IMG/VR virus record: IMGVR_UViG_3300032334_000335
Coordinates: 1-64,000 of that record
DNA from: a virus
Length of the DNA stretch: 64,000 bases
Direction: 5' to 3' (one strand)
Shown here in pieces: positions 1 through 64,000 of the stretch; position 1 is the first letter of the stretch, and every line of letters begins with the position of its first letter. Below the pieces are notes generated by a model, which was not told the origin of the DNA, ran no database searches, and was given only the letters and a program-made list of their open reading frames with translations. The translations under genes and the position numbers were made by a program.

Positions 1-414
1 ACACAATGGAATCCACTAACACTACAAGGTGCTGGTTTATTCCACATCGCAATGGGTGCAGTTCTTGGTATTGCGGCATTTGGTCGTACACAAGAAAAAC
101 TTAACGGAGCAAATAATGGCGGAGCACAAGTACCATCAAGCGGCTTTACAGCACCTAGCACACCTTCAACAGGATTCGGTGCCGCACCAGGGGGCTTCGG
201 TGCTCCAACAACAGGCAGTTTCGGAGGCGGCTTTGGAAGCGCACCTGCAACAGCAGCGCCATCAGCAACAGGCTTTGGTAGTAGTACAGGATTTGGAGCG
301 GCAACGCCTGCACCAAGTACAGCAGTTAACCCAACACCAAGCTGGGGAACAACACCGATAGCATCAAGCAGTGGTAAACTAGGCCCTGCGCCACAACAAG
401 ACCCAGTCTTATAA
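1..414 (+). CDS. FG/Pro/Ser-rich hypothetical protein, 5'-truncated
   Basis: The frame is open from the left edge of the window to a TAA at 412-414, so the gene probably starts outside the window; an internal ATG at 52 would give 120 aa. The visible N-terminal part has a hydrophobic stretch (LFHIAMGAVLGIAAFG) that could be a membrane or buried helix. The rest is low-complexity Gly, Ala, Thr, Pro and Ser with repeated GFG, GFGA and GFGS units, reminiscent of FG-repeat disordered proteins. No enzymatic motif is visible. It is followed after 12 bases by a secreted small protein on the same strand. Function not recognised. Confidence 0.6.
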   Translation, partial: TQWNPLTLQGAGLFHIAMGAVLGIAAFGRTQEKLNGANNGGAQVPSSGFTAPSTPSTGFGAAPGGFGAPTTGSFGGGFGSAPATAAPSATGFGSSTGFGAATPAPSTAVNPTPSWGTTPIASSSGKLGPAPQQDPVL

Positions 415-426
415 GGAAAATATATC

Positions 427-642
427 ATGAAAAAACTATTAGCACTTTTGGTTATGGCAGCATTAGTAACTCCGGTTATGGCTGCTGAAGAAGGCACAAC
501 TAAAAAAGTATGTTTAGACGTTCAAGGCAAAGACGGTAAACCAGTTATCGATCCAAAAACTAAAAAGCCAAAACAAGATTGCAAGACTGTAAAAGTACAT
601 AAAAAACACGAAGGCACAGCGATTCCTGAAAAGAAAAAATAA
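427..642 (+). CDS. small secreted basic protein with signal peptide
   Basis: 71 aa. Residues 1-19 form a textbook Sec signal peptide: MKK, then a hydrophobic core, then an AxA-type site (VMAAEE). The mature part is about 50 residues, rich in Lys, with two cysteines (VCLDV and QDCKT) that could form one disulfide in the periplasm. There is no lipobox Cys at the cleavage site. An AAGGAAA ribosome-binding site lies just upstream. A rho-independent terminator follows the stop codon, so this is the last gene of its transcription unit. Function unknown. Confidence 0.7.
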   Translation: MKKLLALLVMAALVTPVMAAEEGTTKKVCLDVQGKDGKPVIDPKTKKPKQDCKTVKVHKKHEGTAIPEKKK

Positions 643-667
643 TCACTCAGTAAATCTTTATTAAATA

Positions 668-696
668 ATAGGACTGCTTGACAGTCCTATTTTTTT
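668..696 (+). terminator. rho-independent terminator overlapping the next promoter
   Basis: A perfect 9-bp stem (ATAGGACTG at 668-676 with CAGTCCTAT at 682-690), a 5-base loop (CTTGA) and a run of six T at 691-696. The loop and the start of the 3' arm also form the -35 box of the following promoter. Confidence 0.9.
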
Positions 697-706
697 CGTA
701 TATTAT
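678..706 (+). promoter_or_regulatory. sigma-70 promoter for the dnaJ-def-clpA unit
   Basis: TTGACA at 678-683 is a perfect -35 box, followed after exactly 17 bases by TATTAT at 701-706. The expected start is near 713, only about 3 bases before the ATG at 716, so the transcript would be almost leaderless. The -35 box sits inside the preceding terminator hairpin and the T-tract of the terminator forms the spacer. Confidence 0.75.
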
Positions 707-715
707 AAAGAGACT

Positions 716-1558
716 ATGGATTATTATCAAACACTAGGTTTACGTAGAGGCGCATCAGACGCCGACATTAAAAAAGCCTATCGCAGCATGGCGATGAAGC
801 ATCATCCTGACCGCGGTGGGGACGAGAAGAAATTTAAAGAGATTTCTCAAGCCTATGATTTCTTAAGCGACCCAGAAAAGAAACGTATGATTGATGCTGG
901 TATGGACCCAAATCAGCAACAAGGCGGTTTCCATCATGGTGGCGGCAACCCATTCGAATTCCATTTTAATACTGGGAATATGGACGACATATTCAGCCAG
1001 TTCGGCTTCGGAGGATTTGGCCAACGTCCTATGAGAAAAAATAGGCATCTTAACATTACTATAGAACTATCGCTAGAAGAAGTACTCACAGGTAAAGAGT
1101 TAAATGCAGAACTTTCTGTCCCAGGAGGACAAAAGAAAATGATTAACATTTCAGTACCTGCTGGTATTGAAACTGGGCAACAGATTAGATATCAAGGCAT
1201 GGGCGACCATTCAATGCCAGACATTCCGCCAGGAGACTTATTGGTTAATGTTATTGTACAACATCATCCGCAGTTTCATAGAGAAGGTGATTCATTGATA
1301 TATGAACATCCTATTTCTGTATGGGATGCAATGATCGGAAGTAATATTAACATAACAACGTTAGATAATAAGAATCTAAATGTTATGGTTCCTCCAGGAA
1401 CACAACCGGATACAGTATTAGGATGCAAAGGTGAAGGTCTTCCTAATATGCGTACCAAAGTTCGTGGCAATCTTTTAATCAGATTAAAAGTTCAGATTCC
1501 TAGATCGCTTACTCCTAATCAACATGCAATGATAAGACAAATAAAAGATGGATTTTAA
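716..1558 (+). CDS. DnaJ/CbpA-like J-domain co-chaperone
   Basis: 280 aa. The N-terminal J domain (about residues 1-65) carries the HPD signature at 30-32, which stimulates Hsp70/DnaK ATPase. A Gly/Phe-rich linker (about 70-105) follows, then two C-terminal beta-domains for substrate binding. The Cys-rich zinc finger of class-A DnaJ is absent, so this is the CbpA-like class B form. It probably recruits host DnaK to phage proteins. It is the first gene of a unit with peptide deformylase, whose start overlaps its end by 11 bases, and a ClpA-like unfoldase. It is driven by a perfect TTGACA-17-TATTAT promoter placed nearly at the start codon. Confidence 0.88.
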   Translation: MDYYQTLGLRRGASDADIKKAYRSMAMKHHPDRGGDEKKFKEISQAYDFLSDPEKKRMIDAGMDPNQQQGGFHHGGGNPFEFHFNTGNMDDIFSQFGFGGFGQRPMRKNRHLNITIELSLEEVLTGKELNAELSVPGGQKKMINISVPAGIETGQQIRYQGMGDHSMPDIPPGDLLVNVIVQHHPQFHREGDSLIYEHPISVWDAMIGSNINITTLDNKNLNVMVPPGTQPDTVLGCKGEGLPNMRTKVRGNLLIRLKVQIPRSLTPNQHAMIRQIKDGF

Positions 1559-2042
1559 ACTAGGCCCTCACGAAAGTCTAACAGAAGTTAGCACTCCTTG
1601 GAACTTTGAAACTGACGGCGATGCTGTTCAACTAGAACAACAAATGATCGATTTCATGAAAGCGAATCATGGAATCGGTCTTGCCGCAAACCAAATAGGC
1701 ATTCTGAAAAGAGTGTTTGTTATGGGCAGTGAAAACATTGAAGGATTCCCGAAACCTTTTGCTGTCTTTAACCCTGTTATTAAAGAAGCAAGTAAAGAAC
1801 TGATCTTAGATCAAGAAGGATGCCTAAGCTATCCTGATCTGTTTCTAAAAGTCAAACGTCCAGAGTGGATTGTTGCTGAATATCAAGACAGTCAGGGAAA
1901 TGTTAACGAAATTAAGATAGATGGATATCTAAGCAAATGCTTTCAACACGAATACGATCACCTGAATGGCATATGTTTTGTTGACAGGGTATCACGTATG
2001 AAGTTACAATTAGCTATGCAGAAACTAAGGAAAAAGAAATAA
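1548..2042 (+). CDS. def: peptide deformylase
   Basis: 164 aa. All three deformylase signatures are intact: GIGLAANQ at 42-49, EGCLSYP at 90-96 with the metal-ligand Cys92, and HEYDH at 134-138 with two metal-ligand His and the catalytic Glu135. It should remove the N-formyl group from nascent proteins in the cytoplasm. The length is close to bacterial Def, with a short C-terminus as in other phage deformylases. The start overlaps the end of the J-domain gene by 11 bases, suggesting translational coupling, and the next gene begins 1 base after its stop. Phage deformylases are known in marine T4-like phages; here it sits with protein quality-control genes. Confidence 0.93.
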   Translation: MDFKLGPHESLTEVSTPWNFETDGDAVQLEQQMIDFMKANHGIGLAANQIGILKRVFVMGSENIEGFPKPFAVFNPVIKEASKELILDQEGCLSYPDLFLKVKRPEWIVAEYQDSQGNVNEIKIDGYLSKCFQHEYDHLNGICFVDRVSRMKLQLAMQKLRKKK

Positions 2043-2043
2043 T

Positions 2044-4386
2044 ATGATTGAACCAAGTCAAAGTCTCCAAACTATTTTTGAAAATTCAGTGTCAGTCGCT
2101 AAGAAACTCGGTCACGAGTATATTACCATAGAACATATAGTTTTTGGTATTATGAATGACCCAGAATCTTTTGCAATGATCGAAGGGTTTGGTGCCGATG
2201 CTAACTTTATCAAAACAAATCTAGATCATTATCTAAAAAATAATCTCAATGATATTAAGACCCTAGATCCTAATAATAGACCACGTAAAACAAACAGTGT
2301 TGAACGTGTGCTTAATCGATGCTTTACACAGGTATTGTTTAGCGGTCGTCAAAAGATGGAAGTATCTGATGTAATCATTAGTGTACTATCAGAAAAGAAT
2401 AGCTTTGGTTTTTACTTCCTACAAAAGGGCGGAGTTACTAAAGAAAAGTTTGTACAGTATTTTCAAGAACACCTTGTAGTTGAAGATGAAGAGGAACAAG
2501 AAACCAGAGTGATTAATCCTTCACAAGCAGACAAGATACTTAATCAGTTCTGTACTAATCTCAGTTTAAAAGCAAAACAGAAACTCATCGATCCAGTTAT
2601 CGGTCGTGATGAAGAACTTGAAAAAATACAACTTGTACTGGCTCGACGCAACAAGTGCAACGTGCTTATGGTAGGTGACCCAGGTGTAGGTAAAACTGCT
2701 ATCGCAGAAGGTCTCGCTAGAAAAATCTTTGAAGGTAAGGTTCCTAAGTTTATCAAAGATCACCAAGTGTATACTTTAGATATTTCAGCGTTACTTGCTG
2801 GCAGTAAGTATAGAGGTGACTTCGAAGAACGTGTCAAGGCTGTGTTGACTGCACTAGAACGCAAAGGTAAAATCATTTTGTTTATCGACGAAGCACACAT
2901 GATGCAGGGTGCAGGTGCTGCAAATCAAAGCAGCAACGACATGAGCAATATGATTAAACCTATCCTTACTAAGGGCGTGATTAAACTTATTGCATCAACT
3001 ACTTGGGAAGAATATCGCAAGCACTTTGAAAAGGATCGTGCGCTGATGCGTCGATTCCAACGCATCACTGTTGACGAACCAAGTCCAGAGATGACAGTTA
3101 AAATCCTTAAAGGTATTAAGAAGTATTACGAAAAACATCACAACGTTAGAATCTCTGATGCAGCTATCGATCAAGCAGTTAAACTTTCTGTCAAGTATAT
3201 GACAGATAAGAAGCTGCCAGATAAAGCCATCGACATCTTAGATTGTGCGGCCGCTCGATACAAGATCAAAGATGATCCGGAAACTGAAGGCGTAGAACAA
3301 ATAGTAGATATTGAGCAAGTTACATACGAACTTAGCAAAATGATTAACATGCCTTTAGAAACTGTGGCACAGAAAGAAAGCAAGAATCTTGCAGACTTAG
3401 AACAAGGCATGAAAGGTTCAGTCTACGGGCAAGACGGTGCTGTTAATACATTGCTTGATAAAATCTTTGTAGCACAAGCAGGAATGAAATCACCTAACAA
3501 ACCTATCGGGTCATTTTTACTACTTGGACCAACTGGTACAGGTAAAACAGAAACTGCTAAAACACTTGCAGACAAGATGGGAATGTCGTTGGTACGATTT
3601 GATATGGGTGAATACCAAGAGAAGCACTCTGTGGCACGATTGATCGGTGCTCCTCCTGGTTATGTTGGCTATGAAGATAATGCTGGTCAACTAATCACTA
3701 AGTTGCAGGAAACTCCAAATGCGATTTTGTTATTAGACGAAGTTGAAAAAGCACATCCAGATGTTATGAATATTTTGTTAGCATTCATGGATAATGGCTT
3801 TATCACTGGTTCGAATGGAAAACAAGCAGACGGTCGCAACACTATCTTGCTTATGACATCAAATCTAGGTGCTCGTGATAACGAAAACAATACTATTGGG
3901 TTTGGCGATCTTGGCAAAGACGGTGAAGATGACAAAGCAGTTAAGAAGTTCTTTGCTCCCGAGTTCCGTAATCGTTTAGATGCTATTATCAAGTTCACTA
4001 GCCTTAGCAGTGAAGTTGTATTGCAGATTGTTAAGAAGTTTGTCAGCGAACTCAACGGACAAATGAAAGACAAAGGAATCGAAATTGTTTTAGACAGCAA
4101 AGCAACGAAATGGTTAGCAGCAAAAGGCTATGACAAGAAGATGGGTGCTAGACCTTTATCTAGAGTTATTGATAACGAAGTTAAATCTCCGTTAAGTCGA
4201 CGTATCCTGTTCGGAGATCTAGTAGACGGCGGTCGTGTAAACATCACAGTTGAAGATGACAAACTGGTATTTACAGTCACTGAACTTCCTAAACCTCTAA
4301 CTAAAGAAGAAAAGAAAGCACTAAAGAGAGCGATGATTGAAAAGGAGTTAGCTGATGCAATTATCGAAGACCAAGATAACCAGTAG
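2044..4386 (+). CDS. ClpA-like AAA+ unfoldase
   Basis: 780 aa, close to bacterial ClpA (about 758). An N-terminal Clp-N repeat domain is followed by two AAA+ modules. D1 has Walker A GDPGVGKT (211-218) and Walker B FIDEAHMM. D2 has Walker A GPTGTGKT (495-502), Walker B LLLDEVEKAHPD and sensor residues in APEFRNRLD. No long ClpB-type middle coiled coil is seen, so this is ClpA/ClpC type rather than a disaggregase. An IGF tripeptide in D2 (ENNTIGFGD) matches the loop that docks on ClpP. No ClpP gene is in the window, so it would have to use host ClpP or act alone. It lies in an operon with the J-domain protein and deformylase. Confidence 0.92.
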   Translation: MIEPSQSLQTIFENSVSVAKKLGHEYITIEHIVFGIMNDPESFAMIEGFGADANFIKTNLDHYLKNNLNDIKTLDPNNRPRKTNSVERVLNRCFTQVLFSGRQKMEVSDVIISVLSEKNSFGFYFLQKGGVTKEKFVQYFQEHLVVEDEEEQETRVINPSQADKILNQFCTNLSLKAKQKLIDPVIGRDEELEKIQLVLARRNKCNVLMVGDPGVGKTAIAEGLARKIFEGKVPKFIKDHQVYTLDISALLAGSKYRGDFEERVKAVLTALERKGKIILFIDEAHMMQGAGAANQSSNDMSNMIKPILTKGVIKLIASTTWEEYRKHFEKDRALMRRFQRITVDEPSPEMTVKILKGIKKYYEKHHNVRISDAAIDQAVKLSVKYMTDKKLPDKAIDILDCAAARYKIKDDPETEGVEQIVDIEQVTYELSKMINMPLETVAQKESKNLADLEQGMKGSVYGQDGAVNTLLDKIFVAQAGMKSPNKPIGSFLLLGPTGTGKTETAKTLADKMGMSLVRFDMGEYQEKHSVARLIGAPPGYVGYEDNAGQLITKLQETPNAILLLDEVEKAHPDVMNILLAFMDNGFITGSNGKQADGRNTILLMTSNLGARDNENNTIGFGDLGKDGEDDKAVKKFFAPEFRNRLDAIIKFTSLSSEVVLQIVKKFVSELNGQMKDKGIEIVLDSKATKWLAAKGYDKKMGARPLSRVIDNEVKSPLSRRILFGDLVDGGRVNITVEDDKLVFTVTELPKPLTKEEKKALKRAMIEKELADAIIEDQDNQ

Positions 4387-5026
4387 AAAGTTCTACAATA
4401 AATGGTTGTATAAAGTTTCTCTAAAAATGCCAGGAATGGCAGTATTTCGAAACAAAACTCTGGATGATGTTGAGCAATACTGCTTGATAGTCACTCCGGA
4501 GACTAAAGAAAGGTCTTATTCATTAGCTGCCAAAGTCTACGCTAATAAAGAATATCTCTTAGAGATGGTTAGATTCCTAAAGACGTATGACGAATCTATC
4601 TGGTCAAAGCGTATAGAAACAGATACTGTTGATCTTTATACCAATGATAAAGAGTTTTACGATGCTGTTTCTATAAAGTTTGACAACATGCTGGTTCATA
4701 GATTTGAGCCATCTGGTGAAACAATAGATTCTCATACTATTGTAGGAAAGAAACTGCCGCATAACAAATATCAGTTTAGAGTTTATCTACTGCCTCATAA
4801 AATGGCACACGACAAATCAACTAAGCAACAATACATTAACTGGATTAAAAAGCAAGGTGACAAGATTACCTGCACTCCTGCTGTAGAAAGTTGGTTTCTA
4901 ACTACAGACTGGAACTGGGACCGTAGATATGTACTAGTCGAAGATGAACAAACCCTGTTAATGCTTAAACTACGTAATGCTGAAGTTGTAGGTCGTATTT
5001 ACAAATATGTAGTTTCCGATAAATAA
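4355..5026 (+). CDS. hypothetical protein
   Basis: 223 aa, not recognised. The start overlaps the end of the ClpA-like gene by 32 bases but is well supported by a strong AAGGAG at 4343-4348 with 6-base spacing. The composition is soluble alpha/beta, with several Trp and Tyr residues (SWFLTTDWNWDRRY near residue 180). No catalytic motif, signal peptide or membrane segment is visible. It ends 3 bases before the next gene, within the GATAAATA candidate late promoter. Being coupled to the unfoldase, it may be an adaptor or simply part of the same operon; that is inference. Confidence 0.65.
   Translation: MQLSKTKITSRKFYNKWLYKVSLKMPGMAVFRNKTLDDVEQYCLIVTPETKERSYSLAAKVYANKEYLLEMVRFLKTYDESIWSKRIETDTVDLYTNDKEFYDAVSIKFDNMLVHRFEPSGETIDSHTIVGKKLPHNKYQFRVYLLPHKMAHDKSTKQQYINWIKKQGDKITCTPAVESWFLTTDWNWDRRYVLVEDEQTLLMLKLRNAEVVGRIYKYVVSDK
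5018..5025 (+). promoter_or_regulatory. candidate late promoter GATAAATA, 4 bases before ATG
   Basis: GATAAATA followed by ACAG and the ATG at 5030. It matches seven of eight positions of the T4 late consensus TATAAATA. The TAA inside the octamer is also the stop codon of the preceding gene. With T4 spacing the transcript would start within a base of the ATG. Confidence 0.55.
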
Positions 5027-5029
5027 CAG

Positions 5030-5383
5030 ATGTCCACTGAAATCCTAACTCTACTATCAAACATCACTACAGAATCAGCTGATGCTAACTTCACTTATGG
5101 TGCAAAATGCAAAGGTGCTGGCTATCAAAAGGGCGGAGATGGCGTACATACTGCCGTTTACGTATTCAATAATTTTAAAGGAACTGTTAAAATACAGGCT
5201 ACTTTAGAACTTTATCCTGGTGATAACGATTGGTTTGATGTTACAGGAACAGAACTTGGCGGAGACAGTACAGTTATTAATGCTGCTACCCTTTCTCGCA
5301 CGTTTGTAGGCAAGTTTGTGTGGATTCGTGCTGCATATAATCTACAAAACGGTACAATCACCGAAATCCGTTATAATTACTAA
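5030..5383 (+). CDS. hypothetical, possible virion beta-structure protein
   Basis: 117 aa. The sequence is Thr, Gly and Val rich with alternating hydrophobic residues typical of a beta-sandwich (for example KGTVKIQATLELYPG and KFVWIRAAYNLQNG). It resembles small beta-rich proteins attached to phage virions, but no named family is recognised. The candidate late promoter directly before the ATG suggests late expression, which fits a structural role. No Shine-Dalgarno is visible because the promoter occupies that position. No signal peptide or cysteine pair that would suggest export. Confidence 0.65.
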   Translation: MSTEILTLLSNITTESADANFTYGAKCKGAGYQKGGDGVHTAVYVFNNFKGTVKIQATLELYPGDNDWFDVTGTELGGDSTVINAATLSRTFVGKFVWIRAAYNLQNGTITEIRYNY

Positions 5384-5395
5384 CCAGCACTAAAC

Positions 5396-5403
5396 GATAA
5401 ATA
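5396..5403 (+). promoter_or_regulatory. candidate late promoter GATAAATA
   Basis: GATAAATA, then TAGT, then an ATG at 5408. The predicted start falls on that ATG, so translation more likely begins at the second in-frame ATG (5429), which has AGGAA upstream. Confidence 0.55.
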
Positions 5404-5428
5404 TAGTATGACTTCTCAGGAACATACT

Positions 5429-5683
5429 ATGCGTGACATTTTATCAAAACTCGATGCTATCGTTAGCGAAACAGCACTAAACCCTAAAGATCCTAAAGGC
5501 GATTACGAAGCCAAATCTAAGGCTCTGCAAGATCTAGAGATGGATCCAGAAAGCAAAGATCCTGAGATCAGCAAGGCTATTATTCAACGTAAAGCCGATC
5601 TTGAAAAAGAAGCCAAAGCCGCAGGCATTAAAGAAAGCCTAGCACGTTGGCAAGAACGCTACAAAGCTAGCAGGGGCAAGTAA
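5429..5683 (+). CDS. small head-block protein with capsid-targeting-like leader
   Basis: 84 aa from the ATG at 5429. I chose this start because AGGAA lies 6 bases upstream, whereas the ATG at 5408 coincides with the predicted late transcription start. The leader MRDILSKLDAIVSE ends in a V-S-E motif followed by Thr, resembling the hydrophobic-x-Glu sites cut by T4 gp21 prohead protease. The rest is highly charged and helical (Lys, Glu, Asp and Ala rich), with no enzymatic motif. Its stop overlaps the next start (TAATG). An internal head protein is inferred from the leader and the neighbours. Confidence 0.6.
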   Translation: MRDILSKLDAIVSETALNPKDPKGDYEAKSKALQDLEMDPESKDPEISKAIIQRKADLEKEAKAAGIKESLARWQERYKASRGK

Positions 5684-6024
5684 TGTTACTAAAAGAGATG
5701 TTTTCGCCTATCGGAGCGCCTAAGGATGATCAATCTGAAATAGATTGGTTAGGTGATCTCAAGTTCTACATTGACAACAACGATGATATGCTAGACAAGC
5801 ATTTCTTCCCTGCTATCGAAAAACATAAAAAATATCATAAGCATCCAGAAGTATATAAGTTGTATATCAAACCCATTGAAAGAATGGCAGAATGCTACTG
5901 TGAAGAGTTTGATGTTGAGAATAAAGAAGAAAAGTTTCCTAAAGACAAGCTAATCGAACTGGCAAAAAGTATAGCCGATGAGCAAGATAGACATATAGAA
6001 CGCGGCGACTATGAAACTAAATGA
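5683..6024 (+). CDS. hypothetical head-block protein
   Basis: 113 aa, translationally coupled to the gene before it (TAATG) and overlapping the next by 14 bases. It begins MLLKEMFSPIG, similar in feel to the leaders of its neighbours but lacking a clear Glu cleavage site. The remainder is acidic and helical, with a CYCEEF patch near residue 72 and an HKKYHKH cluster near residue 48 that might bind a metal. Not recognised as an enzyme. Its location inside the late, leader-bearing block suggests a virion or packaging-related protein. Confidence 0.6.
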   Translation: MLLKEMFSPIGAPKDDQSEIDWLGDLKFYIDNNDDMLDKHFFPAIEKHKKYHKHPEVYKLYIKPIERMAECYCEEFDVENKEEKFPKDKLIELAKSIADEQDRHIERGDYETK

Positions 6025-7204
6025 GCTTTTTGAATCAGAAGTAAAGCATATAGCATTCTGCTTTGGCAGAATGAATCCTCCTACGATTGGTCATCAGCAG
6101 GTTTTATCTACAGTATCTAGCGTAGGTGGAGATTATAAAATCTTTGTTAGCCAGACACAAGATAAAAAGAAAAATCCCCTAGACTATCCTACAAAGATTA
6201 AGTTTTTAAAATTAATGTTTCCAAAGTTTGCTGGCGCTATTGTTGAAGATTCAAGTTTAAACACTATTGGCAAAGTTTGTAGTCACTTATATGATCAGGG
6301 ATATAGACATATAACCCTAGTCGCTGGTAGCGATAGACTAGAAGATATGTTAAAATTAATCAAAGACTACAACGGCATCGAAGGCAAAGCTCACGGATTC
6401 TACAAGTTTGATACTATCGATGGTAAGAGCAGCGGAGATCGAGATCCGGATGCCGAAGGTATATCAGGTGTTAGTGCCAGCAATGCTAGAGCAGCAGCAG
6501 CTAATGGAAACTTAGAAGAGTTTAACAAAGCCACTGGTGCTGGGCAATATGCAGAAGAACTTTATAATGCTGTTCGTAAAGGTATGGGCATTAAAGATGT
6601 TCCTGCTAAAGAAGGCTTTATGAATTTTCTAAAGACTGAACCGCCTAAAAAGAAATGGAATCCAGCAACTGATTCTAGAGTAATCAGTAACAAGAAAGAT
6701 GACGATAACTGGATTAAGCTTCTATTAGACAAACATCGTAGAGGCATCGAACTTACAGATCGTGAATGGCATTCTATAGAGCAATGGAAACTGAAACGTG
6801 CGATGAAAGGTGAAGATGCTGCCGGAGTTGGTACTATTACAAAACAAAACACAACTAAAGATGTAAACAAAGGCACACTTCGTAAAATGATGAAAGCCTA
6901 TCATCTTGTAGACGATGTCAATGAAGCACCTATTGAATTAGATCGTGAAGATCCAATGAATCCTATGATTTATGGACACGATAAAGCAAACCCTGCTAAA
7001 CTGAAATATCGTATGCTACGTGCAGCAGGTCAACTAAAAGATCTAGCTAGCCGTGCTGAAAATGCCAGTCCCGGAGAGTGGCAGTTGATGGCTCGACAGT
7101 TTGAAGAATTAAAAATGAACATAGAACAGATTCGCCATGCTCTTGAAGAACTTTCAAAGATTAGAAGCAAAGGCGGAATCAAATCTAGAGGAATAACAGT
7201 ATGA
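6011..7204 (+). CDS. cytidylyltransferase-like (NMNAT/NadR type) protein with leader
   Basis: 397 aa. The leader MKLNELFE followed by Ser looks like a capsid-targeting sequence with a gp21-type site. A HIGH-superfamily nucleotidyltransferase domain follows, with GRMNPPTIGH at 19-28 and SASNAR at 155-160 standing in for the usual SxTxxR ATP-binding motif. Family members join a nucleotide to nicotinamide mononucleotide, cytidyl or similar acceptors; the substrate here is not determinable. Residues about 200-290 are charged and probably linker, and 300-397 form a helical coiled-coil-prone domain. If the leader works as in T4, this enzyme would be packaged in the capsid. It overlaps both neighbours by a few bases. 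Confidence 0.8.
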   Translation: MKLNELFESEVKHIAFCFGRMNPPTIGHQQVLSTVSSVGGDYKIFVSQTQDKKKNPLDYPTKIKFLKLMFPKFAGAIVEDSSLNTIGKVCSHLYDQGYRHITLVAGSDRLEDMLKLIKDYNGIEGKAHGFYKFDTIDGKSSGDRDPDAEGISGVSASNARAAAANGNLEEFNKATGAGQYAEELYNAVRKGMGIKDVPAKEGFMNFLKTEPPKKKWNPATDSRVISNKKDDDNWIKLLLDKHRRGIELTDREWHSIEQWKLKRAMKGEDAAGVGTITKQNTTKDVNKGTLRKMMKAYHLVDDVNEAPIELDREDPMNPMIYGHDKANPAKLKYRMLRAAGQLKDLASRAENASPGEWQLMARQFEELKMNIEQIRHALEELSKIRSKGGIKSRGITV

Positions 7205-7971
7205 AAGCAAAAGAATTTATCACAGGCGTTAAGCCTCGAAACTTTGTAGCCAAGAATGCCAAGACAGGTGGTGCAGGTGCTCATAAAGACAAAAAGAAAG
7301 CTGCTAAACAAGGTGATGTTAAACACAAGAAGCAAAGTGTAGAAGAAAGCGTTCAATGGCAAAATATGGATCCAAAGTCCGCTAGACGACTCCTTAGCGT
7401 TTACAGAGACCTATCATCTGATCTAGAACAACACGGTGATGAAGAACAAGCGAGTGCATTGTATAAAGAGCTAGCATCAACAGCAAGAGAAGAGGGTGTT
7501 CAAAGTGAATTTAGAAACCTATGTCATGCCGCTCAACACAGCGCACATATGGATTTTGATACTAACCCAGGACATTTTAAAAACTGGTTCCCCTATGTTG
7601 GTGAACTATTGGATCATGTTGCTGAGGAAGATGATGAGCCAGACTACGAAATGGAACCAGATGATAACACTGACGACAGCTATGCGTTAGCAAGTGCAGG
7701 TCACGGTAGCGATGAAGATTACGAAAGCATTAATATGGAACGTGTGCGAGATCCTGAAGATTGGGATGAAGGCAATACTGAGCCGCCAAATAACTTTGCT
7801 GTCTATATCAATGGTAAGAAATGGAAAGTATTTGCCGGACGTGGAACTTACGCCGACGATCAAAGAGAAAGACAACACTATCGCCAACTGCAAGACTGGG
7901 CTGCAAAGAAATCTGCATCAACAGGCAAGAAGTGGACTGTACACGTAACTGGTGAGGCACCTACAGCATAA
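7201..7971 (+). CDS. mosaic head-block protein with acidic centre
   Basis: 256 aa. It begins MKAKEFITGVKPRNF, similar to neighbouring leaders but without the Glu. A basic segment (GAHKDKKKAAKQGDVKHKK) follows, then a helical domain, a very acidic stretch near residues 140-160 (EEDDEPDYEMEPDD), and a C-terminal domain of about 60 residues with WKVF and KKWTVHVTGE that looks like a small alpha/beta fold. The basic-acidic mosaic without catalytic residues fits an internal head protein that contacts DNA, but that is inference. ATGA-type overlap with the gene before and a 1-base overlap with the gene after. Confidence 0.65.
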   Translation: MKAKEFITGVKPRNFVAKNAKTGGAGAHKDKKKAAKQGDVKHKKQSVEESVQWQNMDPKSARRLLSVYRDLSSDLEQHGDEEQASALYKELASTAREEGVQSEFRNLCHAAQHSAHMDFDTNPGHFKNWFPYVGELLDHVAEEDDEPDYEMEPDDNTDDSYALASAGHGSDEDYESINMERVRDPEDWDEGNTEPPNNFAVYINGKKWKVFAGRGTYADDQRERQHYRQLQDWAAKKSASTGKKWTVHVTGEAPTA

Positions 7972-8192
7972 TGGACGAACTAGCTGATATCAAACGCCTT
8001 GCAGGCATAACAGAGTTCAAAGGCCTGCAGCCGTATGGTGGCAGCAATATAAGTATTACTGGTATGACTAATCAAGAGCTAGAACGTAAGCATAATATTA
8101 AACCAGGAACTCCAGAATGGTTTCAGTTATGGTTTTCAAAGCCATACTTAACAGGTGAAAAGAAAATAGGTGACGACAAATGGTTGAGATAA
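7971..8192 (+). CDS. small protein with gp21-like site
   Basis: 73 aa. The N-terminus [15 protein letters not shown] followed by Phe carries an I-T-E motif like the T4 prohead-protease consensus. The remainder ([25 protein letters not shown]) is soluble and aromatic, without a known motif. It starts on the last base of the preceding stop codon and overlaps the Fe-S carrier gene by 13 bases. Likely a minor internal or structural protein, by position. Confidence 0.6.
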
Positions 8193-8506
8193 CAGAATCA
8201 GCAAAGAGTAAAATTATCGATCTTCTTACTGAAGAGAATAATCCCAAGTTGGCTCTTCGTACATTCGTTCAAGGTGGCGGGTGTGCTGGATTCAGTTATG
8301 GCTTTACATTTGACGAAGAAAGAAACGAAGATGATTTTGAGTTTCCTCTAAACGAAAAGTATAATGTTTTGGTAGATGCTATGAGTATGCAATACCTACA
8401 AGGCGCAGAGATAGACTACAAAGAAGAAATAATGGGCAGTCAGTTTGTGATTAAAAATCCTAATGCTCAAACTAGCTGTGGATGCGGGAGTAGCTTTTCA
8501 GTATGA
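8180..8506 (+). CDS. A-type Fe-S cluster carrier (IscA/ErpA/HesB family)
   Basis: 108 aa, the usual length of the family. The three invariant cluster-binding cysteines are present: Cys35 in GGGCAGFSY, and Cys100 and Cys102 in the C-terminal [10 protein letters not shown]. Family members bind and deliver 2Fe-2S or 4Fe-4S clusters to apo-enzymes in the cytoplasm. It lacks the leader seen on its neighbours, so it probably acts in the infected cell. Possible clients encoded in this window are the radical-SAM enzymes, including QueE at 27444; that link is inference. It overlaps both neighbours by a few bases. Confidence 0.93.
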
Positions 8507-8688
8507 AAGACAAAAAATACTATTATACAAAAGAAGAGTGGGATCGTTTAGGATGCGGCCCATTGCCTGAAGATCGAGATATCGCTAAGTTAAATCCTCA
8601 AGATATTAACTGGGGTGCTTATCTTGTGTTTCCAGAAAGATTACATGAGGATTCGGACGAAAAAATAAATCCGTATAGCCAGGTATGA
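8503..8688 (+). CDS. small hypothetical protein
   Basis: 61 aa, ATGA overlap with the Fe-S carrier gene and a similar overlap with the next gene. Tyr-rich N-terminus ([10 protein letters not shown]) and one Cys (LGCGPLP). The family is not recognised, and it is too short for confident inference. The tight overlap on both sides is the main evidence that it is expressed. Confidence 0.55.
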
Positions 8689-9311
8689 GAATAACAGAAA
8701 TACTAACAGAAGCAGTCAAACAACGACTAGATCCAAAGTGCTGGAAAGGCAAACATAAAGAAGGCACTAAGATCAAAGGCGGTGTTCGTGTAAACAACTG
8801 TGTTCCTAACGAAGGCATTGAAGAAGCAGGTAGCCCAGCACAGCAGGCTGCGATTGCTATCAACATGAAGAAGCATCATAAGAAACCTAAGAATGAAAGT
8901 CTAGAGCAAGAGTTTGATCTTATCGAAAACATCATTGAACAGATCGCAGATCAAAATGCAGTTGATGTAGATCTTGTATGGGAAGATTTAGAAAGTCTAA
9001 CCGATGATGAGTTGTATGCGTTTGCTGTTACAACCCCAGTAATGGAAGACTGGCAGAAAGTTAACAAGCATGATAAGACTGACGGTATGAGCAAGAAAGC
9101 CGTTAATGCTTATCGTAGAGAACATCCAGGCAGCAAACTTAAAACTGCTGTAACTACCAAGCCTAGTAAGTTAAAGCGTGGCAGCAAAGCCAGCAAGCGT
9201 CGAAGCAGTTATTGTTCTAGATCAGCTGGTCAAAAGAAAATGCATCACATAGATTGTAGTAAAACTCCAGACAAAGCAATCTGTAAAGCACGTCGTCGTT
9301 GGAACTGCTGA
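8685..9311 (+). CDS. Cys/Lys-rich head-block protein with leader (DUF6321-like C-terminus)
   Basis: 208 aa. The leader MRITEILTE followed by Ala is a close match to a T4-type capsid-targeting leader with an L-T-E site. Next comes a conserved phage segment with two Cys (DPKCWKG and NNCVPNE) and an acidic helix. The C-terminal 50 residues are strongly basic, with four Cys and a His pair (SSYCSRSAGQKKMHHIDC, then KAICKARRRWNC), which resembles the DUF6321-type phage domain and could bind zinc or nucleic acid. The stop overlaps the next ATG by one base. Probably an internal DNA-contacting head protein; inferred. Confidence 0.7.
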   Translation: MRITEILTEAVKQRLDPKCWKGKHKEGTKIKGGVRVNNCVPNEGIEEAGSPAQQAAIAINMKKHHKKPKNESLEQEFDLIENIIEQIADQNAVDVDLVWEDLESLTDDELYAFAVTTPVMEDWQKVNKHDKTDGMSKKAVNAYRREHPGSKLKTAVTTKPSKLKRGSKASKRRSSYCSRSAGQKKMHHIDCSKTPDKAICKARRRWNC

Positions 9312-9709
9312 TGCGACAGTATATCAATATCCTAGAAGCAGCTAATAAGGGATGTCCTATTGCTACTCACGATTTAGAAATCAATGTCAAGAATCGTCAA
9401 ACAGCTATAGACAAACATCACTATGGTCCTGCCAATCCTGATGAACCGGGCAACTACTGGAAAGAGTCGGCCAAGCAATGGGGTATTGATGAAAAGACTG
9501 CTAAAACAATGCAATGTGCAAACTGTGCGGCATTTAACATTACAGATGCTATGTATAAATGTATACAAGACGGCATGGGCAAAGAAGCATACGAAGCAGA
9601 AAAGACTCGTGAAGCCGCAGACTTAGGTTATTGCAATCTACTACATTTTAAGTGTGCCGGTACACGCAGTTGCGAACTATGGATTACAGGTGGACCTATT
9701 ACCAAATGA
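9311..9709 (+). CDS. Cys-rich protein with gp21-like leader
   Basis: 132 aa from the ATG at 9311, preferred over an in-frame TTG at 9299 because it forms a TGATG overlap with the preceding gene and exposes the leader MRQYINILE followed by Ala (an I-L-E cleavage-type motif). The body has eight cysteines, including CANC, YKC, GYC, FKC and SC, a spacing that could hold a metal or Fe-S centre. The family is not recognised with confidence. ATGA overlap with the downstream fusion gene. Confidence 0.65.
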   Translation: MRQYINILEAANKGCPIATHDLEINVKNRQTAIDKHHYGPANPDEPGNYWKESAKQWGIDEKTAKTMQCANCAAFNITDAMYKCIQDGMGKEAYEAEKTREAADLGYCNLLHFKCAGTRSCELWITGGPITK

Positions 9710-11301
9710 GAGCAAGTGATCTAAACTTACCGGAAGGCATGGAAGTCTATGTTGACATGGACGGAGTTGTTGCTGACTTTTTTACAGAATATGCAAAACT
9801 GGCAGGTGTACAATCAGGGAGTTATAGAGATATTCCTCCTGCTAAAGTAGACCCTACATTAGATAAAATGGTAGGCACGGATTTCTTTGCACGTCTTCCT
9901 AAGTTTCCTACAGCAGATAAACTTCTACAGATAGTTGTAGATGCTGCCGGTTCATATAATATCTGCTCTAGTCCACTTCGTGGTGATCACGAAGGTTCAG
10001 CAAAATACAAAAATATATGGATCAAGAAACATCTCAGTCCTCAACCTAAGCATATCTATATTGTTGCTAACAAAGCCAAGTATGCTAAAAATGCTAACGG
10101 ATTACCTAACGTGTTAATCGACGATAGAGGCAGTAATATTTCAGCCTGGGAAGCTGCTGGCGGCATTGGTATCAAATATCAAGCAGACGAAGACAGTCTT
10201 AAAGTTGTATTGGATGGTCTTAAACGTGCTCGACGTGTTGCTCAAGGTGAGCAAGAACACGAACCGCAAAAACTATCTAGTTTAGATCGCGGCAAGATGA
10301 TTGCTGTACATTCAAGCGGTGACAAAGAAGAAAGTATAAATTCAGAAAACTTTGCTGATGGCAAACATCCTGGTCGTAAAGGACTTGCTAAACGCAGTGG
10401 TGTTAACACCAAGGCTAGCGTTAGCAGTCTACGCAACACAGCTAAACACAGTACAGGCGAAAAAGCTCGTATGGCACACTGGCTGGCTAATATGAAAGCT
10501 GGTCGCGCTAAACATGAAGATGTAGAAGAAGCCAAGTTTCCATTTGCAGGAGCAGCAGTCGGCCAAAAAGAAGGTCCCGCTGGACAACTAAAAGCGAAAG
10601 ATCCTAAAGGATATCCTAAAGGTAAGTTAGTTGGCGGTACTGAAGATATTGACAACGAGGGATGGAAAGATGTTGCTGCCGCAGGCGCTCTTGCTACAGG
10701 ATTAGCATTTGGCGGAGCAGGTACGGCTGATGCTAAATCTCAACCAACAACTCATAAGCCCAGTGTTATTCAACAAGTTAGTAAAAAAGACATTGCAAAA
10801 AGTGTAACAGGTAATCCACACGAAGTATTCCTAAGAAAGGCTGCAGAAAAGGCAGGTATAGTAGGACACGAACTTACTGCATTCTTGTCACAGTGTGCGC
10901 ATGAAACTCTTGATTTTAAACATATGAAAGAGATTGGTGGCGGCTTGGATTTCCGTAAATATGATCCTAAATATGCTCCTCGTAAAGCAAAGCAGTTAGG
11001 AAACAAAGACATAGGAGATGGTGCAAAATACAAAGGGCGCGGATACATACAGCTAACAGGACGAGACAACTATAAAAAAGCCGGAGCAGCGTTAGGATTG
11101 CCTTTAGAGAAGCATCCTGAACTAGTTGAAAAACCTGAAATTGCTGCTAAGGTAGCAGTATGGTACTGGAAGAATCGTGTAGCACCTAATGTTGACAGTT
11201 TTAAAGATAACAAAGCAGTAACTAAAACAATCAATCCAGGTATGAAACATTTAGATCAACGTGCTGATAAGCTCAAGTCTTTCCAAGTAGCAATGCGATA
11301 A
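9706..11301 (+). CDS. fusion: HAD 5'-nucleotidase-like domain and GH19-like lysozyme domain
   Basis: 531 aa from the ATG at 9706, which overlaps the preceding stop as ATGA. Residues about 12-165 are a HAD-superfamily deoxyribonucleotidase-like domain with DMDGV (nucleophile Asp17, acid Asp19), SSPLRGD (motif II) and IDDRG (motif IV). Residues about 215-290 are a basic linker rich in KxGRKGLAKRSG-type phage sequence. A hydrophobic Ala/Gly segment follows near 325-345. Residues about 370-531 resemble glycoside hydrolase 19 endolysins, with AHET (Glu400) and YKGRGYIQLTGRDNY. It would combine nucleotide dephosphorylation with peptidoglycan or chitin-like cleavage, perhaps separated by prohead protease (DVEE site near 285). 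The combination is unusual. Confidence 0.8.
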   Translation: MRASDLNLPEGMEVYVDMDGVVADFFTEYAKLAGVQSGSYRDIPPAKVDPTLDKMVGTDFFARLPKFPTADKLLQIVVDAAGSYNICSSPLRGDHEGSAKYKNIWIKKHLSPQPKHIYIVANKAKYAKNANGLPNVLIDDRGSNISAWEAAGGIGIKYQADEDSLKVVLDGLKRARRVAQGEQEHEPQKLSSLDRGKMIAVHSSGDKEESINSENFADGKHPGRKGLAKRSGVNTKASVSSLRNTAKHSTGEKARMAHWLANMKAGRAKHEDVEEAKFPFAGAAVGQKEGPAGQLKAKDPKGYPKGKLVGGTEDIDNEGWKDVAAAGALATGLAFGGAGTADAKSQPTTHKPSVIQQVSKKDIAKSVTGNPHEVFLRKAAEKAGIVGHELTAFLSQCAHETLDFKHMKEIGGGLDFRKYDPKYAPRKAKQLGNKDIGDGAKYKGRGYIQLTGRDNYKKAGAALGLPLEKHPELVEKPEIAAKVAVWYWKNRVAPNVDSFKDNKAVTKTINPGMKHLDQRADKLKSFQVAMR

Positions 11302-11304
11302 ATA
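11297..11304 (+). promoter_or_regulatory. candidate late promoter GATAAATA, 4 bases before ATG
   Basis: GATAAATA then CAGT then the ATG at 11309. The octamer contains the TAA stop of the preceding gene. Same geometry as at 5018, 5396 and 11484. Confidence 0.55.
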
Positions 11305-11308
11305 CAGT

Positions 11309-11488
11309 ATGAAGATTAAAGAACTACTAGAAACAGCAACAGGTGGCGGTACTTCCGCCGGTAACATTGCTGTTGGCCCAGTTTACAACAATAAACCAGC
11401 AAAAACCCTTAAAAACAAGAACGGAACTGCTAAAAACGCCCTTGATTTAAAAGCTAACTTATTGACTGGCGGAAGCATCAAAAGATAA
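11309..11488 (+). CDS. 59-aa small head-block protein with leader
   Basis: Short frame read directly from the sequence: 59 codons and a TAA at 11486-11488. The N-terminus MKIKELLE followed by Thr matches the leader pattern of the neighbouring genes (an L-L-E site). A Gly/Ser/Thr-rich stretch (GGGTSAGNIAVG) and a basic C-terminus follow. It has no Shine-Dalgarno but a GATAAATA candidate late promoter 4 bases before the ATG, so its late mRNA would be leaderless. It fills what would otherwise be a gap of nearly 200 bases. Function unknown; a small internal head protein is inferred. Confidence 0.65.
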   Translation: MKIKELLETATGGGTSAGNIAVGPVYNNKPAKTLKNKNGTAKNALDLKANLLTGGSIKR

Positions 11489-11491
11489 ATA
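11484..11491 (+). promoter_or_regulatory. candidate late promoter GATAAATA, 4 bases before ATG
   Basis: GATAAATA then CATT then the ATG at 11496; it overlaps the last Arg codon and stop of the 59-aa gene. Confidence 0.55.
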
Positions 11492-11495
11492 CATT

Positions 11496-11798
11496 ATGGA
11501 CTTGAAAAATCACGATCATGAAGCAGCGATGGCAAAAGCAGAGTTGGCTCAAATAGCCAAGAACGCTATGGCTGTCTACAAAATGATTCAAGAGGGTGAC
11601 GAACTCGACGGTTGGATCAGCAGCTATATTACAGTAGCCAACGATCATTTAAACTCTGTGCAAGAACATATGGAATATGAAATGCACAAAAAAGATTCGA
11701 TGGAAATGGGTCCAAGAGAATACGAAGAATCATTGCATTATGCAGTAAAAAGCGGCCTTTGCGAACAATGGCTAAAGAAAAAATACCAAGGAAGATGA
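11496..11798 (+). CDS. conserved T4-like small helical protein
   Basis: 100 aa, mostly helical and rich in Met, Ala, Glu and Lys, starting MDLKNHDHEAAMAKAEL. This start resembles a small protein conserved in marine T4-like phages, whose function is not known. No catalytic motif is visible. It is preceded by a GATAAATA candidate late promoter and followed at once by the Lys-rich gene at 11801. Confidence 0.65.
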   Translation: MDLKNHDHEAAMAKAELAQIAKNAMAVYKMIQEGDELDGWISSYITVANDHLNSVQEHMEYEMHKKDSMEMGPREYEESLHYAVKSGLCEQWLKKKYQGR

Positions 11799-11800
11799 AC

Positions 11801-12799
11801 ATGGATTTCAAATCACTTATTAATAAATTGGATAGCATGGAAGCTCCTCCTTCTACTCCAAAAGCCCCAGAGCTACCAAAGGCAGTTCAACTAAACGAAG
11901 ACGCTCAGTTGCGTGTTCTCAGCGGATTTACTACATACAAAGCAGAAGCTGCTAAAGTAGAAGAAGCTGTTAAAGAAGAAATGAAAGTTGGCGATAAGAA
12001 ACAAATCGCTACAGGTACTGTTGAAAAAACTAAAACAGGTATTGTTCACAAGAGCAATAAGGCCTATGGCGGCAGCGAAGAAAAAGCCGACGACAAAGAT
12101 GACGAGCCAAAAGCCAAGAAAGCTAAAAAAGAATCTGTAGAAGAAGCTTCTGACAAAAAGAAAGCTGCTCAAGAAAAATTCAAAGCAATGATCGCTAAAA
12201 AGAAATCTGTAGATGAATCAGCTAAGGCAGATACAGAAGCAGACAAGAAGAAAAAAGAAGAAAAGAAAAAGAAAATTGCTAAGATTGTTGACGAAGGTTC
12301 TAAACCAGACTTCTTAGATGTCGACGGTGACGGTAACAAGAAAGAGCCATTCAAGAAAGCGGTTGCTGACAAAAAGAAAGCAGGCCCTAAAAAAGTTGAT
12401 GAAGTAAGTGACGCAACTAAAGCATCATATGTTAAGAAAGCATCTGCCGATGTTGGCAAAATGGCTACTGGTGAGAAAGACGGTAGCAAGATGTTGAAGC
12501 GTATGAAAGGCATTGAAAAAGCTCAAGAATCTAAAATGATGCCAAAAGGCAAAAAGCGTCCAGTTAAAGAATCAGTTGAAAACATTTTATCATTTAAAGA
12601 AATGTTAACACTAGTTCGTGAAAGTGGCGGTCAGCAACAAATCGATCCACTCGATCGTGAGTTGTTTGCATGGGCTCAACGTGTTGCTGTTCAAAAGCTA
12701 GGTGAAGGCGTTAAGGCTGATATCTATGCAGGCATGACATACGAGCGCATGGGTGGCAAGTTTGAAATGTACGATGTGCTATCCGAAGATACAAAATAA
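11801..12799 (+). CDS. Lys/Glu-rich mosaic head-block protein with DxDxDG loop
   Basis: 332 aa from the ATG at 11801, chosen because AAGGAAG at 11788-11794 gives 6-base spacing; an ATG at 11795 is too close. It begins MDFKSLINKLDSME followed by Ala, another possible protease site. Long Lys/Glu runs alternate with short acidic VEE, VDE and VKE sites (ESVEEAS, SVDESAK, VKESVEN). A calcium-type loop LDVDGDGNKKE occurs near residue 172. The last 60 residues form a folded-looking domain (LDRELFAWAQRVAVQKLG). Composition fits an internal or scaffold-like head protein processed at several sites; inferred. A terminator follows. Confidence 0.65.
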   Translation: MDFKSLINKLDSMEAPPSTPKAPELPKAVQLNEDAQLRVLSGFTTYKAEAAKVEEAVKEEMKVGDKKQIATGTVEKTKTGIVHKSNKAYGGSEEKADDKDDEPKAKKAKKESVEEASDKKKAAQEKFKAMIAKKKSVDESAKADTEADKKKKEEKKKKIAKIVDEGSKPDFLDVDGDGNKKEPFKKAVADKKKAGPKKVDEVSDATKASYVKKASADVGKMATGEKDGSKMLKRMKGIEKAQESKMMPKGKKRPVKESVENILSFKEMLTLVRESGGQQQIDPLDRELFAWAQRVAVQKLGEGVKADIYAGMTYERMGGKFEMYDVLSEDTK

Positions 12800-12820
12800 T
12801 AAAACATTTTGGTAAACAAA

Positions 12821-12849
12821 AGCCAGTCATAGGTTGACTGGCTTTTTTT
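12821..12849 (+). terminator. rho-independent terminator overlapping the next promoter
   Basis: A perfect 9-bp stem (AGCCAGTCA at 12821-12829 with TGACTGGCT at 12835-12843), a 5-base loop and a run of seven T (12843-12849). It closes the late block and shares sequence with the -35 box of the following promoter. Confidence 0.9.
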
Positions 12850-12862
12850 ATGACTATATAAT
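12834..12862 (+). promoter_or_regulatory. sigma-70 promoter upstream of dsbA-like gene and DNA polymerase
   Basis: TTGACT at 12834-12839, exactly 17 bases, then a perfect TATAAT at 12857-12862. The expected start is near 12869, giving a short leader containing AGGAG at 12871-12875. The -35 box lies in the loop and 3' arm of the terminator, and the T-run forms part of the spacer. Confidence 0.85.
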
Positions 12863-12883
12863 AGTCTTATAGGAGAGCATATT

Positions 12884-13144
12884 ATGTCTAAAATGTACGG
12901 CGCAGAAGAAAAAGCGAAACTAGAAAGATTAATCAACGAAGGCTCGAATGTACTTCGTGAAGTAGAAGATCTCCAAGAAGGTCTGAAAGAAACAGTTAAA
13001 GCAGTAGCAGAAGAACTACAGATCAAACCAAGTTGGATCAATAAGGCCATCCGTATTGCTCATAAAGACAACTGGAAAGAGCACGAAGGTGAATGGGAAG
13101 AAATTGAAGGCATCCTTGGTGCTGTTAAACGCTTACCAGAATGA
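12884..13144 (+). CDS. DsbA-like double-strand DNA-binding late-transcription protein
   Basis: 86 aa, close to the 89 aa of T4 DsbA. The C-terminal half (INKAIRIAHKDNWKEHEGEWEEIEGIL) resembles the HKDN region of T4 DsbA, a helical protein that binds double-stranded DNA at late promoters and helps late transcription. The N-terminal half is a charged helix. AGGAG lies 8 bases upstream of the ATG. It is read from the strong TATAAT promoter, so it would be made early or mid-infection, before the NATAAATA promoters elsewhere in the window are used. The assignment is by resemblance and context. Confidence 0.6.
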   Translation: MSKMYGAEEKAKLERLINEGSNVLREVEDLQEGLKETVKAVAEELQIKPSWINKAIRIAHKDNWKEHEGEWEEIEGILGAVKRLPE

Positions 13145-13434
13145 TTATTGATTTTTTTAAACCTACTATAGATTGGATTCGCGATGACTATAATACCCAT
13201 CCTTTCCGCTTTGTTATTGAGCTTCTTGCTTGGGCGGTCTCTATCGGCTGCTCCATTACAATGGCAGTCACTGTACCCAACCCTCCATTACTTGCTCTTT
13301 ATCCTGTGTGGATCAGCGGTTGTGCTATGTATGCTTGGGCTGCTTATACTAGGAAATCGTTTGGCATGCTGGCTAACTACATCCTGCTGACTACTATTGA
13401 TACTATCGGTCTTGTGAGAATGTTAGTTAACTAA
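13141..13434 (+). CDS. small integral membrane protein
   Basis: 97 aa, ATGA overlap with the DsbA-like gene. Two to three membrane segments are visible (about residues 22-46, 50-68 and 76-95) with PNPPLLALYPVWISGCAMYAWAAY in the middle. It resembles a small membrane protein found beside gp43 in marine T4-like phages; the function is unknown to me. No transporter motif can be assigned. Confidence 0.7.
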   Translation: MIIDFFKPTIDWIRDDYNTHPFRFVIELLAWAVSIGCSITMAVTVPNPPLLALYPVWISGCAMYAWAAYTRKSFGMLANYILLTTIDTIGLVRMLVN

Positions 13435-13451
13435 ATAAACTGAGAAAGGTC

Positions 13452-13505
13452 TGATCAGCCAGGAAATGATCACATTGGTATTTGTGGGCCGTAAATCACA
13501 AGGAG
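13452..13505 (+). promoter_or_regulatory. hairpins in the DNA polymerase leader, possible autorepression operator
   Basis: Two potential RNA stems lie before the polymerase ATG. The first is TGATCA (13452-13457) with TGATCA (13467-13472) around a 9-base loop. The second is TTGTG (13482-13486) with CACAA (13497-13501), which abuts and overlaps the AAGGAG ribosome-binding site at 13500-13505. T4 gp43 represses its own translation through a hairpin at its ribosome-binding site, so the second stem is a candidate operator. Confidence 0.35.
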
Positions 13506-13511
13506 AAAAAT

Positions 13512-16181
13512 ATGAGTTACGTAGATGCTTTCTACAATAGAGAGCAAGACGTTATCAATGTTGTCGAACGTGACGACAAAGGTAACAGACATTTTAAAGA
13601 ATATCCTGCAAGGCATATCTTTTATTACCCTGATCCAAAGGGCAAATATCTTTCAATCAAGGGCGAACCCCTTAGTCGTGTAAGTTCTAAAAACGTTAAA
13701 GAACATCGCAAAGAACTTGCTATCCATTCCAACAAGCGACTGTTTGAAAGTGACATCAATCCAATCTATCGCTGTCTTGAAGACAACTATCTCAATGTTG
13801 ATGCTCCAAAGCTAAATGTAGCGTTCTTCGATATTGAGGTGGACTTCGATCCAGAACGTGGCTATGCGTCACCAGAAGATGCATTTATGCCAATCACTGC
13901 GATCGCTGTTCACTTGCAGTGGATGGACACTATGGTGTGTTTGGCTATTCCTCCAAAGACGCTGTCAATGGCAGAAGCTGAGAAACAGGTTGCTGAGTTT
14001 CCTAACACTATGTTGTTTGATAACGAAGCAAATATGCTAGACACGTTCCTCGATCTCATCAAAGATGCAGATGTGTTAAGCGGTTGGAACAGTGAAGGCT
14101 TTGATATTCCATATACTGTTAATCGTGTTACCAAGGTTCTCAGTAAAGAAGATACACGACGTTTCTGTTTATGGGATCAGTTTCCCAAGAAGCGTGAGTA
14201 TGAAAAATTTGGAAAGACCGCTATAACATATGATCTTGTTGGTCGTGTACACCTAGACAGTCTTGAACTGTATCGCAAGTATACCTATGAAGAACGTCAC
14301 ACCTATCGATTGGATGCTATCGGTGAGATGGAGATCGGTGAAAACAAAACTGTCTACGAAGGCACACTTGATCAGTTATACAATAATGATTTCCGCAAGT
14401 TTATTGAATACAATAGACAAGACTGTGCATTGCTAGACAAACTAGATAAAAAACTAAAGTTCTTGGATCTTGCTAACACACTGGCACATGAATGTACTGT
14501 ATTACTACAGACTACTATGGGTGCTGTTGCTGTTACAGAACAAGCTATTATCAACGAAGCTCATAAGCGTGGCATGATTGTTCCTAATCGTAAGAAGATG
14601 GAAGAACAAGGTGACACACAGGCCGCAGGTGCTTATGTTGCGTATCCAAAGAAAGGCATCCATGAATGGATTGGTTCTCTTGATATTAACAGTCTATATC
14701 CTTCTGCTATTAGGGCTTTGAACATGGGGCCGGAGACCATCGTTGGTCAGTTACGACAAGATGGTACCAAAGCATACATTGAAACAGAGATGGCAAAAGG
14801 CAAATCTTTTGCTTCTGCTTGGGAAGGTATATTCGGTAGTTTAGAATATACAGCAGTTATGGATAGAGACGTTGGACGTGAAATCACTATCGACTGGGAA
14901 GATGGCGGCAGTGATACATTATCGGCAGCACAGGTAAATGATTTAATCTTCGAAAGCAACCAGCCCTGGATGCTGTCAGCGAATGGTACTATCTTCACCT
15001 ACGAGAAAGAAGGTATCATTCCTGGACTGTTAAAGCGTTGGTATGCTGAACGTAAAGACATGCAGGCCAAACTCAAAGACTGTATTAAAGCAGGAAACAA
15101 GATTGAAGAAGAATACTGGGATAAGCGTCAACTCGTTAAAAAGATTAATCTTAATAGCCTTTATGGTGCGATCCTTAATCCTGGTTGCAGGTTTTTCGAT
15201 AATCGTATCGGGCAATCCACTACGTTAACTGGCAGAGCTATTGCTCGACACATGGCCGGTAAAGTCAATGAAATCATAACAGGTGAAAACAATCACATAG
15301 GTAAAGCTATTATCTACGGTGACACAGACTCTTGTTATTTCTCAGCATATACTACGTTAAAAACAGACATTGAAAAAGGTCTTATACCTTGGTCAAAAGA
15401 AAATGTAGTTGATCTTTACGACACCATAGGAGAAGAAGTAAATGGCACATTCCCCAAGTTTATGCAAGATGCTTTCCACTGCCCAAAAACCCGAGGAGAG
15501 GTTATCAAGGCAGGTCGCGAGATTGTTGCTTCCAAAGGATTATTCATCACTAAAAAGCGATACGCAGTTCTCTACTACGACAAAGAAGGAAAACGTGCCG
15601 ATGTCGAAGGTAAACCAGGAAAGATTAAAGCGATGGGGCTTGACCTCAAGCGATCAGATACCCCGGTTGTTATCCAAGACTTCTTGAGCGAAGTGCTGAC
15701 AAAAGTACTTAATGGTGCTGGTAAAGAAGAAGTTCTAGAATATATCGGTGAGTTCCGGACTGAGTTTAAAACTAGGCCTGGTTGGGAGAAAGGTAGTCCC
15801 AAACGTGCTAACAAGATTTCAGAATATCGCGACAAGGAAAAGAAAGCAGGTAAGACTAACATGCCCGGACACGTTCGTGCTAGCCTTAACTGGAATACTT
15901 TGAAGCGCATGATGGATGACAAGTACTCAGTTAACATTACAGATGGTGCCAAAGTCATTGTCTGTAAGATCAAAGATAACCCAATGGGCTATACCTCAGT
16001 TGCCTATCCAGTAGACGAACTGAGATTACCACAATGGTTTAAAGATCTGCCGTTCGACGATGCTGAAATGGAAACAACAGTTATCGACGAAAAGTTAGAA
16101 AACTTGATCGGTGTCTTGGAATGGGACATTAGTTCAACCCGCAATGATAATACATTCAACAAACTATTTGATTTTGAGTGA
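13512..16181 (+). CDS. 43: family-B DNA polymerase, T4 gp43 type
   Basis: 889 aa from the ATG at 13512 with AAGGAG upstream; T4 gp43 has 898. The 3'-5' exonuclease has FFDIEVDF (Asp107, Glu109). The polymerase domain has motif A DINSLYPS (Asp391), motif B KKINLNSLYGA and motif C YGDTDS (602-607). It should replicate the phage genome with proofreading. The last residues, NTFNKLFDFE, are the expected C-terminal clamp-binding tail, and the clamp gene lies 60 bases downstream. The leader contains hairpins that may serve autogenous repression. The same NTFxxLFDF peptide recurs in the DpdA-like protein at 17331. Confidence 0.97.
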   Translation: MSYVDAFYNREQDVINVVERDDKGNRHFKEYPARHIFYYPDPKGKYLSIKGEPLSRVSSKNVKEHRKELAIHSNKRLFESDINPIYRCLEDNYLNVDAPKLNVAFFDIEVDFDPERGYASPEDAFMPITAIAVHLQWMDTMVCLAIPPKTLSMAEAEKQVAEFPNTMLFDNEANMLDTFLDLIKDADVLSGWNSEGFDIPYTVNRVTKVLSKEDTRRFCLWDQFPKKREYEKFGKTAITYDLVGRVHLDSLELYRKYTYEERHTYRLDAIGEMEIGENKTVYEGTLDQLYNNDFRKFIEYNRQDCALLDKLDKKLKFLDLANTLAHECTVLLQTTMGAVAVTEQAIINEAHKRGMIVPNRKKMEEQGDTQAAGAYVAYPKKGIHEWIGSLDINSLYPSAIRALNMGPETIVGQLRQDGTKAYIETEMAKGKSFASAWEGIFGSLEYTAVMDRDVGREITIDWEDGGSDTLSAAQVNDLIFESNQPWMLSANGTIFTYEKEGIIPGLLKRWYAERKDMQAKLKDCIKAGNKIEEEYWDKRQLVKKINLNSLYGAILNPGCRFFDNRIGQSTTLTGRAIARHMAGKVNEIITGENNHIGKAIIYGDTDSCYFSAYTTLKTDIEKGLIPWSKENVVDLYDTIGEEVNGTFPKFMQDAFHCPKTRGEVIKAGREIVASKGLFITKKRYAVLYYDKEGKRADVEGKPGKIKAMGLDLKRSDTPVVIQDFLSEVLTKVLNGAGKEEVLEYIGEFRTEFKTRPGWEKGSPKRANKISEYRDKEKKAGKTNMPGHVRASLNWNTLKRMMDDKYSVNITDGAKVIVCKIKDNPMGYTSVAYPVDELRLPQWFKDLPFDDAEMETTVIDEKLENLIGVLEWDISSTRNDNTFNKLFDFE

Positions 16182-16189
16182 TTTAGCTC

Positions 16190-16218
16190 TTGCTTTTCAC
16201 TCACGATCTAAATATAAT
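16190..16218 (+). promoter_or_regulatory. candidate promoter for the sliding clamp
   Basis: A perfect TATAAT at 16213-16218 preceded by TTGCTT (16190-16195) at 17 bases. AGGAG follows 12 bases after the -10 box. The -35 match is partial. A 7-bp stem (16175-16181 with 16197-16203) overlaps the region. Confidence 0.5.
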
Positions 16219-16241
16219 CTTAATATACAGGAGAATTCTCA

Positions 16242-16979
16242 ATGAAAGACATTTTACAAGATATCGTATCACATACGCAAAATCTAGGCTTCCTTACTAC
16301 AGTTAAAGTAACAGGCACAGAAGAAAAGACAACCATTAACTCGATGGCGGATGACCGTTCAGTTATTATGGAAGCAGAAACCAGTGCGCCATACGCAGAT
16401 ATGCTAGGTGTATTTGGTATGCCGCAACTTAACAAGTTGAAGTATTTGTTAGACGGTGCTGAATACAAAGACGATGCTAAGATCAGCGTTACCTTTGCAG
16501 AACGCAACGGCGAAACTATTCCAGTTGGCATACACTTTGAAAACAAAGACGGTGACTTTAAAAACGACTATCGTTTTATGAATAGTGAAATCATCAACGA
16601 AAAGATGAAGACTGTCAAGTTCCGTGGTGTTAAGTGGGATGTAGAAGTTGAGCCAACTGTTTCAGCAGTACAGCGTTTCAACTTCCAAGCAGGTGCTAAC
16701 AATGAGCATCCGACATTCCTTGCTAAAACAGACGGCGGTAACTTGAAGTTCATCTTCGGTGATGCTTCAACACACGGTGGCGAGTTTATTTTTGCACAGA
16801 ACGTTGCAGGCAAACTAGATCGCGGTTGGACTTGGCCAGTGTTGCCAATCTTGAGCATTTTAAAGATTGCAGATGTAAACAACACCAAGATGTCGTTGTC
16901 AAATGAAGGTGCTATTCAGATTACTCTTGATAGCGGATTGGCAACTTACAAATATATTATTCCAGCACAAGCTGCCTAA
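16242..16979 (+). CDS. 45: DNA polymerase sliding clamp, T4 gp45 type
   Basis: 245 aa, slightly longer than T4 gp45 (228). The order gp43-gp45 and two-domain beta-rich pattern identify it; the FGMPQLNKLKYLL segment (about residues 58-70) is the family's helix region and a KYIIPAQ end closes the fold. Trimeric clamps encircle DNA, tether the polymerase and, in T4, also activate late promoters through gp55 and gp33, neither of which is in this window. A strong ribosome-binding site (AGGAG) and a TATAAT promoter precede it. It sits directly upstream of the DpdA-like gene with a putative clamp-binding peptide. Confidence 0.88.
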   Translation: MKDILQDIVSHTQNLGFLTTVKVTGTEEKTTINSMADDRSVIMEAETSAPYADMLGVFGMPQLNKLKYLLDGAEYKDDAKISVTFAERNGETIPVGIHFENKDGDFKNDYRFMNSEIINEKMKTVKFRGVKWDVEVEPTVSAVQRFNFQAGANNEHPTFLAKTDGGNLKFIFGDASTHGGEFIFAQNVAGKLDRGWTWPVLPILSILKIADVNNTKMSLSNEGAIQITLDSGLATYKYIIPAQAA

Positions 16980-16981
16980 AT

Positions 16982-17347
16982 ATGATCAAAGGTCTACAAG
17001 GTAATATAGGCATTACAGTCAGTGGTGGCGATACTAGTGTGCCTTATGTTAACAACAATCCTAGTAACCCTATGCAGGGTATGATGCGTATTAATGGCAC
17101 TGACATACAGGTGTTTGATGGCAACTCTTGGTTGAACTTGAGCACCAGCTATGCAACTGTAGGCCTAGATTCCGAAACACAGAATCTGTTGAACTGGGCA
17201 AGGAGTAAACAGAAGCAAGAGATTGACTTACTAGAACTAGCTACAAAAAACGAAGCCGTTCGTATTGCATTAGAAAATGTAAAAAAGGCACAAGATCAAC
17301 TTACTATAACAGCACATTTATCGAGAGACCATGAAACAACCAGTTAA
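16982..17347 (+). CDS. hypothetical protein, beta head and coiled-coil tail
   Basis: 121 aa, 2 bases after the clamp gene and overlapping the next gene by 17 bases. The N-terminal 60 residues look like a small beta domain (MRINGTDIQVFDGNSWLNL) of the type found in fibre-attached proteins. Residues 65-115 are a charged helix, likely a coiled coil. Its position between replication genes is unlike its virion-protein look. Not recognised. Confidence 0.65.
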   Translation: MIKGLQGNIGITVSGGDTSVPYVNNNPSNPMQGMMRINGTDIQVFDGNSWLNLSTSYATVGLDSETQNLLNWARSKQKQEIDLLELATKNEAVRIALENVKKAQDQLTITAHLSRDHETTS

Positions 17348-18941
17348 CTTAACACCATTACAGAAAGACTATGCTGTGTATTTGCCAGCTATCAGTTCTT
17401 TCTATTCAACATATGTTGCCAAGCAACGTCTAGAAGAGTTTGTTCCTAATGATCGCATTCCGCAAGGATTTGATCGTGGCATTGAAGGCATGAACTTCTT
17501 AAATGCTGACGAAGGATACTTTACCTACAAGTATGCTTTGTATTCAGCAGGTCACGCACAACTTGATTTAGAAAAGTCAATGGAACAAGAGTCAATGATC
17601 CAACAACGTGATCGACCTAACACAATGATCTTAGGTGACTCTGGCGGATACCAGATTGGTAAAGGTGTTCTTAAGTTTGACTGGTTGAACTTTGAAGGTC
17701 CAGAAGCCAACAAGACTCGTAAAAAGATTCTCGAATGGTTAGAGTTAACTGCTGATTGGTCAATGATGCTGGACGTGCCGACTTGGGCTTGTGACCATAT
17801 TCATAGTCCAAAGACTGGATTGAAAACATTTGAAGACTGTTTGGAAAAGACACGTTTCAATAACGACTACTTCTTACAGAATCGTCTTGGTCAAACTAAG
17901 TGGCTGAATGTGCTTCAAGGCGGTGACTGGGATACTGCTGAGAAATGGTATCGTGGTGTTGTAGAGTTCAGTGATCCTAAAGGCAAGTACGCTGGCAAGG
18001 AAGCAGAAGGTTGGGCCTTCGGTGGTGCTAATATGTGTAAGATGGATATTACACTCAAGCGTCTAATGACTATGCGTGACGAAGGTATGCTTACAGGTAA
18101 GAACTGGATTCACTTCTTGGGTACAGCACAACTTGACTGGAGTTGCTACCTAACACAGATCCAACGTCAGATCCGTAAACATATTAATCCAGAACTTACT
18201 ATTAGTTTTGACTGTGCAAGTCCGTTTATTGCTACTGCTCACGGTCTTGTCTACACAAACGCACAACATACCAATAAGCGTTGGTCGGTTATTATGGACA
18301 AGGCTCCTGATAACAAAGCACTTTCAGGACGTCATGATATTCCGTTTCCGTTTGAAAGCGAGTTTGCAAGTCGTTTAACCATGGGTGACATCGCATACTA
18401 TAACTACGGTGTTCGTAAGACAGACGAAGAACTCGGCGGAGTTAAGTTTAATCATTTAAATCCAGAACACTATCACGAAGTACCTCGTCTTAATAAGCTA
18501 GGTAAGATTCCAAATAAGACTAGTTGGGATAGTTTTAGTTACGCATTGATGATGGGCCATAATGTTGAATGCCATATCAAAGCAGTTCAACGTGCTCAAC
18601 AGTTAATGGATATCGAATGTGCTAGATTTAAGCCAGATTGGCGCACTTGGGGTCTTGAAGGTAAGAAAGAAATCGAGTTTAGTGACTGGGTTCCACGTAA
18701 GATTCTATACTTTGGTACATTTGTTGAAGAACTGTTTAATACTAAGACCAAATCAGAAGCATTTGATATGATTGAGACTGCCGGACAGTTCTTAAAATCA
18801 CTGGAAGGTGCTCGACTACAAGGTGGCCCTGCTGCTAATACATTTGGTAGTTTATTTGATTTTGACGATGGCAAGAAATCCACTGAGATTGATTTTGCAA
18901 ATCCGGACGATGATGACCTAAATAGTCTTGTAGCTGAATAA
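17331..18941 (+). CDS. dpdA: DpdA-like DNA 7-deazaguanine transglycosylase with clamp-binding-like peptide
   Basis: 536 aa, TGT-superfamily barrel. Recognisable elements are GDSGGYQ (102-108, the TGT DSGGFQ substrate-pocket motif), MMLDVP (Asp148), NVLQGGD (193-199), AFGG (229-232) and SFDCASP with Asp294 aligned to the TGT nucleophile in FDCVxP. The Cys-x-Cys zinc site of tRNA-type TGT is missing, as in phage DpdA. DpdA swaps guanine in DNA for a 7-deazaguanine base such as preQ0. FolE and QueE in this window supply precursors. Residues 503-512 read NTFGSLFDFD, nearly the polymerase C-terminal tail NTFNKLFDFE, so it may bind the clamp encoded two genes upstream. The C-terminus is acidic. Confidence 0.8.
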   Translation: MKQPVNLTPLQKDYAVYLPAISSFYSTYVAKQRLEEFVPNDRIPQGFDRGIEGMNFLNADEGYFTYKYALYSAGHAQLDLEKSMEQESMIQQRDRPNTMILGDSGGYQIGKGVLKFDWLNFEGPEANKTRKKILEWLELTADWSMMLDVPTWACDHIHSPKTGLKTFEDCLEKTRFNNDYFLQNRLGQTKWLNVLQGGDWDTAEKWYRGVVEFSDPKGKYAGKEAEGWAFGGANMCKMDITLKRLMTMRDEGMLTGKNWIHFLGTAQLDWSCYLTQIQRQIRKHINPELTISFDCASPFIATAHGLVYTNAQHTNKRWSVIMDKAPDNKALSGRHDIPFPFESEFASRLTMGDIAYYNYGVRKTDEELGGVKFNHLNPEHYHEVPRLNKLGKIPNKTSWDSFSYALMMGHNVECHIKAVQRAQQLMDIECARFKPDWRTWGLEGKKEIEFSDWVPRKILYFGTFVEELFNTKTKSEAFDMIETAGQFLKSLEGARLQGGPAANTFGSLFDFDDGKKSTEIDFANPDDDDLNSLVAE

Positions 18942-18951
18942 GGAGAATGTT

Positions 18952-19137
18952 ATGTATGAGCTTCGAATCAAACATTTGGAAGATGCACACCGTGCTTTGG
19001 ACAAACAAATTGATACTTTGGAAAAAAATGGCTTGTTTGAAGATCTAAAGTTAGAGAAATTGAAGAAAGAAAGGTTGCTCTTAAAGGACAAACTTGCTAT
19101 ACTAAAGCGTAAACAAGAACTCCACACACAGGCGTAA
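18952..19137 (+). CDS. small coiled-coil protein, DUF465/YdcH-like
   Basis: 61 aa, almost entirely a heptad-rich helix with the pattern HLEDAHRALDKQIDTLEK, then a second helix of Leu, Lys and Glu. This is the look of YdcH-type DUF465 hairpin proteins, whose role is unknown. AAGGAGAA precedes the ATG. It overlaps or abuts no catalytic gene that would explain it. Confidence 0.65.
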   Translation: MYELRIKHLEDAHRALDKQIDTLEKNGLFEDLKLEKLKKERLLLKDKLAILKRKQELHTQA

Positions 19138-19138
19138 C

Positions 19139-19342
19139 ATGGCATCATTCACCCTTAATCGAACACAAGTTGAAAAACTTGCTAAGATGGCGGCACACTT
19201 CAAGGAAGTAGATTGGTTCGTCCTTGAGGAAACACATACAAGCGGCATTGGCCCTACGGTCACTGTCAAGTTCAATCTTTTCAACGATGATGACAAAGAC
19301 ATTGACACCACCGTTGATATCACCGATGTGAGTACCTGGTAA
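19139..19342 (+). CDS. small hypothetical protein
   Basis: 67 aa, starting 1 base after the preceding stop; its stop overlaps the next ATG. The sequence is a helix (QVEKLAKMAAHF) followed by beta strands with acidic loops (NDDDKDIDTTVDITD). Not recognised. Confidence 0.6.
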   Translation: MASFTLNRTQVEKLAKMAAHFKEVDWFVLEETHTSGIGPTVTVKFNLFNDDDKDIDTTVDITDVSTW

Positions 19343-19806
19343 TGAAACAAGAACTAGACGCATTGCTATGCGAGAAGTATCCTAAGATGATGGTTAACCG
19401 CAACAAGAACATGCAGGAAACTTGTATGTGTTGGGGCTTTGAATGCGGTGATGGTTGGTTTAATATTCTTGATCAACTGATGGGCAATATTCAACATCAT
19501 ATTGATTGGAAGAATCGAAAAGAAGAAGTTGTTCCACAAGTGACCCTAGATCAAGTTAAAGAAAAGTTTGGCACACTGCGTTTCTACTACCAAGGCGGTG
19601 ATGACTACATCAGCGGTCTTGTTAGCATGGCAGAATCAATGTCGGGTATCACCTGCGAAGGCTGTGGTGCTCAAGCTAAGACAAACTGGCCTAAAGCTGA
19701 GAATGGCGGCATCGGTGGCTGGGTTCGTACCATATGTGCTCCTTGCGAAACTAAGCGTGAAGAAGAACGTGCCAAATATATGAAATCACAAGGATTCGAA
19801 GAATGA
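19342..19806 (+). CDS. zinc-finger phage protein
   Basis: 154 aa. Contains the segment VKEKFGTLRFYYQGGDD common in many phage proteins of unknown function. A four-Cys zinc ribbon follows at about residues 105-135 (CEGCG and CAPC). Cys residues near the N-terminus (CMCWGFEC) may bind a second metal. Cytoplasmic. Widespread conservation suggests a general role such as nucleic-acid binding, but no activity can be named. Overlaps both neighbours by a few bases. Confidence 0.7.
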   Translation: MKQELDALLCEKYPKMMVNRNKNMQETCMCWGFECGDGWFNILDQLMGNIQHHIDWKNRKEEVVPQVTLDQVKEKFGTLRFYYQGGDDYISGLVSMAESMSGITCEGCGAQAKTNWPKAENGGIGGWVRTICAPCETKREEERAKYMKSQGFEE

Positions 19807-19991
19807 AGTGCGACCTATGCGGTAAGGAGTATGACTCCGAGTGTGATTATCGGCAGGGTCGCTGCCCTCATCACCCATCAATGGTAGATAGTATTTTAGC
19901 TGATCCGTATAAAGCAAGATACTATAATCTTTTACAATCAATCAAAAACTTTTTCACAAAGAAAGACTGCGACTGCGGTCACAATCACTAA
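19803..19991 (+). CDS. small zinc-ribbon protein
   Basis: 62 aa. The N-terminal CDLCGKEYDSEC with RCPHH looks like a Cys/His zinc site, and the C-terminus CDCGHNH may hold a second. ATGA overlap with the upstream zinc-finger gene suggests they are made together. Function unknown. Confidence 0.65.
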   Translation: MKCDLCGKEYDSECDYRQGRCPHHPSMVDSILADPYKARYYNLLQSIKNFFTKKDCDCGHNH

Positions 19992-20548
19992 TGAAACGAA
20001 ACTATAACACAGGCGTTGAAGAAGCTGTAACATTCTTCACAGGTATAGAGATTGAAAAGACTCCTGCTTACGGAATGAAAACTCTATTTGTAGTAGGTGT
20101 TCACGATCCTTATACAATTTTAGATATTGTAAAAGAATCTAGATCATATAACGACGAATCTAAACATATTACACACATTTACTTTGGTGCCAATCAAAGT
20201 TTTAAGACTAACGGTGTCAATGATATTGAAACTTGGCGTCCTTGGGAAAATATGATCTATGTCTGCCTAGACAGCGAGTATGATCTTTGGTGTACACTTG
20301 ACTTCGATGTTCGTGAAGTAGAAGGCTTATTGGAAAGTGGCTTAACTGAGAAGCGTCAGTTTATTCCGCAGATTTCGGTTAAACTGCCCTATTTACAACA
20401 GCTGGGATATAATGCTACAATAAAGCTAGACGACAAAGATTTTAAAGCGACAAATCACGGAGTGTGGTGCCATAACCTCCATGACCTACTAGATAGAAAT
20501 AAGTTTACTAGTTGGGATCAATATGGTAAAGATGAGATTATCAAATGA
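19991..20548 (+). CDS. hypothetical protein in the DpdA-FolE interval
   Basis: 185 aa. A Rossmann-like alternation is suggested by TLFVVGVHDPYTILDIV and KHITHIYFGANQSF, followed by WENMIYVCLD and a LDDKDFKATNHGVWCHNLHDL segment with His and Cys that could be catalytic or metal-binding. I do not recognise the family. It is joined by overlaps to genes on each side and lies between the DpdA-like and FolE genes, so a part in the same pathway is possible but unproven. Confidence 0.65.
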   Translation: MKRNYNTGVEEAVTFFTGIEIEKTPAYGMKTLFVVGVHDPYTILDIVKESRSYNDESKHITHIYFGANQSFKTNGVNDIETWRPWENMIYVCLDSEYDLWCTLDFDVREVEGLLESGLTEKRQFIPQISVKLPYLQQLGYNATIKLDDKDFKATNHGVWCHNLHDLLDRNKFTSWDQYGKDEIIK

Positions 20549-20922
20549 GTGGTGGATACGCAGTAGCATCAACAGCAAAGCAGAGACGCATTCCTAGGAT
20601 CTCTAGTAATCGCGGTCCTCGGCCAAGACAATACATAGAAAAAAACACAATGAAACTAACATTCAAACAAAGACTACGCAACTGGTTGCTTAATGACGGC
20701 GACGATTTCGAACAAATGTCTGAAGACTGCGAAGGTCCAGAACTACATTCTCAAGGATTTCGCTTACAAGTTTACGGTGCCAGTGGCGGCACTATTGTAG
20801 AAACTACCAAGTACGACCGTAAGAGTGATGAGAATCGTCACAGTCTACACGTAGTCACTGAGGATAAAGACCTTGGTGAAGAACTAGCTAAAATCATCAC
20901 TATGGAACAGTTACGCTCATGA
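20545..20922 (+). CDS. hypothetical protein
   Basis: 125 aa from the ATG at 20545 (ATGA overlap). The first 35 residues are basic (KQRRIPRISSNRGPRPRQ) and an internal ATG at 20650 would give a protein starting MKLTFKQRLRNWLL, which is also plausible. The remainder has a beta-rich region around GASGGTIVETTKYD. The family is not recognised. Confidence 0.6.
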   Translation: MSGGYAVASTAKQRRIPRISSNRGPRPRQYIEKNTMKLTFKQRLRNWLLNDGDDFEQMSEDCEGPELHSQGFRLQVYGASGGTIVETTKYDRKSDENRHSLHVVTEDKDLGEELAKIITMEQLRS

Positions 20923-21314
20923 TTATCAAACAAGACATCCGACCACTTAAAATGATATGGGTCACTTTCCGCAAGGAAGGCATTCATAAATATCCTGCGG
21001 CACTAACAGATCCAAATCTAGCTACAGGAGACGAATATGATGTATCGTTTTTGGGTTATCCTCATCGCCACATCTTTCATTTCCGGGTGTGGATCAATGT
21101 GCTCCATAATGACAGGGACATCGAGTTCATCCAGTTCAAACGATGGCTCGAGTCGCTGTATAATGGTCAAGGTTCCGTTCTGAGCCTAGACTATAAAAGT
21201 TGCGAAATGATGTCAGATGATCTACATGACATCATTAGCAAGAAGTATCCAGGTCGTGAGATTTGGATTGAGGTCTCCGAAGACGGAGAAAATGGTTCAT
21301 TTATTAAGTACTAA
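20919..21314 (+). CDS. possible divergent QueD/PTPS-like T-fold protein
   Basis: 131 aa. His23, His49 and His51 (EGIHKYP and YPHRHIFHFRV) show the same order and spacing as the zinc triad of 6-pyruvoyltetrahydropterin synthases (rat His23, 48, 50), followed by DIEFIQFKRWL in place of the MVxDFxxLK strand-helix, then LDYKSCEMM (compare LDHKxLN) and IWIEVSEDGEN (compare the VxVxET end). The catalytic Cys of QueD, four residues before the first His of HxH, is replaced by Leu, and the DH pair is DY. QueD makes carboxytetrahydropterin for QueE, so the location between DpdA-like and FolE genes fits. It could instead be an unrelated conserved phage protein. Confidence 0.45.
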   Translation: MIIKQDIRPLKMIWVTFRKEGIHKYPAALTDPNLATGDEYDVSFLGYPHRHIFHFRVWINVLHNDRDIEFIQFKRWLESLYNGQGSVLSLDYKSCEMMSDDLHDIISKKYPGREIWIEVSEDGENGSFIKY

Positions 21315-21332
21315 CTAGAAGAAGAGGCTGCA

Positions 21333-21599
21333 ATGGCTAAGAACTACAAGGATTATTCCTATTTTGAAAACCGCCCAGATGTTGTCAAGGTCTTTGATGA
21401 TCTTGATGCATACTTGGATTACTGCAGAATTGAACTCTGCGATTTTAACCCAGCAGATCTTTATCGCAAAGATTCTGCAAACTATCAGGCTTACCTACAA
21501 AGTAAGCGACCACGCCGGCCTTGGGTAGATCGAGGCGAACGTAAACCTTACCAAGGTAAAAATCCAAGGCCATATAACAATGACCGTTTTTCTCGTTGA
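21333..21599 (+). CDS. small basic-tailed hypothetical protein
   Basis: 88 aa. An acidic helical N-terminal half (DVVKVFDDLDAYLDYC) is followed by an Arg, Pro and Lys-rich tail (KRPRRPWVDRGERKPYQG) that may contact nucleic acid. GAAGAGG precedes the ATG. It overlaps the glycosyltransferase start by 20 bases. Not recognised further. Confidence 0.65.
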   Translation: MAKNYKDYSYFENRPDVVKVFDDLDAYLDYCRIELCDFNPADLYRKDSANYQAYLQSKRPRRPWVDRGERKPYQGKNPRPYNNDRFSR

Positions 21600-22677
21600 T
21601 CTAGAAGCAGTCGAGACAAGGTACACGGGACAATGGAAGTCCCATGTACCAGCTCTTTTACGAAAGGTGTCTAACGATGTTCAAGTTATCTCTGGCCCTA
21701 CGGATATTCCTACAGCCACTACTCCTGGTGCTTTCCTTAATTTTGGTGGCACCAATATATACAAGTCTGCTCAAGTTGAGCAAATCGGCAGGCTATTTTG
21801 CAACGGAGCCGTTCATCCCGGCGATCACTTTATTTTTACTGATGCTTGGCATCCTGGTATCATAAACTTAAAGTACATGAGTGAACTGTTGCAGATTCCT
21901 GTAACAACACACGGCTTATGGCATGCTGGTAGTTATGATCCTCAAGACTTCCTAGGTCGACTCGTTGGCAATAAGCCTTGGGTCAGACACGCTGAGAAGA
22001 GTTTCTTCCATGCGTTTGATCATAACTACTTTGCTACAAACTTTCACATTGAAATGTTTATTAAAAATCTACTCAATGATGAGTTGTTTGAAAATCCTTG
22101 GATGGAAGATCATCTTGCAGAAGCACTGAGAGGCGAATGTCCTAATATAGTGCGTACTGGTTGGCCAATGGAGTATATGGAAGATACCTTAATCATGTAC
22201 AAGAACATGAAGAAGCGTGATCTTATTTTATTTCCGCATCGCATCGCACCAGAGAAGCAGGTTGAAATCTTCCGTGATCTAAAAGAACACTTACCGCAAT
22301 ATGAGTTTGTTGTTTGTCAAGATCAACAACTAACAAAGAATGAATATCATAACTTGTTAGGTGAGGCTAAACTAGTGTTTAGTGCTAACTTGCAAGAAAC
22401 ATTGGGCATTAGTTGGTATGAAGGTGCGGTAGTTGATGCTATTCCTATGGTTCCGGATAGACTTAGTTACAGCGAAATGGCACATGATACATTTAAGTAT
22501 CCAAGTGAGTGGACGGAATCGTTTGAAGCATATACTGTACATCGTAAAGAAATCTGTATGAAGATTATACAGTATATAGAAAACTACGTAAAGTATTTGC
22601 CAAGCCTAAATAAACAGGTATATGATTTAAAAGAAAACTTTTTTAGTTGCAATAACCTGCTAGAGAAGTTAAAATAA
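21580..22677 (+). CDS. GT-B fold glycosyltransferase
   Basis: 365 aa. The C-terminal half has the GT4-like pattern: LILFPHRIAPEKQ (donor-domain start), then FVVCQDQQ, then ETLGISWYEGAVVDAIPMVPD, where the EG pair resembles the sugar-nucleotide-binding EGxGxPxxE region. The N-terminal half is an acceptor domain with several His and Trp. Acceptor unknown. Two options are host or virion glycans, or, given that it lies between the DpdA-like and FolE genes, a hypermodified DNA base; the second is speculation by analogy with T4 glucosyltransferases. Cytoplasmic. Confidence 0.75.
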   Translation: MTVFLVDLEAVETRYTGQWKSHVPALLRKVSNDVQVISGPTDIPTATTPGAFLNFGGTNIYKSAQVEQIGRLFCNGAVHPGDHFIFTDAWHPGIINLKYMSELLQIPVTTHGLWHAGSYDPQDFLGRLVGNKPWVRHAEKSFFHAFDHNYFATNFHIEMFIKNLLNDELFENPWMEDHLAEALRGECPNIVRTGWPMEYMEDTLIMYKNMKKRDLILFPHRIAPEKQVEIFRDLKEHLPQYEFVVCQDQQLTKNEYHNLLGEAKLVFSANLQETLGISWYEGAVVDAIPMVPDRLSYSEMAHDTFKYPSEWTESFEAYTVHRKEICMKIIQYIENYVKYLPSLNKQVYDLKENFFSCNNLLEKLK

Positions 22678-22716
22678 ACAATATGTCATCCACGACATTA
22701 ACTCGGAGAATATTAA

Positions 22717-23541
22717 TTGACAAAAGATTTTAAACCAGATCCAATAATGAACACACCTGACAACAGGGAGTTTGTTAAGGATGAATATCAGCCTTTGGGG
22801 AAAGAAGTATATGTTAAGGCTGCAGACATGATGTCTGATAAAGGTTACCAAGAAGCTAATCTAGCAGATGCTATTCGCTTCAAACTGAAACGTGATAAGA
22901 AACGTTTCTGGGCTGGTGACAATATCAGTGATTATATCAGTGAAGAAGATAAAGACGTTCTAATCAAAGAAGCAACTGAAGCATTTGAAAAAGTACTCGA
23001 TACGTTGCTTATTGATCGTGAGACTGATCCTAACAGCAAAGGCACTGCCAAGCGCCTTGCTAAAATGTACTTTAACGAAATAATGGCAGGTAGATATGAT
23101 CCAGCACCAGACGCTACAGCGTTTCCAAATGATTCGCAGGACCGTTATGAGGGTATGCTCGTTGTTCGCAGTGAGCTTCGGAGTATGTGTAGCCATCATC
23201 ACCAACCCGTTACTGGCGTTGCTTATATTGGTATTTTGGCTGCTAACAAACTTATTGGACTATCCAAGTACACACGTATTGCCCAATGGTGTGCCCGTCG
23301 AGGTACTCTCCAGGAGGAGCTTTGTAATGATATTGCTAGGGAAATACAAAAAGCCACTGACTCAGAGAATGTAGCAGTCTATATCCAAGCGACACATGGA
23401 TGCTGTGAGAATCGTGGTATTATGGCACATAGTAGCTTAACACAGACTACAGTACTCAAAGGTGCGTTCAAAGACGACGGTAATACTAAGAAAGAGTTTT
23501 TTGATAATATTAAACTACAACAAGAGTTTGCGCCACGTTAA
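22717..23541 (+). CDS. folE: GTP cyclohydrolase I (FolE)
   Basis: 274 aa from a TTG at 22717 supported by CGGAGAA 8 bases upstream; the first ATG (22747) lacks such a site. Type I zinc ligands are in place: Cys158 and His161 in MCSHHH, and Cys229 in HGCCENRG. GLSKYTRIAQWCARRGTLQE is the conserved helix. It converts GTP to 7,8-dihydroneopterin triphosphate, the first step of folate and of queuosine/7-deazaguanine synthesis. With QueE and the DpdA-like protein in the same window the second role is more likely. The N-terminal 60 residues are longer than in E. coli FolE. Confidence 0.93.
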   Translation: MTKDFKPDPIMNTPDNREFVKDEYQPLGKEVYVKAADMMSDKGYQEANLADAIRFKLKRDKKRFWAGDNISDYISEEDKDVLIKEATEAFEKVLDTLLIDRETDPNSKGTAKRLAKMYFNEIMAGRYDPAPDATAFPNDSQDRYEGMLVVRSELRSMCSHHHQPVTGVAYIGILAANKLIGLSKYTRIAQWCARRGTLQEELCNDIAREIQKATDSENVAVYIQATHGCCENRGIMAHSSLTQTTVLKGAFKDDGNTKKEFFDNIKLQQEFAPR

Positions 23542-23551
23542 GGAGAACATA

Positions 23552-23785
23552 ATGAAAACGTTTGATACATTTGAAGAAGTAGTCGGAATGATGCATTGCA
23601 TGAAAAGGCCGATTGTGGTTCATGCTAAGAAGATAGACGAGGAATTCCGTGTCAATACGCTAGAAGGCAACTATAAACAGGGAAAGCCTGGTGATTATCT
23701 TATGCGTGGTATTGATGGCGAGTTATATATTTGCGACGGACCTATATTTGAAAAAACTTATGATTTCTTAGAAGGAAAACAATGA
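23552..23785 (+). CDS. small conserved phage protein (PGDY/W type)
   Basis: 77 aa from the ATG at 23552, which has AAGGAGAA upstream. The segment PGDYLMRGIDGELYICDGPIF is typical of a small domain common in phage proteins of unknown function. ATGA overlap with the next gene. Expressed from the FolE transcript. Confidence 0.7.
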   Translation: MKTFDTFEEVVGMMHCMKRPIVVHAKKIDEEFRVNTLEGNYKQGKPGDYLMRGIDGELYICDGPIFEKTYDFLEGKQ

Positions 23786-24285
23786 GAGTCTATCGCATAA
23801 CACCACTCGAAAAGAAAAGCGTTGTATACCATGTAGAAATGTTCCGTGAAAATACGGATGGCTCTATCAGTTGGGTCAACATTGATGAGACATATCGATG
23901 GGGTCAAGGATTCATCGAAGAAGACATGGATTGTAACTTGCCGTATAAAGACAGTGATCTTGCCTACTGTGATCCTAATGCAGGTTGGGGCGCAGAACTA
24001 GACGACAGTTGTGCTTGCTGGTTTGAATACAGTGACGACTTTACCGATGAGGATAAAGAAGCGTTTGAAACAGCTTATCACGAAGGGGGTGCGGCTTGGT
24101 TGTTTGACGGTGAACACGATTGGCAAGAAGAACATTCTGCTATTCATGTACTAGCACCTTTCCAAGTTGATTTATGTGAAGCCGATGGCACAGTTATACA
24201 AGAAAACATTGAACTCAAAGATAGGCCTAACCCTAGTACAAGTTGGCCTTTTAGCGCAGCATTTCCAAAACCTGAGGAGGAATAA
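23782..24285 (+). CDS. acidic hypothetical protein
   Basis: 167 aa, very acidic and Trp-rich (WGAELDDSCACWFEYSDDF, GEHDWQEEH). The composition resembles DNA-mimic or metal-binding proteins but no family is recognised. Tight overlaps on both sides (ATGA before, a shared base after). Confidence 0.65.
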   Translation: MRVYRITPLEKKSVVYHVEMFRENTDGSISWVNIDETYRWGQGFIEEDMDCNLPYKDSDLAYCDPNAGWGAELDDSCACWFEYSDDFTDEDKEAFETAYHEGGAAWLFDGEHDWQEEHSAIHVLAPFQVDLCEADGTVIQENIELKDRPNPSTSWPFSAAFPKPEEE

Positions 24286-24503
24286 TGGAAACAGCCAAGG
24301 ATCTAACTGATCATTTGATATTCCGAGCAAAGAATATGCAGGAGTTTATTGTGGAAAGAGATTGGGATCTAATCCCTGCCGGTGTTGTTAAGTTTGATAT
24401 ACAGCACACACAAGGCGAACCTGCTCGTATATTTGTACATGCAATGACACAAGAAGAAGCAGAACGTCAAGTTGACGATTGGTTTGGAGAAGGTGTAGAA
24501 TGA
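24285..24503 (+). CDS. small hypothetical protein
   Basis: 72 aa. Helix, then strands (VVKFDIQHTQGEPARIFVHAMTQEEAERQVDDWF), a ferredoxin-like beta-alpha-beta look. Its stop overlaps the start of the DNA glycosylase as ATGA. Not recognised. Confidence 0.6.
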   Translation: METAKDLTDHLIFRAKNMQEFIVERDWDLIPAGVVKFDIQHTQGEPARIFVHAMTQEEAERQVDDWFGEGVE

Positions 24504-24910
24504 TTAAGCCCTTACGTGACGATTTAATGGTACAACAACAAGTGGAAGATTCTTGGCAGCATTTTGTTGGCGTTATCATGCTGAACCAAACCGGACGTAA
24601 AGCAGTAAAGACCACACTTCCTGAGTTTCTATATTGGTTTCCGATGCCGCAGATACTGATAGATGCCGATCCAGATTTTGTCAAAACTATTATCAAACCA
24701 CTAGGAATGGTAAATGTTCGTTACCAGCGTTTGGTAAGAATGAGCCAAGACTACTTGACTTGGGACGGAAATGATGCTACAATGTTATATGGCATCGGAA
24801 AATATGGTTCCGATTCATATGAAATCTTTTATAAGCACAACTACACAGTTGAGCCCACTGACAAAGAACTAAAAAGATATCTAGAACAAGAGGTTTTTAA
24901 TGTTGCTTAA
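24500..24910 (+). CDS. HhH-GPD DNA glycosylase, MBD4-like
   Basis: 136 aa from the ATG at 24500 (ATGA overlap). The whole protein follows the MBD4 glycosylase-domain pattern: VGVIMLNQTGRKA (25-35), then IIKPLGMVNVRYQRLV, then the helix-hairpin-helix LYGIGKYGSDS (96-106), then VEPTDKELKRYL with Asp121 at the position of the catalytic Asp. No Fe-S Cys cluster is present, as in MBD4 and unlike endonuclease III. MBD4 enzymes remove T or U opposite G. In the phage it could repair deaminated bases or act on a modified base. It lies between FolE and QueE. Confidence 0.8.
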   Translation: MIKPLRDDLMVQQQVEDSWQHFVGVIMLNQTGRKAVKTTLPEFLYWFPMPQILIDADPDFVKTIIKPLGMVNVRYQRLVRMSQDYLTWDGNDATMLYGIGKYGSDSYEIFYKHNYTVEPTDKELKRYLEQEVFNVA

Positions 24911-25382
24911 ACTATTGGACAAGTTAGGTCGTAAGCGTATTATTATGGATCGTGTTGATAACGAACCATATCTAGAACGCTATTATTTGTTCCTTAAAGA
25001 TCGCAATCGTTTTCCATTTAATATTTTTCTACATAAATTTTTAAAAGGCGATCCAGATGATGTGCATGATCATCCATGGCCCTATGCCACATTGATTTTG
25101 AAAGGTGGATATTATGAATGGATTCCGCAGTTTAATGCAGATGGTACAAAAAATTGTGAAATACGTAAATGGCGTGGACCCGGTCACTTTCGTACTTGTA
25201 GTCCTAACTCTTATCATCGTATTGAGCTTAAGCCTGGCGTGACTGCCTGGACATTGTTTATGCCCGGTCCTCATAAACGTGATTGGGGTTTCCTGGTCAA
25301 TGATAACTGGATTCAAAACGAACAATATATGAAAACAAGGAAAGAAGAAGCTTATGAAAAAGCACACAGTATCGTGGCATGA
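24900..25382 (+). CDS. cupin-fold protein
   Basis: 160 aa. Cupin motif 1 is suggested by DVHDHPWPYATLILKGGYYE (HxH followed by a later Glu) and motif 2 by YHRIELKPGVTAWTLFMPGPHKRDWGF. A single metal-binding jelly roll with an unknown substrate. Overlaps the glycosylase gene by 11 bases and the phosphoribosyltransferase gene by 29 bases. Confidence 0.75.
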   Translation: MLLKLLDKLGRKRIIMDRVDNEPYLERYYLFLKDRNRFPFNIFLHKFLKGDPDDVHDHPWPYATLILKGGYYEWIPQFNADGTKNCEIRKWRGPGHFRTCSPNSYHRIELKPGVTAWTLFMPGPHKRDWGFLVNDNWIQNEQYMKTRKEEAYEKAHSIVA

Positions 25383-25896
25383 TTTTCAAGGATTAATATC
25401 AAAGATTTGTAGAGACATCTCATTAAGCGATTGGAGACCAGACTATGTGGTAGGTATTACCCGTGGTGGTCTCCTTCCTGCAGTTATGATCAGTCATTAC
25501 TTTGATATTCCATGTCACACATTAAGTGTTCGCCTCCGTGACGGAGAAGAAGGTGCTGATACTGAAAGCAATCTTTGGATGGCAGAAGACGCATTTGGCC
25601 ATCCTATTTACGATCCTATGGCATCAGGCAGTGGTCGTAAAAATATTCTTGTTATTGATGACATCAACGACAGCGGTGCAACTATTAACTGGATCATGAA
25701 TGATTGGCCTAGCGGATGTTTTCCAGACGACCCATCATGGGAAGAAGTATGGAATAACAATGTTAGATTTGCAGTGTTGTTTGACAATCTAGACAGCAGA
25801 TGCAAAGTTGATATGGATTATGTTGGCACTGAAGTAAACAAAGCAGAAAACGATATTTGGATTGATTTTCCATTTGAAGATTGGTGGACAAAATGA
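25354..25896 (+). CDS. phosphoribosyltransferase
   Basis: 180 aa, type I PRTase fold. The PRPP-binding loop is ILVIDDINDSGATI (about 98-111) and VVGITRGGLLPAVMIS (about 32-47) is the conserved N-terminal loop. Size and motifs fit the xanthine/guanine/hypoxanthine group, which joins a purine base to PRPP. The base used here is not evident. Such an enzyme could recycle host bases during infection. ATGA overlap with the gene downstream. Confidence 0.85.
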   Translation: MKKHTVSWHDFQGLISKICRDISLSDWRPDYVVGITRGGLLPAVMISHYFDIPCHTLSVRLRDGEEGADTESNLWMAEDAFGHPIYDPMASGSGRKNILVIDDINDSGATINWIMNDWPSGCFPDDPSWEEVWNNNVRFAVLFDNLDSRCKVDMDYVGTEVNKAENDIWIDFPFEDWWTK

Positions 25897-26132
25897 GTAC
25901 CATTACAAGGCACAGCAATACCTGTAAAGTAACACAAGCATCTAGCAACAAAACTGTCGATGCTGAAGTTATGTCTTTTAACGAAGGCCGTAACTTAACT
26001 GTTGTTATGAATAAATCAGTTAAACTGATGATGTCATGGAACGGACGTATGTATGAAGGCAGAATGGCAGGTATGGATTTTATCAGCGAAGGTCCTGCTG
26101 TAAGTAAGACACAAACAAGTGCAAGAGGTTAA
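25893..26132 (+). CDS. small hypothetical beta-rich protein
   Basis: 79 aa from the ATG at 25893 (ATGA overlap); an upstream TTG at 25881 is less likely. A single SH3-like or OB-like barrel is suggested (TVDAEVMSFNEGRNLTVVMNKSVKLMMSWNGRMYEGRM). Not recognised. Confidence 0.65.
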   Translation: MSTITRHSNTCKVTQASSNKTVDAEVMSFNEGRNLTVVMNKSVKLMMSWNGRMYEGRMAGMDFISEGPAVSKTQTSARG

Positions 26133-26133
26133 T

Positions 26134-26508
26134 ATGACGGACTTAGATGAAGCTAAACAATCAGGTGTTGCTCCGTGGGACAATGCCGTTGAAAATATGG
26201 AAGATTTTCATGTTCAAGTATTCCGAGACAAATATCCTGTAACGGAAGGTCATCTATTGTTTGTACCTAAATACAACACCGATGCGGTCATCCTTGAATG
26301 TTTTGAGTTTGCTTTAGAAGAAGGTCGACAGATGGTTGCTGCTGGTGAGTGTGACGGGTTTAATATCGGACTTAATGTAGGGCTGTCATCAGGGCAAACT
26401 GTTATGTATCCACATGTTCATCTTATTCCAAGACGTACAGGAGATATGGAAGATCCTCGAGGCGGAGTACGTCATGTTATTCCAGAAAAAGGTAACTATA
26501 AAAAATGA
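26134..26508 (+). CDS. HIT-family nucleotide hydrolase/transferase
   Basis: 124 aa from the ATG at 26134. The histidine triad region reads YPHVHLIPR: the catalytic middle His and the last His are kept, while the first His of HxHxHxx is Tyr. Upstream VTEGHLLFVPKYNTD is the usual HIT strand. HIT proteins act on nucleotide phosphoramidates or dinucleotides. The loss of the first His may alter activity. ATGA overlap with the small membrane protein after it. Confidence 0.8.
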   Translation: MTDLDEAKQSGVAPWDNAVENMEDFHVQVFRDKYPVTEGHLLFVPKYNTDAVILECFEFALEEGRQMVAAGECDGFNIGLNVGLSSGQTVMYPHVHLIPRRTGDMEDPRGGVRHVIPEKGNYKK

Positions 26509-26651
26509 AAATGTTTAAAAAAGTCAGTGCTATTTTTATTTCAGCCAGTGCATTAACCTTAGCAGTGTTACATTGGGGTACCCCGGAGAGCATGGCATGG
26601 GTAGTTGCGTTAGCAGGCTGGGTCCCACATTGTTTTAATGAAGGAGATTGA
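26505..26651 (+). CDS. 48-aa membrane peptide
   Basis: Short frame read directly: ATG at 26505 (ATGA overlap with the HIT gene), TGA at 26649-26651. A basic start (MKMFKK) is followed by a hydrophobic segment (VSAIFISASALTLAVL) and a second weak one (AWVVALAGWV). The strong AAGGAG for the next gene lies in its last codons. Could be a small inner-membrane protein or cleaved peptide; function unknown. Confidence 0.55.
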   Translation: MKMFKKVSAIFISASALTLAVLHWGTPESMAWVVALAGWVPHCFNEGD

Positions 26652-26652
26652 T

Positions 26653-26880
26653 ATGCAAGTACGAGTAACAGAAGATGATAAAGAGTTTGGTAAGTGTGGT
26701 TGTGGTCGTAGCCCAACAGGTAAGTGTATTGGTTGGCATGGTCTAGAAGAAGGTGAGTTCCGCGAGAAACTGGCTGAATGGGAAATGGAAGACTATAAGC
26801 GCAGAGCGCAAGCGATGTGGAATGATAGTTGTACCAGCGTAAGAGCCCCTGGCGATTCTGAGGGTGGAGACATTGACTGA
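26653..26880 (+). CDS. small CDGSH-like Cys protein
   Basis: 75 aa from the ATG at 26653, 6 bases after AAGGAG; an in-frame ATG at 26638 is also possible. The sequence CGCGRSPTGKCIGWH resembles the CDGSH 2Fe-2S motif (three Cys and one His) but is one residue shorter and has IGW for DGS. The rest is a charged helix. If it binds a cluster it would be a small electron or cluster carrier; uncertain. Confidence 0.6.
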   Translation: MQVRVTEDDKEFGKCGCGRSPTGKCIGWHGLEEGEFREKLAEWEMEDYKRRAQAMWNDSCTSVRAPGDSEGGDID

Positions 26881-27067
26881 GATCGTTGTCAAATGGGATA
26901 ATCAAAATGTTCCTTGGTGGAACGAAACTTGTGCTCTAGTATTAGAACATTTCGGACTACCTGGTGACAGATTTGTTTATACACCGCACGAAGACTATAT
27001 GACATTTAAGTTCTTTAACGAACACGATGGGCTTATGGCTAAAATACTATTGAGTGATAGGATATGA
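26864..27067 (+). CDS. small hypothetical protein
   Basis: 67 aa from a GTG at 26864; a TTG at 26873 is an alternative. Overlaps its neighbours by 17 and 4 bases. Aromatic-rich (VPWWNETCALVLEHFGLPGDRF). Not recognised. Confidence 0.55.
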   Translation: METLTEIVVKWDNQNVPWWNETCALVLEHFGLPGDRFVYTPHEDYMTFKFFNEHDGLMAKILLSDRI

Positions 27068-27258
27068 GAGACACTATTATAACTATAGTCTTAGTAATAG
27101 TTTTAGCAATGATCATGTTGTTTTCAGACTTCACTGGAAGCAAGGTCGTTGTATATGACTGTGGAATGGCAGAATGGCATCCAGACATTCCACCAAGAGT
27201 CAAAGAAGAATGTCGTAGGTTAAAGTTAGAAGAATTAAAAAGCAGAGACACAATATGA
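27064..27258 (+). CDS. single-pass membrane protein
   Basis: 64 aa. Residues 4-21 are a strong membrane helix (TIITIVLVIVLAMIMLF), followed by a short soluble tail with two Cys and a charged helix. It could be a small inner-membrane protein. ATGA overlaps on both ends. Function unknown. Confidence 0.65.
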   Translation: MRDTIITIVLVIVLAMIMLFSDFTGSKVVVYDCGMAEWHPDIPPRVKEECRRLKLEELKSRDTI

Positions 27259-27437
27259 ACAGCTGGACATTAACTGTAGAAGAAGATCCCGAAACTGGTG
27301 ATGCTATCCTTACATTTCCTCCCGATCTATTAGAAAAATCAGGGTGGGTAGAAGGCGATACCCTAGAATGGATTGACCTAAATAATGGTAGTTGGCAACT
27401 CAAAAAAGTTGACAAAACTACTGAACAGAGTGTATAA
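27255..27437 (+). CDS. small AbrB/MazE-like protein
   Basis: 60 aa. The pattern ILTFPPDLLEKSGWVEGDTLEWIDLNNGSW resembles the swapped-hairpin SpoVT-AbrB/MazE DNA-binding fold (L-P-x2-L-L-x3-G-x3-G-D-x-L-x-W). No toxin partner is visible. The -35 box of the queE promoter lies within its last codons. Confidence 0.55.
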   Translation: MNSWTLTVEEDPETGDAILTFPPDLLEKSGWVEGDTLEWIDLNNGSWQLKKVDKTTEQSV

Positions 27438-27438
27438 T
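27409..27438 (+). promoter_or_regulatory. sigma-70 promoter for queE
   Basis: TTGACA at 27409-27414, 18 bases, then TATAAT at 27433-27438. The ATG of queE is at 27444, only 5 bases after the -10 box, so the mRNA would begin at the start codon. Confidence 0.75.
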
Positions 27439-27443
27439 ATACT

Positions 27444-28307
27444 ATGAGCAAAATTAAAATCGCAGAGCTGTTTTACAGCATTCAAGGTGAAGGACGCTAT
27501 ATGGGTGTTCCTTCTGTTTTCTTACGTACATTTGGTTGCAACTTTAAATGTGCTGGCTTTGGTATGCTACGTGGTACATTAAGCGGTGAAGCAGATGTGC
27601 TAGCAGAGAAACAAGAAAAATATAACAAGTGGCCTACGTATAATGAACTTCCATTAGTAAGCACAGGTTGTGACAGCTATGCTAGCTGGCATCCTAGCTT
27701 TAAAGAACTTAGCCCAATGCTTACTAGTGATGCCATTGCAGATCGTATTTGTGAGATATTGCCACATAATGAATGGCAAGACGAGCATCTGGTTATCACT
27801 GGCGGTGAGCCTTTGCTGGGTTGGCAACGTGCTTACCCAGACTTGCTGGATCATCCTAAGATGGCAGGACTAAAAGAGATCACATTTGAAACAAATGGTA
27901 CTCAAAAGCTAACAGAAGAGTTTAAAGAATATCTAGTAAAGTGGCAAATGCCTAACATGGATTTTGCAAGAGAAGTTACATTTTCAGTAAGTGCTAAACT
28001 TCCATGTAGTGGCGAAAAGTGGGAGGAAGCTATTCTGCCAGGAGTTGTTTGTGAATATGAAGACTTTGGTACAGCCTATTTGAAGTTTGTCATTGCCACT
28101 GAACAAGATTTTGCAGATGCAGAATGTGCTATTGCCGCTTATCGTACAGCAGGATTTAAAGGTCACATTTATCTCATGCCAGTGGGCGGTGTTGAAAGTG
28201 TTTATGCACTAAACAATCGCACAGTGGCAGACTTAGCTATGAAGAACGGTTTAAGATATAGTGATAGATTGCAAGTGCCGTTATTTAAAAATGAGTGGGG
28301 AACTTAA
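27444..28307 (+). CDS. queE: 7-carboxy-7-deazaguanine synthase (QueE), radical SAM
   Basis: 287 aa. N-terminal FYSIQGEGRYMGVPSVFLRTFGCN is characteristic of QueE. Cluster cysteines are Cys32, Cys36 and, after an inserted loop of about 39 residues, Cys76 in TGCDSYASW, which aligns with the WCDTxYxW end of the normal motif. ITGGEPL is the SAM-binding GGE motif. It converts carboxytetrahydropterin to 7-carboxy-7-deazaguanine, the core of preQ0. It would act with FolE upstream. It has its own perfect -35/-10 promoter. Confidence 0.88.
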   Translation: MSKIKIAELFYSIQGEGRYMGVPSVFLRTFGCNFKCAGFGMLRGTLSGEADVLAEKQEKYNKWPTYNELPLVSTGCDSYASWHPSFKELSPMLTSDAIADRICEILPHNEWQDEHLVITGGEPLLGWQRAYPDLLDHPKMAGLKEITFETNGTQKLTEEFKEYLVKWQMPNMDFAREVTFSVSAKLPCSGEKWEEAILPGVVCEYEDFGTAYLKFVIATEQDFADAECAIAAYRTAGFKGHIYLMPVGGVESVYALNNRTVADLAMKNGLRYSDRLQVPLFKNEWGT

Positions 28308-28747
28308 TGAAGAAGATTATTGAAAAACTTTTTGGTATTGATAAAGTTCGAGCTGAAGCAGAGCGTTCAGTAGCAATAGCAGAAGAAGCAGCCAAGGCAG
28401 CGAAAGATGCTACCGCGGCAGCAGAGAGAGCCAAAGAAGCCGAAGAACTGGCAAAACTCAGTGCAAAAGATAGAGCAACCAAACTAAAAGAACCTTGGGT
28501 AGGTGTACTAAACACACATATCAACAAAGATAATATCCGCAATGGCTTCTTTGAGCTTGACTGGAACGACCATTTTGTGTTAAAATTAAAGCAAGAAGGA
28601 TACGGATTTGATGGTGATTTAGATGAAGAAATCGTAGACCGTTGGTTCCGTGAACTTTGTGCTAACGTGGTAGTTGACGGTGACTTTGGCGGTGCCGTTA
28701 ACACTGGCGTTATTGATATCAACTCAGTTAAAAAGAACAACAAATGA
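28307..28747 (+). CDS. conserved T4-like phage protein with helical N-terminus
   Basis: 146 aa from the ATG at 28307, whose A is also the last base of the queE stop. Residues 12-60 are an Ala/Glu/Lys coiled coil. The C-terminal half (KEPWVGVLNTHINKDNIRNGFFELDWNDHF and beyond) resembles a protein conserved in marine T4-like phages whose role is unknown. ATGA overlap with the nuclease gene suggests they are made together. Confidence 0.7.
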   Translation: MKKIIEKLFGIDKVRAEAERSVAIAEEAAKAAKDATAAAERAKEAEELAKLSAKDRATKLKEPWVGVLNTHINKDNIRNGFFELDWNDHFVLKLKQEGYGFDGDLDEEIVDRWFRELCANVVVDGDFGGAVNTGVIDINSVKKNNK

Positions 28748-29730
28748 ACTATATTTTAGTAGATACAGCAAATACCTTTTTCCGTGCTCGGCACGTTATC
28801 AACGGTGACGCTGATATCAAACTAGGAATGGCTTTTCATATTACACTTAATAGTGTAAAGAAAGCATGGCAAGACTTTAACGGCAGTCACGTTATCTTCT
28901 GTTTAGAAGGTCGTAGCTGGCGCAAGGACTTTTATGCTCCTTACAAAGCGCAACGTGCAGAAGCTCGTGCTGCTCATACAGAACGTGAAGCAGAAGAAGA
29001 AAAAGTCTTTTGGGAAGCCTTTGACACATTCAAAGAGTTTATTACAGAAAAGACTAACTGTACAGTTATGCAGAATCCACGCTTAGAAGCTGACGATCTT
29101 ATTGCTGGCTGGATTCAGAGTCATCCAAACGATAATCATATTATCATTTCGACAGACACAGATTTTGTACAACTTATTGCACCTAACGTCAAACAGTACA
29201 ACGGTGTTATGGAAACAACTATTACACACGAAGGTATCTTTGATGCAAAAGGCAAAAGAGTCATTGATAAGAAAACGCAAGAGCCCAAAGCAATCCCAGA
29301 TCCAGAATGGCTCTTGTTCGAAAAGTGTATGCGTGGTGATACCAGTGATAATGTCTTCTCAGCGTATCCGGGTGTGCGTACTAAAGGCACAAGCAAAAAA
29401 GTGGGTCTTACTGAAGCGTTCGAAGATCGTAAAAGCCGCGGATATGCGTGGAACAATCTCATGTTACAGAGATGGGTTGACCATAATGGCGTCGAACACA
29501 GAGTGTTAGAAGATTACGAACGCAACCGTCGACTTATTGATTTGAGTCATCAGCCAGAAGATATTAAAACGATCATTGCCGAGACCATTGCGACAGCAAC
29601 AGGTGCTAATAAAAATATCAGCCAAGTTGGCATTCGACTTATTAAGTTCTGTAACTTATACGATCTTAAGAAGATTGCCGACCAGGCACAGGCATATGCC
29701 GAACCATTAAATGCGAGGTACACCGTATGA
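28744..29730 (+). CDS. rnh: 5'-3' exonuclease, T4 RNase H/FEN type
   Basis: 328 aa; T4 RNase H has 305. FEN acidic-centre residues are visible: VDTAN (Asp7), EADDLIAGW (about 118-126), STDTDF (about 137-142) and RGDTSDN (about 198-204). A helical-arch region with Arg and Lys (SWRKDFYAPYKAQR) lies between the first two. It should remove RNA primers from lagging-strand fragments in replication with gp43 and gp45. ATGA overlaps with both neighbours. Confidence 0.88.
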   Translation: MNYILVDTANTFFRARHVINGDADIKLGMAFHITLNSVKKAWQDFNGSHVIFCLEGRSWRKDFYAPYKAQRAEARAAHTEREAEEEKVFWEAFDTFKEFITEKTNCTVMQNPRLEADDLIAGWIQSHPNDNHIIISTDTDFVQLIAPNVKQYNGVMETTITHEGIFDAKGKRVIDKKTQEPKAIPDPEWLLFEKCMRGDTSDNVFSAYPGVRTKGTSKKVGLTEAFEDRKSRGYAWNNLMLQRWVDHNGVEHRVLEDYERNRRLIDLSHQPEDIKTIIAETIATATGANKNISQVGIRLIKFCNLYDLKKIADQAQAYAEPLNARYTV

Positions 29731-30203
29731 CAGAACTACATGCTAAACCAATCATCGATAACAAGTTTTGGATCGTCGAGAAAGATGGAGAAAAGTTTGC
29801 CACACTACGAAAGAATGATGACAATCGTTTTGTAATGAGCAATGAGCTCGGTGTTAAGATTTATGAGACAAAAGAAAAACTAACACGAGAGTTTGGTAAA
29901 AACTTTTTTGTAGTGAAGATTGTTAAAGAAGCAGATAACTCAGAGCCGAATGAAGTCCATGGATATCCTACAAGTACCTTGCCACACAACTCAATGTATG
30001 ACGTGCAAAGAAAACTGCCCCTGTTTACAAAAAGTGGAGACAGTAAAAGTCTGTACTGCGCCGGATATTATGTTATCCGATTTGATAAAGGCTGGGTTAA
30101 ATCCTTTTGTCCTAAGTTAATCACTTTGCAGAGATATGACTATAAAGGTCCGTTTAAGACTGATATAGAAATGAAACAGGTGCTATCAAATGTCTCAAAA
30201 TAA
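29727..30203 (+). CDS. conserved T4-like hypothetical protein
   Basis: 158 aa. The segment HGYPTSTLPHNSMYDVQRKLPLFTKS followed by KSLYCAGYYVIRFDKGWVKSFCPKLITLQRY resembles a protein conserved in marine T4-like phages; two Cys are present. Function unknown. Linked by short overlaps to the nuclease before and the coiled-coil gene after. Confidence 0.7.
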   Translation: MTELHAKPIIDNKFWIVEKDGEKFATLRKNDDNRFVMSNELGVKIYETKEKLTREFGKNFFVVKIVKEADNSEPNEVHGYPTSTLPHNSMYDVQRKLPLFTKSGDSKSLYCAGYYVIRFDKGWVKSFCPKLITLQRYDYKGPFKTDIEMKQVLSNVSK

Positions 30204-30441
30204 CTTTCCTGTAACATTACCAACTATTGAAAAGCTAATACAACGTATAGCATCAGCTGAAAAAACGCAACAGAAAGACATTCGTATTTCAATACAAGAA
30301 GCACGTGAGTTAACTTCTGAACTAGCTGTATTAACTTCAAAATTAGGCAAAACAGTTACTGATATACACCAAATGCTAGCCGAAATACGCGAATCAACTA
30401 CAAATATTGATGTAAAATTCGACGGCGGCGGCTTCAATTAG
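30190..30441 (+). CDS. coiled-coil small protein
   Basis: 83 aa, mostly a long amphipathic helix (residues 15-70) ending in FDGGGFN. Overlaps the preceding gene by 14 bases. Likely oligomeric; possibly structural. Not recognised. Confidence 0.6.
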   Translation: MSQNNFPVTLPTIEKLIQRIASAEKTQQKDIRISIQEARELTSELAVLTSKLGKTVTDIHQMLAEIRESTTNIDVKFDGGGFN

Positions 30442-30442
30442 A

Positions 30443-30450
30443 TATAAATA
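30443..30450 (+). promoter_or_regulatory. late promoter, perfect TATAAATA
   Basis: Exact T4 late consensus. The expected start (about 30456) lies inside the 5' arm of the hairpin that hides the next ribosome-binding site. Confidence 0.7.
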
Positions 30451-30480
30451 TATACGTGGTTAATTAGGAACACGTATATA
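30449..30480 (+). promoter_or_regulatory. RBS-sequestering hairpin with late promoter at its 5' edge
   Basis: A perfect 10-bp inverted repeat: TATATACGTG (30449-30458) with CACGTATATA (30471-30480), loop of 12 bases containing TAGGAA, the ribosome-binding site, and with the A of the start codon in the 3' arm. Transcripts reading in from upstream would fold and hide the start. Late transcripts begun at about 30456 lack most of the 5' arm and stay open. Confidence 0.7.
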
Positions 30481-30764
30481 TGAGCAGACCAAAACCTACA
30501 ATATTGCTAGAACACGCTAACAAGGAAACTTTTAAAATAGAGCAGATCCTTGATAGTGAAGCCATCTGGGCAGTATTTTACAAAGAACAACCATTTAACT
30601 TAAAGAGTGGTAGTTTGGTTGCCAGCTATCCCGGACCTAAATATAAGAAGGTATCATTTAGCAATCCCGGTCATGCGCACAACTTAGCTAAGAAGTTGAA
30701 TAGATTATTTAAGACAAAAGATTTCGCCGTTTATAAACTCACGCAAGGTGAGAAGGTAGAATAA
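30480..30764 (+). CDS. conserved T4-like small protein under hairpin control
   Basis: 94 aa starting MSRPKPTILLEHANKETFK; the middle SYPGPKYKKVSFSNPGHAHNLAKKLN resembles a protein conserved in marine T4-like phages. Basic, with no catalytic motif. Its ribosome-binding site sits in the loop of a 10-bp hairpin, with a perfect TATAAATA late promoter positioned to bypass it, so it should be made only late. A virion role is inferred from that timing. Confidence 0.7.
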   Translation: MSRPKPTILLEHANKETFKIEQILDSEAIWAVFYKEQPFNLKSGSLVASYPGPKYKKVSFSNPGHAHNLAKKLNRLFKTKDFAVYKLTQGEKVE

Positions 30765-30766
30765 CT

Positions 30767-31168
30767 ATGGATCCCAAGGATGCCTACACTAAGGTGTTCT
30801 TACAGGCAGCAGGCACAAACGCTGATCCAGAGACCATTAAAAAATTTAGAGTAGTATGGTGGTGGAACGTGCGAGCCAAAGAAAAAGGAGGCCTTAGATT
30901 GACAGAACAGGCCTTGCAGTTCTTAGAAGAACATGCTAAAATAAAATCATACAAGATAGATTTCCCCAGCGATTTTTCAATAACTCCACAGGTGTTAGTT
31001 TGGTTAGACAACTTTATCGATTCACCTTTCTATATAACAAAGAAACACATAATAGTGTTAAAAGAACGTGCAGCATTTGAACTATATCTATTCTCCGGCG
31101 ATATTAGAAAGATGGGGCATAACAAAGCTCTAGCCAAAAGATTAAGCCAAGAATCAGTCCCCGAATAA
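30767..31168 (+). CDS. conserved T4-like hypothetical protein
   Basis: 133 aa. Resembles a conserved marine T4-like protein (VVWWWNVRAKEKGGLRLTEQ, then LDNFIDSPFYITKKHIIVL). Basic and helical. Two bases after the preceding stop, so probably on the same late transcript. Function unknown. Confidence 0.7.
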   Translation: MDPKDAYTKVFLQAAGTNADPETIKKFRVVWWWNVRAKEKGGLRLTEQALQFLEEHAKIKSYKIDFPSDFSITPQVLVWLDNFIDSPFYITKKHIIVLKERAAFELYLFSGDIRKMGHNKALAKRLSQESVPE

Positions 31169-31176
31169 TAGTAGTA

Positions 31177-31184
31177 TATAAATA
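31177..31184 (+). promoter_or_regulatory. late promoter, perfect TATAAATA
   Basis: Exact T4 late consensus, 8 bases before the ATG at 31193. The predicted start near 31190 leaves a leader of about 3 bases and no ribosome-binding site. Confidence 0.65.
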
Positions 31185-31192
31185 TTTTTATC

Positions 31193-31465
31193 ATGTTTGA
31201 TCTAAACCCAATGGATGTGTTAAAACAACGGAAAGTAAAAATACTTCCTCCACACTTCGCGAAAATCAAGATATCCGACGGAGAACTCTTCGAAGGAAAT
31301 ATTGAACAATGGATTAAGTCGAAGTTAAAAGGAAGATTTGCTATCTGCGGTAGCCCATCTATTAACAAAGAAGGCACTCTCGAATCAACCACTTTTGTGG
31401 CCTTCGAGGATCATCAAGAGCTAACATACTTTATGTTGGCATGTCCACATTTAAGGAGAAACTAA
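31193..31465 (+). CDS. small hypothetical late protein
   Basis: 90 aa. Starts directly after a perfect late promoter with no Shine-Dalgarno. Beta-alpha pattern (RKVKILPPHFAKIKISDGELFEGN), two Cys. Not recognised. Followed after 1 base by the next gene. Confidence 0.65.
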   Translation: MFDLNPMDVLKQRKVKILPPHFAKIKISDGELFEGNIEQWIKSKLKGRFAICGSPSINKEGTLESTTFVAFEDHQELTYFMLACPHLRRN

Positions 31466-31466
31466 A

Positions 31467-31691
31467 ATGGCAGAAGAAAACAAAGTTGAAGAACAGCAAC
31501 CAGCGGCAGCTCCGGCAGCAGCTCCAGCTGAGGAACCTGGTTTAAATATCAGTGACCTAATGGCATTAAAGAGCATTGTAGAAGTAGCGTCACAACGAGG
31601 AGCGTTCAAAGCAAATGAACTAGAAGCAGTTGGTAAAACTTTCAACAAGTTAACTACATTCTTAGAGTCAGTTGCTAAAAAGGAGGCTTAA
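31467..31691 (+). CDS. conserved T4-like small protein
   Basis: 74 aa. An Ala/Pro/Glu-rich disordered N-terminus is followed by a helix pair (DLMALKSIVEVASQRGAFKANELEAVGKTFNKL) that resembles a conserved marine T4-like phage protein. AAGGAG precedes the ATG. Function unknown; often near structural genes. Confidence 0.7.
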   Translation: MAEENKVEEQQPAAAPAAAPAEEPGLNISDLMALKSIVEVASQRGAFKANELEAVGKTFNKLTTFLESVAKKEA

Positions 31692-31692
31692 T

Positions 31693-32358
31693 ATGAGAAG
31701 CCTAAAACACGTAGGACGTATGCAGAAGAATGATGCCAAAGTATTGGTAGCATTCCGCACACTGCCGGGTGAATCAAATACAGCATTGGTTATTCCAGTT
31801 TCGCAGCTCAATGACGAATATCATAACGATATCATGAAACTGGTCGAAACTGACCAAGCACAAGAAGTGTTTGAGTTCGGTGAAATCTTGTTTACTAGAT
31901 CTTTCACTGACGGTCGCCCAATGTTAAGAGCATTACAAGCAGACGGAATTATGCAGAAGGTTCCAACTGACTCTGTGTTGATGACTCCAACTCCTAATGA
32001 CACTATCCAGCTTCATCAGTTGAATACATTAATCGCCGAACAACGTAACTGTGCTGTTGACGATCTATGTACTTTTGTTTCTGGTGCTCCAAAACAAAAC
32101 TCATCTGAAGTTGAAGATATTGTACAGGTAAAAGATCTAGGTAGAGATATTGGTGAACCAAAACCTCTAAACGAATCGAAGCCTGCTCCTCTTAAGGCAG
32201 CAGAAAATTCAGTTCTTTCGGATACAGACATTGCTAAATCATATCGCAGTCAAGCTGATGCTATGTATAAAGAAGCAGCAAGACTACGTAAGCAAGCAGA
32301 TGAATTAGATCCGCCAAAGAAAAAAGCAACTAAATCTACAGAAGAACTAAGTGCCTAA
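31693..32358 (+). CDS. conserved T4-like protein, possible structural
   Basis: 221 aa from the ATG at 31693, after AAGGAGG. Begins MRSLKHVGRMQKNDAKVLVAFRTLPGESN, a start that resembles a conserved marine T4-like protein. A folded N-terminal domain of about 120 residues is followed by an acidic linker and a C-terminal helix (SQADAMYKEAARLRKQADEL). Function unknown. Overlaps the next gene by 8 bases. Confidence 0.7.
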   Translation: MRSLKHVGRMQKNDAKVLVAFRTLPGESNTALVIPVSQLNDEYHNDIMKLVETDQAQEVFEFGEILFTRSFTDGRPMLRALQADGIMQKVPTDSVLMTPTPNDTIQLHQLNTLIAEQRNCAVDDLCTFVSGAPKQNSSEVEDIVQVKDLGRDIGEPKPLNESKPAPLKAAENSVLSDTDIAKSYRSQADAMYKEAARLRKQADELDPPKKKATKSTEELSA

Positions 32359-32656
32359 TCCGTTATTTAAACCGCCGCGGCATTTAGTAAAAGAGTGGCC
32401 TGAAGTCTTTGAAGATCTATACATGAATACTATGCCGGTAGCATATCTAGTAAACATACATCTAGAGTTTGCTAACGGCAGAGTATGGCAGATCGATGTC
32501 AAAGAACAGTTGAAAGAACATGATGCAGATGAGATTGCCGCAAGATTATTAGATACCCTGCATGAATTTAAAGAAGATATAACTAAGATGGATTTCAAGA
32601 TCGATGTAGACAAACTCAAGACAGATATAAAGAGTTCGTCTAAAAAGATTTTTTAA
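32351..32656 (+). CDS. conserved T4-like small protein
   Basis: 101 aa from a GTG at 32351 (overlaps the preceding stop). The RHLVKEWPEVFEDLYMNTMPVAYLV start and VWQIDVKEQL resemble a conserved marine T4-like protein. Acidic helical C-terminus. Last gene of the long plus-strand run; its stop overlaps tail to tail with the minus-strand gene by 4 bases. Function unknown. Confidence 0.7.
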   Translation: MPNPLFKPPRHLVKEWPEVFEDLYMNTMPVAYLVNIHLEFANGRVWQIDVKEQLKEHDADEIAARLLDTLHEFKEDITKMDFKIDVDKLKTDIKSSSKKIF

Positions 32657-33435
32657 TTTATTAGAGTATATCTATCAATATGTTCAAGCAAAGTATTTGC
32701 TAGATTTTCCTGATCCAGTGGTAACGTATGATACCCTGGATCTTTAAATTTGATAGGATTTCTTTTGTTGTAGGCTTTTATATTTTTTTGACAAGCATTC
32801 CACCATTGTTGTTTTTCAACAGTGGTATTTTTTTCATTTAACCAAGAACATTTATCTTTTATTTTTAAATCATCTAATATAAGAAGATATGGTATTTTTG
32901 ATTCTTCTAACTTATGTAACATAGCATAGACACACCAGGTGTCTATTTTTAATTTCCAGTTATGGTCATACAAGTTTGCAAAATACAGTTTTACGTTCTT
33001 TTTTATTGTTGATAGGTTTGGAACTGTATCTTCGTATTGAGTATACGGATAATCGGGTAACATTGATTGAATGGTATCCGATATCATTTTTGGATCTTTA
33101 TTCTTTTCAGGATCAAAAGAACTTATCGACTGCTGATGTTTATAAAGTATGTTATCTAATGTGACATCAGATTCGTGCCCGTACAAGGTTGAACCGATAG
33201 GATTTATAGGTATTTCTAATCTATCAATCAGGGTGGTGTTTACTATAATAAAATCTGCATTTTTCTCAATGGCATGTTCGAGTTGCACACATATACCTCC
33301 ATTGCTCATTCCGCCACGGGATAGTATCGTTAAATCATATCCTATCTTGGTTGAGAGTATTTCAGAAAAATGTTGTCCTGGAGTTTCGGGGCTCGGTGTC
33401 ATGAAGCTGTCACCGCAGATATATAGTTTTTTCAT
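32653..33435 (-). CDS. SGNH/GDSL-like hydrolase
   Basis: 260 aa. GDSFM near residue 8 holds the nucleophile Ser, a Gly in SRGGMSNGG and an Asn in VNTT may form the oxyanion hole, and DPGYHTLP near residue 232 could give the Asp-His pair. SGNH enzymes are esterases that often remove acetyl or acyl groups from glycans. It is read from a perfect late promoter 7 bases before the ATG. A second SGNH gene lies at 36438. Confidence 0.75.
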   Translation of the reverse strand: MKKLYICGDSFMTPSPETPGQHFSEILSTKIGYDLTILSRGGMSNGGICVQLEHAIEKNADFIIVNTTLIDRLEIPINPIGSTLYGHESDVTLDNILYKHQQSISSFDPEKNKDPKMISDTIQSMLPDYPYTQYEDTVPNLSTIKKNVKLYFANLYDHNWKLKIDTWCVYAMLHKLEESKIPYLLILDDLKIKDKCSWLNEKNTTVEKQQWWNACQKNIKAYNKRNPIKFKDPGYHTLPLDQENLANTLLEHIDRYTLIN

Positions 33436-33442
33436 CGTGAAA

Positions 33443-33450
33443 TATTTATA
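33443..33450 (-). promoter_or_regulatory. late promoter, perfect TATAAATA
   Basis: On the minus strand it reads TATAAATA, 7 bases before the ATG at 33435. It sits in an inverted repeat (AATATTTA at 33441-33448 with TAAATATT at 33455-33462) whose other arm gives TTAAATA toward the divergent plus-strand gene. Confidence 0.65.
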
Positions 33451-33476
33451 TGGTTAAATATTCCAAAGGATAGTTA

Positions 33477-34421
33477 ATGAATCTAGTAACAGTTACATAT
33501 TTTGCCGATCTTCGAAACATGCTAGTTCAAGCTGAAAGCATCAATAGATTTGCATTAGGAGTAACACACTGGGTAGTTATTTGTAGCACATCTAACAATA
33601 TGGCTAGATGGCGGCGACTACTAGAGCCATATTATCAAGGATCAAATCGATTAAAATTAATTCGAGCACCATCTGAGTTAATGACTGCGAAATCTGGATA
33701 TATGAATCAACAGTTACTGAAACTATGGATTGCAGGGTCTATTCAAGATGACTATCTTATCCTAGACTCTAAGAACTTTTTTATACAGCCAACGGATTCC
33801 TCAGTGTACGAAAACTATATAGCTACTAACGGATGGGGCTATGATATATCGGATGAGACATTTCCTGGTACAATATATAAAACTTGTGCTATAGAATCTA
33901 GTCGCTATTTAGGAAATACAACAACTAGATTTGTCATACCCGGAATCGGTACCCCATATAAAATAAGTTGGAAAAACATGCAGAAACTTATAGAAAAATT
34001 TCAAAGTATTGATTTAGCTATGCTATGGGTTAAATCTGTTATTGAGAAGGGCAAAAGATTTCAACCAGGACGTGCAGATGTATTTTCAGAGTTTGTATTT
34101 TATGCTCAACTAATGGATGACGATGAAGTTGATATTCTCAAAAACACAGTTCTTGAAAGAATAGATACAAATAGAACTGTATGGGATCAAGGAACATTTA
34201 TTAACTATCTTGCACACAATAGACTCTCTTCAAAGAAAAAAAGACCGGTGACAGCGTTACTAGAATGTTTTACAAAAAAGCAAGTGCATACCGTTGCATT
34301 TCACCGAAGGTGGTTTTATGATCACCCAGAGTATTTGCCAGACATTAACAAATGGCTGTCTGAACAGGGGATAAACACTAAACTAAAAATCGGCAGAAGC
34401 TATAATGCACCGTGGGTTTAA
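33477..34421 (+). CDS. glycosyltransferase-like protein (DUF6492 type)
   Basis: 314 aa, the only plus-strand gene in the right half. DDYLILDSKNFFIQP near residue 95 resembles the metal-binding acidic motif of GT-A-like DUF6492 proteins. A late region FHRRWFYDHPEY fits the acceptor end. Likely a glycosyltransferase of unknown sugar. AAAGGA precedes the ATG and a GTTAAATA octamer at 33453-33460 may be its late promoter. It ends overlapping the convergent minus gene by 4 bases. Confidence 0.65.
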   Translation: MNLVTVTYFADLRNMLVQAESINRFALGVTHWVVICSTSNNMARWRRLLEPYYQGSNRLKLIRAPSELMTAKSGYMNQQLLKLWIAGSIQDDYLILDSKNFFIQPTDSSVYENYIATNGWGYDISDETFPGTIYKTCAIESSRYLGNTTTRFVIPGIGTPYKISWKNMQKLIEKFQSIDLAMLWVKSVIEKGKRFQPGRADVFSEFVFYAQLMDDDEVDILKNTVLERIDTNRTVWDQGTFINYLAHNRLSSKKKRPVTALLECFTKKQVHTVAFHRRWFYDHPEYLPDINKWLSEQGINTKLKIGRSYNAPWV

Positions 34422-35782
34422 TTGACTACCCATTTTCCTGTTATGTCACAGCCATACATCAGTGAATCAGGATATTGTGTTTTTACTGTAGATATAAAAT
34501 CTCGATATTTTTCATCTGCTTCTTCACGTGTAAACATAACCATAGTAAAATCTGTGGCAAATATATTACTGTAATAAAAAAGTGGTCGTGTTGTTGTGAC
34601 ATTTGATAACACCGATGTTAGATCATTGTTGTCAAAGAGATTGCATTTTATAAACTCAGCTTTAGAAGATCTAAATATATTCCATAGTTTCTTAAATTTT
34701 TCTTCGCCGCCGAAATCTCTGAATAACAATAACTGGTTTTCTTCAACAGACGAGTTTATATATTTGTATTTCTTTTTAAGTTCTAGAGGTTTATTTTTAA
34801 TGTAGGAAGGAAAGTCGTTACCATCCCAATTTTCTTTTAAATCTTTAATCCAATCAAGAGACTCTTCACTGTAATCATAAAATACAAATTTAACATCGTC
34901 GTTGTAGTTTAATATGTCAAGATATTTAAATCCTGCAGCCGTTCCGACATATGTATCACAATATTTTAATGGAACACTAAATCGATAGTTTTCACTGTTG
35001 TAGATCCAAATAGTTGATTTAGGTGAGAGACTATTCTTTATCCATTTCTTTTGATTGGGGTTTGAAACTAGAGATTCATCTCTATTTAAAAATGCATTAT
35101 ATAGATTTTCGCTTTCGTGCTCTGGATAAATGTACAAACGACAATCTCTCATACGCTGTGTAAAATTATCAATCTGCATTCCGTTAGACAAAGCTGCTTT
35201 AATAAATCCCCAACCTGGATATCTACGAGTCATCATTGATGATCCGTCTGATCCTTTTATCCAATAAGGAGTATATCTGTCGTGGAAGTTTTCCTCTGAT
35301 CGAATATAGTTAGGCAGTTCTTCTGTAGCTGTTTCCCATCCTCCAAACTTCGGAGATCCTAACTTCTTCCATGTATGTACGTTAACTACCATCATCTGAT
35401 TATGTATTTCAATCCACCCTTCTCCTTTTTCACTTTGCCAATCAAGTGTAAAAGCAAGAAGGAAAAAAGAGGGGTTCGATTTGTAATAGTTATTAAGCTC
35501 TTCAAAAAAACTATTTTGTCTGATAAAGTTTCCCACTGATTGTACAATAACGATATCATAGTTATCAGAAGAATCCATGGCATCGTCAATGGTATTAAAA
35601 TATCTAACATCTCCCCGGGTCGTAGATTCTGATAGTCGTTGTGTCATTACAAACGTAATATCGAGAACTTTTTTAAATAACTTAGGGTGTTTATTTCTTA
35701 CTTCTGCTTGATCCACAACAGCATATAAGATCTTTTTAGATCCTAATACTTCTGGGTGTAAATTTACTTTGGTATAGCTCAT
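34418..35782 (-). CDS. hypothetical protein of the radical-SAM/glycan block
   Basis: 454 aa. An N-terminal alpha/beta domain (KKILYAVVDQAEVRNKHPKL, then DNYDIVIVQSVGNFI) and a central YCDTYVGTAAGFKYLD, then VKFVFYDYSEESLDWI, which resembles a SAM-methyltransferase-like Rossmann segment but without a clear GxGxG. Not recognised with confidence. Its ATG overlaps the 2OG-oxygenase gene stop, so the two are coupled. Confidence 0.6.
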   Translation of the reverse strand: MSYTKVNLHPEVLGSKKILYAVVDQAEVRNKHPKLFKKVLDITFVMTQRLSESTTRGDVRYFNTIDDAMDSSDNYDIVIVQSVGNFIRQNSFFEELNNYYKSNPSFFLLAFTLDWQSEKGEGWIEIHNQMMVVNVHTWKKLGSPKFGGWETATEELPNYIRSEENFHDRYTPYWIKGSDGSSMMTRRYPGWGFIKAALSNGMQIDNFTQRMRDCRLYIYPEHESENLYNAFLNRDESLVSNPNQKKWIKNSLSPKSTIWIYNSENYRFSVPLKYCDTYVGTAAGFKYLDILNYNDDVKFVFYDYSEESLDWIKDLKENWDGNDFPSYIKNKPLELKKKYKYINSSVEENQLLLFRDFGGEEKFKKLWNIFRSSKAEFIKCNLFDNNDLTSVLSNVTTTRPLFYYSNIFATDFTMVMFTREEADEKYRDFISTVKTQYPDSLMYGCDITGKWVVN

Positions 35783-36438
35783 AGGTATTGAAAATCCGAT
35801 GCGTAGTGTCCATGTACTATTATATGATATCTAGCTTCATTGCTTTGATTTATCACAATGTGTTCTCTTGCAACATCTAATACCATTCCTTTTCCTGCTT
35901 TAAAAGGAACTATGCCCTTTTCTCTAAAAACAAAATGGCATCCTTCAGGATTATTAATAGCAATGTTTAACGGTCCAAACAATCTTCCTGGCCCATCTGT
36001 GTGCGGCATTATATAACCGCCAGGAGCAAGTCTCATGATCCTAACACGATCAAACTTAGTGTATGGTAATGATTTTAAAAAGTTACAGAGATTAGGAAGT
36101 TGTTCACATACATCTGTCCAGTGATATCCTGCTTCATCTAAACTAGTAAAACCATATTTGGTATAATGTTCGGTCTTGTGCTTGTCTATTCCATGCAGAG
36201 TTAAACTCTGCCATCCTTCATGCCCGTAGCCTTTTTTCTTATCCTGACTTCGATGATTAAAATATAAATCATCAACACCTTGGCATTCTTCTAGAAACAA
36301 AGCATGATCAAAATCAAACTGTACAGGATAAAACATGCATTCGTTATCTTCCTTTGCAGACATAACAGATCCATGAACAGGGTTTTTAAAATCCTTGTTC
36401 TGATTATAAAAATCAATAAGTTCTTGTGGAAACAACAT
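35779..36438 (-). CDS. 2OG-Fe(II) oxygenase, aspartyl/asparaginyl hydroxylase-like
   Basis: 219 aa. Iron ligands are His146 and Asp148 (MPHTDGP) and His193 (REHIVINQ), with Arg203 to hold 2-oxoglutarate. MRLAPGGYIMPHTDG is the pattern of the aspartyl/asparaginyl beta-hydroxylase group. It would hydroxylate a protein side chain or a small substrate. It is in a run with SGNH, radical-SAM and glycosyltransferase genes. Cytoplasmic. Shares the base at 36438 with the upstream SGNH gene. Confidence 0.8.
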   Translation of the reverse strand: MLFPQELIDFYNQNKDFKNPVHGSVMSAKEDNECMFYPVQFDFDHALFLEECQGVDDLYFNHRSQDKKKGYGHEGWQSLTLHGIDKHKTEHYTKYGFTSLDEAGYHWTDVCEQLPNLCNFLKSLPYTKFDRVRIMRLAPGGYIMPHTDGPGRLFGPLNIAINNPEGCHFVFREKGIVPFKAGKGMVLDVAREHIVINQSNEARYHIIVHGHYASDFQYL

Positions 36439-37292
36439 TATTTTAATTTCTCTTCTATATTTGAACTAAAGCCGGCCTTGAACATATCAGACAAGAATCC
36501 TTTTTCTACGTATTCTCGATATTGTTGTTTTGTTACCAACGGTTCAAACATATTGGCTCGAAAAGAATCGTAGTTAAACACAGTTAAGTCTTGTGTCTTT
36601 AATGCATGAAATATAATGTTTGCAAAAATCTGAGCATTTATTTTCGAAAGATGGTTGAATCGGATGTCATACCCTGTATTCTTAACCCAATCATTATAAG
36701 ATTTGAAATTAATAATCTCAGACTCAGACACTTTTCCAAGAAAAAAATCCGGACATAAGAAGTTTGTCGGGCGATCTCCCATTGGTAGTGTTATGTTAAA
36801 GTTACTTTGAGAATATGTTTGAACTACTAAAAACTTAGAGTTAGGATATGCTTGAGCTAGAGATTTAATAGTATGTATATAAGAATAATAGTTAATAGCA
36901 TCTATATGCATATCTCTATTTGTTATATAAAACTCTAGATGTTTTCTGTTTTTAATAAACCAGTTAGCTGCTTCGCCTTCGTACGACTCGATATTATTCC
37001 AAAAATAGCAAGATGTCTCAGGATACATCAACTGTATATTAAAATGTAAACGCCCTGCATTAGTCATAACAAATATTACTACATCGCCATCTACTAATTT
37101 GTTTGTAGATACGTCTTCTACTAGTTTTCTCATAGAATAGGATAAACTGCTACCAGCAACTGCAGAGTTTGACACTGGCATATTTAAAAAGTGGCCAACT
37201 CTTTCCATCCAAGAAACTATTTCCTTGGCGTGTTCGTTGCCTCCATATTGCTGAGATGCAAAACTATCTCCGTAAATCCTAAGGGTGTTCAT
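36438..37292 (-). CDS. SGNH/GDSL-like hydrolase
   Basis: 284 aa. GDSFAS at residues 8-13 (nucleophile Ser), GSSLSY (possible oxyanion Gly), VMTNAGR (Asn) and a C-terminal FNHLS that may carry the catalytic His, with the Asp less clear. Same fold as the gene at 32653. Likely an esterase for a glycan or similar. One base before the radical-SAM gene. Confidence 0.7.
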   Translation of the reverse strand: MNTLRIYGDSFASQQYGGNEHAKEIVSWMERVGHFLNMPVSNSAVAGSSLSYSMRKLVEDVSTNKLVDGDVVIFVMTNAGRLHFNIQLMYPETSCYFWNNIESYEGEAANWFIKNRKHLEFYITNRDMHIDAINYYSYIHTIKSLAQAYPNSKFLVVQTYSQSNFNITLPMGDRPTNFLCPDFFLGKVSESEIINFKSYNDWVKNTGYDIRFNHLSKINAQIFANIIFHALKTQDLTVFNYDSFRANMFEPLVTKQQYREYVEKGFLSDMFKAGFSSNIEEKLK

Positions 37293-37293
37293 G

Positions 37294-38244
37294 TTAATCG
37301 TTAAAAATCTTGTTTATATTTACATCTGTAGTACAATGACAAATGCGTTTATTACATATTACAGGATCAGTAGGCCACATAATACCTTCCGGATTGTTGA
37401 TATTTCCTATCGACCCATTAATCCCACAGTTTGATAATAGTATATCTCCATGATGGTCCACAAATAAACTCTTTAATCCCACTTCGCAAGAATATCCGTA
37501 AAAGTTTGTCATACCATCATTGATATATTTCAATGAGTTTGGTGCGTGTTCAACTTCGCCGTCATCTAGATAAAAATCAGACCATATGTCTACTGTTTTT
37601 GGCTGAACTTCAAAATGCGATAGAAACTTTTCAGTGTTGCCGTTGTTATGGTTGAACCATTCTAGTTGCTCATTGGAATATAAATGTGCTGATCGATTCT
37701 CACCAGTCCAATCTAAAATTCTTACAGGTTCTACTCTTACGTGTTCGATTTTAGATAGTTTTTCAATCATTTCAATACAATGATCCCATCTCGAAGGCAG
37801 CATCATGACTCGGACACAAACAGGAGTATGCCAGCCTGCGGCTGAAATCTTTTCAACAAACTGCGGATCAGGAAACTCTGGGTGATAAGAAAAACAAATG
37901 TAGTTTAGCATCTTAGCTATTTCATCCCAGTATCTTACTGGTTTAGCTGCATTACTAGTCAATCCAATAGTATGTCCAGCTTCATAAAATGTTTTTACAA
38001 TCTCAGGAAGAAACGGACTTACACTCGGTTCGCCACCTGCTATAGTACAATGTATAGTTGGATATTTTTTAAACAACTGCTGAAAGAATCTTCTGGCATT
38101 ATCCCAATCATAGTTATGATTTGCACCATTATGCAAACTCGCAGGACAATAAGAACAAGAGTTAGTACATATATTGTTGATAATCCATGTGAGATGTAAT
38201 GACGGAGCTGTAGGAGCTTGTACTACTTTTATTATTTTTTTCAT
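37294..38244 (-). CDS. radical SAM protein with SPASM-like end
   Basis: 316 aa. The CxxxCxxC cluster site is Cys26, Cys30, Cys33 (ICTNSCSYCP). AGGEPSVSP is the SAM-binding motif. The C-terminal part has further Cys (YSCEVGLKSLFVDHHGDILLSNCG and CNKRICHC) that could bind a second cluster, as in SPASM/twitch proteins that modify peptides or sugars. Substrate unknown. Overlaps the gene at 38241 by 4 bases, an operon arrangement. Confidence 0.82.
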   Translation of the reverse strand: MKKIIKVVQAPTAPSLHLTWIINNICTNSCSYCPASLHNGANHNYDWDNARRFFQQLFKKYPTIHCTIAGGEPSVSPFLPEIVKTFYEAGHTIGLTSNAAKPVRYWDEIAKMLNYICFSYHPEFPDPQFVEKISAAGWHTPVCVRVMMLPSRWDHCIEMIEKLSKIEHVRVEPVRILDWTGENRSAHLYSNEQLEWFNHNNGNTEKFLSHFEVQPKTVDIWSDFYLDDGEVEHAPNSLKYINDGMTNFYGYSCEVGLKSLFVDHHGDILLSNCGINGSIGNINNPEGIMWPTDPVICNKRICHCTTDVNINKIFND

Positions 38245-39287
38245 AAATTAATTATCTCTGCTTTCTTAATGCTGTTAAAAGCACTCCATACATTTATGTT
38301 CCATTCAATCTTTTCTTTTTCAGAAAGTTCAGGAAGATGAATGATCTCGCCTTCTTTTATTTTGTAACTATGCAATCTAGCTACTGGTATAAATCCTAAA
38401 GCAAGATCTTCAAGTCTCATTCTAGGATTGATTTTTTCTGAAAAGTTATTTTTTCTCCACCAGTTGTAAAGATCAATACGTGTCGAATAATCAGAATCTG
38501 GCCTAAAATTCATATATGATTCAGCTGCAAATCTTGCTTGAGGGCGGATTTGTCCTCGGATAACAACTTCAATATCATCGTCATGACATGCACTTGACCA
38601 ATGCTTTCCAAGAGTGTTGTATCCAAGATATAACCAACCCCATTTATGTTCCGATGTAAACAAAAAATAATCTTCAGGTTCTAATGGCTCGTGCAAATAA
38701 TCTTCAGGAACAATATCATTAGGATCGCCCTTAGGCAAAAAATCAAATAAGCAAGTACATATAGATTTCGTTTCTTTATTCCATGTTCTATATACAGCTT
38801 CAAAATTATGAATCTGCTCATTTAATCTTAAAAAAGCAGCGTGAGTAATTTTATCATGAATGTCTCCTGGCCAAACAGGATTGTATTCAGGATGCTCGGA
38901 TGGTTTATCAAAGTAACCTTCGGAAATAAGACGTTCTAATCTATCTCCGTATACTTCAAACTCCTCGTGAAGATCATTTAAAACGTGAGCATTGTTTCGT
39001 AAATCTTCTACAGAAACTATTTCTGTTAAATGCCTATCGTAGTGTGCATTGATATACTCAATATTCTGTTTAAACTCTTGAAAGTTTTCTTCAATCTCTA
39101 CTTCATTTAAAATTTTTCTGTAGTTAAACTTGATTAAGTTATTTCTAGAGTTATTCTCGTCAATCAACCTCGACCATCTGTCAGCTATATCCATGTCAAC
39201 AATAGCATAGAATAACTCGAGATTGTCTTGAGTTTTAGAGTTTTCTACTGTGACCTTAAGAGTTTTATTCTTTTTCCAGTCGGTCAT
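38241..39287 (-). CDS. hypothetical protein of the radical-SAM block
   Basis: 348 aa, acidic and helical in the first 180 residues, then a domain with WGWLYLGYNTLGKHW and Cys-His (SSACHDDD). Lies between two radical-SAM genes with 4-base overlaps on both sides, so it is likely a partner or substrate-handling protein. No recognised family. Confidence 0.6.
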   Translation of the reverse strand: MTDWKKNKTLKVTVENSKTQDNLELFYAIVDMDIADRWSRLIDENNSRNNLIKFNYRKILNEVEIEENFQEFKQNIEYINAHYDRHLTEIVSVEDLRNNAHVLNDLHEEFEVYGDRLERLISEGYFDKPSEHPEYNPVWPGDIHDKITHAAFLRLNEQIHNFEAVYRTWNKETKSICTCLFDFLPKGDPNDIVPEDYLHEPLEPEDYFLFTSEHKWGWLYLGYNTLGKHWSSACHDDDIEVVIRGQIRPQARFAAESYMNFRPDSDYSTRIDLYNWWRKNNFSEKINPRMRLEDLALGFIPVARLHSYKIKEGEIIHLPELSEKEKIEWNINVWSAFNSIKKAEIINL

Positions 39288-40594
39288 TCTACCCTTCCTA
39301 CTAGATCCTTAACTACTGTCATCTCTGGGATTACTTCAAAGGTATTTTCATTTCTAAGTTCATCAATCTTATTAGTGTTCCACATAAACTTCTGGGCTGC
39401 ATATAAATCAAATGGTTTTTCAAGCTCGCTGAAAATGTGAGTGAATGCATGATCAATAGTTGTATTGTACTTCTTATTATGCTCGCTGATAAACAATTTA
39501 AGTTCTGCTATTGTTTCTTTTCTATAGTCATCTGGCAATATATGAACATGATAATGAGTTGGATGTTCTAAAAGATTAATAAAGAAATTTTGATACTTGT
39601 GTCTTTCGCAGACCACACCAATATCAATAAGGTGATTGATTATCGCAGGCAGTCTACGAACGTTCCATGCACCGATGGTCATACCTGGCCTTACAGTTAT
39701 GTTATCTAACGTAGTTAGTAACTTTAAGTTTTCTTCTACTTTAGACCAAACAGTTCCAGATCGTATTAACTCGGCACGTGGTCCGATCTCGTCAATGCTT
39801 GGCCAAACTTCAATTTTTCCATTTTCCCATTGACTCCAATAATCTAATGCGCTCTTTCCATTATATGTCAACGTAGAACAGTTTGTATTGTAACTGATCT
39901 TAACATCAAACCTTTTATTTTCAACTAGAAGATCTAAAGTCTGCCAATGTTCCGGCATGAGCAATGGTTCGCCGCCTGCAAAATAAATTTTCTGCACATG
40001 CTTGACTTGATCCTTTAGAAAATCATAGTTAGTCTTGTCTTCGACGCTTTCAATACTCCATACTTTTTCTTGGTCCGACCATCCTAGCTTTTTGTGATCA
40101 GGGACCCAAGCCGAACTGTAGCGTGGTCCGCAGCTTCTGCATTTAAAGTTGCAGAGATTACTGAATCGAAAATCCCAATATTTTAACTGCATAGTCTTAC
40201 AGGTACCGTCAGGTTCGGTAATTTCTGGAATGATTTTTATAAAATCTTTAAACTCTTTGTTCTGCCAATATCTGCCGCTTTCACCTGTAACTTTTTCTCT
40301 ATCAAAACAAGTGGCGCAAATCTTTGGTTCTTCTTTATTAAGAAACTGTACTCGCAACTCTTTCATATTATCGCTATTCCAAATTTCTTCAATAGACTGT
40401 TTGTTTAAGTCTCCGGCAAAATAGTTATGATGACTTGTAAGACAGCAAGGGACTACTTTACCATTTGGTTCAAAATTTAAATGTAGGAATGGTACAACAC
40501 AAAGGGTTTCTTTAGACATTTGGTTCTTCTTTTTAATGAGCTTACGTTTATATTTACGATAATACTTTTCTAGTGTAGCATATATTGGAATCAT
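39284..40594 (-). CDS. radical SAM protein with twitch domain
   Basis: 436 aa. The N-terminal GKVVPCCLTSHHNYFAGDL and ICATCFD are an auxiliary cluster (twitch-type) region. The radical SAM motif is Cys148, Cys152, Cys155 (NLCNFKCRSCGP) and AGGEPLL binds SAM. The order, twitch first, is that of the phage twitch radical-SAM family. The ATGA overlap supports this start, though an internal Met (residue 26, MSKETLC) is possible. Function unknown; a peptide or sugar modification is likely. Confidence 0.82.
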   Translation of the reverse strand: MIPIYATLEKYYRKYKRKLIKKKNQMSKETLCVVPFLHLNFEPNGKVVPCCLTSHHNYFAGDLNKQSIEEIWNSDNMKELRVQFLNKEEPKICATCFDREKVTGESGRYWQNKEFKDFIKIIPEITEPDGTCKTMQLKYWDFRFSNLCNFKCRSCGPRYSSAWVPDHKKLGWSDQEKVWSIESVEDKTNYDFLKDQVKHVQKIYFAGGEPLLMPEHWQTLDLLVENKRFDVKISYNTNCSTLTYNGKSALDYWSQWENGKIEVWPSIDEIGPRAELIRSGTVWSKVEENLKLLTTLDNITVRPGMTIGAWNVRRLPAIINHLIDIGVVCERHKYQNFFINLLEHPTHYHVHILPDDYRKETIAELKLFISEHNKKYNTTIDHAFTHIFSELEKPFDLYAAQKFMWNTNKIDELRNENTFEVIPEMTVVKDLVGRVE

Positions 40595-42282
40595 ACATTT
40601 TCTCTCGTTAACTTAAACTGTTGTTCTAGCCAATCAAAATCATTGATCTTCGCTAGATCAGAGGGAGAATCTTTCCATTTCATCCCAAACTCTTTGCCGG
40701 CAAGTGCTCCTGCATATGCATAGAATCCATAAGGAACATTTTCTTCTAATGTACACCAGCGGTCTAATCGAGTCTGTGTCTCAGCTTCAACTTGCCCATC
40801 GATAATTTTACTTGCCAGTTTACAGCATTCTCTAAAAGCAGACTTCCAGGTGTTAAACGGATCAGTGTTAAACGATGTAATATTCGACACTCGAGGGATG
40901 GCTCTAAATCGCTTACTGATAGATGTAGTCATATCAGCTGAAGATGTATCCATAGCTAATGTTAAATCTCTAGGCAACAGTTTAACTCCTCCATAACCAT
41001 ACGTTAGATTGTTAATGGGATTTTTACTATGCCATACACAGACAATGTCTCGTTCATATCGAGAAACTCGATAATCAAAGTTGAAATCATCAGTTATTAC
41101 AGCATCACCATCGACTACCCAAAACATGTGTGTATCTACTAGTTTAGCTGCTTCTATATGTGCCTGATGTATTCCTTTAACACCGTGAACTCGTTTTGCA
41201 TTTTTAAATCTCGAAGATAGATTTTTAAAATTTTCATCTGCATTTGGTTCATTGTAACTAATGAAAACTATGTCATATGGTTTATGAACTGATACTACTA
41301 TCTCATGCTCTTTCTGCTCTAGCAAAAATCTAAAATCTATTTCTTTAGCAGTCCTTGGTGAATGTTTTGACATCAGCATGATACCATTGTATGTTTTTTC
41401 ACTTTTAAATCTGTGTTGAAATGCATGATTTATATTTCTATCAAAGTCATAAGCACCGTTATTAGGATCAAAATATAAATCAAATATTGTTTCGTCGGTG
41501 ACTTTTATTTCTGGCCATATGACCCAAAACATTTCTTGGGGTGATGTTTCTAGTAGCTGTTGATATTCTGCGTATGTATCTATAAAATATCTAGGATATC
41601 TGCTTATAGTTACAACAGTATCGTGTTCTTTTTTGTCTACAGGAAATCTGTTTTCGATTTCTCTCTTAGACAGTGGATTATTCCTCGGACTTAACATTGT
41701 TCCATTAACATATTCCTCAGATGGTCCGCATCTGTTTTTAAAAATATGTGTGGTATTTCTGTCAAAGTCATATGTGCCGTCTAACGGATCAAAAAATATT
41801 TTAAAAACTGAATCATCTAATATCTCCGTGCCTTCCCATACAGTCCACAACATTTCCGTTGTTGAAGAGTTGACAGCTTTTAAATAATCGTCATACGAAG
41901 ATATTGTGAATCTATCATATACTCTAGGTTTAGATAACTCAATGTCTATTTCTTTTTTTTCTAAGAAAAATCTATTATCAAACTCTTTATTAGATACAGA
42001 TGATTTTTTTGGAAATAGGCAAATACCCGAACGTCTAAAATTATAAAAACCATTTTTAAATACGTGTATGTATTTTCGATCCCATACTGGGACTTCGAAA
42101 GTTTTTAAATCAATAATATCATTTAATACGACATCATCCCACATGACCCAAAACATCGATGTTAGAGATCGGCGTGATATCTCATTAAATGAGATATTCT
42201 CAAATCGCTGAGCAAGCGGATATTTAGATTTTAGCTTTTGCCATTCGTCGGTTTCTTTTCCGACATAAAATATATCATACAT
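40591..42282 (-). CDS. glycosyltransferase with three degenerate N-terminal repeats
   Basis: 563 aa. Residues about 338-560 form a GT-A-like domain (YDIVFISYNEPNADENF, then VKGIHQAHIEAAKLV, then FWVVDGDAVI with the DGD metal motif at 391-393). Residues 43-332 are three repeats, each starting MFWV-W or MLWT-W and ending in (K)KE(I/H)D, that copy the segment around the DGD motif but have lost the aspartates (MWDD, VWEG, IWPE). So three inactive modules precede one likely active one. The next gene upstream has the same active domain. Overlaps it by 8 bases. Confidence 0.75.
   Translation of the reverse strand: MYDIFYVGKETDEWQKLKSKYPLAQRFENISFNEISRRSLTSMFWVMWDDVVLNDIIDLKTFEVPVWDRKYIHVFKNGFYNFRRSGICLFPKKSSVSNKEFDNRFFLEKKEIDIELSKPRVYDRFTISSYDDYLKAVNSSTTEMLWTVWEGTEILDDSVFKIFFDPLDGTYDFDRNTTHIFKNRCGPSEEYVNGTMLSPRNNPLSKREIENRFPVDKKEHDTVVTISRYPRYFIDTYAEYQQLLETSPQEMFWVIWPEIKVTDETIFDLYFDPNNGAYDFDRNINHAFQHRFKSEKTYNGIMLMSKHSPRTAKEIDFRFLLEQKEHEIVVSVHKPYDIVFISYNEPNADENFKNLSSRFKNAKRVHGVKGIHQAHIEAAKLVDTHMFWVVDGDAVITDDFNFDYRVSRYERDIVCVWHSKNPINNLTYGYGGVKLLPRDLTLAMDTSSADMTTSISKRFRAIPRVSNITSFNTDPFNTWKSAFRECCKLASKIIDGQVEAETQTRLDRWCTLEENVPYGFYAYAGALAGKEFGMKWKDSPSDLAKINDFDWLEQQFKLTRENV
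41287..42156 (-). repeat. three protein-level repeats inside the glycosyltransferase gene
   Basis: Residues about 43-115, 144-226 and 250-332 share the framework [MF]-W-x2-W, then FDP, then YDFDRN-x2-H-x-F, then a NG-L segment, then KE[IF][DE]-x-RF, then KKE. A fourth, less similar copy is the part of the catalytic domain around the DGD motif. Confidence 0.7.
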
Positions 42283-43168
42283 TTATCGGCACCGAAAAAT
42301 ATGTAAGACCGAGATTAACAGCTTCTTCATAGAGATCAAGAGTGTACTTGCTTTGTTGGGCATTAAAGTTTGGCCAATCGAATCCAAGTTTTACTTTTAG
42401 GTTTCTTCCAAGATCTTCTATTTCATATCCTAGATGATCGTGGTTAACATGTTGTTCATATATATTTCTTAATATTTCAAAATCTCTAACTTGTACATAA
42501 TCCCAATCGGTGCAGTTAGTCATCCATGTGCCTAGTCGGGCACCGTGTATTGCATAAAGACCATTTTCTTCGTGTGCTCCAACTGTTGACCACATACGCA
42601 ATCTATGAATATTGTGCCACCAAATGCGTTCTTTGATTTCCTGAGGTGGAACTTTAACTCCGTCAAGCAATGTCATTTTAACACCTTCACGGAATCCTGC
42701 TCTCCAGGCTTGGAATGGACTACCTGTAATAATACTATCGCTGTATACTCTTGGAAAATTACGATATCCATCTTCCCAACAAAAATCAACCTGTCCTCTT
42801 TCGCTATCACTGGCTTCATGTGTTTTCATGTTTAAAACAAAATCACGTTTCCAAACTTTTGGGCCGCCATTACCGTAACATAAGCCGTTAATAACATTCT
42901 TTCCGCACCATCCATAGACTTGAATCTTTGGATCGGACATATCGAGATCAAGATTAAAAAACTTTGGATCAACGATGTTATCTGCGTCAATGGTTACGAA
43001 CCATTCAGTTTCTGAAGCTTCGGCGGCAGCTTTGTGTGCAGCATCTGACCCTTTAACTCCATGTATACGTTTTGCCCAAGGCACTTTATTACACAGATCT
43101 GCATAGTGTAAATCAGCATTAGGTTCATCATAGCTGAGAAAAATAATATCAAACTCTATTACTTTCAT
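42275..43168 (-). CDS. GT-A glycosyltransferase-like protein
   Basis: 297 aa. IIFLSYDEPNADLHY, then RIHGVKGSDAAHKAAAEA, then WFVTIDADNIV with a DxD motif (D-A-D). Same family as the last domain of the gene at 40591. Metal-dependent transfer of an unknown sugar is expected. Overlaps both neighbours by a few bases. Confidence 0.7.
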   Translation of the reverse strand: MKVIEFDIIFLSYDEPNADLHYADLCNKVPWAKRIHGVKGSDAAHKAAAEASETEWFVTIDADNIVDPKFFNLDLDMSDPKIQVYGWCGKNVINGLCYGNGGPKVWKRDFVLNMKTHEASDSERGQVDFCWEDGYRNFPRVYSDSIITGSPFQAWRAGFREGVKMTLLDGVKVPPQEIKERIWWHNIHRLRMWSTVGAHEENGLYAIHGARLGTWMTNCTDWDYVQVRDFEILRNIYEQHVNHDHLGYEIEDLGRNLKVKLGFDWPNFNAQQSKYTLDLYEEAVNLGLTYFSVPINV

Positions 43169-43788
43169 TTGATTTCCATTACATAGTTTTTAAATAATCT
43201 TCTTGTATAAACACTAAACTTCGCAGGAACATCAACATCTTCATAAATCATCGGAGATTCGCTTAGATCGGAAATTTTAAAAGACAGCATTTTATAAAGA
43301 ACATTAGGATCATTATAGTCTGTTATAAGAAAACTCATTTCTAAAGAACCTTCCCATATTACTTTACGTTTCTTTGCAGGTTGATATTTCTTAGGAAGTT
43401 TTTTTGAACCTCCAAGTTCCTCTGTTAACTCGAAAGTTAAAGTTTTTTTCTTTTTATTATATGTTACAAATAAATCTGGTTTTTCGATATCCGACCATTT
43501 CTTGTCAACTATTCTGTGTAATACATCATCTATCTTATAGACATTCTTAAGCTCGGCAACTTCAAAAGTACCAGTGGTAAGATCTACAAAACAATTTTGT
43601 ATTCTTACTTTGCCTTCGATGACTCTTTCAGCGATCTCATTGTCTATAACAATCTTGTTAGTCTCGTGTTCAAAAGCCGATTCGGGTCCGATACTTACAA
43701 TTTCTCCAGTATCGGAATTAAACAACGCTACGTAAATCAACGGAACATAAGGAATTTCTAAAGGTTCAAGTTCGATTACTTCTTCCAT
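43165..43788 (-). CDS. hypothetical beta-rich protein
   Basis: 207 aa. Beta-strand rich (VPLIYVALFNSDTGEIVSIGP and KTLTFELTEELGG) with Lys/Glu patches. It could be a minor virion or fibre-associated protein, but no family is recognised. It lies between glycosyltransferase genes and overlaps both neighbours. Confidence 0.6.
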   Translation of the reverse strand: MEEVIELEPLEIPYVPLIYVALFNSDTGEIVSIGPESAFEHETNKIVIDNEIAERVIEGKVRIQNCFVDLTTGTFEVAELKNVYKIDDVLHRIVDKKWSDIEKPDLFVTYNKKKKTLTFELTEELGGSKKLPKKYQPAKKRKVIWEGSLEMSFLITDYNDPNVLYKMLSFKISDLSESPMIYEDVDVPAKFSVYTRRLFKNYVMEIK

Positions 43789-44621
43789 AAAATCTCCTCT
43801 AATACGTTAATAAACTCATCTGTCATTTTATCTTTTTCTACATAATGAACAATATTGTGTTGTTGGTAGTTTCCTATTTTTAGCTTGCCAGATTTGTTAA
43901 GATAAAATCCAACATGATCTGATACTGTTTCTGCTTCCCATGGCCAGTTCTGTATCAACGGTTTTAGATGAGTGACTCTCGGAAACTCTAACTTATAAGA
44001 AATATCGTCGGCAATATCTAATAGTTTAGCCGAAAGTGCGAATGCTTCATCTGTTCCTAACACTCTAGGTTTATAAGCAGAAAGATGCAGATTAGAAAAC
44101 TCCACAGGATTGCTTATTATAGCACGACCTAAGGTAAAAAATTCATTGGCTATCTCCGAATCTTTCTTGAAAAATGTCCAGAAAGAATAGAGATTAGGTA
44201 GATCATTTTTAATAAACGCTTTTCTGTAGTGCTCATCTTTTACAATCTCATCTCGATATGTATAAGATCTATTGGCTATGTATAACTCTGAGTTTGCAAT
44301 AAAGTAATCAATCCAATGACTGTAATCTCTGGTGAACAACATGTCAGCATCTAAGCATACTGTCTGATCAAAAGGAGTTAGTTTATCCATCCAACTGCGA
44401 CCATCCCAGTGCGGAGGCAACTCCTTCTCGATTATATGATCAAACACCCATAAAGATTTGAATCTCTCTAGCTGGCTTTTATCATCAATAACTATCGCAA
44501 CTCTATCATATCCTTCTTTTTGAGTATTTTTAATACTGATAGCAAGGGCATATGCCATTGCAGGATAATCGATCGTTGATACATTGTTTGTAGATACTAC
44601 TATAAGATAACCAAAATTCAT
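43776..44621 (-). CDS. glycosyltransferase-like protein (GT8-like)
   Basis: 281 aa. YDRVAIVIDDKSQ, then FDQTVCLDADMLFTRDYSHW with the DxD metal motif (D-A-D), then LGTDEAFALSAKLL. This is the pattern of GT8-like and related GT-A enzymes. Sugar and acceptor unknown. Paired with the similar gene at 44618, overlap 4 bases. Confidence 0.72.
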   Translation of the reverse strand: MNFGYLIVVSTNNVSTIDYPAMAYALAISIKNTQKEGYDRVAIVIDDKSQLERFKSLWVFDHIIEKELPPHWDGRSWMDKLTPFDQTVCLDADMLFTRDYSHWIDYFIANSELYIANRSYTYRDEIVKDEHYRKAFIKNDLPNLYSFWTFFKKDSEIANEFFTLGRAIISNPVEFSNLHLSAYKPRVLGTDEAFALSAKLLDIADDISYKLEFPRVTHLKPLIQNWPWEAETVSDHVGFYLNKSGKLKIGNYQQHNIVHYVEKDKMTDEFINVLEEILWKK

Positions 44622-45481
44622 ATTAGCCCCATTAATGCATCGGCATTTCTTGTAATACTTGATTTGTTCATAACATGAATATCCATACCTTTAGTCGAGG
44701 CAAGACAGTAGTTGTCATTTAGTGTCGGTGATACTAAAAACTTTAAAAGACCAGATTCATTTACTTCAAGTAGTATGTCTCTGTCAAGTGCAGTTAACAC
44801 AGGCGGCAAAGACACAGTGGCATTTGTTTCAAATCCGTCTAATATATGTTTTGCTACACTAAATGAAATGTCATTTCGATATTGTCTAGTGGTAAATCTA
44901 AATAAATCGCCATAATAATCGTACCTATTCCTAACAAAATCTACCATGTCAAAAATAGATTTTGAATAATCATTCTTGGTAAACATTATAGTTGTGGCCC
45001 AAAATAAGTGTACTCCGGTATCAGAAATATACCTATCATGGACTCCTAGTCTATCAATATCTACTATATCATTGATAGCTTTTGATATTAAAAAATCTTC
45101 TTCTACATCCCAGTATTGTGCTAGTCTGTCTGAAAATATTAAAAAGTCACTGTCTATTAATAATGTTCTATCATACGGAGTAATATCCCAAGCAGAGCAT
45201 CTATTGGCATTTACAAAAGGCACAACTTTATTTTCAACACCGTCATAGAGTTTACGAGTATTATCAGTTTGAGGGCGATCAACTAGAATGATATTTTCAA
45301 AAACAGATTTTGCTTTGTCGTAAATGCCAGAAGCTTTCATCCATTCTGCTGTGGACTCGTCAGTTACTAGTGAAGCAGGAACCTTGAGATGCTTTGACGC
45401 AAGGCCTCCGGCTATTATAGCATGTAGAGCATAATCAACTTCTGGATTGTTATGCGCAAATATTAAAATGCCTTTTTTCAT
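44618..45481 (-). CDS. glycosyltransferase-like protein
   Basis: 287 aa. LIFAHNNPEVDYALHAIIAG, then YDRTLLIDSDFLIFSD with DxD (D-S-D) and ISDTGVHLFWATTIMFT. GT-A-like, related to its neighbour. Overlaps the short gene at 45478 by 4 bases. Substrate unknown; the location beside fibre genes suggests decoration of the fibre or the host surface. Confidence 0.68.
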   Translation of the reverse strand: MKKGILIFAHNNPEVDYALHAIIAGGLASKHLKVPASLVTDESTAEWMKASGIYDKAKSVFENIILVDRPQTDNTRKLYDGVENKVVPFVNANRCSAWDITPYDRTLLIDSDFLIFSDRLAQYWDVEEDFLISKAINDIVDIDRLGVHDRYISDTGVHLFWATTIMFTKNDYSKSIFDMVDFVRNRYDYYGDLFRFTTRQYRNDISFSVAKHILDGFETNATVSLPPVLTALDRDILLEVNESGLLKFLVSPTLNDNYCLASTKGMDIHVMNKSSITRNADALMGLI

Positions 45482-45828
45482 AGATCGAGAAGTTTCTCAA
45501 CAGTTCTACTTTTTTTAATTTTTTCATATTCGTCAAAATACTCTATTGTAGATACAAAATATCTATCTAAAATCTCATCTCTAAAGGATTCAAGATCTGG
45601 GATAACTATCGGATTATCATTTATATCTAGTAAAGGAACATCTTTCGAACGACCAAGGTCAACTAGCATTTGAACAAATGAGATTAAAGATCTATCGATC
45701 TTAAAAATGCCGCCATTAACTCCGTAGGTTAACTTAGCATCAATTTTTTCTTTTAGGGTTTTTCTTTGAATAGAAAAGGTCTGACGATAGTTAGAAAAGT
45801 CGAGAGCTTTTTTGAGTTGATCTTCCAT
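45478..45828 (-). CDS. conserved T4-like small protein beside tail fibres, under hairpin control
   Basis: 116 aa. Resembles a short conserved protein next to fibre genes in marine T4-like phages (ALDFSNYRQTFSIQRKTLKEKIDAKLTYGVNGGIFKI). Charged and helical. Its AGGAG ribosome-binding site is in the 3' arm of a strong hairpin, and an AATAAATA octamer in the loop would give late transcripts that lack the 5' arm. Function unknown; possibly a fibre assembly factor. Confidence 0.7.
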   Translation of the reverse strand: MEDQLKKALDFSNYRQTFSIQRKTLKEKIDAKLTYGVNGGIFKIDRSLISFVQMLVDLGRSKDVPLLDINDNPIVIPDLESFRDEILDRYFVSTIEYFDEYEKIKKSRTVEKLLDL

Positions 45829-45833
45829 TGTTT

Positions 45834-45876
45834 CTCCTAGTTAACATAGCAGTTTATTTATTTGCTATACTAGGAG
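45834..45876 (-). promoter_or_regulatory. RBS-sequestering hairpin with late promoter in the loop
   Basis: On the minus strand CTCCTAGT (45876-45869) pairs with ACTAGGAG (45841-45834), and ATAGCA (45868-45863) with TGCTAT (45851-45846), with a 4-base bulge and an 11-base loop. The 3' arm contains AGGAG, 5 bases before the ATG at 45828, so the ribosome-binding site is buried. No T-run follows, so it is not a terminator. Confidence 0.7.
45855..45862 (-). promoter_or_regulatory. candidate late promoter AATAAATA in hairpin loop
   Basis: The minus strand reads AATAAATA in the loop. The expected start near 45849 leaves out the whole 5' arm, so late transcripts keep the ribosome-binding site free. 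Confidence 0.6.
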
Positions 45877-45887
45877 GAGAAGATATT

Positions 45888-46850
45888 TTAGGCAGGAGCT
45901 ATTTGAGTGATAGTCACTGTTGGCGATTCAACTCTAAAATTACCTGCACCAGCAGGCAATAGAGTTCCATATGCTTCATAGGTTGTTATATTCAAACTAA
46001 AGGTTCCGTCAACTGCATCAAAAGGAGGCCATGCTGGGCTGTTTCCTTCAGGATCATTATAATCGTCAGTCCATCTAATTCTAAACTCTATAGAGTTAGC
46101 ATCACCATTGCTATTATCAAACGTGTTTGGAGTTCTAGCATCAATAGCATAAATGTTACTTGAATATGGTGAAGAACCGCTTTGAGCATACCAAGTTCCA
46201 AAACTGCTTGACAATCGATAAAAGTTTTGTCCGTCATTTGGTTCAGTACCAGTCTGTGGTTTATTTCCGCCAAATGCCTGCGTACCAGCTGTATTTAAAA
46301 TTGTTGTCCAAGCTAAGATCTGCGAAGTGCTGGTTCCACCAGTTCGAGTTGAAGTAAATTGAATCTCGCTTCCGCTGTTGAAAAAGTGTCTTGCTGCTTG
46401 AGCATTAGACCAACTTACTGTTGCAATACATTGTATTTTTGTACTCCAAGAACTTCCAAAAACTCCTGGCCACGAGGTTGATGCTGTACCTTTATTAGTG
46501 GTAATAGATTGACTCGGCGGCGGTTTATTAAATTTATTAGATACAATGCTATCAGCGATCGAGTCAAACTGTGAAACTGGTGCTGTAGTTGGGTCGTATC
46601 TTACTGTACCGCCTTCGGCGACTTGTACTAAAGATGGAATACTTCCGTTTTGATGATTGTATGCATTAATCATATCATAACGAAGATTGGCCCATTCATT
46701 GATGGTTACTTTGCTAGATTCGGTAACTGCTGAACTCAATACAGTTTGTCCATACCCATTATTTCCGCCAGGAGAGAGACCTAATACCGGAACAACTTTA
46801 TCCCGAATATTATTATAATCTGCTTTATAGATGATGTCATTAACGGCCAT
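45888..46850 (-). CDS. distal fibre/adhesin paralogue, short form
   Basis: 320 aa. The N-terminal half is clearly related to that of the 922-aa gene upstream (VDYNTIRNKVV there, ADYNNIRDKVV here, then GYGQ, then SSAV, then WENLR/WANLR, and NHQNGS/KLHQDGT). The C-terminal half is beta-rich with Ser, Thr and Gly. Likely a fibre-tip or adhesin subunit; no enzymatic motif. It may be an alternative or partner to the longer gene. Confidence 0.75.
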   Translation of the reverse strand: MAVNDIIYKADYNNIRDKVVPVLGLSPGGNNGYGQTVLSSAVTESSKVTINEWANLRYDMINAYNHQNGSIPSLVQVAEGGTVRYDPTTAPVSQFDSIADSIVSNKFNKPPPSQSITTNKGTASTSWPGVFGSSWSTKIQCIATVSWSNAQAARHFFNSGSEIQFTSTRTGGTSTSQILAWTTILNTAGTQAFGGNKPQTGTEPNDGQNFYRLSSSFGTWYAQSGSSPYSSNIYAIDARTPNTFDNSNGDANSIEFRIRWTDDYNDPEGNSPAWPPFDAVDGTFSLNITTYEAYGTLLPAGAGNFRVESPTVTITQIAPA

Positions 46851-46897
46851 GTTTTAAACTCTATTATCGATAGAATATTTACGCAAAAAAGAAATCG

Positions 46898-49666
46898 TCA
46901 TGTGTAATACCGAACAATAACAACTCCCGAGTTGCCGTCGCCGCCACGAGAGTTTCCGCTTACGCTTCCGCCACCACCGCCACCACCGTAGAATATAGCA
47001 TTACCGCCTGTTGATGAGCCACCACCACCGCGACCTCCTGGTACCGCTGTGGACGATATTGCAGTTCCGCCTGCACCTCCGCCTCCATAGTATACTGAAG
47101 ATCCAGTAATGCCACTTGCAGTACCATCACCGCCTGCTCCCGCCGATGTAGATGAAGCATAAGATCCTGGTCTTCCTGCTTGGCCGGTTGGTCCACCGCC
47201 GCCACCGCCGCCACCGTTAGTCCAATTATAGTTAACAACGGCTCCTTGATCAGATGCAATAATACATCCAAAAGATCCCGGACCTCCGGTATTAACTCCG
47301 CTTAATCGAACTGTGTGATTTCCAGCAGCGATTGATTTAGAAGCATTATAGTTTCCGCCAAATCCGCTAACATCTAAAGCATTAACTCCATCTATGTAAA
47401 CTTTTCCATAGTTATCACAAGATGCTTGTATGTAATAGGTAGTTGAAGTTGGGAAATAAACATCATAAGATATGTCAAAACTTCCAGCATTAACATTATT
47501 CAAAGTCCAAACACCAAATGTGTTCAAGAATGCGTTATACGCTGGATTTGCATATTTTGTTACTCGAGCGGGATCACTATACAATGAGTTGAATATGTTG
47601 GCATAACCTGCACCATTTCCGCTACGGCCTCCGGTTTGATTATTTCCGTAATATTGAGCAGTTGGGAATCCAAAGCCAATCTGCCCAATATCACCACCAT
47701 TGCCGCCGCCTCCGCCGGCTGAATCGCCGTTATTTCTTGCGGCTGATACTTCGCGACATCCGTTTCCGCCTTGGCCGCCAACTGCTTTATACGAGAAGCC
47801 TGGACCGGAAATAGTAGAATCGGCACCGTTAGTACCTGCGCCGCCATTACTGCCACCCGACCCTCCACTGCCGCTGGTTATTCTTATATTAGCACCGGCA
47901 GTTACTGATATTCCGTTGATAGTGCGTACTTCTCCGCCTCCACCACCACCACCTGCACCATGCAGTGGATTTCCGTCAGCGCCGCCGCCACCAGCGCCAC
48001 CAGCGACAAGTAAGACATCGATATATCTAACATTGGCTGGAACTGCCCAGTTAGTATCCGAGGTGAATGTTGCCACTGCGTTAACAGGAGCTAAGAAAGA
48101 AGTGTCTGATATAATTACCGGTGTAGATTGTGCGAATAATGTTCCGTAAGAATCCGGAGAATATTTTCTTATTTGTAATACAATCGATTCTGTTCCTTCA
48201 GATCCATAATCATTTTTCAATGTACGAACAACAGTTCCTGTGTTATTGTTGATGACAAAAGATCCGCTGTTTGCATCATCAGTAAAATCAGCACCGTTAG
48301 TTGTACCGGCATTGGTCCAGAACAATGTAGTTCCGTTAGATATACCAGATGTTATAATATTATATGTTACTGTACCACCTTCGTTTACAGTAGATGCATT
48401 TGGGGTTACCTGGCATGTAGGCACCGATGTGTCAGTAACTGATACTGTTGCTGCCGTAGCAACAATAGGACCAACATTTGATGATGTTCTTAAATTCATC
48501 ACAATCGATTCTACACCTTCTAAGGATAGATCGTTGGTTAATGTTCTAGTAAATGTTCCGAGGCCGCTATTGATCGTTACAGATCCTTGATTTTGACCGT
48601 CAGTAAAATCGCTGGCATCAGTGTTACCACTATTAGTCCAATATAAAACGGTGCCATTATCAACATAAGATGTTGATACTGTAAAAGTTATTGTACCGCC
48701 TTCATTGACCGATATATTATTTGGCATAACTTGATATATTGGCGTTGGAGGCGGTGGAACGTATATAACTCCGGTAATCGCTATAGAAGATATAGAATAT
48801 GTAGGAGGAGTAATAGTAAAACTGCCGCCTTGTAATAATGTTCCTGTTGCTCTAAGCTCTTCAACAGAAACAGTTAATGTTCCGTCAACTTGATCGGGTG
48901 GAGGTGGATATCCTGGATCGGTATATCCGTCATACAATGTAACTCTAAATGTCAATACTGTTGCTGTTCCACTTGAGTTATTAGCAACGTTTGATTTTAC
49001 TTCTAACTGATAGTTATTTGCAGAGTACGGTGTTGACGATGCCGAAGTATAATAGTTCTGATAACTGTTTGTTAATGTATAAAAATTAAGGAACAGAGAA
49101 GTGTTTGCACCAAACTCTTGTGCTCCGGCAGTGGCCAATAAGTTAGTCCATGCACCATTCTGCTGAGTTGCAGATCCGCCTGTTCTGGTTGTTGATATTC
49201 TAATTTTTCCGCCAGTATTAAAAAAATACCTAGCTGCATTCGCTGAACCAAAAGTTACTGTTACTTCACATTGTGCAGATTGAGACCAAGCATCTGTCAA
49301 GGACTGCGATGCTCTTGAAGAAATTACAGACATGCCTTGACCAATAACAAATCTGTTTGCTATTATCTGATCAGCTACTGAGTTATAGTTTGTATTAGGG
49401 TTAGCAGCTCCAAATCTAACAGCATCGCCTGCTGAAACTTGTATTAAGTTTACCGGAGGCGTTCCGTCCTGATGAAGTTTTGCATTGTATAGGTCAATCC
49501 TTAGATTTTCCCATTGTTGTCTTGTGATTGTGTTACCTGAAGAAACTGCGCTGCTGGCGATTGATTGTCCGTATCCAAACGATCCGGAACCAGTTCCTAT
49601 TACACTTACAACTTTATTGCGTATGGTATTATAATCAACCGCCGCAACTTGTGAACCTGTTGGCAT
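46898..49666 (-). CDS. tail adhesin: Calx-beta repeats, PA14-like domain and Gly-rich tip
   Basis: 922 aa. Residues 1-300 are the fibre domain shared with the 320-aa gene downstream. Two Calx-beta-like repeats follow (SVNEGGTITFTV and STVNEGGTVTYNI, each with W-T-N and ADFTD). A Gly-rich part (AGGAGGGGADGNPLHGAG) comes next, then a PA14-like region (ISYDVYFPTSTTYYIQASC, then GKVYIDG), then a second long Gly-rich tract ending GVVIVRYYT. Polyglycine tips on T4-like gp38 adhesins form helices that present receptor-binding loops, which this resembles. Likely the receptor-binding tip. Confidence 0.8.
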   Translation of the reverse strand: MPTGSQVAAVDYNTIRNKVVSVIGTGSGSFGYGQSIASSAVSSGNTITRQQWENLRIDLYNAKLHQDGTPPVNLIQVSAGDAVRFGAANPNTNYNSVADQIIANRFVIGQGMSVISSRASQSLTDAWSQSAQCEVTVTFGSANAARYFFNTGGKIRISTTRTGGSATQQNGAWTNLLATAGAQEFGANTSLFLNFYTLTNSYQNYYTSASSTPYSANNYQLEVKSNVANNSSGTATVLTFRVTLYDGYTDPGYPPPPDQVDGTLTVSVEELRATGTLLQGGSFTITPPTYSISSIAITGVIYVPPPPTPIYQVMPNNISVNEGGTITFTVSTSYVDNGTVLYWTNSGNTDASDFTDGQNQGSVTINSGLGTFTRTLTNDLSLEGVESIVMNLRTSSNVGPIVATAATVSVTDTSVPTCQVTPNASTVNEGGTVTYNIITSGISNGTTLFWTNAGTTNGADFTDDANSGSFVINNNTGTVVRTLKNDYGSEGTESIVLQIRKYSPDSYGTLFAQSTPVIISDTSFLAPVNAVATFTSDTNWAVPANVRYIDVLLVAGGAGGGGADGNPLHGAGGGGGGGEVRTINGISVTAGANIRITSGSGGSGGSNGGAGTNGADSTISGPGFSYKAVGGQGGNGCREVSAARNNGDSAGGGGGNGGDIGQIGFGFPTAQYYGNNQTGGRSGNGAGYANIFNSLYSDPARVTKYANPAYNAFLNTFGVWTLNNVNAGSFDISYDVYFPTSTTYYIQASCDNYGKVYIDGVNALDVSGFGGNYNASKSIAAGNHTVRLSGVNTGGPGSFGCIIASDQGAVVNYNWTNGGGGGGGGPTGQAGRPGSYASSTSAGAGGDGTASGITGSSVYYGGGGAGGTAISSTAVPGGRGGGGSSTGGNAIFYGGGGGGGSVSGNSRGGDGNSGVVIVRYYT

Positions 49667-49667
49667 A

Positions 49668-51434
49668 TTATAAAATCACCGCTTCAATAAGTTTTAGACC
49701 TGTGTCATCGCTTGACTCTAGTGCGATTGCAAACGTGTATAAATCAACGTGTCTTGCTACTGCGCATCCGTTGTCAGAGGCCACTAAATGATCTCCTTTC
49801 TTGACTGCTCCTGATACTTTAACTGGAACTCGTCCTTTTAGTGCAATGTAAGTTCCACCTTCTAGATCTTTATTCATCATAAATGCTGGATTAGCACTTA
49901 CTACACCTACAGCTCTCACACCATTGTGACTTGCTGTTACTTCTTTTTCTCCACCAATCATTACCACAGTTCCAACTTCATAATCTTGATCTGCTAGGTA
50001 TTTTTCAGCTAGGTCAGCATAACGAGCTGCGGTTGCTGTACCTTGGAATAGTGTAGCATATAAGTCACCGCTGGGATCTCTTGCTGCAATACTATTTGCT
50101 GTTGCTGTAGTTTTTGCTGTTCTATAAGTGGCATCTGTATCAGTAGCACTGTCATCTATTTTAATTCTGTCTGCTTTATCAGTAATACCAATAAATTTTG
50201 TTGCTGCAATATTACCTGTAGCATCACGAACTGGAATCGAGATCTTGTTTACTGCGCTAGGAACCGCCACTGATGGAGCAATCCCAGTCAACTTGCTGGC
50301 ATTATCTGCATTACCTGTTAGGTCTCCCTGTACACTACCAAATAAGTTTCCTCTTAAACTTGCGCCATCGTATCCGATTTGTCCAGTAGTGGCATTAATT
50401 AAAACCGTAGTATCAATCGCTAGTATATTTCCTGTGTGTACTCCATTGGTATCTCCTGTAAGATTGCCACTAAATGTACCGTAAAAGTTCGATGAATAGA
50501 CATTTTTCCATCTAGCCGTTGTAGTTCCTAAACTGTATTCGTCATCCTCGCCTGGTGTAATCGTTGTAAAATCAAATGTAGCAATTTTATTTTTTACACC
50601 GCCGGATGTAATTCTTATTGTGATTGGTCCGCCTAACTGGCTAGCTAACACTAACCCGTCTGTGAGTTCTTTAGCAATCAATAAATCGTTATTTGCGCCA
50701 ACTGTGATACCGTCATCTGTAAAAGAAATCTTGCTGGTAAACTTAAGATCGTCTTTCTTTAAGAAACTAGAGGATGAAAATCCATTTAGTGTCAGTGCAT
50801 TAGATGCTGTTCCCCAAAAATAGTGATCATCACCAGTCACTCCAGTGCTTGGAGTTTTAACTAAGGTGATACCTTTCTTAATGAGGTTGAAATCTTGTAT
50901 AGGGTTAGTTGTAGGATTAAGAGTGAACTCGTCTTGACTAACTATTGCTACCACTACACCAGCAGAAACCATCTTAATAATGGTATGATTGTTATTCAAT
51001 GTATCTTTAACAACTTGTGCAGATACAGAACTAGCACCTAAATCTGGGCTAGCAGCTGGTCCAACTAGTACATAATCAGTACCGGACCATGTATATAACT
51101 GTTTTGCAACACTATCCCACCAAAACTCGCCTGTGGCTAATCCAGATGGTGCTGTAGAACTAACCTCAGCGCCATTTGCTACTTTAAATTTTGATCCTGT
51201 ATAGAACTTTAGTTTGCTGTTAGCACTATCGTACCAAATCTGACCCATAACAGCTTTCGGAGGAGCAGTGGTATTTGCAAAACTTTCTAATAAATGTAGG
51301 TAGTTTTCATTCTGAACTTCACCGTATCCAGCGTAGTTTTTACCTACAAATCGTAGATCTGTAGTTGTGTCAATAGTACCGTCTTCTACAGCTACTAAAA
51401 ACGTTCCATTAAATTTGTTTACTTGATATGCCAT
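49668..51434 (-). CDS. tail-fibre protein, paralogue 1
   Basis: 588 aa. Starts with the family domain (VNKFNGTFLVAVEDGTIDTTTDL, then VGKNYAGYGEVQNENYLHLLESFA, then GQIWYD, then FYTG). The C-terminal part (ADLAEKYLADQDYEVGTVVMIGG, then GVVSANPAF, then GRVPVKVSG) is a compact domain common in marine-phage fibres, resembling the peptidase-G2-like ends that help trimerisation. Read from a perfect TATAAATA with GGTGGAG as ribosome-binding site. Confidence 0.82.
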   Translation of the reverse strand: MAYQVNKFNGTFLVAVEDGTIDTTTDLRFVGKNYAGYGEVQNENYLHLLESFANTTAPPKAVMGQIWYDSANSKLKFYTGSKFKVANGAEVSSTAPSGLATGEFWWDSVAKQLYTWSGTDYVLVGPAASPDLGASSVSAQVVKDTLNNNHTIIKMVSAGVVVAIVSQDEFTLNPTTNPIQDFNLIKKGITLVKTPSTGVTGDDHYFWGTASNALTLNGFSSSSFLKKDDLKFTSKISFTDDGITVGANNDLLIAKELTDGLVLASQLGGPITIRITSGGVKNKIATFDFTTITPGEDDEYSLGTTTARWKNVYSSNFYGTFSGNLTGDTNGVHTGNILAIDTTVLINATTGQIGYDGASLRGNLFGSVQGDLTGNADNASKLTGIAPSVAVPSAVNKISIPVRDATGNIAATKFIGITDKADRIKIDDSATDTDATYRTAKTTATANSIAARDPSGDLYATLFQGTATAARYADLAEKYLADQDYEVGTVVMIGGEKEVTASHNGVRAVGVVSANPAFMMNKDLEGGTYIALKGRVPVKVSGAVKKGDHLVASDNGCAVARHVDLYTFAIALESSDDTGLKLIEAVIL

Positions 51435-51456
51435 TTCTGCTCCACCTTAATCTTTG

Positions 51457-51464
51457 TATTTATA
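51457..51464 (-). promoter_or_regulatory. late promoter, perfect TATAAATA
   Basis: Exact consensus on the minus strand, expected start near 51451, leader of about 17 bases with GGTGGAG. A textbook late promoter with normal spacing to the gene. Confidence 0.8.
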
Positions 51465-51484
51465 GTATTTCTAACTTGTGCTTG

Positions 51485-53701
51485 TTACAGCTTCATGATG
51501 TAAAATAATGCTACGTAAGGAGGAACAGTATCTACTGTTATTCCTGCAACAGTTGCAGATCCGCTTAACGTGTGAGAGTGTACACCGTCTGCTCTAATAA
51601 CGTGAGAGTGAGACTGATTTCCACCTGCAGATTCAGTTACACTCGGAAAACCATAGGATCCATTGTCTTGGTCGCCGTCTGATGCATTACCGTTAGTATA
51701 AAAACTAGGGTAAATGTATGTTCCGTTTCGATCTCTAACAGGACCTGTACTTCCGCCTAGGCCGTAATCACCGATAATAGCATATGTATCTGTGAACAGA
51801 TGTGTATGAGCTGGCATTTCTGCCGGAGTAATAGTATGCCCATCGGTGACACCGTTGTGTACGTGGCTACCTGCGTTGGCTGTAGTTCCGCTAAATGTCA
51901 CAGATTGACTACCTGCTGACCCTGTAGTTGATCCGCCAGTGGCTCCTAGGCCATAAGTTGATCCAGCACCTACCACAAACTTGTTTCTTAAATCAGGGGT
52001 TCCGTTGGCACCGTCACATACTGCCCATCCGTTGGGTACTGCATTTGATGGGCCGTACCATTGCATGACCATCCCACGTATAAATGATGTTCCCCATACT
52101 GGGTCGCCTGAAGCATTTGATTGTAGAACCTGTCCATCTGCGCCTGGGGCTAACATCGCTGTCGCTCCGGCTGCTGATTGATAAACTAGTGAACCTCTAG
52201 TTCCGCCAGCAATATGTGTTGTTGTGACTGCTGTAGTTGCACTGTCTGCATTACCATGAAATGTTGCTCCATACACATCTGTTGCACGAACATTATTTGC
52301 ATAAACATTATTCCATTTAGCAGTAGGATGTCCTAGGTTAGTGACATTTTCTGTATCTGGAATCAGTGCAGGAGCCTGTAAGCCTCCCTGCGACAGTGAT
52401 ATAGATGAAGGAATGAAGTTTAAATCAGTTGAACCACCAGGTTGTAAAGGATCCACAATTTCAAAATTTAGTGGAGTATTAGGCAGTTGAACTTTTACTG
52501 TAGGATTTCCGTTATCTATAAACAGTTTAAGTTGTTCCGAGTTACCAATTTTAACACCAACATCTACTACTGTGAGCCCTTGCAATATTCCTACTGATTC
52601 CAAACTTGAATATCTAACATTGTCATTTAAATGTGTACCTGTTAAGGTTCCGGCATCGGCTGTAATACTAATATCTTCAGTACCGTTGAAGAATACTCCA
52701 TTGATTGTTCGACCATTTGCCAACTTAGTAGCTGAAAATGCATTACCTGTTAATGTGGCGCCGACAAACTTCGTGGCTCTAATTTCAGCGAAACTGCTAA
52801 ATCCGTCTATCGCTGTTACATTTCCTGTAACATTACCAACTAAATCTGCTGTGATAGTTCCAGCAGCAAAATCTCCAGATGCGTTTCTTAAAACTATTTT
52901 GCCTACAACATTTCCAGAGGCAGCATCTACTCCCCATGTTGCTGATTCAGTTCCATCAAAGTTATCACCTATAAGAAACTGACCTCGAATTAATGGTCTA
53001 GTGGTGCTGGCTCTGATAATGATATCATCTTGGCCGTCAAACCCTATACCGTTTATAGTTCTCTTGTTCTCTAATCTAACTGCCCTATCAGCGACTCCTT
53101 CGAGATCGCCGTGTATTTTTGTTAATCCAGACATTGTTATGCCTGACAATAATCTATCAAACCCTGGTATAGGATTTGCGAAACCAATTCTAAAAGGTGC
53201 TGAAGATATTATTCCAATAACAGAACCATTTACTTCAAGCAATATCACCGCATGATTAACTCCTTCGGTATCTGCTAATAATGCAGAACGTGTTTTAGTG
53301 GAAGCGAACCCTTCAACTTTTTCTGGTCCAATTAATACCCAAATATTACCGTCCCAAACATATAGTATTCCCGGAGGATTCTTATACCATAATGCCCCCG
53401 GAGGTGGATTTTCTGGCGGAGCTGCTGTTAAAGTTGGATTCCCTACTACTACCCATTGTGTACCGTCGTATACATTTAAAAGATTAAGAGTAGTATTATA
53501 CCATGTTTGACCGGATATAGGTCTTGCTGGAGGAAAATCGTTAGCAAAGTTTTCTAACAAGAATAAAAAATTCTCATTCTGTGTTTCACCGTAGCCTACG
53601 TAGTTTCGACCTACTAGTCCTAAGGTAGTGGTAGTATCAATAGTTCCGTCATCTAGAACTACTAACTCAACTCCACTGTATCTATTAATTGTATAAGGCA
53701 T
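51485..53701 (-). CDS. tail-fibre protein, paralogue 2, with collar domain
   Basis: 738 aa. The same N-terminal family domain (VGRNYVGYGETQNENFLFLLENFA, then GQTWYN). The C-terminus is a phage tail-collar-type domain: PNGWAVCDGANGTPDLRNKF, then AGSHVHNGVTDGHTITPAEMPAHTHLF, with His pairs that may bind metal in the fibre tip. The rest is Gly, Asn and Thr-rich beta structure. Likely forms part of a long fibre. Confidence 0.85.
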   Translation of the reverse strand: MPYTINRYSGVELVVLDDGTIDTTTTLGLVGRNYVGYGETQNENFLFLLENFANDFPPARPISGQTWYNTTLNLLNVYDGTQWVVVGNPTLTAAPPENPPPGALWYKNPPGILYVWDGNIWVLIGPEKVEGFASTKTRSALLADTEGVNHAVILLEVNGSVIGIISSAPFRIGFANPIPGFDRLLSGITMSGLTKIHGDLEGVADRAVRLENKRTINGIGFDGQDDIIIRASTTRPLIRGQFLIGDNFDGTESATWGVDAASGNVVGKIVLRNASGDFAAGTITADLVGNVTGNVTAIDGFSSFAEIRATKFVGATLTGNAFSATKLANGRTINGVFFNGTEDISITADAGTLTGTHLNDNVRYSSLESVGILQGLTVVDVGVKIGNSEQLKLFIDNGNPTVKVQLPNTPLNFEIVDPLQPGGSTDLNFIPSSISLSQGGLQAPALIPDTENVTNLGHPTAKWNNVYANNVRATDVYGATFHGNADSATTAVTTTHIAGGTRGSLVYQSAAGATAMLAPGADGQVLQSNASGDPVWGTSFIRGMVMQWYGPSNAVPNGWAVCDGANGTPDLRNKFVVGAGSTYGLGATGGSTTGSAGSQSVTFSGTTANAGSHVHNGVTDGHTITPAEMPAHTHLFTDTYAIIGDYGLGGSTGPVRDRNGTYIYPSFYTNGNASDGDQDNGSYGFPSVTESAGGNQSHSHVIRADGVHSHTLSGSATVAGITVDTVPPYVALFYIMKL

Positions 53702-53721
53702 TTAAACCGCTCCTGATCTCA

Positions 53722-55659
53722 TTATGGTGGCAATATTGTGTCGGACACATGGTTCCAAGCACCGGCGTTAATCTGGAATATCTTAACAAGTCTAGTTGTT
53801 GTTATGGATTCTGCAGGCACTGTTGCTTGGCTGATTGATACGTTAGTAACTGCCGATGCTGTTCCACTTGGAGTATTAAATGTCGAAACACTTTGATTTA
53901 TCAAAGGATTAATATCTACCACAGTAGTCGAGTTGTTGATAATCGAACACAATATTCTAGCTTCTGTTAGTTCTCTGTACTCATCAGGTGGAGCAATAAG
54001 ATTTAAAATATTCAATATAATATAGCTATTTGGTTTACCGTCTGATAAATCCATGCTTAATACAATATTTCTACTTTCAGTAGTTTTATCTACGTATTCT
54101 TTTGTGGCCGCATCTTGTGCAGTTGTCGGATCTGCTAGTCCTGTTATCTTTGGCGATCCTAGAAGAACTATATTACCCGTACCATTTGGTTCTATCTCAA
54201 GATCTTGGTTAGTCTGTAGTGTAGAAATTTTAGTATTTTCTATTCGAATATAAGGTGGATCTGTTGATAGTCCAGGTCCAATGTTAACAACTGTTTGTTT
54301 ACCAAAGCTGGTTACACCTGGAATAGATGTAACTGCTGTAGTTAACGCAAATGTTTCGCTACCAGATACTATACTAGTTTGTTCAATAAGAGGGATGCCG
54401 TCAATGGCATAATATTTTCCCTGTTTTAAGTTAATGCTTTCACTACTGTTCCATGCAGATGATTTTAATTTTGGCCATGTATCGTTATACCCGCCAGCAA
54501 TGGCATCTGCCGAATTACTTGTGGCTGCTTGATTTGTCTGAGACCATAAAAATATTTTAGCAGTAGCACCTTGTAAAATAATACCGCCAGTTGATGCATT
54601 TGCTTCAGTCGGCGTTACTCCAGTTTGTTTTGCTAGAACAATGTTTTTATCTTCGACTGTAACTGTTTCGGTATTGAATGTAGTAGTTGTACCCTGTACA
54701 GTTAAGTTGCCGCCGATGGTCAAACTTCCCCCAACGTTCACTGAGCTGGTGTTAACTCCGTTTACCAGGAAATCGTTTCCTACATATAAGTTAACTGTTC
54801 TTGTTGCTGCAAATATCTCTAAAGCATTTTCTTGAGAAATACCACGTCGAACGTTTAAGATTAAATCCTTGTCACTGGCTGCGTTTGAAAGATAGACATT
54901 ACCGTTGTTCACTGTTAAGTTGGCTTGTCCAGCGCCGCCTGCAACGAGTCCAAGATCTGTGGTAATTCTAATCTGTCCGTTGATAGCATTAGATGTGTCT
55001 TTTCTTACATATGTTGTTGATGCGATTCCGCCAAGCTGATCAGAATTAGTAGAAGTTACATTAAACTTAATATTACTCAAAGTTCCTGCATTGAATCCTG
55101 GAGAAATATTTCCAGTAAATCCTGTAATGGCGTTTTTTGGAGTAAATGTTGCATTAGAGGAAAATATCCCTAGCAACAAACCATTATTATAAAATAAAGT
55201 AATAACACGAGTTTGATTAAGAGTATCTAAAATGCTGTTAACTTTTAATCCGCTGAGACCTTGGCTTTGAGAATATGTCGGTCCCAACAATAATGTTGAG
55301 GTACCGTCATAGAAATATAACTGTTTATCAATATTATTAAACCATAAATCGCCGACACCTAGTGTAGACGGTTGTGCATTTGATATTGTTGCAGAGCTAA
55401 CTGGAAGGAACTGTGTTCCGCTGTAAACTTTAAGTTTTAGTTCTGACGCATCGAACCAAATCTGTCCTCGTATAGGATGAAGTGGTTTAGATGTTCCAGC
55501 AAAGTTTTCTAACAGCTTGATCAAGTTTTCATTAAAAACTTCGCCGAATCCACTGTAATTTTTTCCTATAAGAGTCAAGTCCGTAGATAGCTGATCCAGC
55601 TGGCCGTCTGCCACTGTAGCTACTATCGATCCGTCTGTCTTATTAATTTGATATGCCAT
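53722..55659 (-). CDS. tail-fibre protein, paralogue 3
   Basis: 645 aa. The family N-terminal domain (LIGKNYSGFGEVFNENLIKLLENFA, then GQIWFD). The middle is beta-rich with ITTDLGLVAGG and a SLTIGGNLTVQGTTTTFNTETVTVEDKNIVL segment common in phage fibre stalks. The C-terminus lacks the collar domain and has PDEYRELTEARILCSIINNSTT. A member of the four-gene fibre array. Confidence 0.82.
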   Translation of the reverse strand: MAYQINKTDGSIVATVADGQLDQLSTDLTLIGKNYSGFGEVFNENLIKLLENFAGTSKPLHPIRGQIWFDASELKLKVYSGTQFLPVSSATISNAQPSTLGVGDLWFNNIDKQLYFYDGTSTLLLGPTYSQSQGLSGLKVNSILDTLNQTRVITLFYNNGLLLGIFSSNATFTPKNAITGFTGNISPGFNAGTLSNIKFNVTSTNSDQLGGIASTTYVRKDTSNAINGQIRITTDLGLVAGGAGQANLTVNNGNVYLSNAASDKDLILNVRRGISQENALEIFAATRTVNLYVGNDFLVNGVNTSSVNVGGSLTIGGNLTVQGTTTTFNTETVTVEDKNIVLAKQTGVTPTEANASTGGIILQGATAKIFLWSQTNQAATSNSADAIAGGYNDTWPKLKSSAWNSSESINLKQGKYYAIDGIPLIEQTSIVSGSETFALTTAVTSIPGVTSFGKQTVVNIGPGLSTDPPYIRIENTKISTLQTNQDLEIEPNGTGNIVLLGSPKITGLADPTTAQDAATKEYVDKTTESRNIVLSMDLSDGKPNSYIILNILNLIAPPDEYRELTEARILCSIINNSTTVVDINPLINQSVSTFNTPSGTASAVTNVSISQATVPAESITTTRLVKIFQINAGAWNHVSDTILPP

Positions 55660-55681
55660 GTTATTACCTTAAATGTTCTCG

Positions 55682-57973
55682 TTAAAATGCCGGTGGTCCT
55701 GATCTAATAATATAGTTTATAGTTAGATAAGGATTCATTAGTGGAATAGGATCTCCTAACGTGAAACTTGGATCTGGTTTTTTCACTGGACCGGATGTGT
55801 TTAAGTACTGAGCCGATCCCGGTGATGTTGGTCCTAAACCTGTTGCTGCCGGTGGATTAATAGCTGTATCAACTCTTACAGCAGAATATTGTATTCCGTT
55901 ATATGTTAAGCTATGCTCGTGGTCTGGAATATTTGACAAACTTAAACCAACTGAGCTTTGGCCGGCATCACCACCTAAAATCGTTGCTTTAACGTCTGGT
56001 ACTCGTCCTGAGCTGCCGCCACCTGCATCAATGTAAGATCCGTTTAGTGTCGGTACTGTGCTGCCATTATCCATATTATCTTTACCTAGTGTAAACCTTC
56101 CACGTAAATCAGGAACACGGAATGTATTAACACCAGCATATGTAATCGTTGATGCAGCGCCTGTACCATCAGCAGCAGTTGCATTTCTAGAAGCTATAAA
56201 AGAGACACCGACTGCGTTTGTTGTTGCTCCAAAACTTATAAAGTTTGTGGTGCCGACAGCTTCAATCGTATATGTTTGATCTTTAATCAACTGTGTAGCT
56301 AAACGAATAGTTTTACTGAAAGATGTACCGATAATGTCATAGAGGGCTTGATACTTTGCAATTTCTTGTTCACTTCCGTCGCAGAATAGATAACCATACG
56401 GTACTGATTTACCACCATACGGTAATATTGTTCCTATTGGAACCCCTAAGTCTCCAATAAAATTATCTCTGCTTTGTTTTAATAGACCCGATGCTACACC
56501 AGTTGCTGCGCTAGCTCTATAAGTTAGCACATAGTCTGTTCCCAATGATTTCGAAACTTCATCTTTTGAACTGATGATGTTTGCAGTAAGTGTTGTATTG
56601 AATATTTTTGTAAAACTTCCTTTCTGTCCGTCGAACTCGATCGGCGGGGAAGACACGTCACCGGTTAGTGCAAAAGAAGTTACGTTTTTTAAATTTGTAG
56701 CTGTGTTGGCATTACCGTTAATATTTCCAGACAACACACCTTGGATGGTATCTGCTACGATTGTTTTTGCTCGTACAGTTCTCCATCGCTTTGTTGCTGA
56801 ACCTAGGTCAGAAGCATCAGTAACACCTGGTTGAAGTGTTGACGTTTGAGTCACTCCAGTAACCACAAGATCTGTGCCAACTAAAAGGTTTTTAGATATA
56901 GCTACGCCGCCAGCTGTTCGAATACTACCATTATTAAAGTTAGTTGAAGGAGTAGTATCTGTTACAATGATACCGCCTGTTGAAGCAATATTTCCTACGA
57001 CATCTAAAGATTCTTCAGGAACTGCTTTGTTAATACCAACCTTGTTATCAAGGATTCTTAAGATCGTATTAGGAATTCCATCTCTGTTTACCTGTAGATC
57101 TAGAGAACTTCCAGAAGCCGCATTGTATATGGTAGCTGCTGTTGTTGAGTTTGAAATAATTAATGTTCCATCAACTCCAAGAGTAATACCGTTATTACTA
57201 CGAATATTAATTCCCTGTTCGGTTGTGTTAACTTGATCTTTTCTTAAAAAATAAGAAGCTGCTACGCCGTCTGGTTCACCAGTCTGAGAGTTGATCCCGG
57301 TATAGAGCTTATCAGCAAAGGTAGAGATTCCTGCAAGTTTAGGAAGAACATTACCAACGAAGTTTGCCTGTTCTGTTGCATTTGCAGGATTATTGATGTT
57401 TATCCCTGATTGTATTCCGATGAAACCAGTAATCTTGGATTTTGGAGTAAATGTATCTTTGCTTATGATGGCAACAGGAATATCTGCCACATAAAATATA
57501 ACTATTGATCTGTTAACGTTATCTGTATCAACGATTCTTTCAACTGCTGGACCGTATCTCAGACCATCAACTGAGCTTTCTGTAGGTCCAACTAGAATCC
57601 ATCGAGTACCTGTAAAAATACGCAACTGCTGATTAGTAGTGTCAACCCAAAGTTCGCCAACCTTGGCTGTTTCAACTGAAGGTTCAGAGTTGCTTTTTTG
57701 AATATTACTAGCTGCCTTCCAGTTAGTTCCATCCCATAACTGCATATAGCCATTACCACTATCATACCAAAGTTGACCTTCAATCGGAGCTTCTGGTTCA
57801 GTGGTGCTGGCGAAGTTTTCTAAAAGATGAAGAAAATTCTCTGCAATAATTTGACCGTAACCGGTTACATTTCTACCCGGAAATCTTAAACTAGTGTCTT
57901 CGCTAGAAGTATTGTCAAATACTGTTATTGGACTTTTGTTATTACTGTCGGTAAAATTTACAATATATGGCAT
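55682..57973 (-). CDS. tail-fibre protein, paralogue 4, with collar domain
   Basis: 763 aa. Family N-terminal domain (FPGRNVTGYGQIIAENFLHLLENFA, then GQLWYD). The C-terminus has a collar domain: PIGTILPYGGKSVPYGYLFCDG, then FRVPDLRGRFTLG, then LSNIPDHEHSL. Beta-rich stalk between. The N-terminal part diverges more than in the other three. Confidence 0.85.
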   Translation of the reverse strand: MPYIVNFTDSNNKSPITVFDNTSSEDTSLRFPGRNVTGYGQIIAENFLHLLENFASTTEPEAPIEGQLWYDSGNGYMQLWDGTNWKAASNIQKSNSEPSVETAKVGELWVDTTNQQLRIFTGTRWILVGPTESSVDGLRYGPAVERIVDTDNVNRSIVIFYVADIPVAIISKDTFTPKSKITGFIGIQSGININNPANATEQANFVGNVLPKLAGISTFADKLYTGINSQTGEPDGVAASYFLRKDQVNTTEQGINIRSNNGITLGVDGTLIISNSTTAATIYNAASGSSLDLQVNRDGIPNTILRILDNKVGINKAVPEESLDVVGNIASTGGIIVTDTTPSTNFNNGSIRTAGGVAISKNLLVGTDLVVTGVTQTSTLQPGVTDASDLGSATKRWRTVRAKTIVADTIQGVLSGNINGNANTATNLKNVTSFALTGDVSSPPIEFDGQKGSFTKIFNTTLTANIISSKDEVSKSLGTDYVLTYRASAATGVASGLLKQSRDNFIGDLGVPIGTILPYGGKSVPYGYLFCDGSEQEIAKYQALYDIIGTSFSKTIRLATQLIKDQTYTIEAVGTTNFISFGATTNAVGVSFIASRNATAADGTGAASTITYAGVNTFRVPDLRGRFTLGKDNMDNGSTVPTLNGSYIDAGGGSSGRVPDVKATILGGDAGQSSVGLSLSNIPDHEHSLTYNGIQYSAVRVDTAINPPAATGLGPTSPGSAQYLNTSGPVKKPDPSFTLGDPIPLMNPYLTINYIIRSGPPAF

Positions 57974-57975
57974 GA

Positions 57976-58617
57976 TTAAACCTCAGTAAAACTAGTTAAG
58001 CTCTGTACACGGATTGTATAATCAATCTGTAAAAGTCTATTCAAACTTTTTTGTACTGGGTGGAAAATAACATGAGTCAACAGTTTTCCTTCTCCATTAG
58101 GGTTGTAAGATTTAAGACCAAGTTCATCAAATACAAAGTTTCCACTTAAATCAACAGAGTTATCAAATGCTTCTTGTTCTGTAGGCTCACCATAATCTAA
58201 AAGACAAGATACTAGTATATCACTGTATGTTGCTCCGCTGACATGGCGGATTTCCATTTTATTTCTAACAGGATCGGTGTTTGCTATGCTATTTTGATCT
58301 ACAACTTTAGCATATGTTTGATTATATAAGCTAGAGTTAACACCTACGGTATTTGTTGTCAAGTATGTAATCAATCCTGTAGGATCTACAGTTGTACCGC
58401 CTGTGCCAAATGCCATTTGATAGATAGTACCTTGTCCTTGATTACTCAACGCATTAACCATTGCCACTGACATATTTTCGTAGTGGATCGCATTTCGCTT
58501 GTCGATAAAAACTTCGCCGGATTGCGGGTCAAATATCTTTATATGCCCTTCAAAATGGAAGCCGCCTGTCTCATTTGGACGAGTTTCTTGTTGATTTTGA
58601 TCTTTATTTTCTGCCAT
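57976..58617 (-). CDS. small structural protein, possible fibre/baseplate connector
   Basis: 213 aa from the ATG at 58617, preferred because AAGAGA precedes it and the late promoter's predicted start falls on the upstream in-frame ATG at 58638. After an acidic N-terminal tail (NKDQNQQETRP), the protein is beta-rich (FEGHIKIFDPQSGEVFIDKRNAIHYENM). Located between the giant structural protein and the fibre array, so a connector role is likely but inferred. Confidence 0.65.
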   Translation of the reverse strand: MAENKDQNQQETRPNETGGFHFEGHIKIFDPQSGEVFIDKRNAIHYENMSVAMVNALSNQGQGTIYQMAFGTGGTTVDPTGLITYLTTNTVGVNSSLYNQTYAKVVDQNSIANTDPVRNKMEIRHVSGATYSDILVSCLLDYGEPTEQEAFDNSVDLSGNFVFDELGLKSYNPNGEGKLLTHVIFHPVQKSLNRLLQIDYTIRVQSLTSFTEV

Positions 58618-58643
58618 ATTAGTCTCTTGTGATTCCATAAGTG

Positions 58644-58651
58644 TATTTATT
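58644..58651 (-). promoter_or_regulatory. candidate late promoter AATAAATA at the stop of the giant gene
   Basis: The minus strand reads AATAAATA, with its TAA forming the stop codon of the giant gene, then CACTT and the ATG at 58638. Predicted transcription start coincides with that ATG. Confidence 0.5.
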
Positions 58652-61600
58652 CGGGTAGTTTCGTAGTCCTTTGAGCTATGAAAATAGCCTGAGGAGTTGT
58701 ATTTTCAAGCAGAGTTACCCCTGTAAGCGTGGTATCTGTTCCAAGATTGTACCATACTCTACCAGTTTTTCTAATGATCGTAATGCGTGTTCCTGCATCA
58801 AACTTGTTTGTTAAACGAATATAGTTTGTTGAGCCGTCAACTGAAAAATCAGCTTCTCTTACTTCATCAGCGGCCGGACTTGCTGCTCCAAGCGTCTGAT
58901 TATATATCGAGATCGGATCTTTAAACAAACGTTTTCCTGCTACAAAAACTTCAACGGTATCGCAAGGATAGAATCCTTCTGGGATCGTATCAGTGTAAGT
59001 AAACTCTACAGTGGCTCCCAAAGAATCTATTCGTTTCTGAGGAATAAAGTCCAATGGTCCGATTAACAATGAGCTGCCGTCGCTTACGAAATCTGTACGT
59101 TCCTGATTTTCGTTATAAGGAATTACTTCACTCGAACTGCTGTTAGCAATCAATGTTCCTGTATTGTAGCTGTTTCCAATCGGTGTTCCAGCAACACCCC
59201 GTCTTAGTTGAGATAAAGTATTGTCAACCTTTGACATGTATTCTATTTTTTCTCCGGCTATTGAAATTATACCAGGTATATTTCTAGATGGAATCGGGTC
59301 CGGTAGTTCTGCAGCATTGTTAACAACCATAGAAGTATCATAATAATTCAATGGTTGGGCCAAACTAACTTCGTTTATTGAATATCTCTTATATTGATAG
59401 ATGTTTAACATATCTTTAAAGATTTCATAACCGCTAGGAGCTCTATAAATTTCAGATCCAAAAAGAACAATTTTTATCTTATCGTTGACAGTTGTAGTAT
59501 CTTTGAGATACACTACAGATCTAGGCAGCGACACAGAATAATCAAGATCTTGAGTTAATCTATTTCCATTTTTATATACCCAGACATAGCTTATATTCAC
59601 AGGCTCATGAGCCAACTGATATTGAACTTTGCCGCCAGTGAACTCGTCGGAGACTATCTTCATCGAAGGATATTCACCAAACCATGTAACTTGAACATCG
59701 TCTCCGGTTGTTAAACTAATAGAATCGTCGATAACTATATCGTTACCATCTACATAATACTGTGTTCTAAAGTTATTTGTTATCTTAATGATATCACCGT
59801 GATTGAGAATCGATGGCTCGATAGTTAGAACTTTTGTTGTTCCGTCATATACATAATCCTGAACAAACGTTCTAAGCTCATCATTTACATAAACAAAAAT
59901 ATTAGTTGGTAAGATAGTACCAGGAGGTTCTACTGGATCTAATCCCAATACAAACTCATTCACAGTACCATCATATGTTGAATACAGTGTATCAACACCT
60001 ATCAATGCTACATTGTTTATTTGAACTATCATCGACTCAACTGCTGACGCTGTGGCAAGAGTTACAAAGTTATCAAGGCCAAATCGTCTTTCAGTACCAC
60101 GATAGGTAAATGATTGTTGATTGACTCTAACTATTGGTATAGAAGAAGTGTCGGTGTTTCCTGATGAACCTAGGGATATAATCTTTATAATATCTCTGTT
60201 ATTTGGCTTGATACCGAACTGTACTAAAACTTTTCCTTCAGTGTCGATAACACCAGTACTGTCAATAAATCCGATATCTTGATACTCTCCATTTACTGTA
60301 ACAAAGATTGAAGATGTATCCGCATAGTTAGCTTTGGTTAAAAATAGACCAGTTTCGCCGTCAGCTTCAAACTCTTGATAATCAAGTAAAGACACTCCGC
60401 CTACGCCTATTGAAATAATCTCAACAATAGATCCAGCTGTTGGTGCAGTTACAAACTCTACAGAAAGAGTTCTTAGGTTGACAGAATAATCAAGAGGGTC
60501 TGTTCCTGTATTGCGCTTAACTTTATCAACGTATACCAATACAGACTGTGATTCTAAAACATTAAGACCGATGCTAAAAATCTTTCCTCCTGATGCTACA
60601 GCGATTCTAGATTGCAAAGGAGCCACTCCAAATCTTGTAGAATGGAATACTTTAATAGAAACACTGTCAAGGACTTGTCCTGGAACATTTTCCTCCGGAG
60701 CTGGCACTTGATCAGGGCTAACAAATTTGTCTCCGTCTACTACGATATCCTCGGCTGATAGTCCATTTGCCGTTTGATAAGCACCTTGTATTGCGGATAA
60801 TGTTCCTCCGCTTAGTCTTGTATCTAATAGGTTTGGATCTAAAATAGTTACAGATCCATCACTTTCTAAAGGACGGAATATCAATGTATCACCGTTATTC
60901 AACTCGACGTATTGAGTTATTTCAATAATATTTGAAGTACCATTAGCAATAAACGTTGGCATTTCTGCATATGGATTTATAGCCGACGATGAATCCCATT
61001 CTGTTTGTTGATAGTTTGGATCATCTATTCTTACTGCCGATAACTGTCCGACACGTTTAATGTAAACAGTAATCTGTTGTCCTTCAGGCGGAGTATAAGG
61101 TAGCACAATGTTAAAATCTTCCCAGTAATCCTGCCAGTTATTTTCAGTCAATGGCAGTATAACATTACCAGCAGAGTCGGCTGTCTTTTTTATAGCTCTA
61201 TATAAGCGATTACTGTATTTTATTACTGAACCTTTTTTATATGCAGTAGTTGAATCAGCACTTGAGTCGATATCCATTACATAATAAAAATCTGAAGATG
61301 ATTCTACGCTATCCCAACTGTCCGTGAACCAAGGTAGGGCATCCCATCCTCCAGTAACATCAAAAGTTGTACCCTGTATCTGTACACCACCAAAATCTAT
61401 ACCAGTCATTAACTGGCTTAAATCGTTTCCTATCATCGAGGATGATGGGTTATAGAATTTCTGTATCCTGTTAACAGAATCTAATAATGAATCATTCTTT
61501 TCATAGGTTATTTCTATGACATCGTTTTTGGCTGGTGCATCTACAAGTATCAACTTGCCTTTTAGCTGACGATAGGTGTCAGACATTTCAGTGTATAAGC

Positions 61601-64000
61601 TGATAGAGTATTCACTGCCTAATAAAATTCTATTGTTTTTTATTACAGTTATCTTGCTTTTATTTCTATTTGGCGCATAGCTTAATGTGAAACTTCCAGT
61701 CGCTCCAGTAGCCACGAATCTCTGAGACTGAGTAAATGATGAATACAATCCGTCTTTGGTAATACGATCCAACTTCATAGAAAGACTGAATGTTCTTGCT
61801 TTTGAATCTCCGATGATAGCAACTGCCATAGCAGTGGCAGAGCCGGAAGAGTTTCCGCCAACTAAAGTTATTGTTGGTGCTACGGTGTAACCTGCGCCAG
61901 GAGTTAATACTTTTATTCCAGACACAAATCCATTTGAAATAAATGCCTGAGCTGTTGCTCCTTTGCCGTTGCCGTCGACACTTGTAATGATCACAGTCGG
62001 TGGAGCATTATAATCTTCACCTTTCGAGAACAACTCAATAGATGTTACAGAATAACCGTGATTATCTGACCACAACTTCCAAGGATAGTTTCCGATGATA
62101 TCATTTCGAGATGTTACAGGAACAACTTTACCGTCAACTGTTGAATATGTTGGTGGAAGATCAAAATCTCCGACTGCTGTATTTGTAGGTTCAATAGTGT
62201 TATATCGACTTACATATTCTCGAACTGTGGTACGATATGGTTTAACTTCGTTGATGTATTCTTGGAAACTTAGTAGATTATCATTTTTGTAATTTAATTT
62301 TTCTACTAACGGTCCTACATTATGTACAGCATTTAAGAAGCTGGTCTTGAAAGCCCAGTCAACGTATTGTTGCTCAGCAAATACATATCTAATAGAACTA
62401 AAGAATAGGTTATTCCATTCAACTGCATACTCGCCTACAAAGATATCATTTTTCACTGCTGCAAAGATATTTCTCATTTCTTTTGAGTTTTCAATGTCGT
62501 AGAATCCCGTATCAAAAGATTGTGCAGTATCGTAACCGATACCTGCAGATGCTGTCTGATATAACGTACTCTTAATGTTAATAGTACCTTTTTCTCTAGC
62601 AACCATTGAGTATCGATCTATAAATGTTGCGCCAGTTTCGCTGGTTTTTTGGAATATTGCCCAGCCGCCGGTTCCGTATTCTTTTATTTTTATTAAATCT
62701 CCAAGTAAAACTGTTATTGTTTCTTCTTCTGTAACATTGGCAATTTCTTTGATTATACGTGAAGTTATCGAATAACCAGACTTCCACCAATCAGTCAACT
62801 CCCAATACTTGGTTGTATCATATGCTTGAGATTTACTTCTAAAGAATACTCCACGGACATCGTCCCATGCATATATGCTCCAGAAATTATTTGCTGTCGA
62901 ATCTATGTTAACTAATACTGAGAAGTTTCTTACTGTTGCTGTTGCGGTAGTGTAGTTTCTACCTCTATTCGTTATTGAAACTGCTGTTATTCTTCCTTGG
63001 CCATCCATGTGACAAATAGCTGATGCATTAACGCCGTCGCCACTAACTACGATCGGAGGACCTTTGTAGACATTTGGCACTTCTTGATTGAACAGTTCTT
63101 TTGGTTTATATCCAAACCCAGCATCAACAATATCAATAGTATCAATTTGACCATCAACAATATTGGCTCTTAACTTGGCTTGTTTAATGCGATTAGTACC
63201 AACTGTAGTTAAATCAATGTAAGTATCTACTTCTATATCATAGAGATTTAACAAACTATTTGGCTGACTGTCAACTAGATTTAAATTTTCAAAACTTATA
63301 GTGTCAGCGAACGGTTCTTCAAGAAGAACTGTATTAATTTTTCCAACTACAGTTTTTAAAATAGGAAGTCGATCCACAAACATACTTTGTCGTGGTCTAA
63401 ATAATAATCCATATTTTTGTTTTGCAGGCAACGCCGGATCCGGTACTCTGTTCCCTGCTGTGTCGTATCCTACTAAACTATCTAACCATTTATTTTCAAG
63501 TTTTGCAGAAGGTAAACTATCAGCTACTCCTTCTGTCAGAAGTTGGTATTCATTGTGAACCAAGTTCAATGGTTTGTTATTCTTCTTGTATTCGATATTA
63601 ATCAGTGCAGTATCTGATAATACATTTGGAAAGTTATAAGCCAAGAACTTATCAGTGTCAATAAATGCTATGAAAGCAATTCCCGATCCAGACGGATTAG
63701 AAATCAATGATGCCACCGATGCTGCTGAAATAGATCTGTTGTCAGCTGATGTAGGTACTATTACTTTATTTTTTACCCAATAGTAATACAATGTACTAGT
63801 TGGTTGTCCTGTGACAGCATTGTACAATACCTTAACAGTATATACATCATTATTAGGATGCAACGGCTGTCCTGAAATTCCTTCTACTATACCCTCATTG
63901 GTATCTGCAAGAGCACTCCATTCGTTTGGCAGTAATGGAGTTTCGATCCATTCATAGATATCTATACTAGCACCTTCGGCTAATACTCCCCAGTTCCCTG
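58647..64000 (-). CDS. giant structural protein, partial (runs off right edge)
   Basis: More than 1780 residues are visible. The frame stays open through the right edge; upstream of residue HPNND it continues with GVLAEGASIDIYEWIETPLL, so the true start is outside the window. It contains repeated beta motifs such as GxGYxxxPxI/V (VDAGFGYKPKEL, then GAGYTVAPTITLVGG) seen in large virion proteins of marine T4-like phages. Baseplate or fibre-base location is inferred from the downstream fibre genes. No enzymatic motif is evident. Confidence 0.8.
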   Translation of the reverse strand, partial: GNWGVLAEGASIDIYEWIETPLLPNEWSALADTNEGIVEGISGQPLHPNNDVYTVKVLYNAVTGQPTSTLYYYWVKNKVIVPTSADNRSISAASVASLISNPSGSGIAFIAFIDTDKFLAYNFPNVLSDTALINIEYKKNNKPLNLVHNEYQLLTEGVADSLPSAKLENKWLDSLVGYDTAGNRVPDPALPAKQKYGLLFRPRQSMFVDRLPILKTVVGKINTVLLEEPFADTISFENLNLVDSQPNSLLNLYDIEVDTYIDLTTVGTNRIKQAKLRANIVDGQIDTIDIVDAGFGYKPKELFNQEVPNVYKGPPIVVSGDGVNASAICHMDGQGRITAVSITNRGRNYTTATATVRNFSVLVNIDSTANNFWSIYAWDDVRGVFFRSKSQAYDTTKYWELTDWWKSGYSITSRIIKEIANVTEEETITVLLGDLIKIKEYGTGGWAIFQKTSETGATFIDRYSMVAREKGTINIKSTLYQTASAGIGYDTAQSFDTGFYDIENSKEMRNIFAAVKNDIFVGEYAVEWNNLFFSSIRYVFAEQQYVDWAFKTSFLNAVHNVGPLVEKLNYKNDNLLSFQEYINEVKPYRTTVREYVSRYNTIEPTNTAVGDFDLPPTYSTVDGKVVPVTSRNDIIGNYPWKLWSDNHGYSVTSIELFSKGEDYNAPPTVIITSVDGNGKGATAQAFISNGFVSGIKVLTPGAGYTVAPTITLVGGNSSGSATAMAVAIIGDSKARTFSLSMKLDRITKDGLYSSFTQSQRFVATGATGSFTLSYAPNRNKSKITVIKNNRILLGSEYSISLYTEMSDTYRQLKGKLILVDAPAKNDVIEITYEKNDSLLDSVNRIQKFYNPSSSMIGNDLSQLMTGIDFGGVQIQGTTFDVTGGWDALPWFTDSWDSVESSSDFYYVMDIDSSADSTTAYKKGSVIKYSNRLYRAIKKTADSAGNVILPLTENNWQDYWEDFNIVLPYTPPEGQQITVYIKRVGQLSAVRIDDPNYQQTEWDSSSAINPYAEMPTFIANGTSNIIEITQYVELNNGDTLIFRPLESDGSVTILDPNLLDTRLSGGTLSAIQGAYQTANGLSAEDIVVDGDKFVSPDQVPAPEENVPGQVLDSVSIKVFHSTRFGVAPLQSRIAVASGGKIFSIGLNVLESQSVLVYVDKVKRNTGTDPLDYSVNLRTLSVEFVTAPTAGSIVEIISIGVGGVSLLDYQEFEADGETGLFLTKANYADTSSIFVTVNGEYQDIGFIDSTGVIDTEGKVLVQFGIKPNNRDIIKIISLGSSGNTDTSSIPIVRVNQQSFTYRGTERRFGLDNFVTLATASAVESMIVQINNVALIGVDTLYSTYDGTVNEFVLGLDPVEPPGTILPTNIFVYVNDELRTFVQDYVYDGTTKVLTIEPSILNHGDIIKITNNFRTQYYVDGNDIVIDDSISLTTGDDVQVTWFGEYPSMKIVSDEFTGGKVQYQLAHEPVNISYVWVYKNGNRLTQDLDYSVSLPRSVVYLKDTTTVNDKIKIVLFGSEIYRAPSGYEIFKDMLNIYQYKRYSINEVSLAQPLNYYDTSMVVNNAAELPDPIPSRNIPGIISIAGEKIEYMSKVDNTLSQLRRGVAGTPIGNSYNTGTLIANSSSSEVIPYNENQERTDFVSDGSSLLIGPLDFIPQKRIDSLGATVEFTYTDTIPEGFYPCDTVEVFVAGKRLFKDPISIYNQTLGAASPAADEVREADFSVDGSTNYIRLTNKFDAGTRITIIRKTGRVWYNLGTDTTLTGVTLLENTTPQAIFIAQRTTKLPE

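What the first reader, a model, noticed from the sequence alone, without database searches (positions are those of the whole stretch)
18837..18866. DpdA-like base-exchange enzyme carries the same clamp-binding-like peptide as the DNA polymerase
Residues 503-512 of the TGT/DpdA-like protein read NTFGSLFDFD; the last ten of the DNA polymerase in the same window read NTFNKLFDFE (16149-16178). Nine-residue cores share N-T-F-x-x-L-F-D-F. C-terminal LFDF-type tails of T4-family gp43 are known to bind the gp45 clamp, and the clamp gene (16242) lies just upstream of this gene. The simplest reading is that DNA base exchange is tethered to the sliding clamp and follows the replication fork. I know of no report of a clamp-linked DpdA, but cannot search.
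Basis: partly seen in the sequence, partly recalled or inferred. Interest (0 to 1): 0.78.

Follow-up and report, generated by a model that had tools for sequence, protein, structure and literature searches.

The report
Sliding-clamp tail on phage DpdA enzyme
A phage enzyme of the kind that swaps guanine for a modified base in DNA carries the same short tail peptide that the phage's DNA polymerase most probably uses to hold the replication clamp, and the peptide changes together with the polymerase's across hundreds of related phages, which suggests the phage marks its DNA right at the replication fork.

Summary
Among 78 other window proteins this is the best match to the polymerase tail; none of 2000 shuffles reached its score. 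The protein has the TGT/DpdA fold and catalytic motifs, and the gene at 16242 encodes a PCNA/gp45-fold clamp. The peptide lies in a disordered tail and is kept in most of ~160 relatives (anchors N-x-F-x-x-L-F). It follows the polymerase: phages whose polymerase ends LFxF have LF in the DpdA tail (110 of 119), those ending FFxF have FF (31 of 33); some tails match almost residue by residue (EVMDNFFEF/EVMDTFFEF). Two other DpdA lineages do the same: T4-type DpdA2 end SLEDLFG-like, as gp43 does; 9g-type DpdA end QELF-like beside a beta-type clamp gene. Four DpdA phages without a detectable clamp lack the tail. Clamp-tethered base exchange is well supported by sequence but unmeasured. I found no report of it; the nearest precedent is T4 alpha-glucosyltransferase binding gp45. 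Limits: about five independent LF/FF switches, real exceptions (Phosso, KVP40/nt-1, pf16), no complex model, no binding data.

The parts
13482..16181 (+). Family B DNA polymerase (first in-frame start listed is TTG; a likely ATG start lies ten codons further in)
   Evidence: Pfam DNA_pol_B E 2.1e-35 and PHROG 262 E 2.8e-200
16149..16178 (+). Polymerase C-terminal peptide NTFNKLFDFE, presumed clamp-binding epitope
   Evidence: Translation; T4-type gp43 C-termini bind the clamp (PMC2988020)
16242..16979 (+). Sliding clamp with PCNA/gp45-type fold (245 aa)
   Evidence: AlphaFold2 pLDDT 90.1; Foldseek best hits are yeast PCNA, E 3.6e-11; PHROG 12062 of unknown function
16982..17347 (+). Small ORF (121 aa) between clamp and DpdA-like gene, function unknown
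17331..18941 (+). DpdA-like (TGT-superfamily) base-exchange enzyme, 536 aa
   Evidence: Foldseek: the only hits below E 0.001 are TGTs and DpdA 7ui4; hhalign to DpdA2 family 94.7%, E 5.9e-8
17637..17654 (+). D103-S-G-G-Y-Q108 motif, counterpart of the TGT DSGGxQ active-site loop
   Evidence: D103, S104, G105, G106 and Q108 invariant in the family; aligned with DSGGLQ of DpdA2
18111..18122 (+). H261-F-L-G264 motif
   Evidence: Invariant (except F262) in the family and aligned with HxLG of DpdA2
18204..18215 (+). S292-F-D294-C motif, presumed nucleophile Asp294
   Evidence: S292 and D294 invariant; aligned with ISYDS of DpdA2
18837..18866 (+). NTFGSLFDFD, presumed clamp-binding short linear motif
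   Evidence: Anchors N503, F505, L508, F509 are 88-93% conserved while 504, 506, 507, 510 and 511 vary; pLDDT below 50; co-varies with the polymerase tail
21580..22677 (+). Possible glycosyltransferase; its PA5oct homologue directly follows the DpdA-like gene
   Evidence: 42.5% identity to PA5oct gp167, which has a sub-threshold Glycos_transf_1 match, E 0.0011
22717..23541 (+). GTP cyclohydrolase I (FolE), first step of 7-deazaguanine supply
   Evidence: Pfam E 3.4e-40
27444..28307 (+). QueE-like radical SAM enzyme (7-deazaguanine pathway)
   Evidence: PHROG 2076 E 1.4e-49

Best explanation
The 536-aa protein is a phage DpdA-like guanine exchanger whose flexible C-terminal tail holds a sliding-clamp-binding short linear motif equivalent to the last residues of its own polymerase. 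The tail would dock in the hydrophobic pocket of the clamp encoded two genes upstream, so that the enzyme is held on newly copied phage DNA and swaps G for a 7-deazaguanine right behind the fork. Shown here: the peptide, its conservation, its disorder, its co-variation with the polymerase tail, the clamp fold, the TGT/DpdA fold and motifs, and analogous tails in two other phage DpdA lineages. Inferred: clamp binding, base exchange by this protein, and coupling to replication.
For: Best match to the polymerase tail among all other proteins in five of seven records scanned (window, G001, G002, G005 and Vibrio phage 2.275.O; 79 to 502 predicted proteins each). LF/FF class of DpdA tail and polymerase tail agree: 110 LF/LF and 29 FF/FF (plus 2 with both) of 152 scored loci. 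Close copies: L096/L098/L115 polymerase EVMDNFFEF and DpdA EVMDTFFEF, both at the extreme C-terminus; Vibrio 2.275.O NNTDLFDW and NNNDLFGW. L159 has FF in both proteins while its sister L156 has LF in both. The motif sits internally in some clades and at the very end in others. DpdA2 of T4-type phages: 79 of 84 end in a gp43-like LF or FF tail, e.g. ACP17 TLDELFE with polymerase SLDDLFE and L284 TLENFFE with SLEDFFG; other proteins in those loci 7 of 1571. 9g-type DpdA: 65 of 78 end in LF, against 0 of 700 other proteins, with a beta-type clamp homologue found in 76 of the 80 loci. T4 alpha-GT pulls down gp45 and beta-GT does not; gp43, gp55 and gp33 tails are interchangeable.
Against: Only three LF/FF switches of the polymerase fall on the DpdA tree (and two on the DpdA2 tree among rows with a motif), so the phylogenetic pair test cannot reach significance. 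The class test used a loose three-letter pattern; a chance 'LF' in a 55-residue tail is not rare, 'FF' is. Eight LF-polymerase relatives have no recognisable motif and two loci have the wrong class. Sinorhizobium phage Phosso has the clamp and a polymerase ending TTFNDLFTF, yet its DpdA homologue has no clear motif. DpdA2 of nt-1, KVP40 and pf16 lack the tail although their polymerases have one. In PA5oct and G004 DpdA is not the top match. No complex was modelled and nothing was measured.
Confidence: 0.8

Rival explanations
1. The motif is a docking peptide, but its partner is another replisome or host protein that also reads the polymerase tail, not the clamp.
For: Co-variation shows a shared reader, not its identity; no binding was measured.
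Confidence: 0.08
2. The protein is clamp-bound but does not exchange bases in DNA: a TGT-fold enzyme with another substrate (tRNA, or a different modification).
For: No Pfam, NCBIfam or PDB-sequence match; Foldseek E only 7e-5 to 3e-4 on a model of mean pLDDT 62; QueC and QueD were not found by homology search in PA5oct and three near relatives scanned.
Against: All TGT landmarks (DSGGxQ, HxLG, SFD) are invariant and align with DpdA2, and nt-1, which carries DpdA2, contains dPreQ0 (PMC6884629). FolE and QueE are nearby. A deazaguanine synthesis/incorporation system was already predicted in PA5oct (PMC7824862).
Confidence: 0.1
3. Chance resemblance, or a stretch copied from the polymerase gene by recombination, with no function.
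For: Short peptide; about 20% chance of some LF in a 55-residue tail (my estimate); codons are partly shared in the window.
Against: 0 of 2000 shuffles; anchors kept over many genomes while neighbours vary; different codons in L096 and L115; recurrence in three DpdA lineages.
Confidence: 0.02

Closest known systems
T4 alpha-glucosyltransferase bound to gp45 (PMC13216743; Sommer et al. 2004)
   Same: A phage DNA-modifying enzyme that binds the phage's own sliding clamp
   Different: Different enzyme and chemistry (glucosylation of hmC). In T4 the interaction was found not to be the main cause of the alpha/beta ratio
Phage DpdA2 (Vibrio phage nt-1; PMC6884629)
   Same: TGT-superfamily DNA base exchanger, homologous by hhalign (94.7%, E 5.9e-8); most members have a gp43-like tail
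   Different: About 20% identity; the tail is at the extreme C-terminus, SL[ED][ED]LFx; nt-1 itself lacks it. No clamp link is described in that paper ('clamp' occurs 0 times)
Phage 9g-type DpdA (Queuovirinae)
   Same: DpdA gene next to clamp and polymerase genes; C-terminal LF tail
   Different: QELF-type tail and beta-type clamp instead of LFDF-type tail and PCNA/gp45-type clamp
T4 gp43, gp55 and gp33 C-terminal clamp epitopes (PMC2988020)
   Same: Short hydrophobic-acidic tail on a variable linker, interchangeable between proteins
   Different: Polymerase and transcription factors rather than a base exchanger

Membership tests
DpdA / TGT superfamily | TGT-type (beta/alpha)8 fold | tested here: met
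   Foldseek hits below E 0.001 are five TGT chains (1p0d E 6.9e-5) and DpdA 7ui4 (E 2.9e-4); model mean pLDDT is only 62
DpdA / TGT superfamily | Catalytic aspartates in DSGGxQ and in the later FDxx motif | tested here: met
   D103 and D294 invariant; hhalign places them on DpdA2 DSGG and ISYD. Their equivalence to the TGT catalytic residues is from general knowledge
DpdA / TGT superfamily | Exchange of guanine for a 7-deazaguanine in DNA | not testable with these tools
   No assay; FolE and QueE genes nearby are consistent with it
DpdA2 (nt-1 type) | Sequence kinship to nt-1 DpdA2 | tested here: inconclusive
   Profile homology is clear over 189 columns, but tblastn searches with either protein show no record of the other lineage among the rows listed; best called a sister lineage
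Clamp-binding tail proteins (gp43/gp55/gp33 type) | Short hydrophobic-acidic motif in a flexible tail, equivalent to the polymerase C-terminus | tested here: met
Clamp-binding tail proteins (gp43/gp55/gp33 type) | Physical binding to the clamp | not testable with these tools
   No complex prediction or assay was available
PCNA/gp45-type sliding clamp (gene at 16242) | Two-domain clamp fold | tested here: met
   pLDDT 90.1; PCNA hits E 3.6e-11 over nearly the whole length

The most novel reading that the evidence does not exclude
Phage DNA base exchangers are generally sliding-clamp clients: three lineages of phage DpdA (this jumbo-phage family, T4-type DpdA2 and 9g-type DpdA) each carry a C-terminal tail fitted to the clamp type of their own phage. 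Base exchange would then be coupled to replication, marking newly made phage DNA and largely sparing host DNA.
Probability: 0.6. Interest if true: 0.8.

Novelty: new variant of a known kind. Interest (0 to 1): 0.72.

Why it matters
How phages that swap guanine in finished DNA (rather than using modified nucleotides) modify their own DNA early and selectively is not explained. A clamp-tethered exchanger gives a direct, testable answer, predicts that motif mutants lose selectivity or extent of modification rather than catalysis, and offers a simple sequence rule (compare the enzyme tail with the polymerase tail) for finding other clamp clients in phage genomes.

Tried and rejected
Pfam, PHROGs, NCBIfam and PDB sequence searches with the 536-aa protein found nothing; a profile search of the PDB gave only chance hits; the fold was needed. 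The search for related loci with the PA5oct and Vibrio proteins alone found nothing; an alignment query did. I first took Phosso as a no-clamp control; a whole-record search showed that it has the clamp, so it is an exception, not a control. The Pfam beta-clamp model missed known phage clamps in two positive controls and was replaced by a model built from phage clamps. The scan for pol-like C-terminal tails in the neighbourhoods gave, outside polymerase and DpdA, almost only antisense or unrelated frames. Long proteins with LFEI near their ends (G002, Vibrio 2.275.O) have a weak baseplate gp6-like match or a carbohydrate-binding domain and are probably coincidence.

Full report
Observation. 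ORF 17331-18941(+) encodes 536 residues and reads NTFGSLFDFD at 503-512 (18837-18866); the polymerase ORF 13482-16181(+) ends NTFNKLFDFE (16149-16178). Against 78 other window proteins the DpdA site is the best match to the polymerase 9-mer (score 39, next 29); 2000 shuffles of those proteins never exceeded 36.

The proteins. The polymerase is a family B enzyme. The gene at 16242-16979 has no curated family name, but its model (pLDDT 90) matches PCNA along its whole length (E 3.6e-11). The 536-aa protein matches no family by sequence. Its model is of moderate quality (pLDDT 62), but every Foldseek hit below E 0.001 is a tRNA-guanine transglycosylase or the DNA preQ0 insertase DpdA. DSGGxQ, HxLG and SFD motifs are invariant and align with DpdA2 (hhalign 94.7%, E 5.9e-8). 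Nearby lie FolE, a QueE-like enzyme and a possible glycosyltransferase whose PA5oct homologue directly follows the DpdA-like gene. A deazaguanine synthesis/incorporation system had already been predicted in PA5oct (PMC7824862).

The tail. Residues 494-515 have pLDDT below 50. Among 43 near relatives (window included) the anchors N503, F505, L508 and F509 are 88-93% conserved while 504, 506, 507, 510 and 511 vary. This is how a short linear motif behaves. The flanking SLEGARLQGGP and the last DDD-x-L are also conserved in this clade, so the tail as a whole is not neutral.

Co-variation. I collected about 160 relatives, including PA5oct, Vibrio phage 2.275.O and Sinorhizobium phage Phosso. Where the polymerase ends LFxF the DpdA tail has LF (110 of 119 loci); where it ends FFxF the DpdA tail has FF (31 of 33). 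Individual pairs match closely: EVMDNFFEF/EVMDTFFEF at both extreme C-termini, NNTDLFDW/NNNDLFGW in Vibrio 2.275.O, KTLSTFFEF/NSFGSFFEQ. On a tree of the DpdA core the polymerase class changes only three times; DpdA followed in every independent pair on supported branches in nearly all pairings, but so few pairs cannot be significant. Codons differ at shared residues, so recent gene conversion is not the cause. In five of seven large records DpdA is the best match to the polymerase tail among 79 to 502 predicted proteins.

Other DpdA lineages. DpdA2 of T4-type phages: 79 of 84 end in an LF or FF tail like that of gp43; examples are X1 SLEELFG with SLESLFG, Moby SLDDLFG with SLEDLFGW, ACP17 TLDELFE with SLDDLFE, L284 TLENFFE with SLEDFFG, L311 TLSEFFA with LTDFFE. 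In those loci 7 of 1571 other proteins have such an end, five of them one homologous protein. 9g-type DpdA lie next to a clamp annotated as DNA polymerase beta subunit and end ...QELF or similar: 65 of 78 end exactly in LF, against 0 of 700 other proteins. These counts treat relatives as independent and so overstate the statistics; the qualitative contrast stands.

Controls and exceptions. Mycobacteriophages Saguaro, Typha and Coffee (Rosebush type) and Fusobacterium phage phiFN37 show no clamp by either phage clamp model, and their DpdAs have no LF tail. Rosebush DNA carries dPreQ0 at about 28% of its G (PMC6884629), so the tail is not needed for exchange as such. Exceptions on the other side: Phosso has clamp and tail-bearing polymerase, but its distant DpdA, encoded far away, has no clear motif; nt-1, KVP40 and pf16 DpdA2 have none; eight relatives in LF phages lack it.

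Mechanism. From T4: the C-termini of gp43, gp55 and gp33 are similar, interchangeable clamp-binding epitopes, gp55's on a highly variable linker, and the RB69 polymerase C-terminal 11-mer was crystallised on its clamp (PMC2988020). T4 alpha-glucosyltransferase pulls down gp45 and beta-glucosyltransferase does not (PMC13216743). The most likely reading is that the DpdA tail docks on the clamp and tethers base exchange to freshly replicated DNA. Binding, base exchange by this protein and replication coupling are inferred, not shown. The T4 study also warns that clamp binding need not dominate modification levels.

Novelty. Open-literature searches for DpdA or deazaguanine together with the clamp returned no report of a link; subscription papers and preprints were not searchable. 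Clamp-bound DNA modification is known, so this is a new variant of a known kind, with an unusually broad sequence signature.

Noticed in passing
L002:9732-10844 (Vibrio phage 2.275.O gp469, next to DpdA): Amidoligase-like protein (Pfam Amidoligase_2, E 1.8e-4, just below cut-off) begins MFNELFDFND, a polymerase-tail-like motif at its N-terminus; possibly a second clamp-bound base-modifying enzyme.
   Followed up: partly
L087:31416-32096 (Vibrio phage nt-1 ORF388): In nt-1, whose DpdA2 has no tail, a neighbouring DUF5591 protein (possibly the ArcS-like enzyme) ends SLANFF, like its polymerase end TLESFFG. The clamp tail may sit on a different enzyme of the same pathway.
   Followed up: partly
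L170:3391-3891 (Phosso): A 167-aa protein of unknown family beside FolE ends LNDLFDFG, like the Phosso polymerase end TTFNDLFTF; a candidate clamp client.
   Followed up: partly
L371:5444-7624, L370:5595-7580, L270:36-2009(-) and relatives in L375-L454: Polymerases of 9g-type phages share an N-terminal DAIG[LF]FWEDLPP-like motif, which may be their clamp-binding site.
   Followed up: no
L001:1605-6831 (PA5oct gp173-gp171): The polymerase gene is split around a Hef-like homing endonuclease gene, and gp171 carries an intein-like C-terminal junction (GNNILVHNS) before polymerase sequence; looks like a fractured intein.
   Followed up: no
window 9652-11301: One 549-aa ORF matches a 5'-nucleotidase family (NT5C) in its N-terminal part and a class I chitinase (GH19) in its C-terminal part, an odd combination.
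   Followed up: no
window 24479-24910: Small HhH-GPD (base-excision glycosylase-like) protein in the same gene cluster.
   Followed up: no
L338:4227-5120 and homologues in L339, L341, L344, L345: A 298-aa protein of unknown family ends TLESLFA, like T4-type clamp tails; another candidate clamp client.
   Followed up: partly
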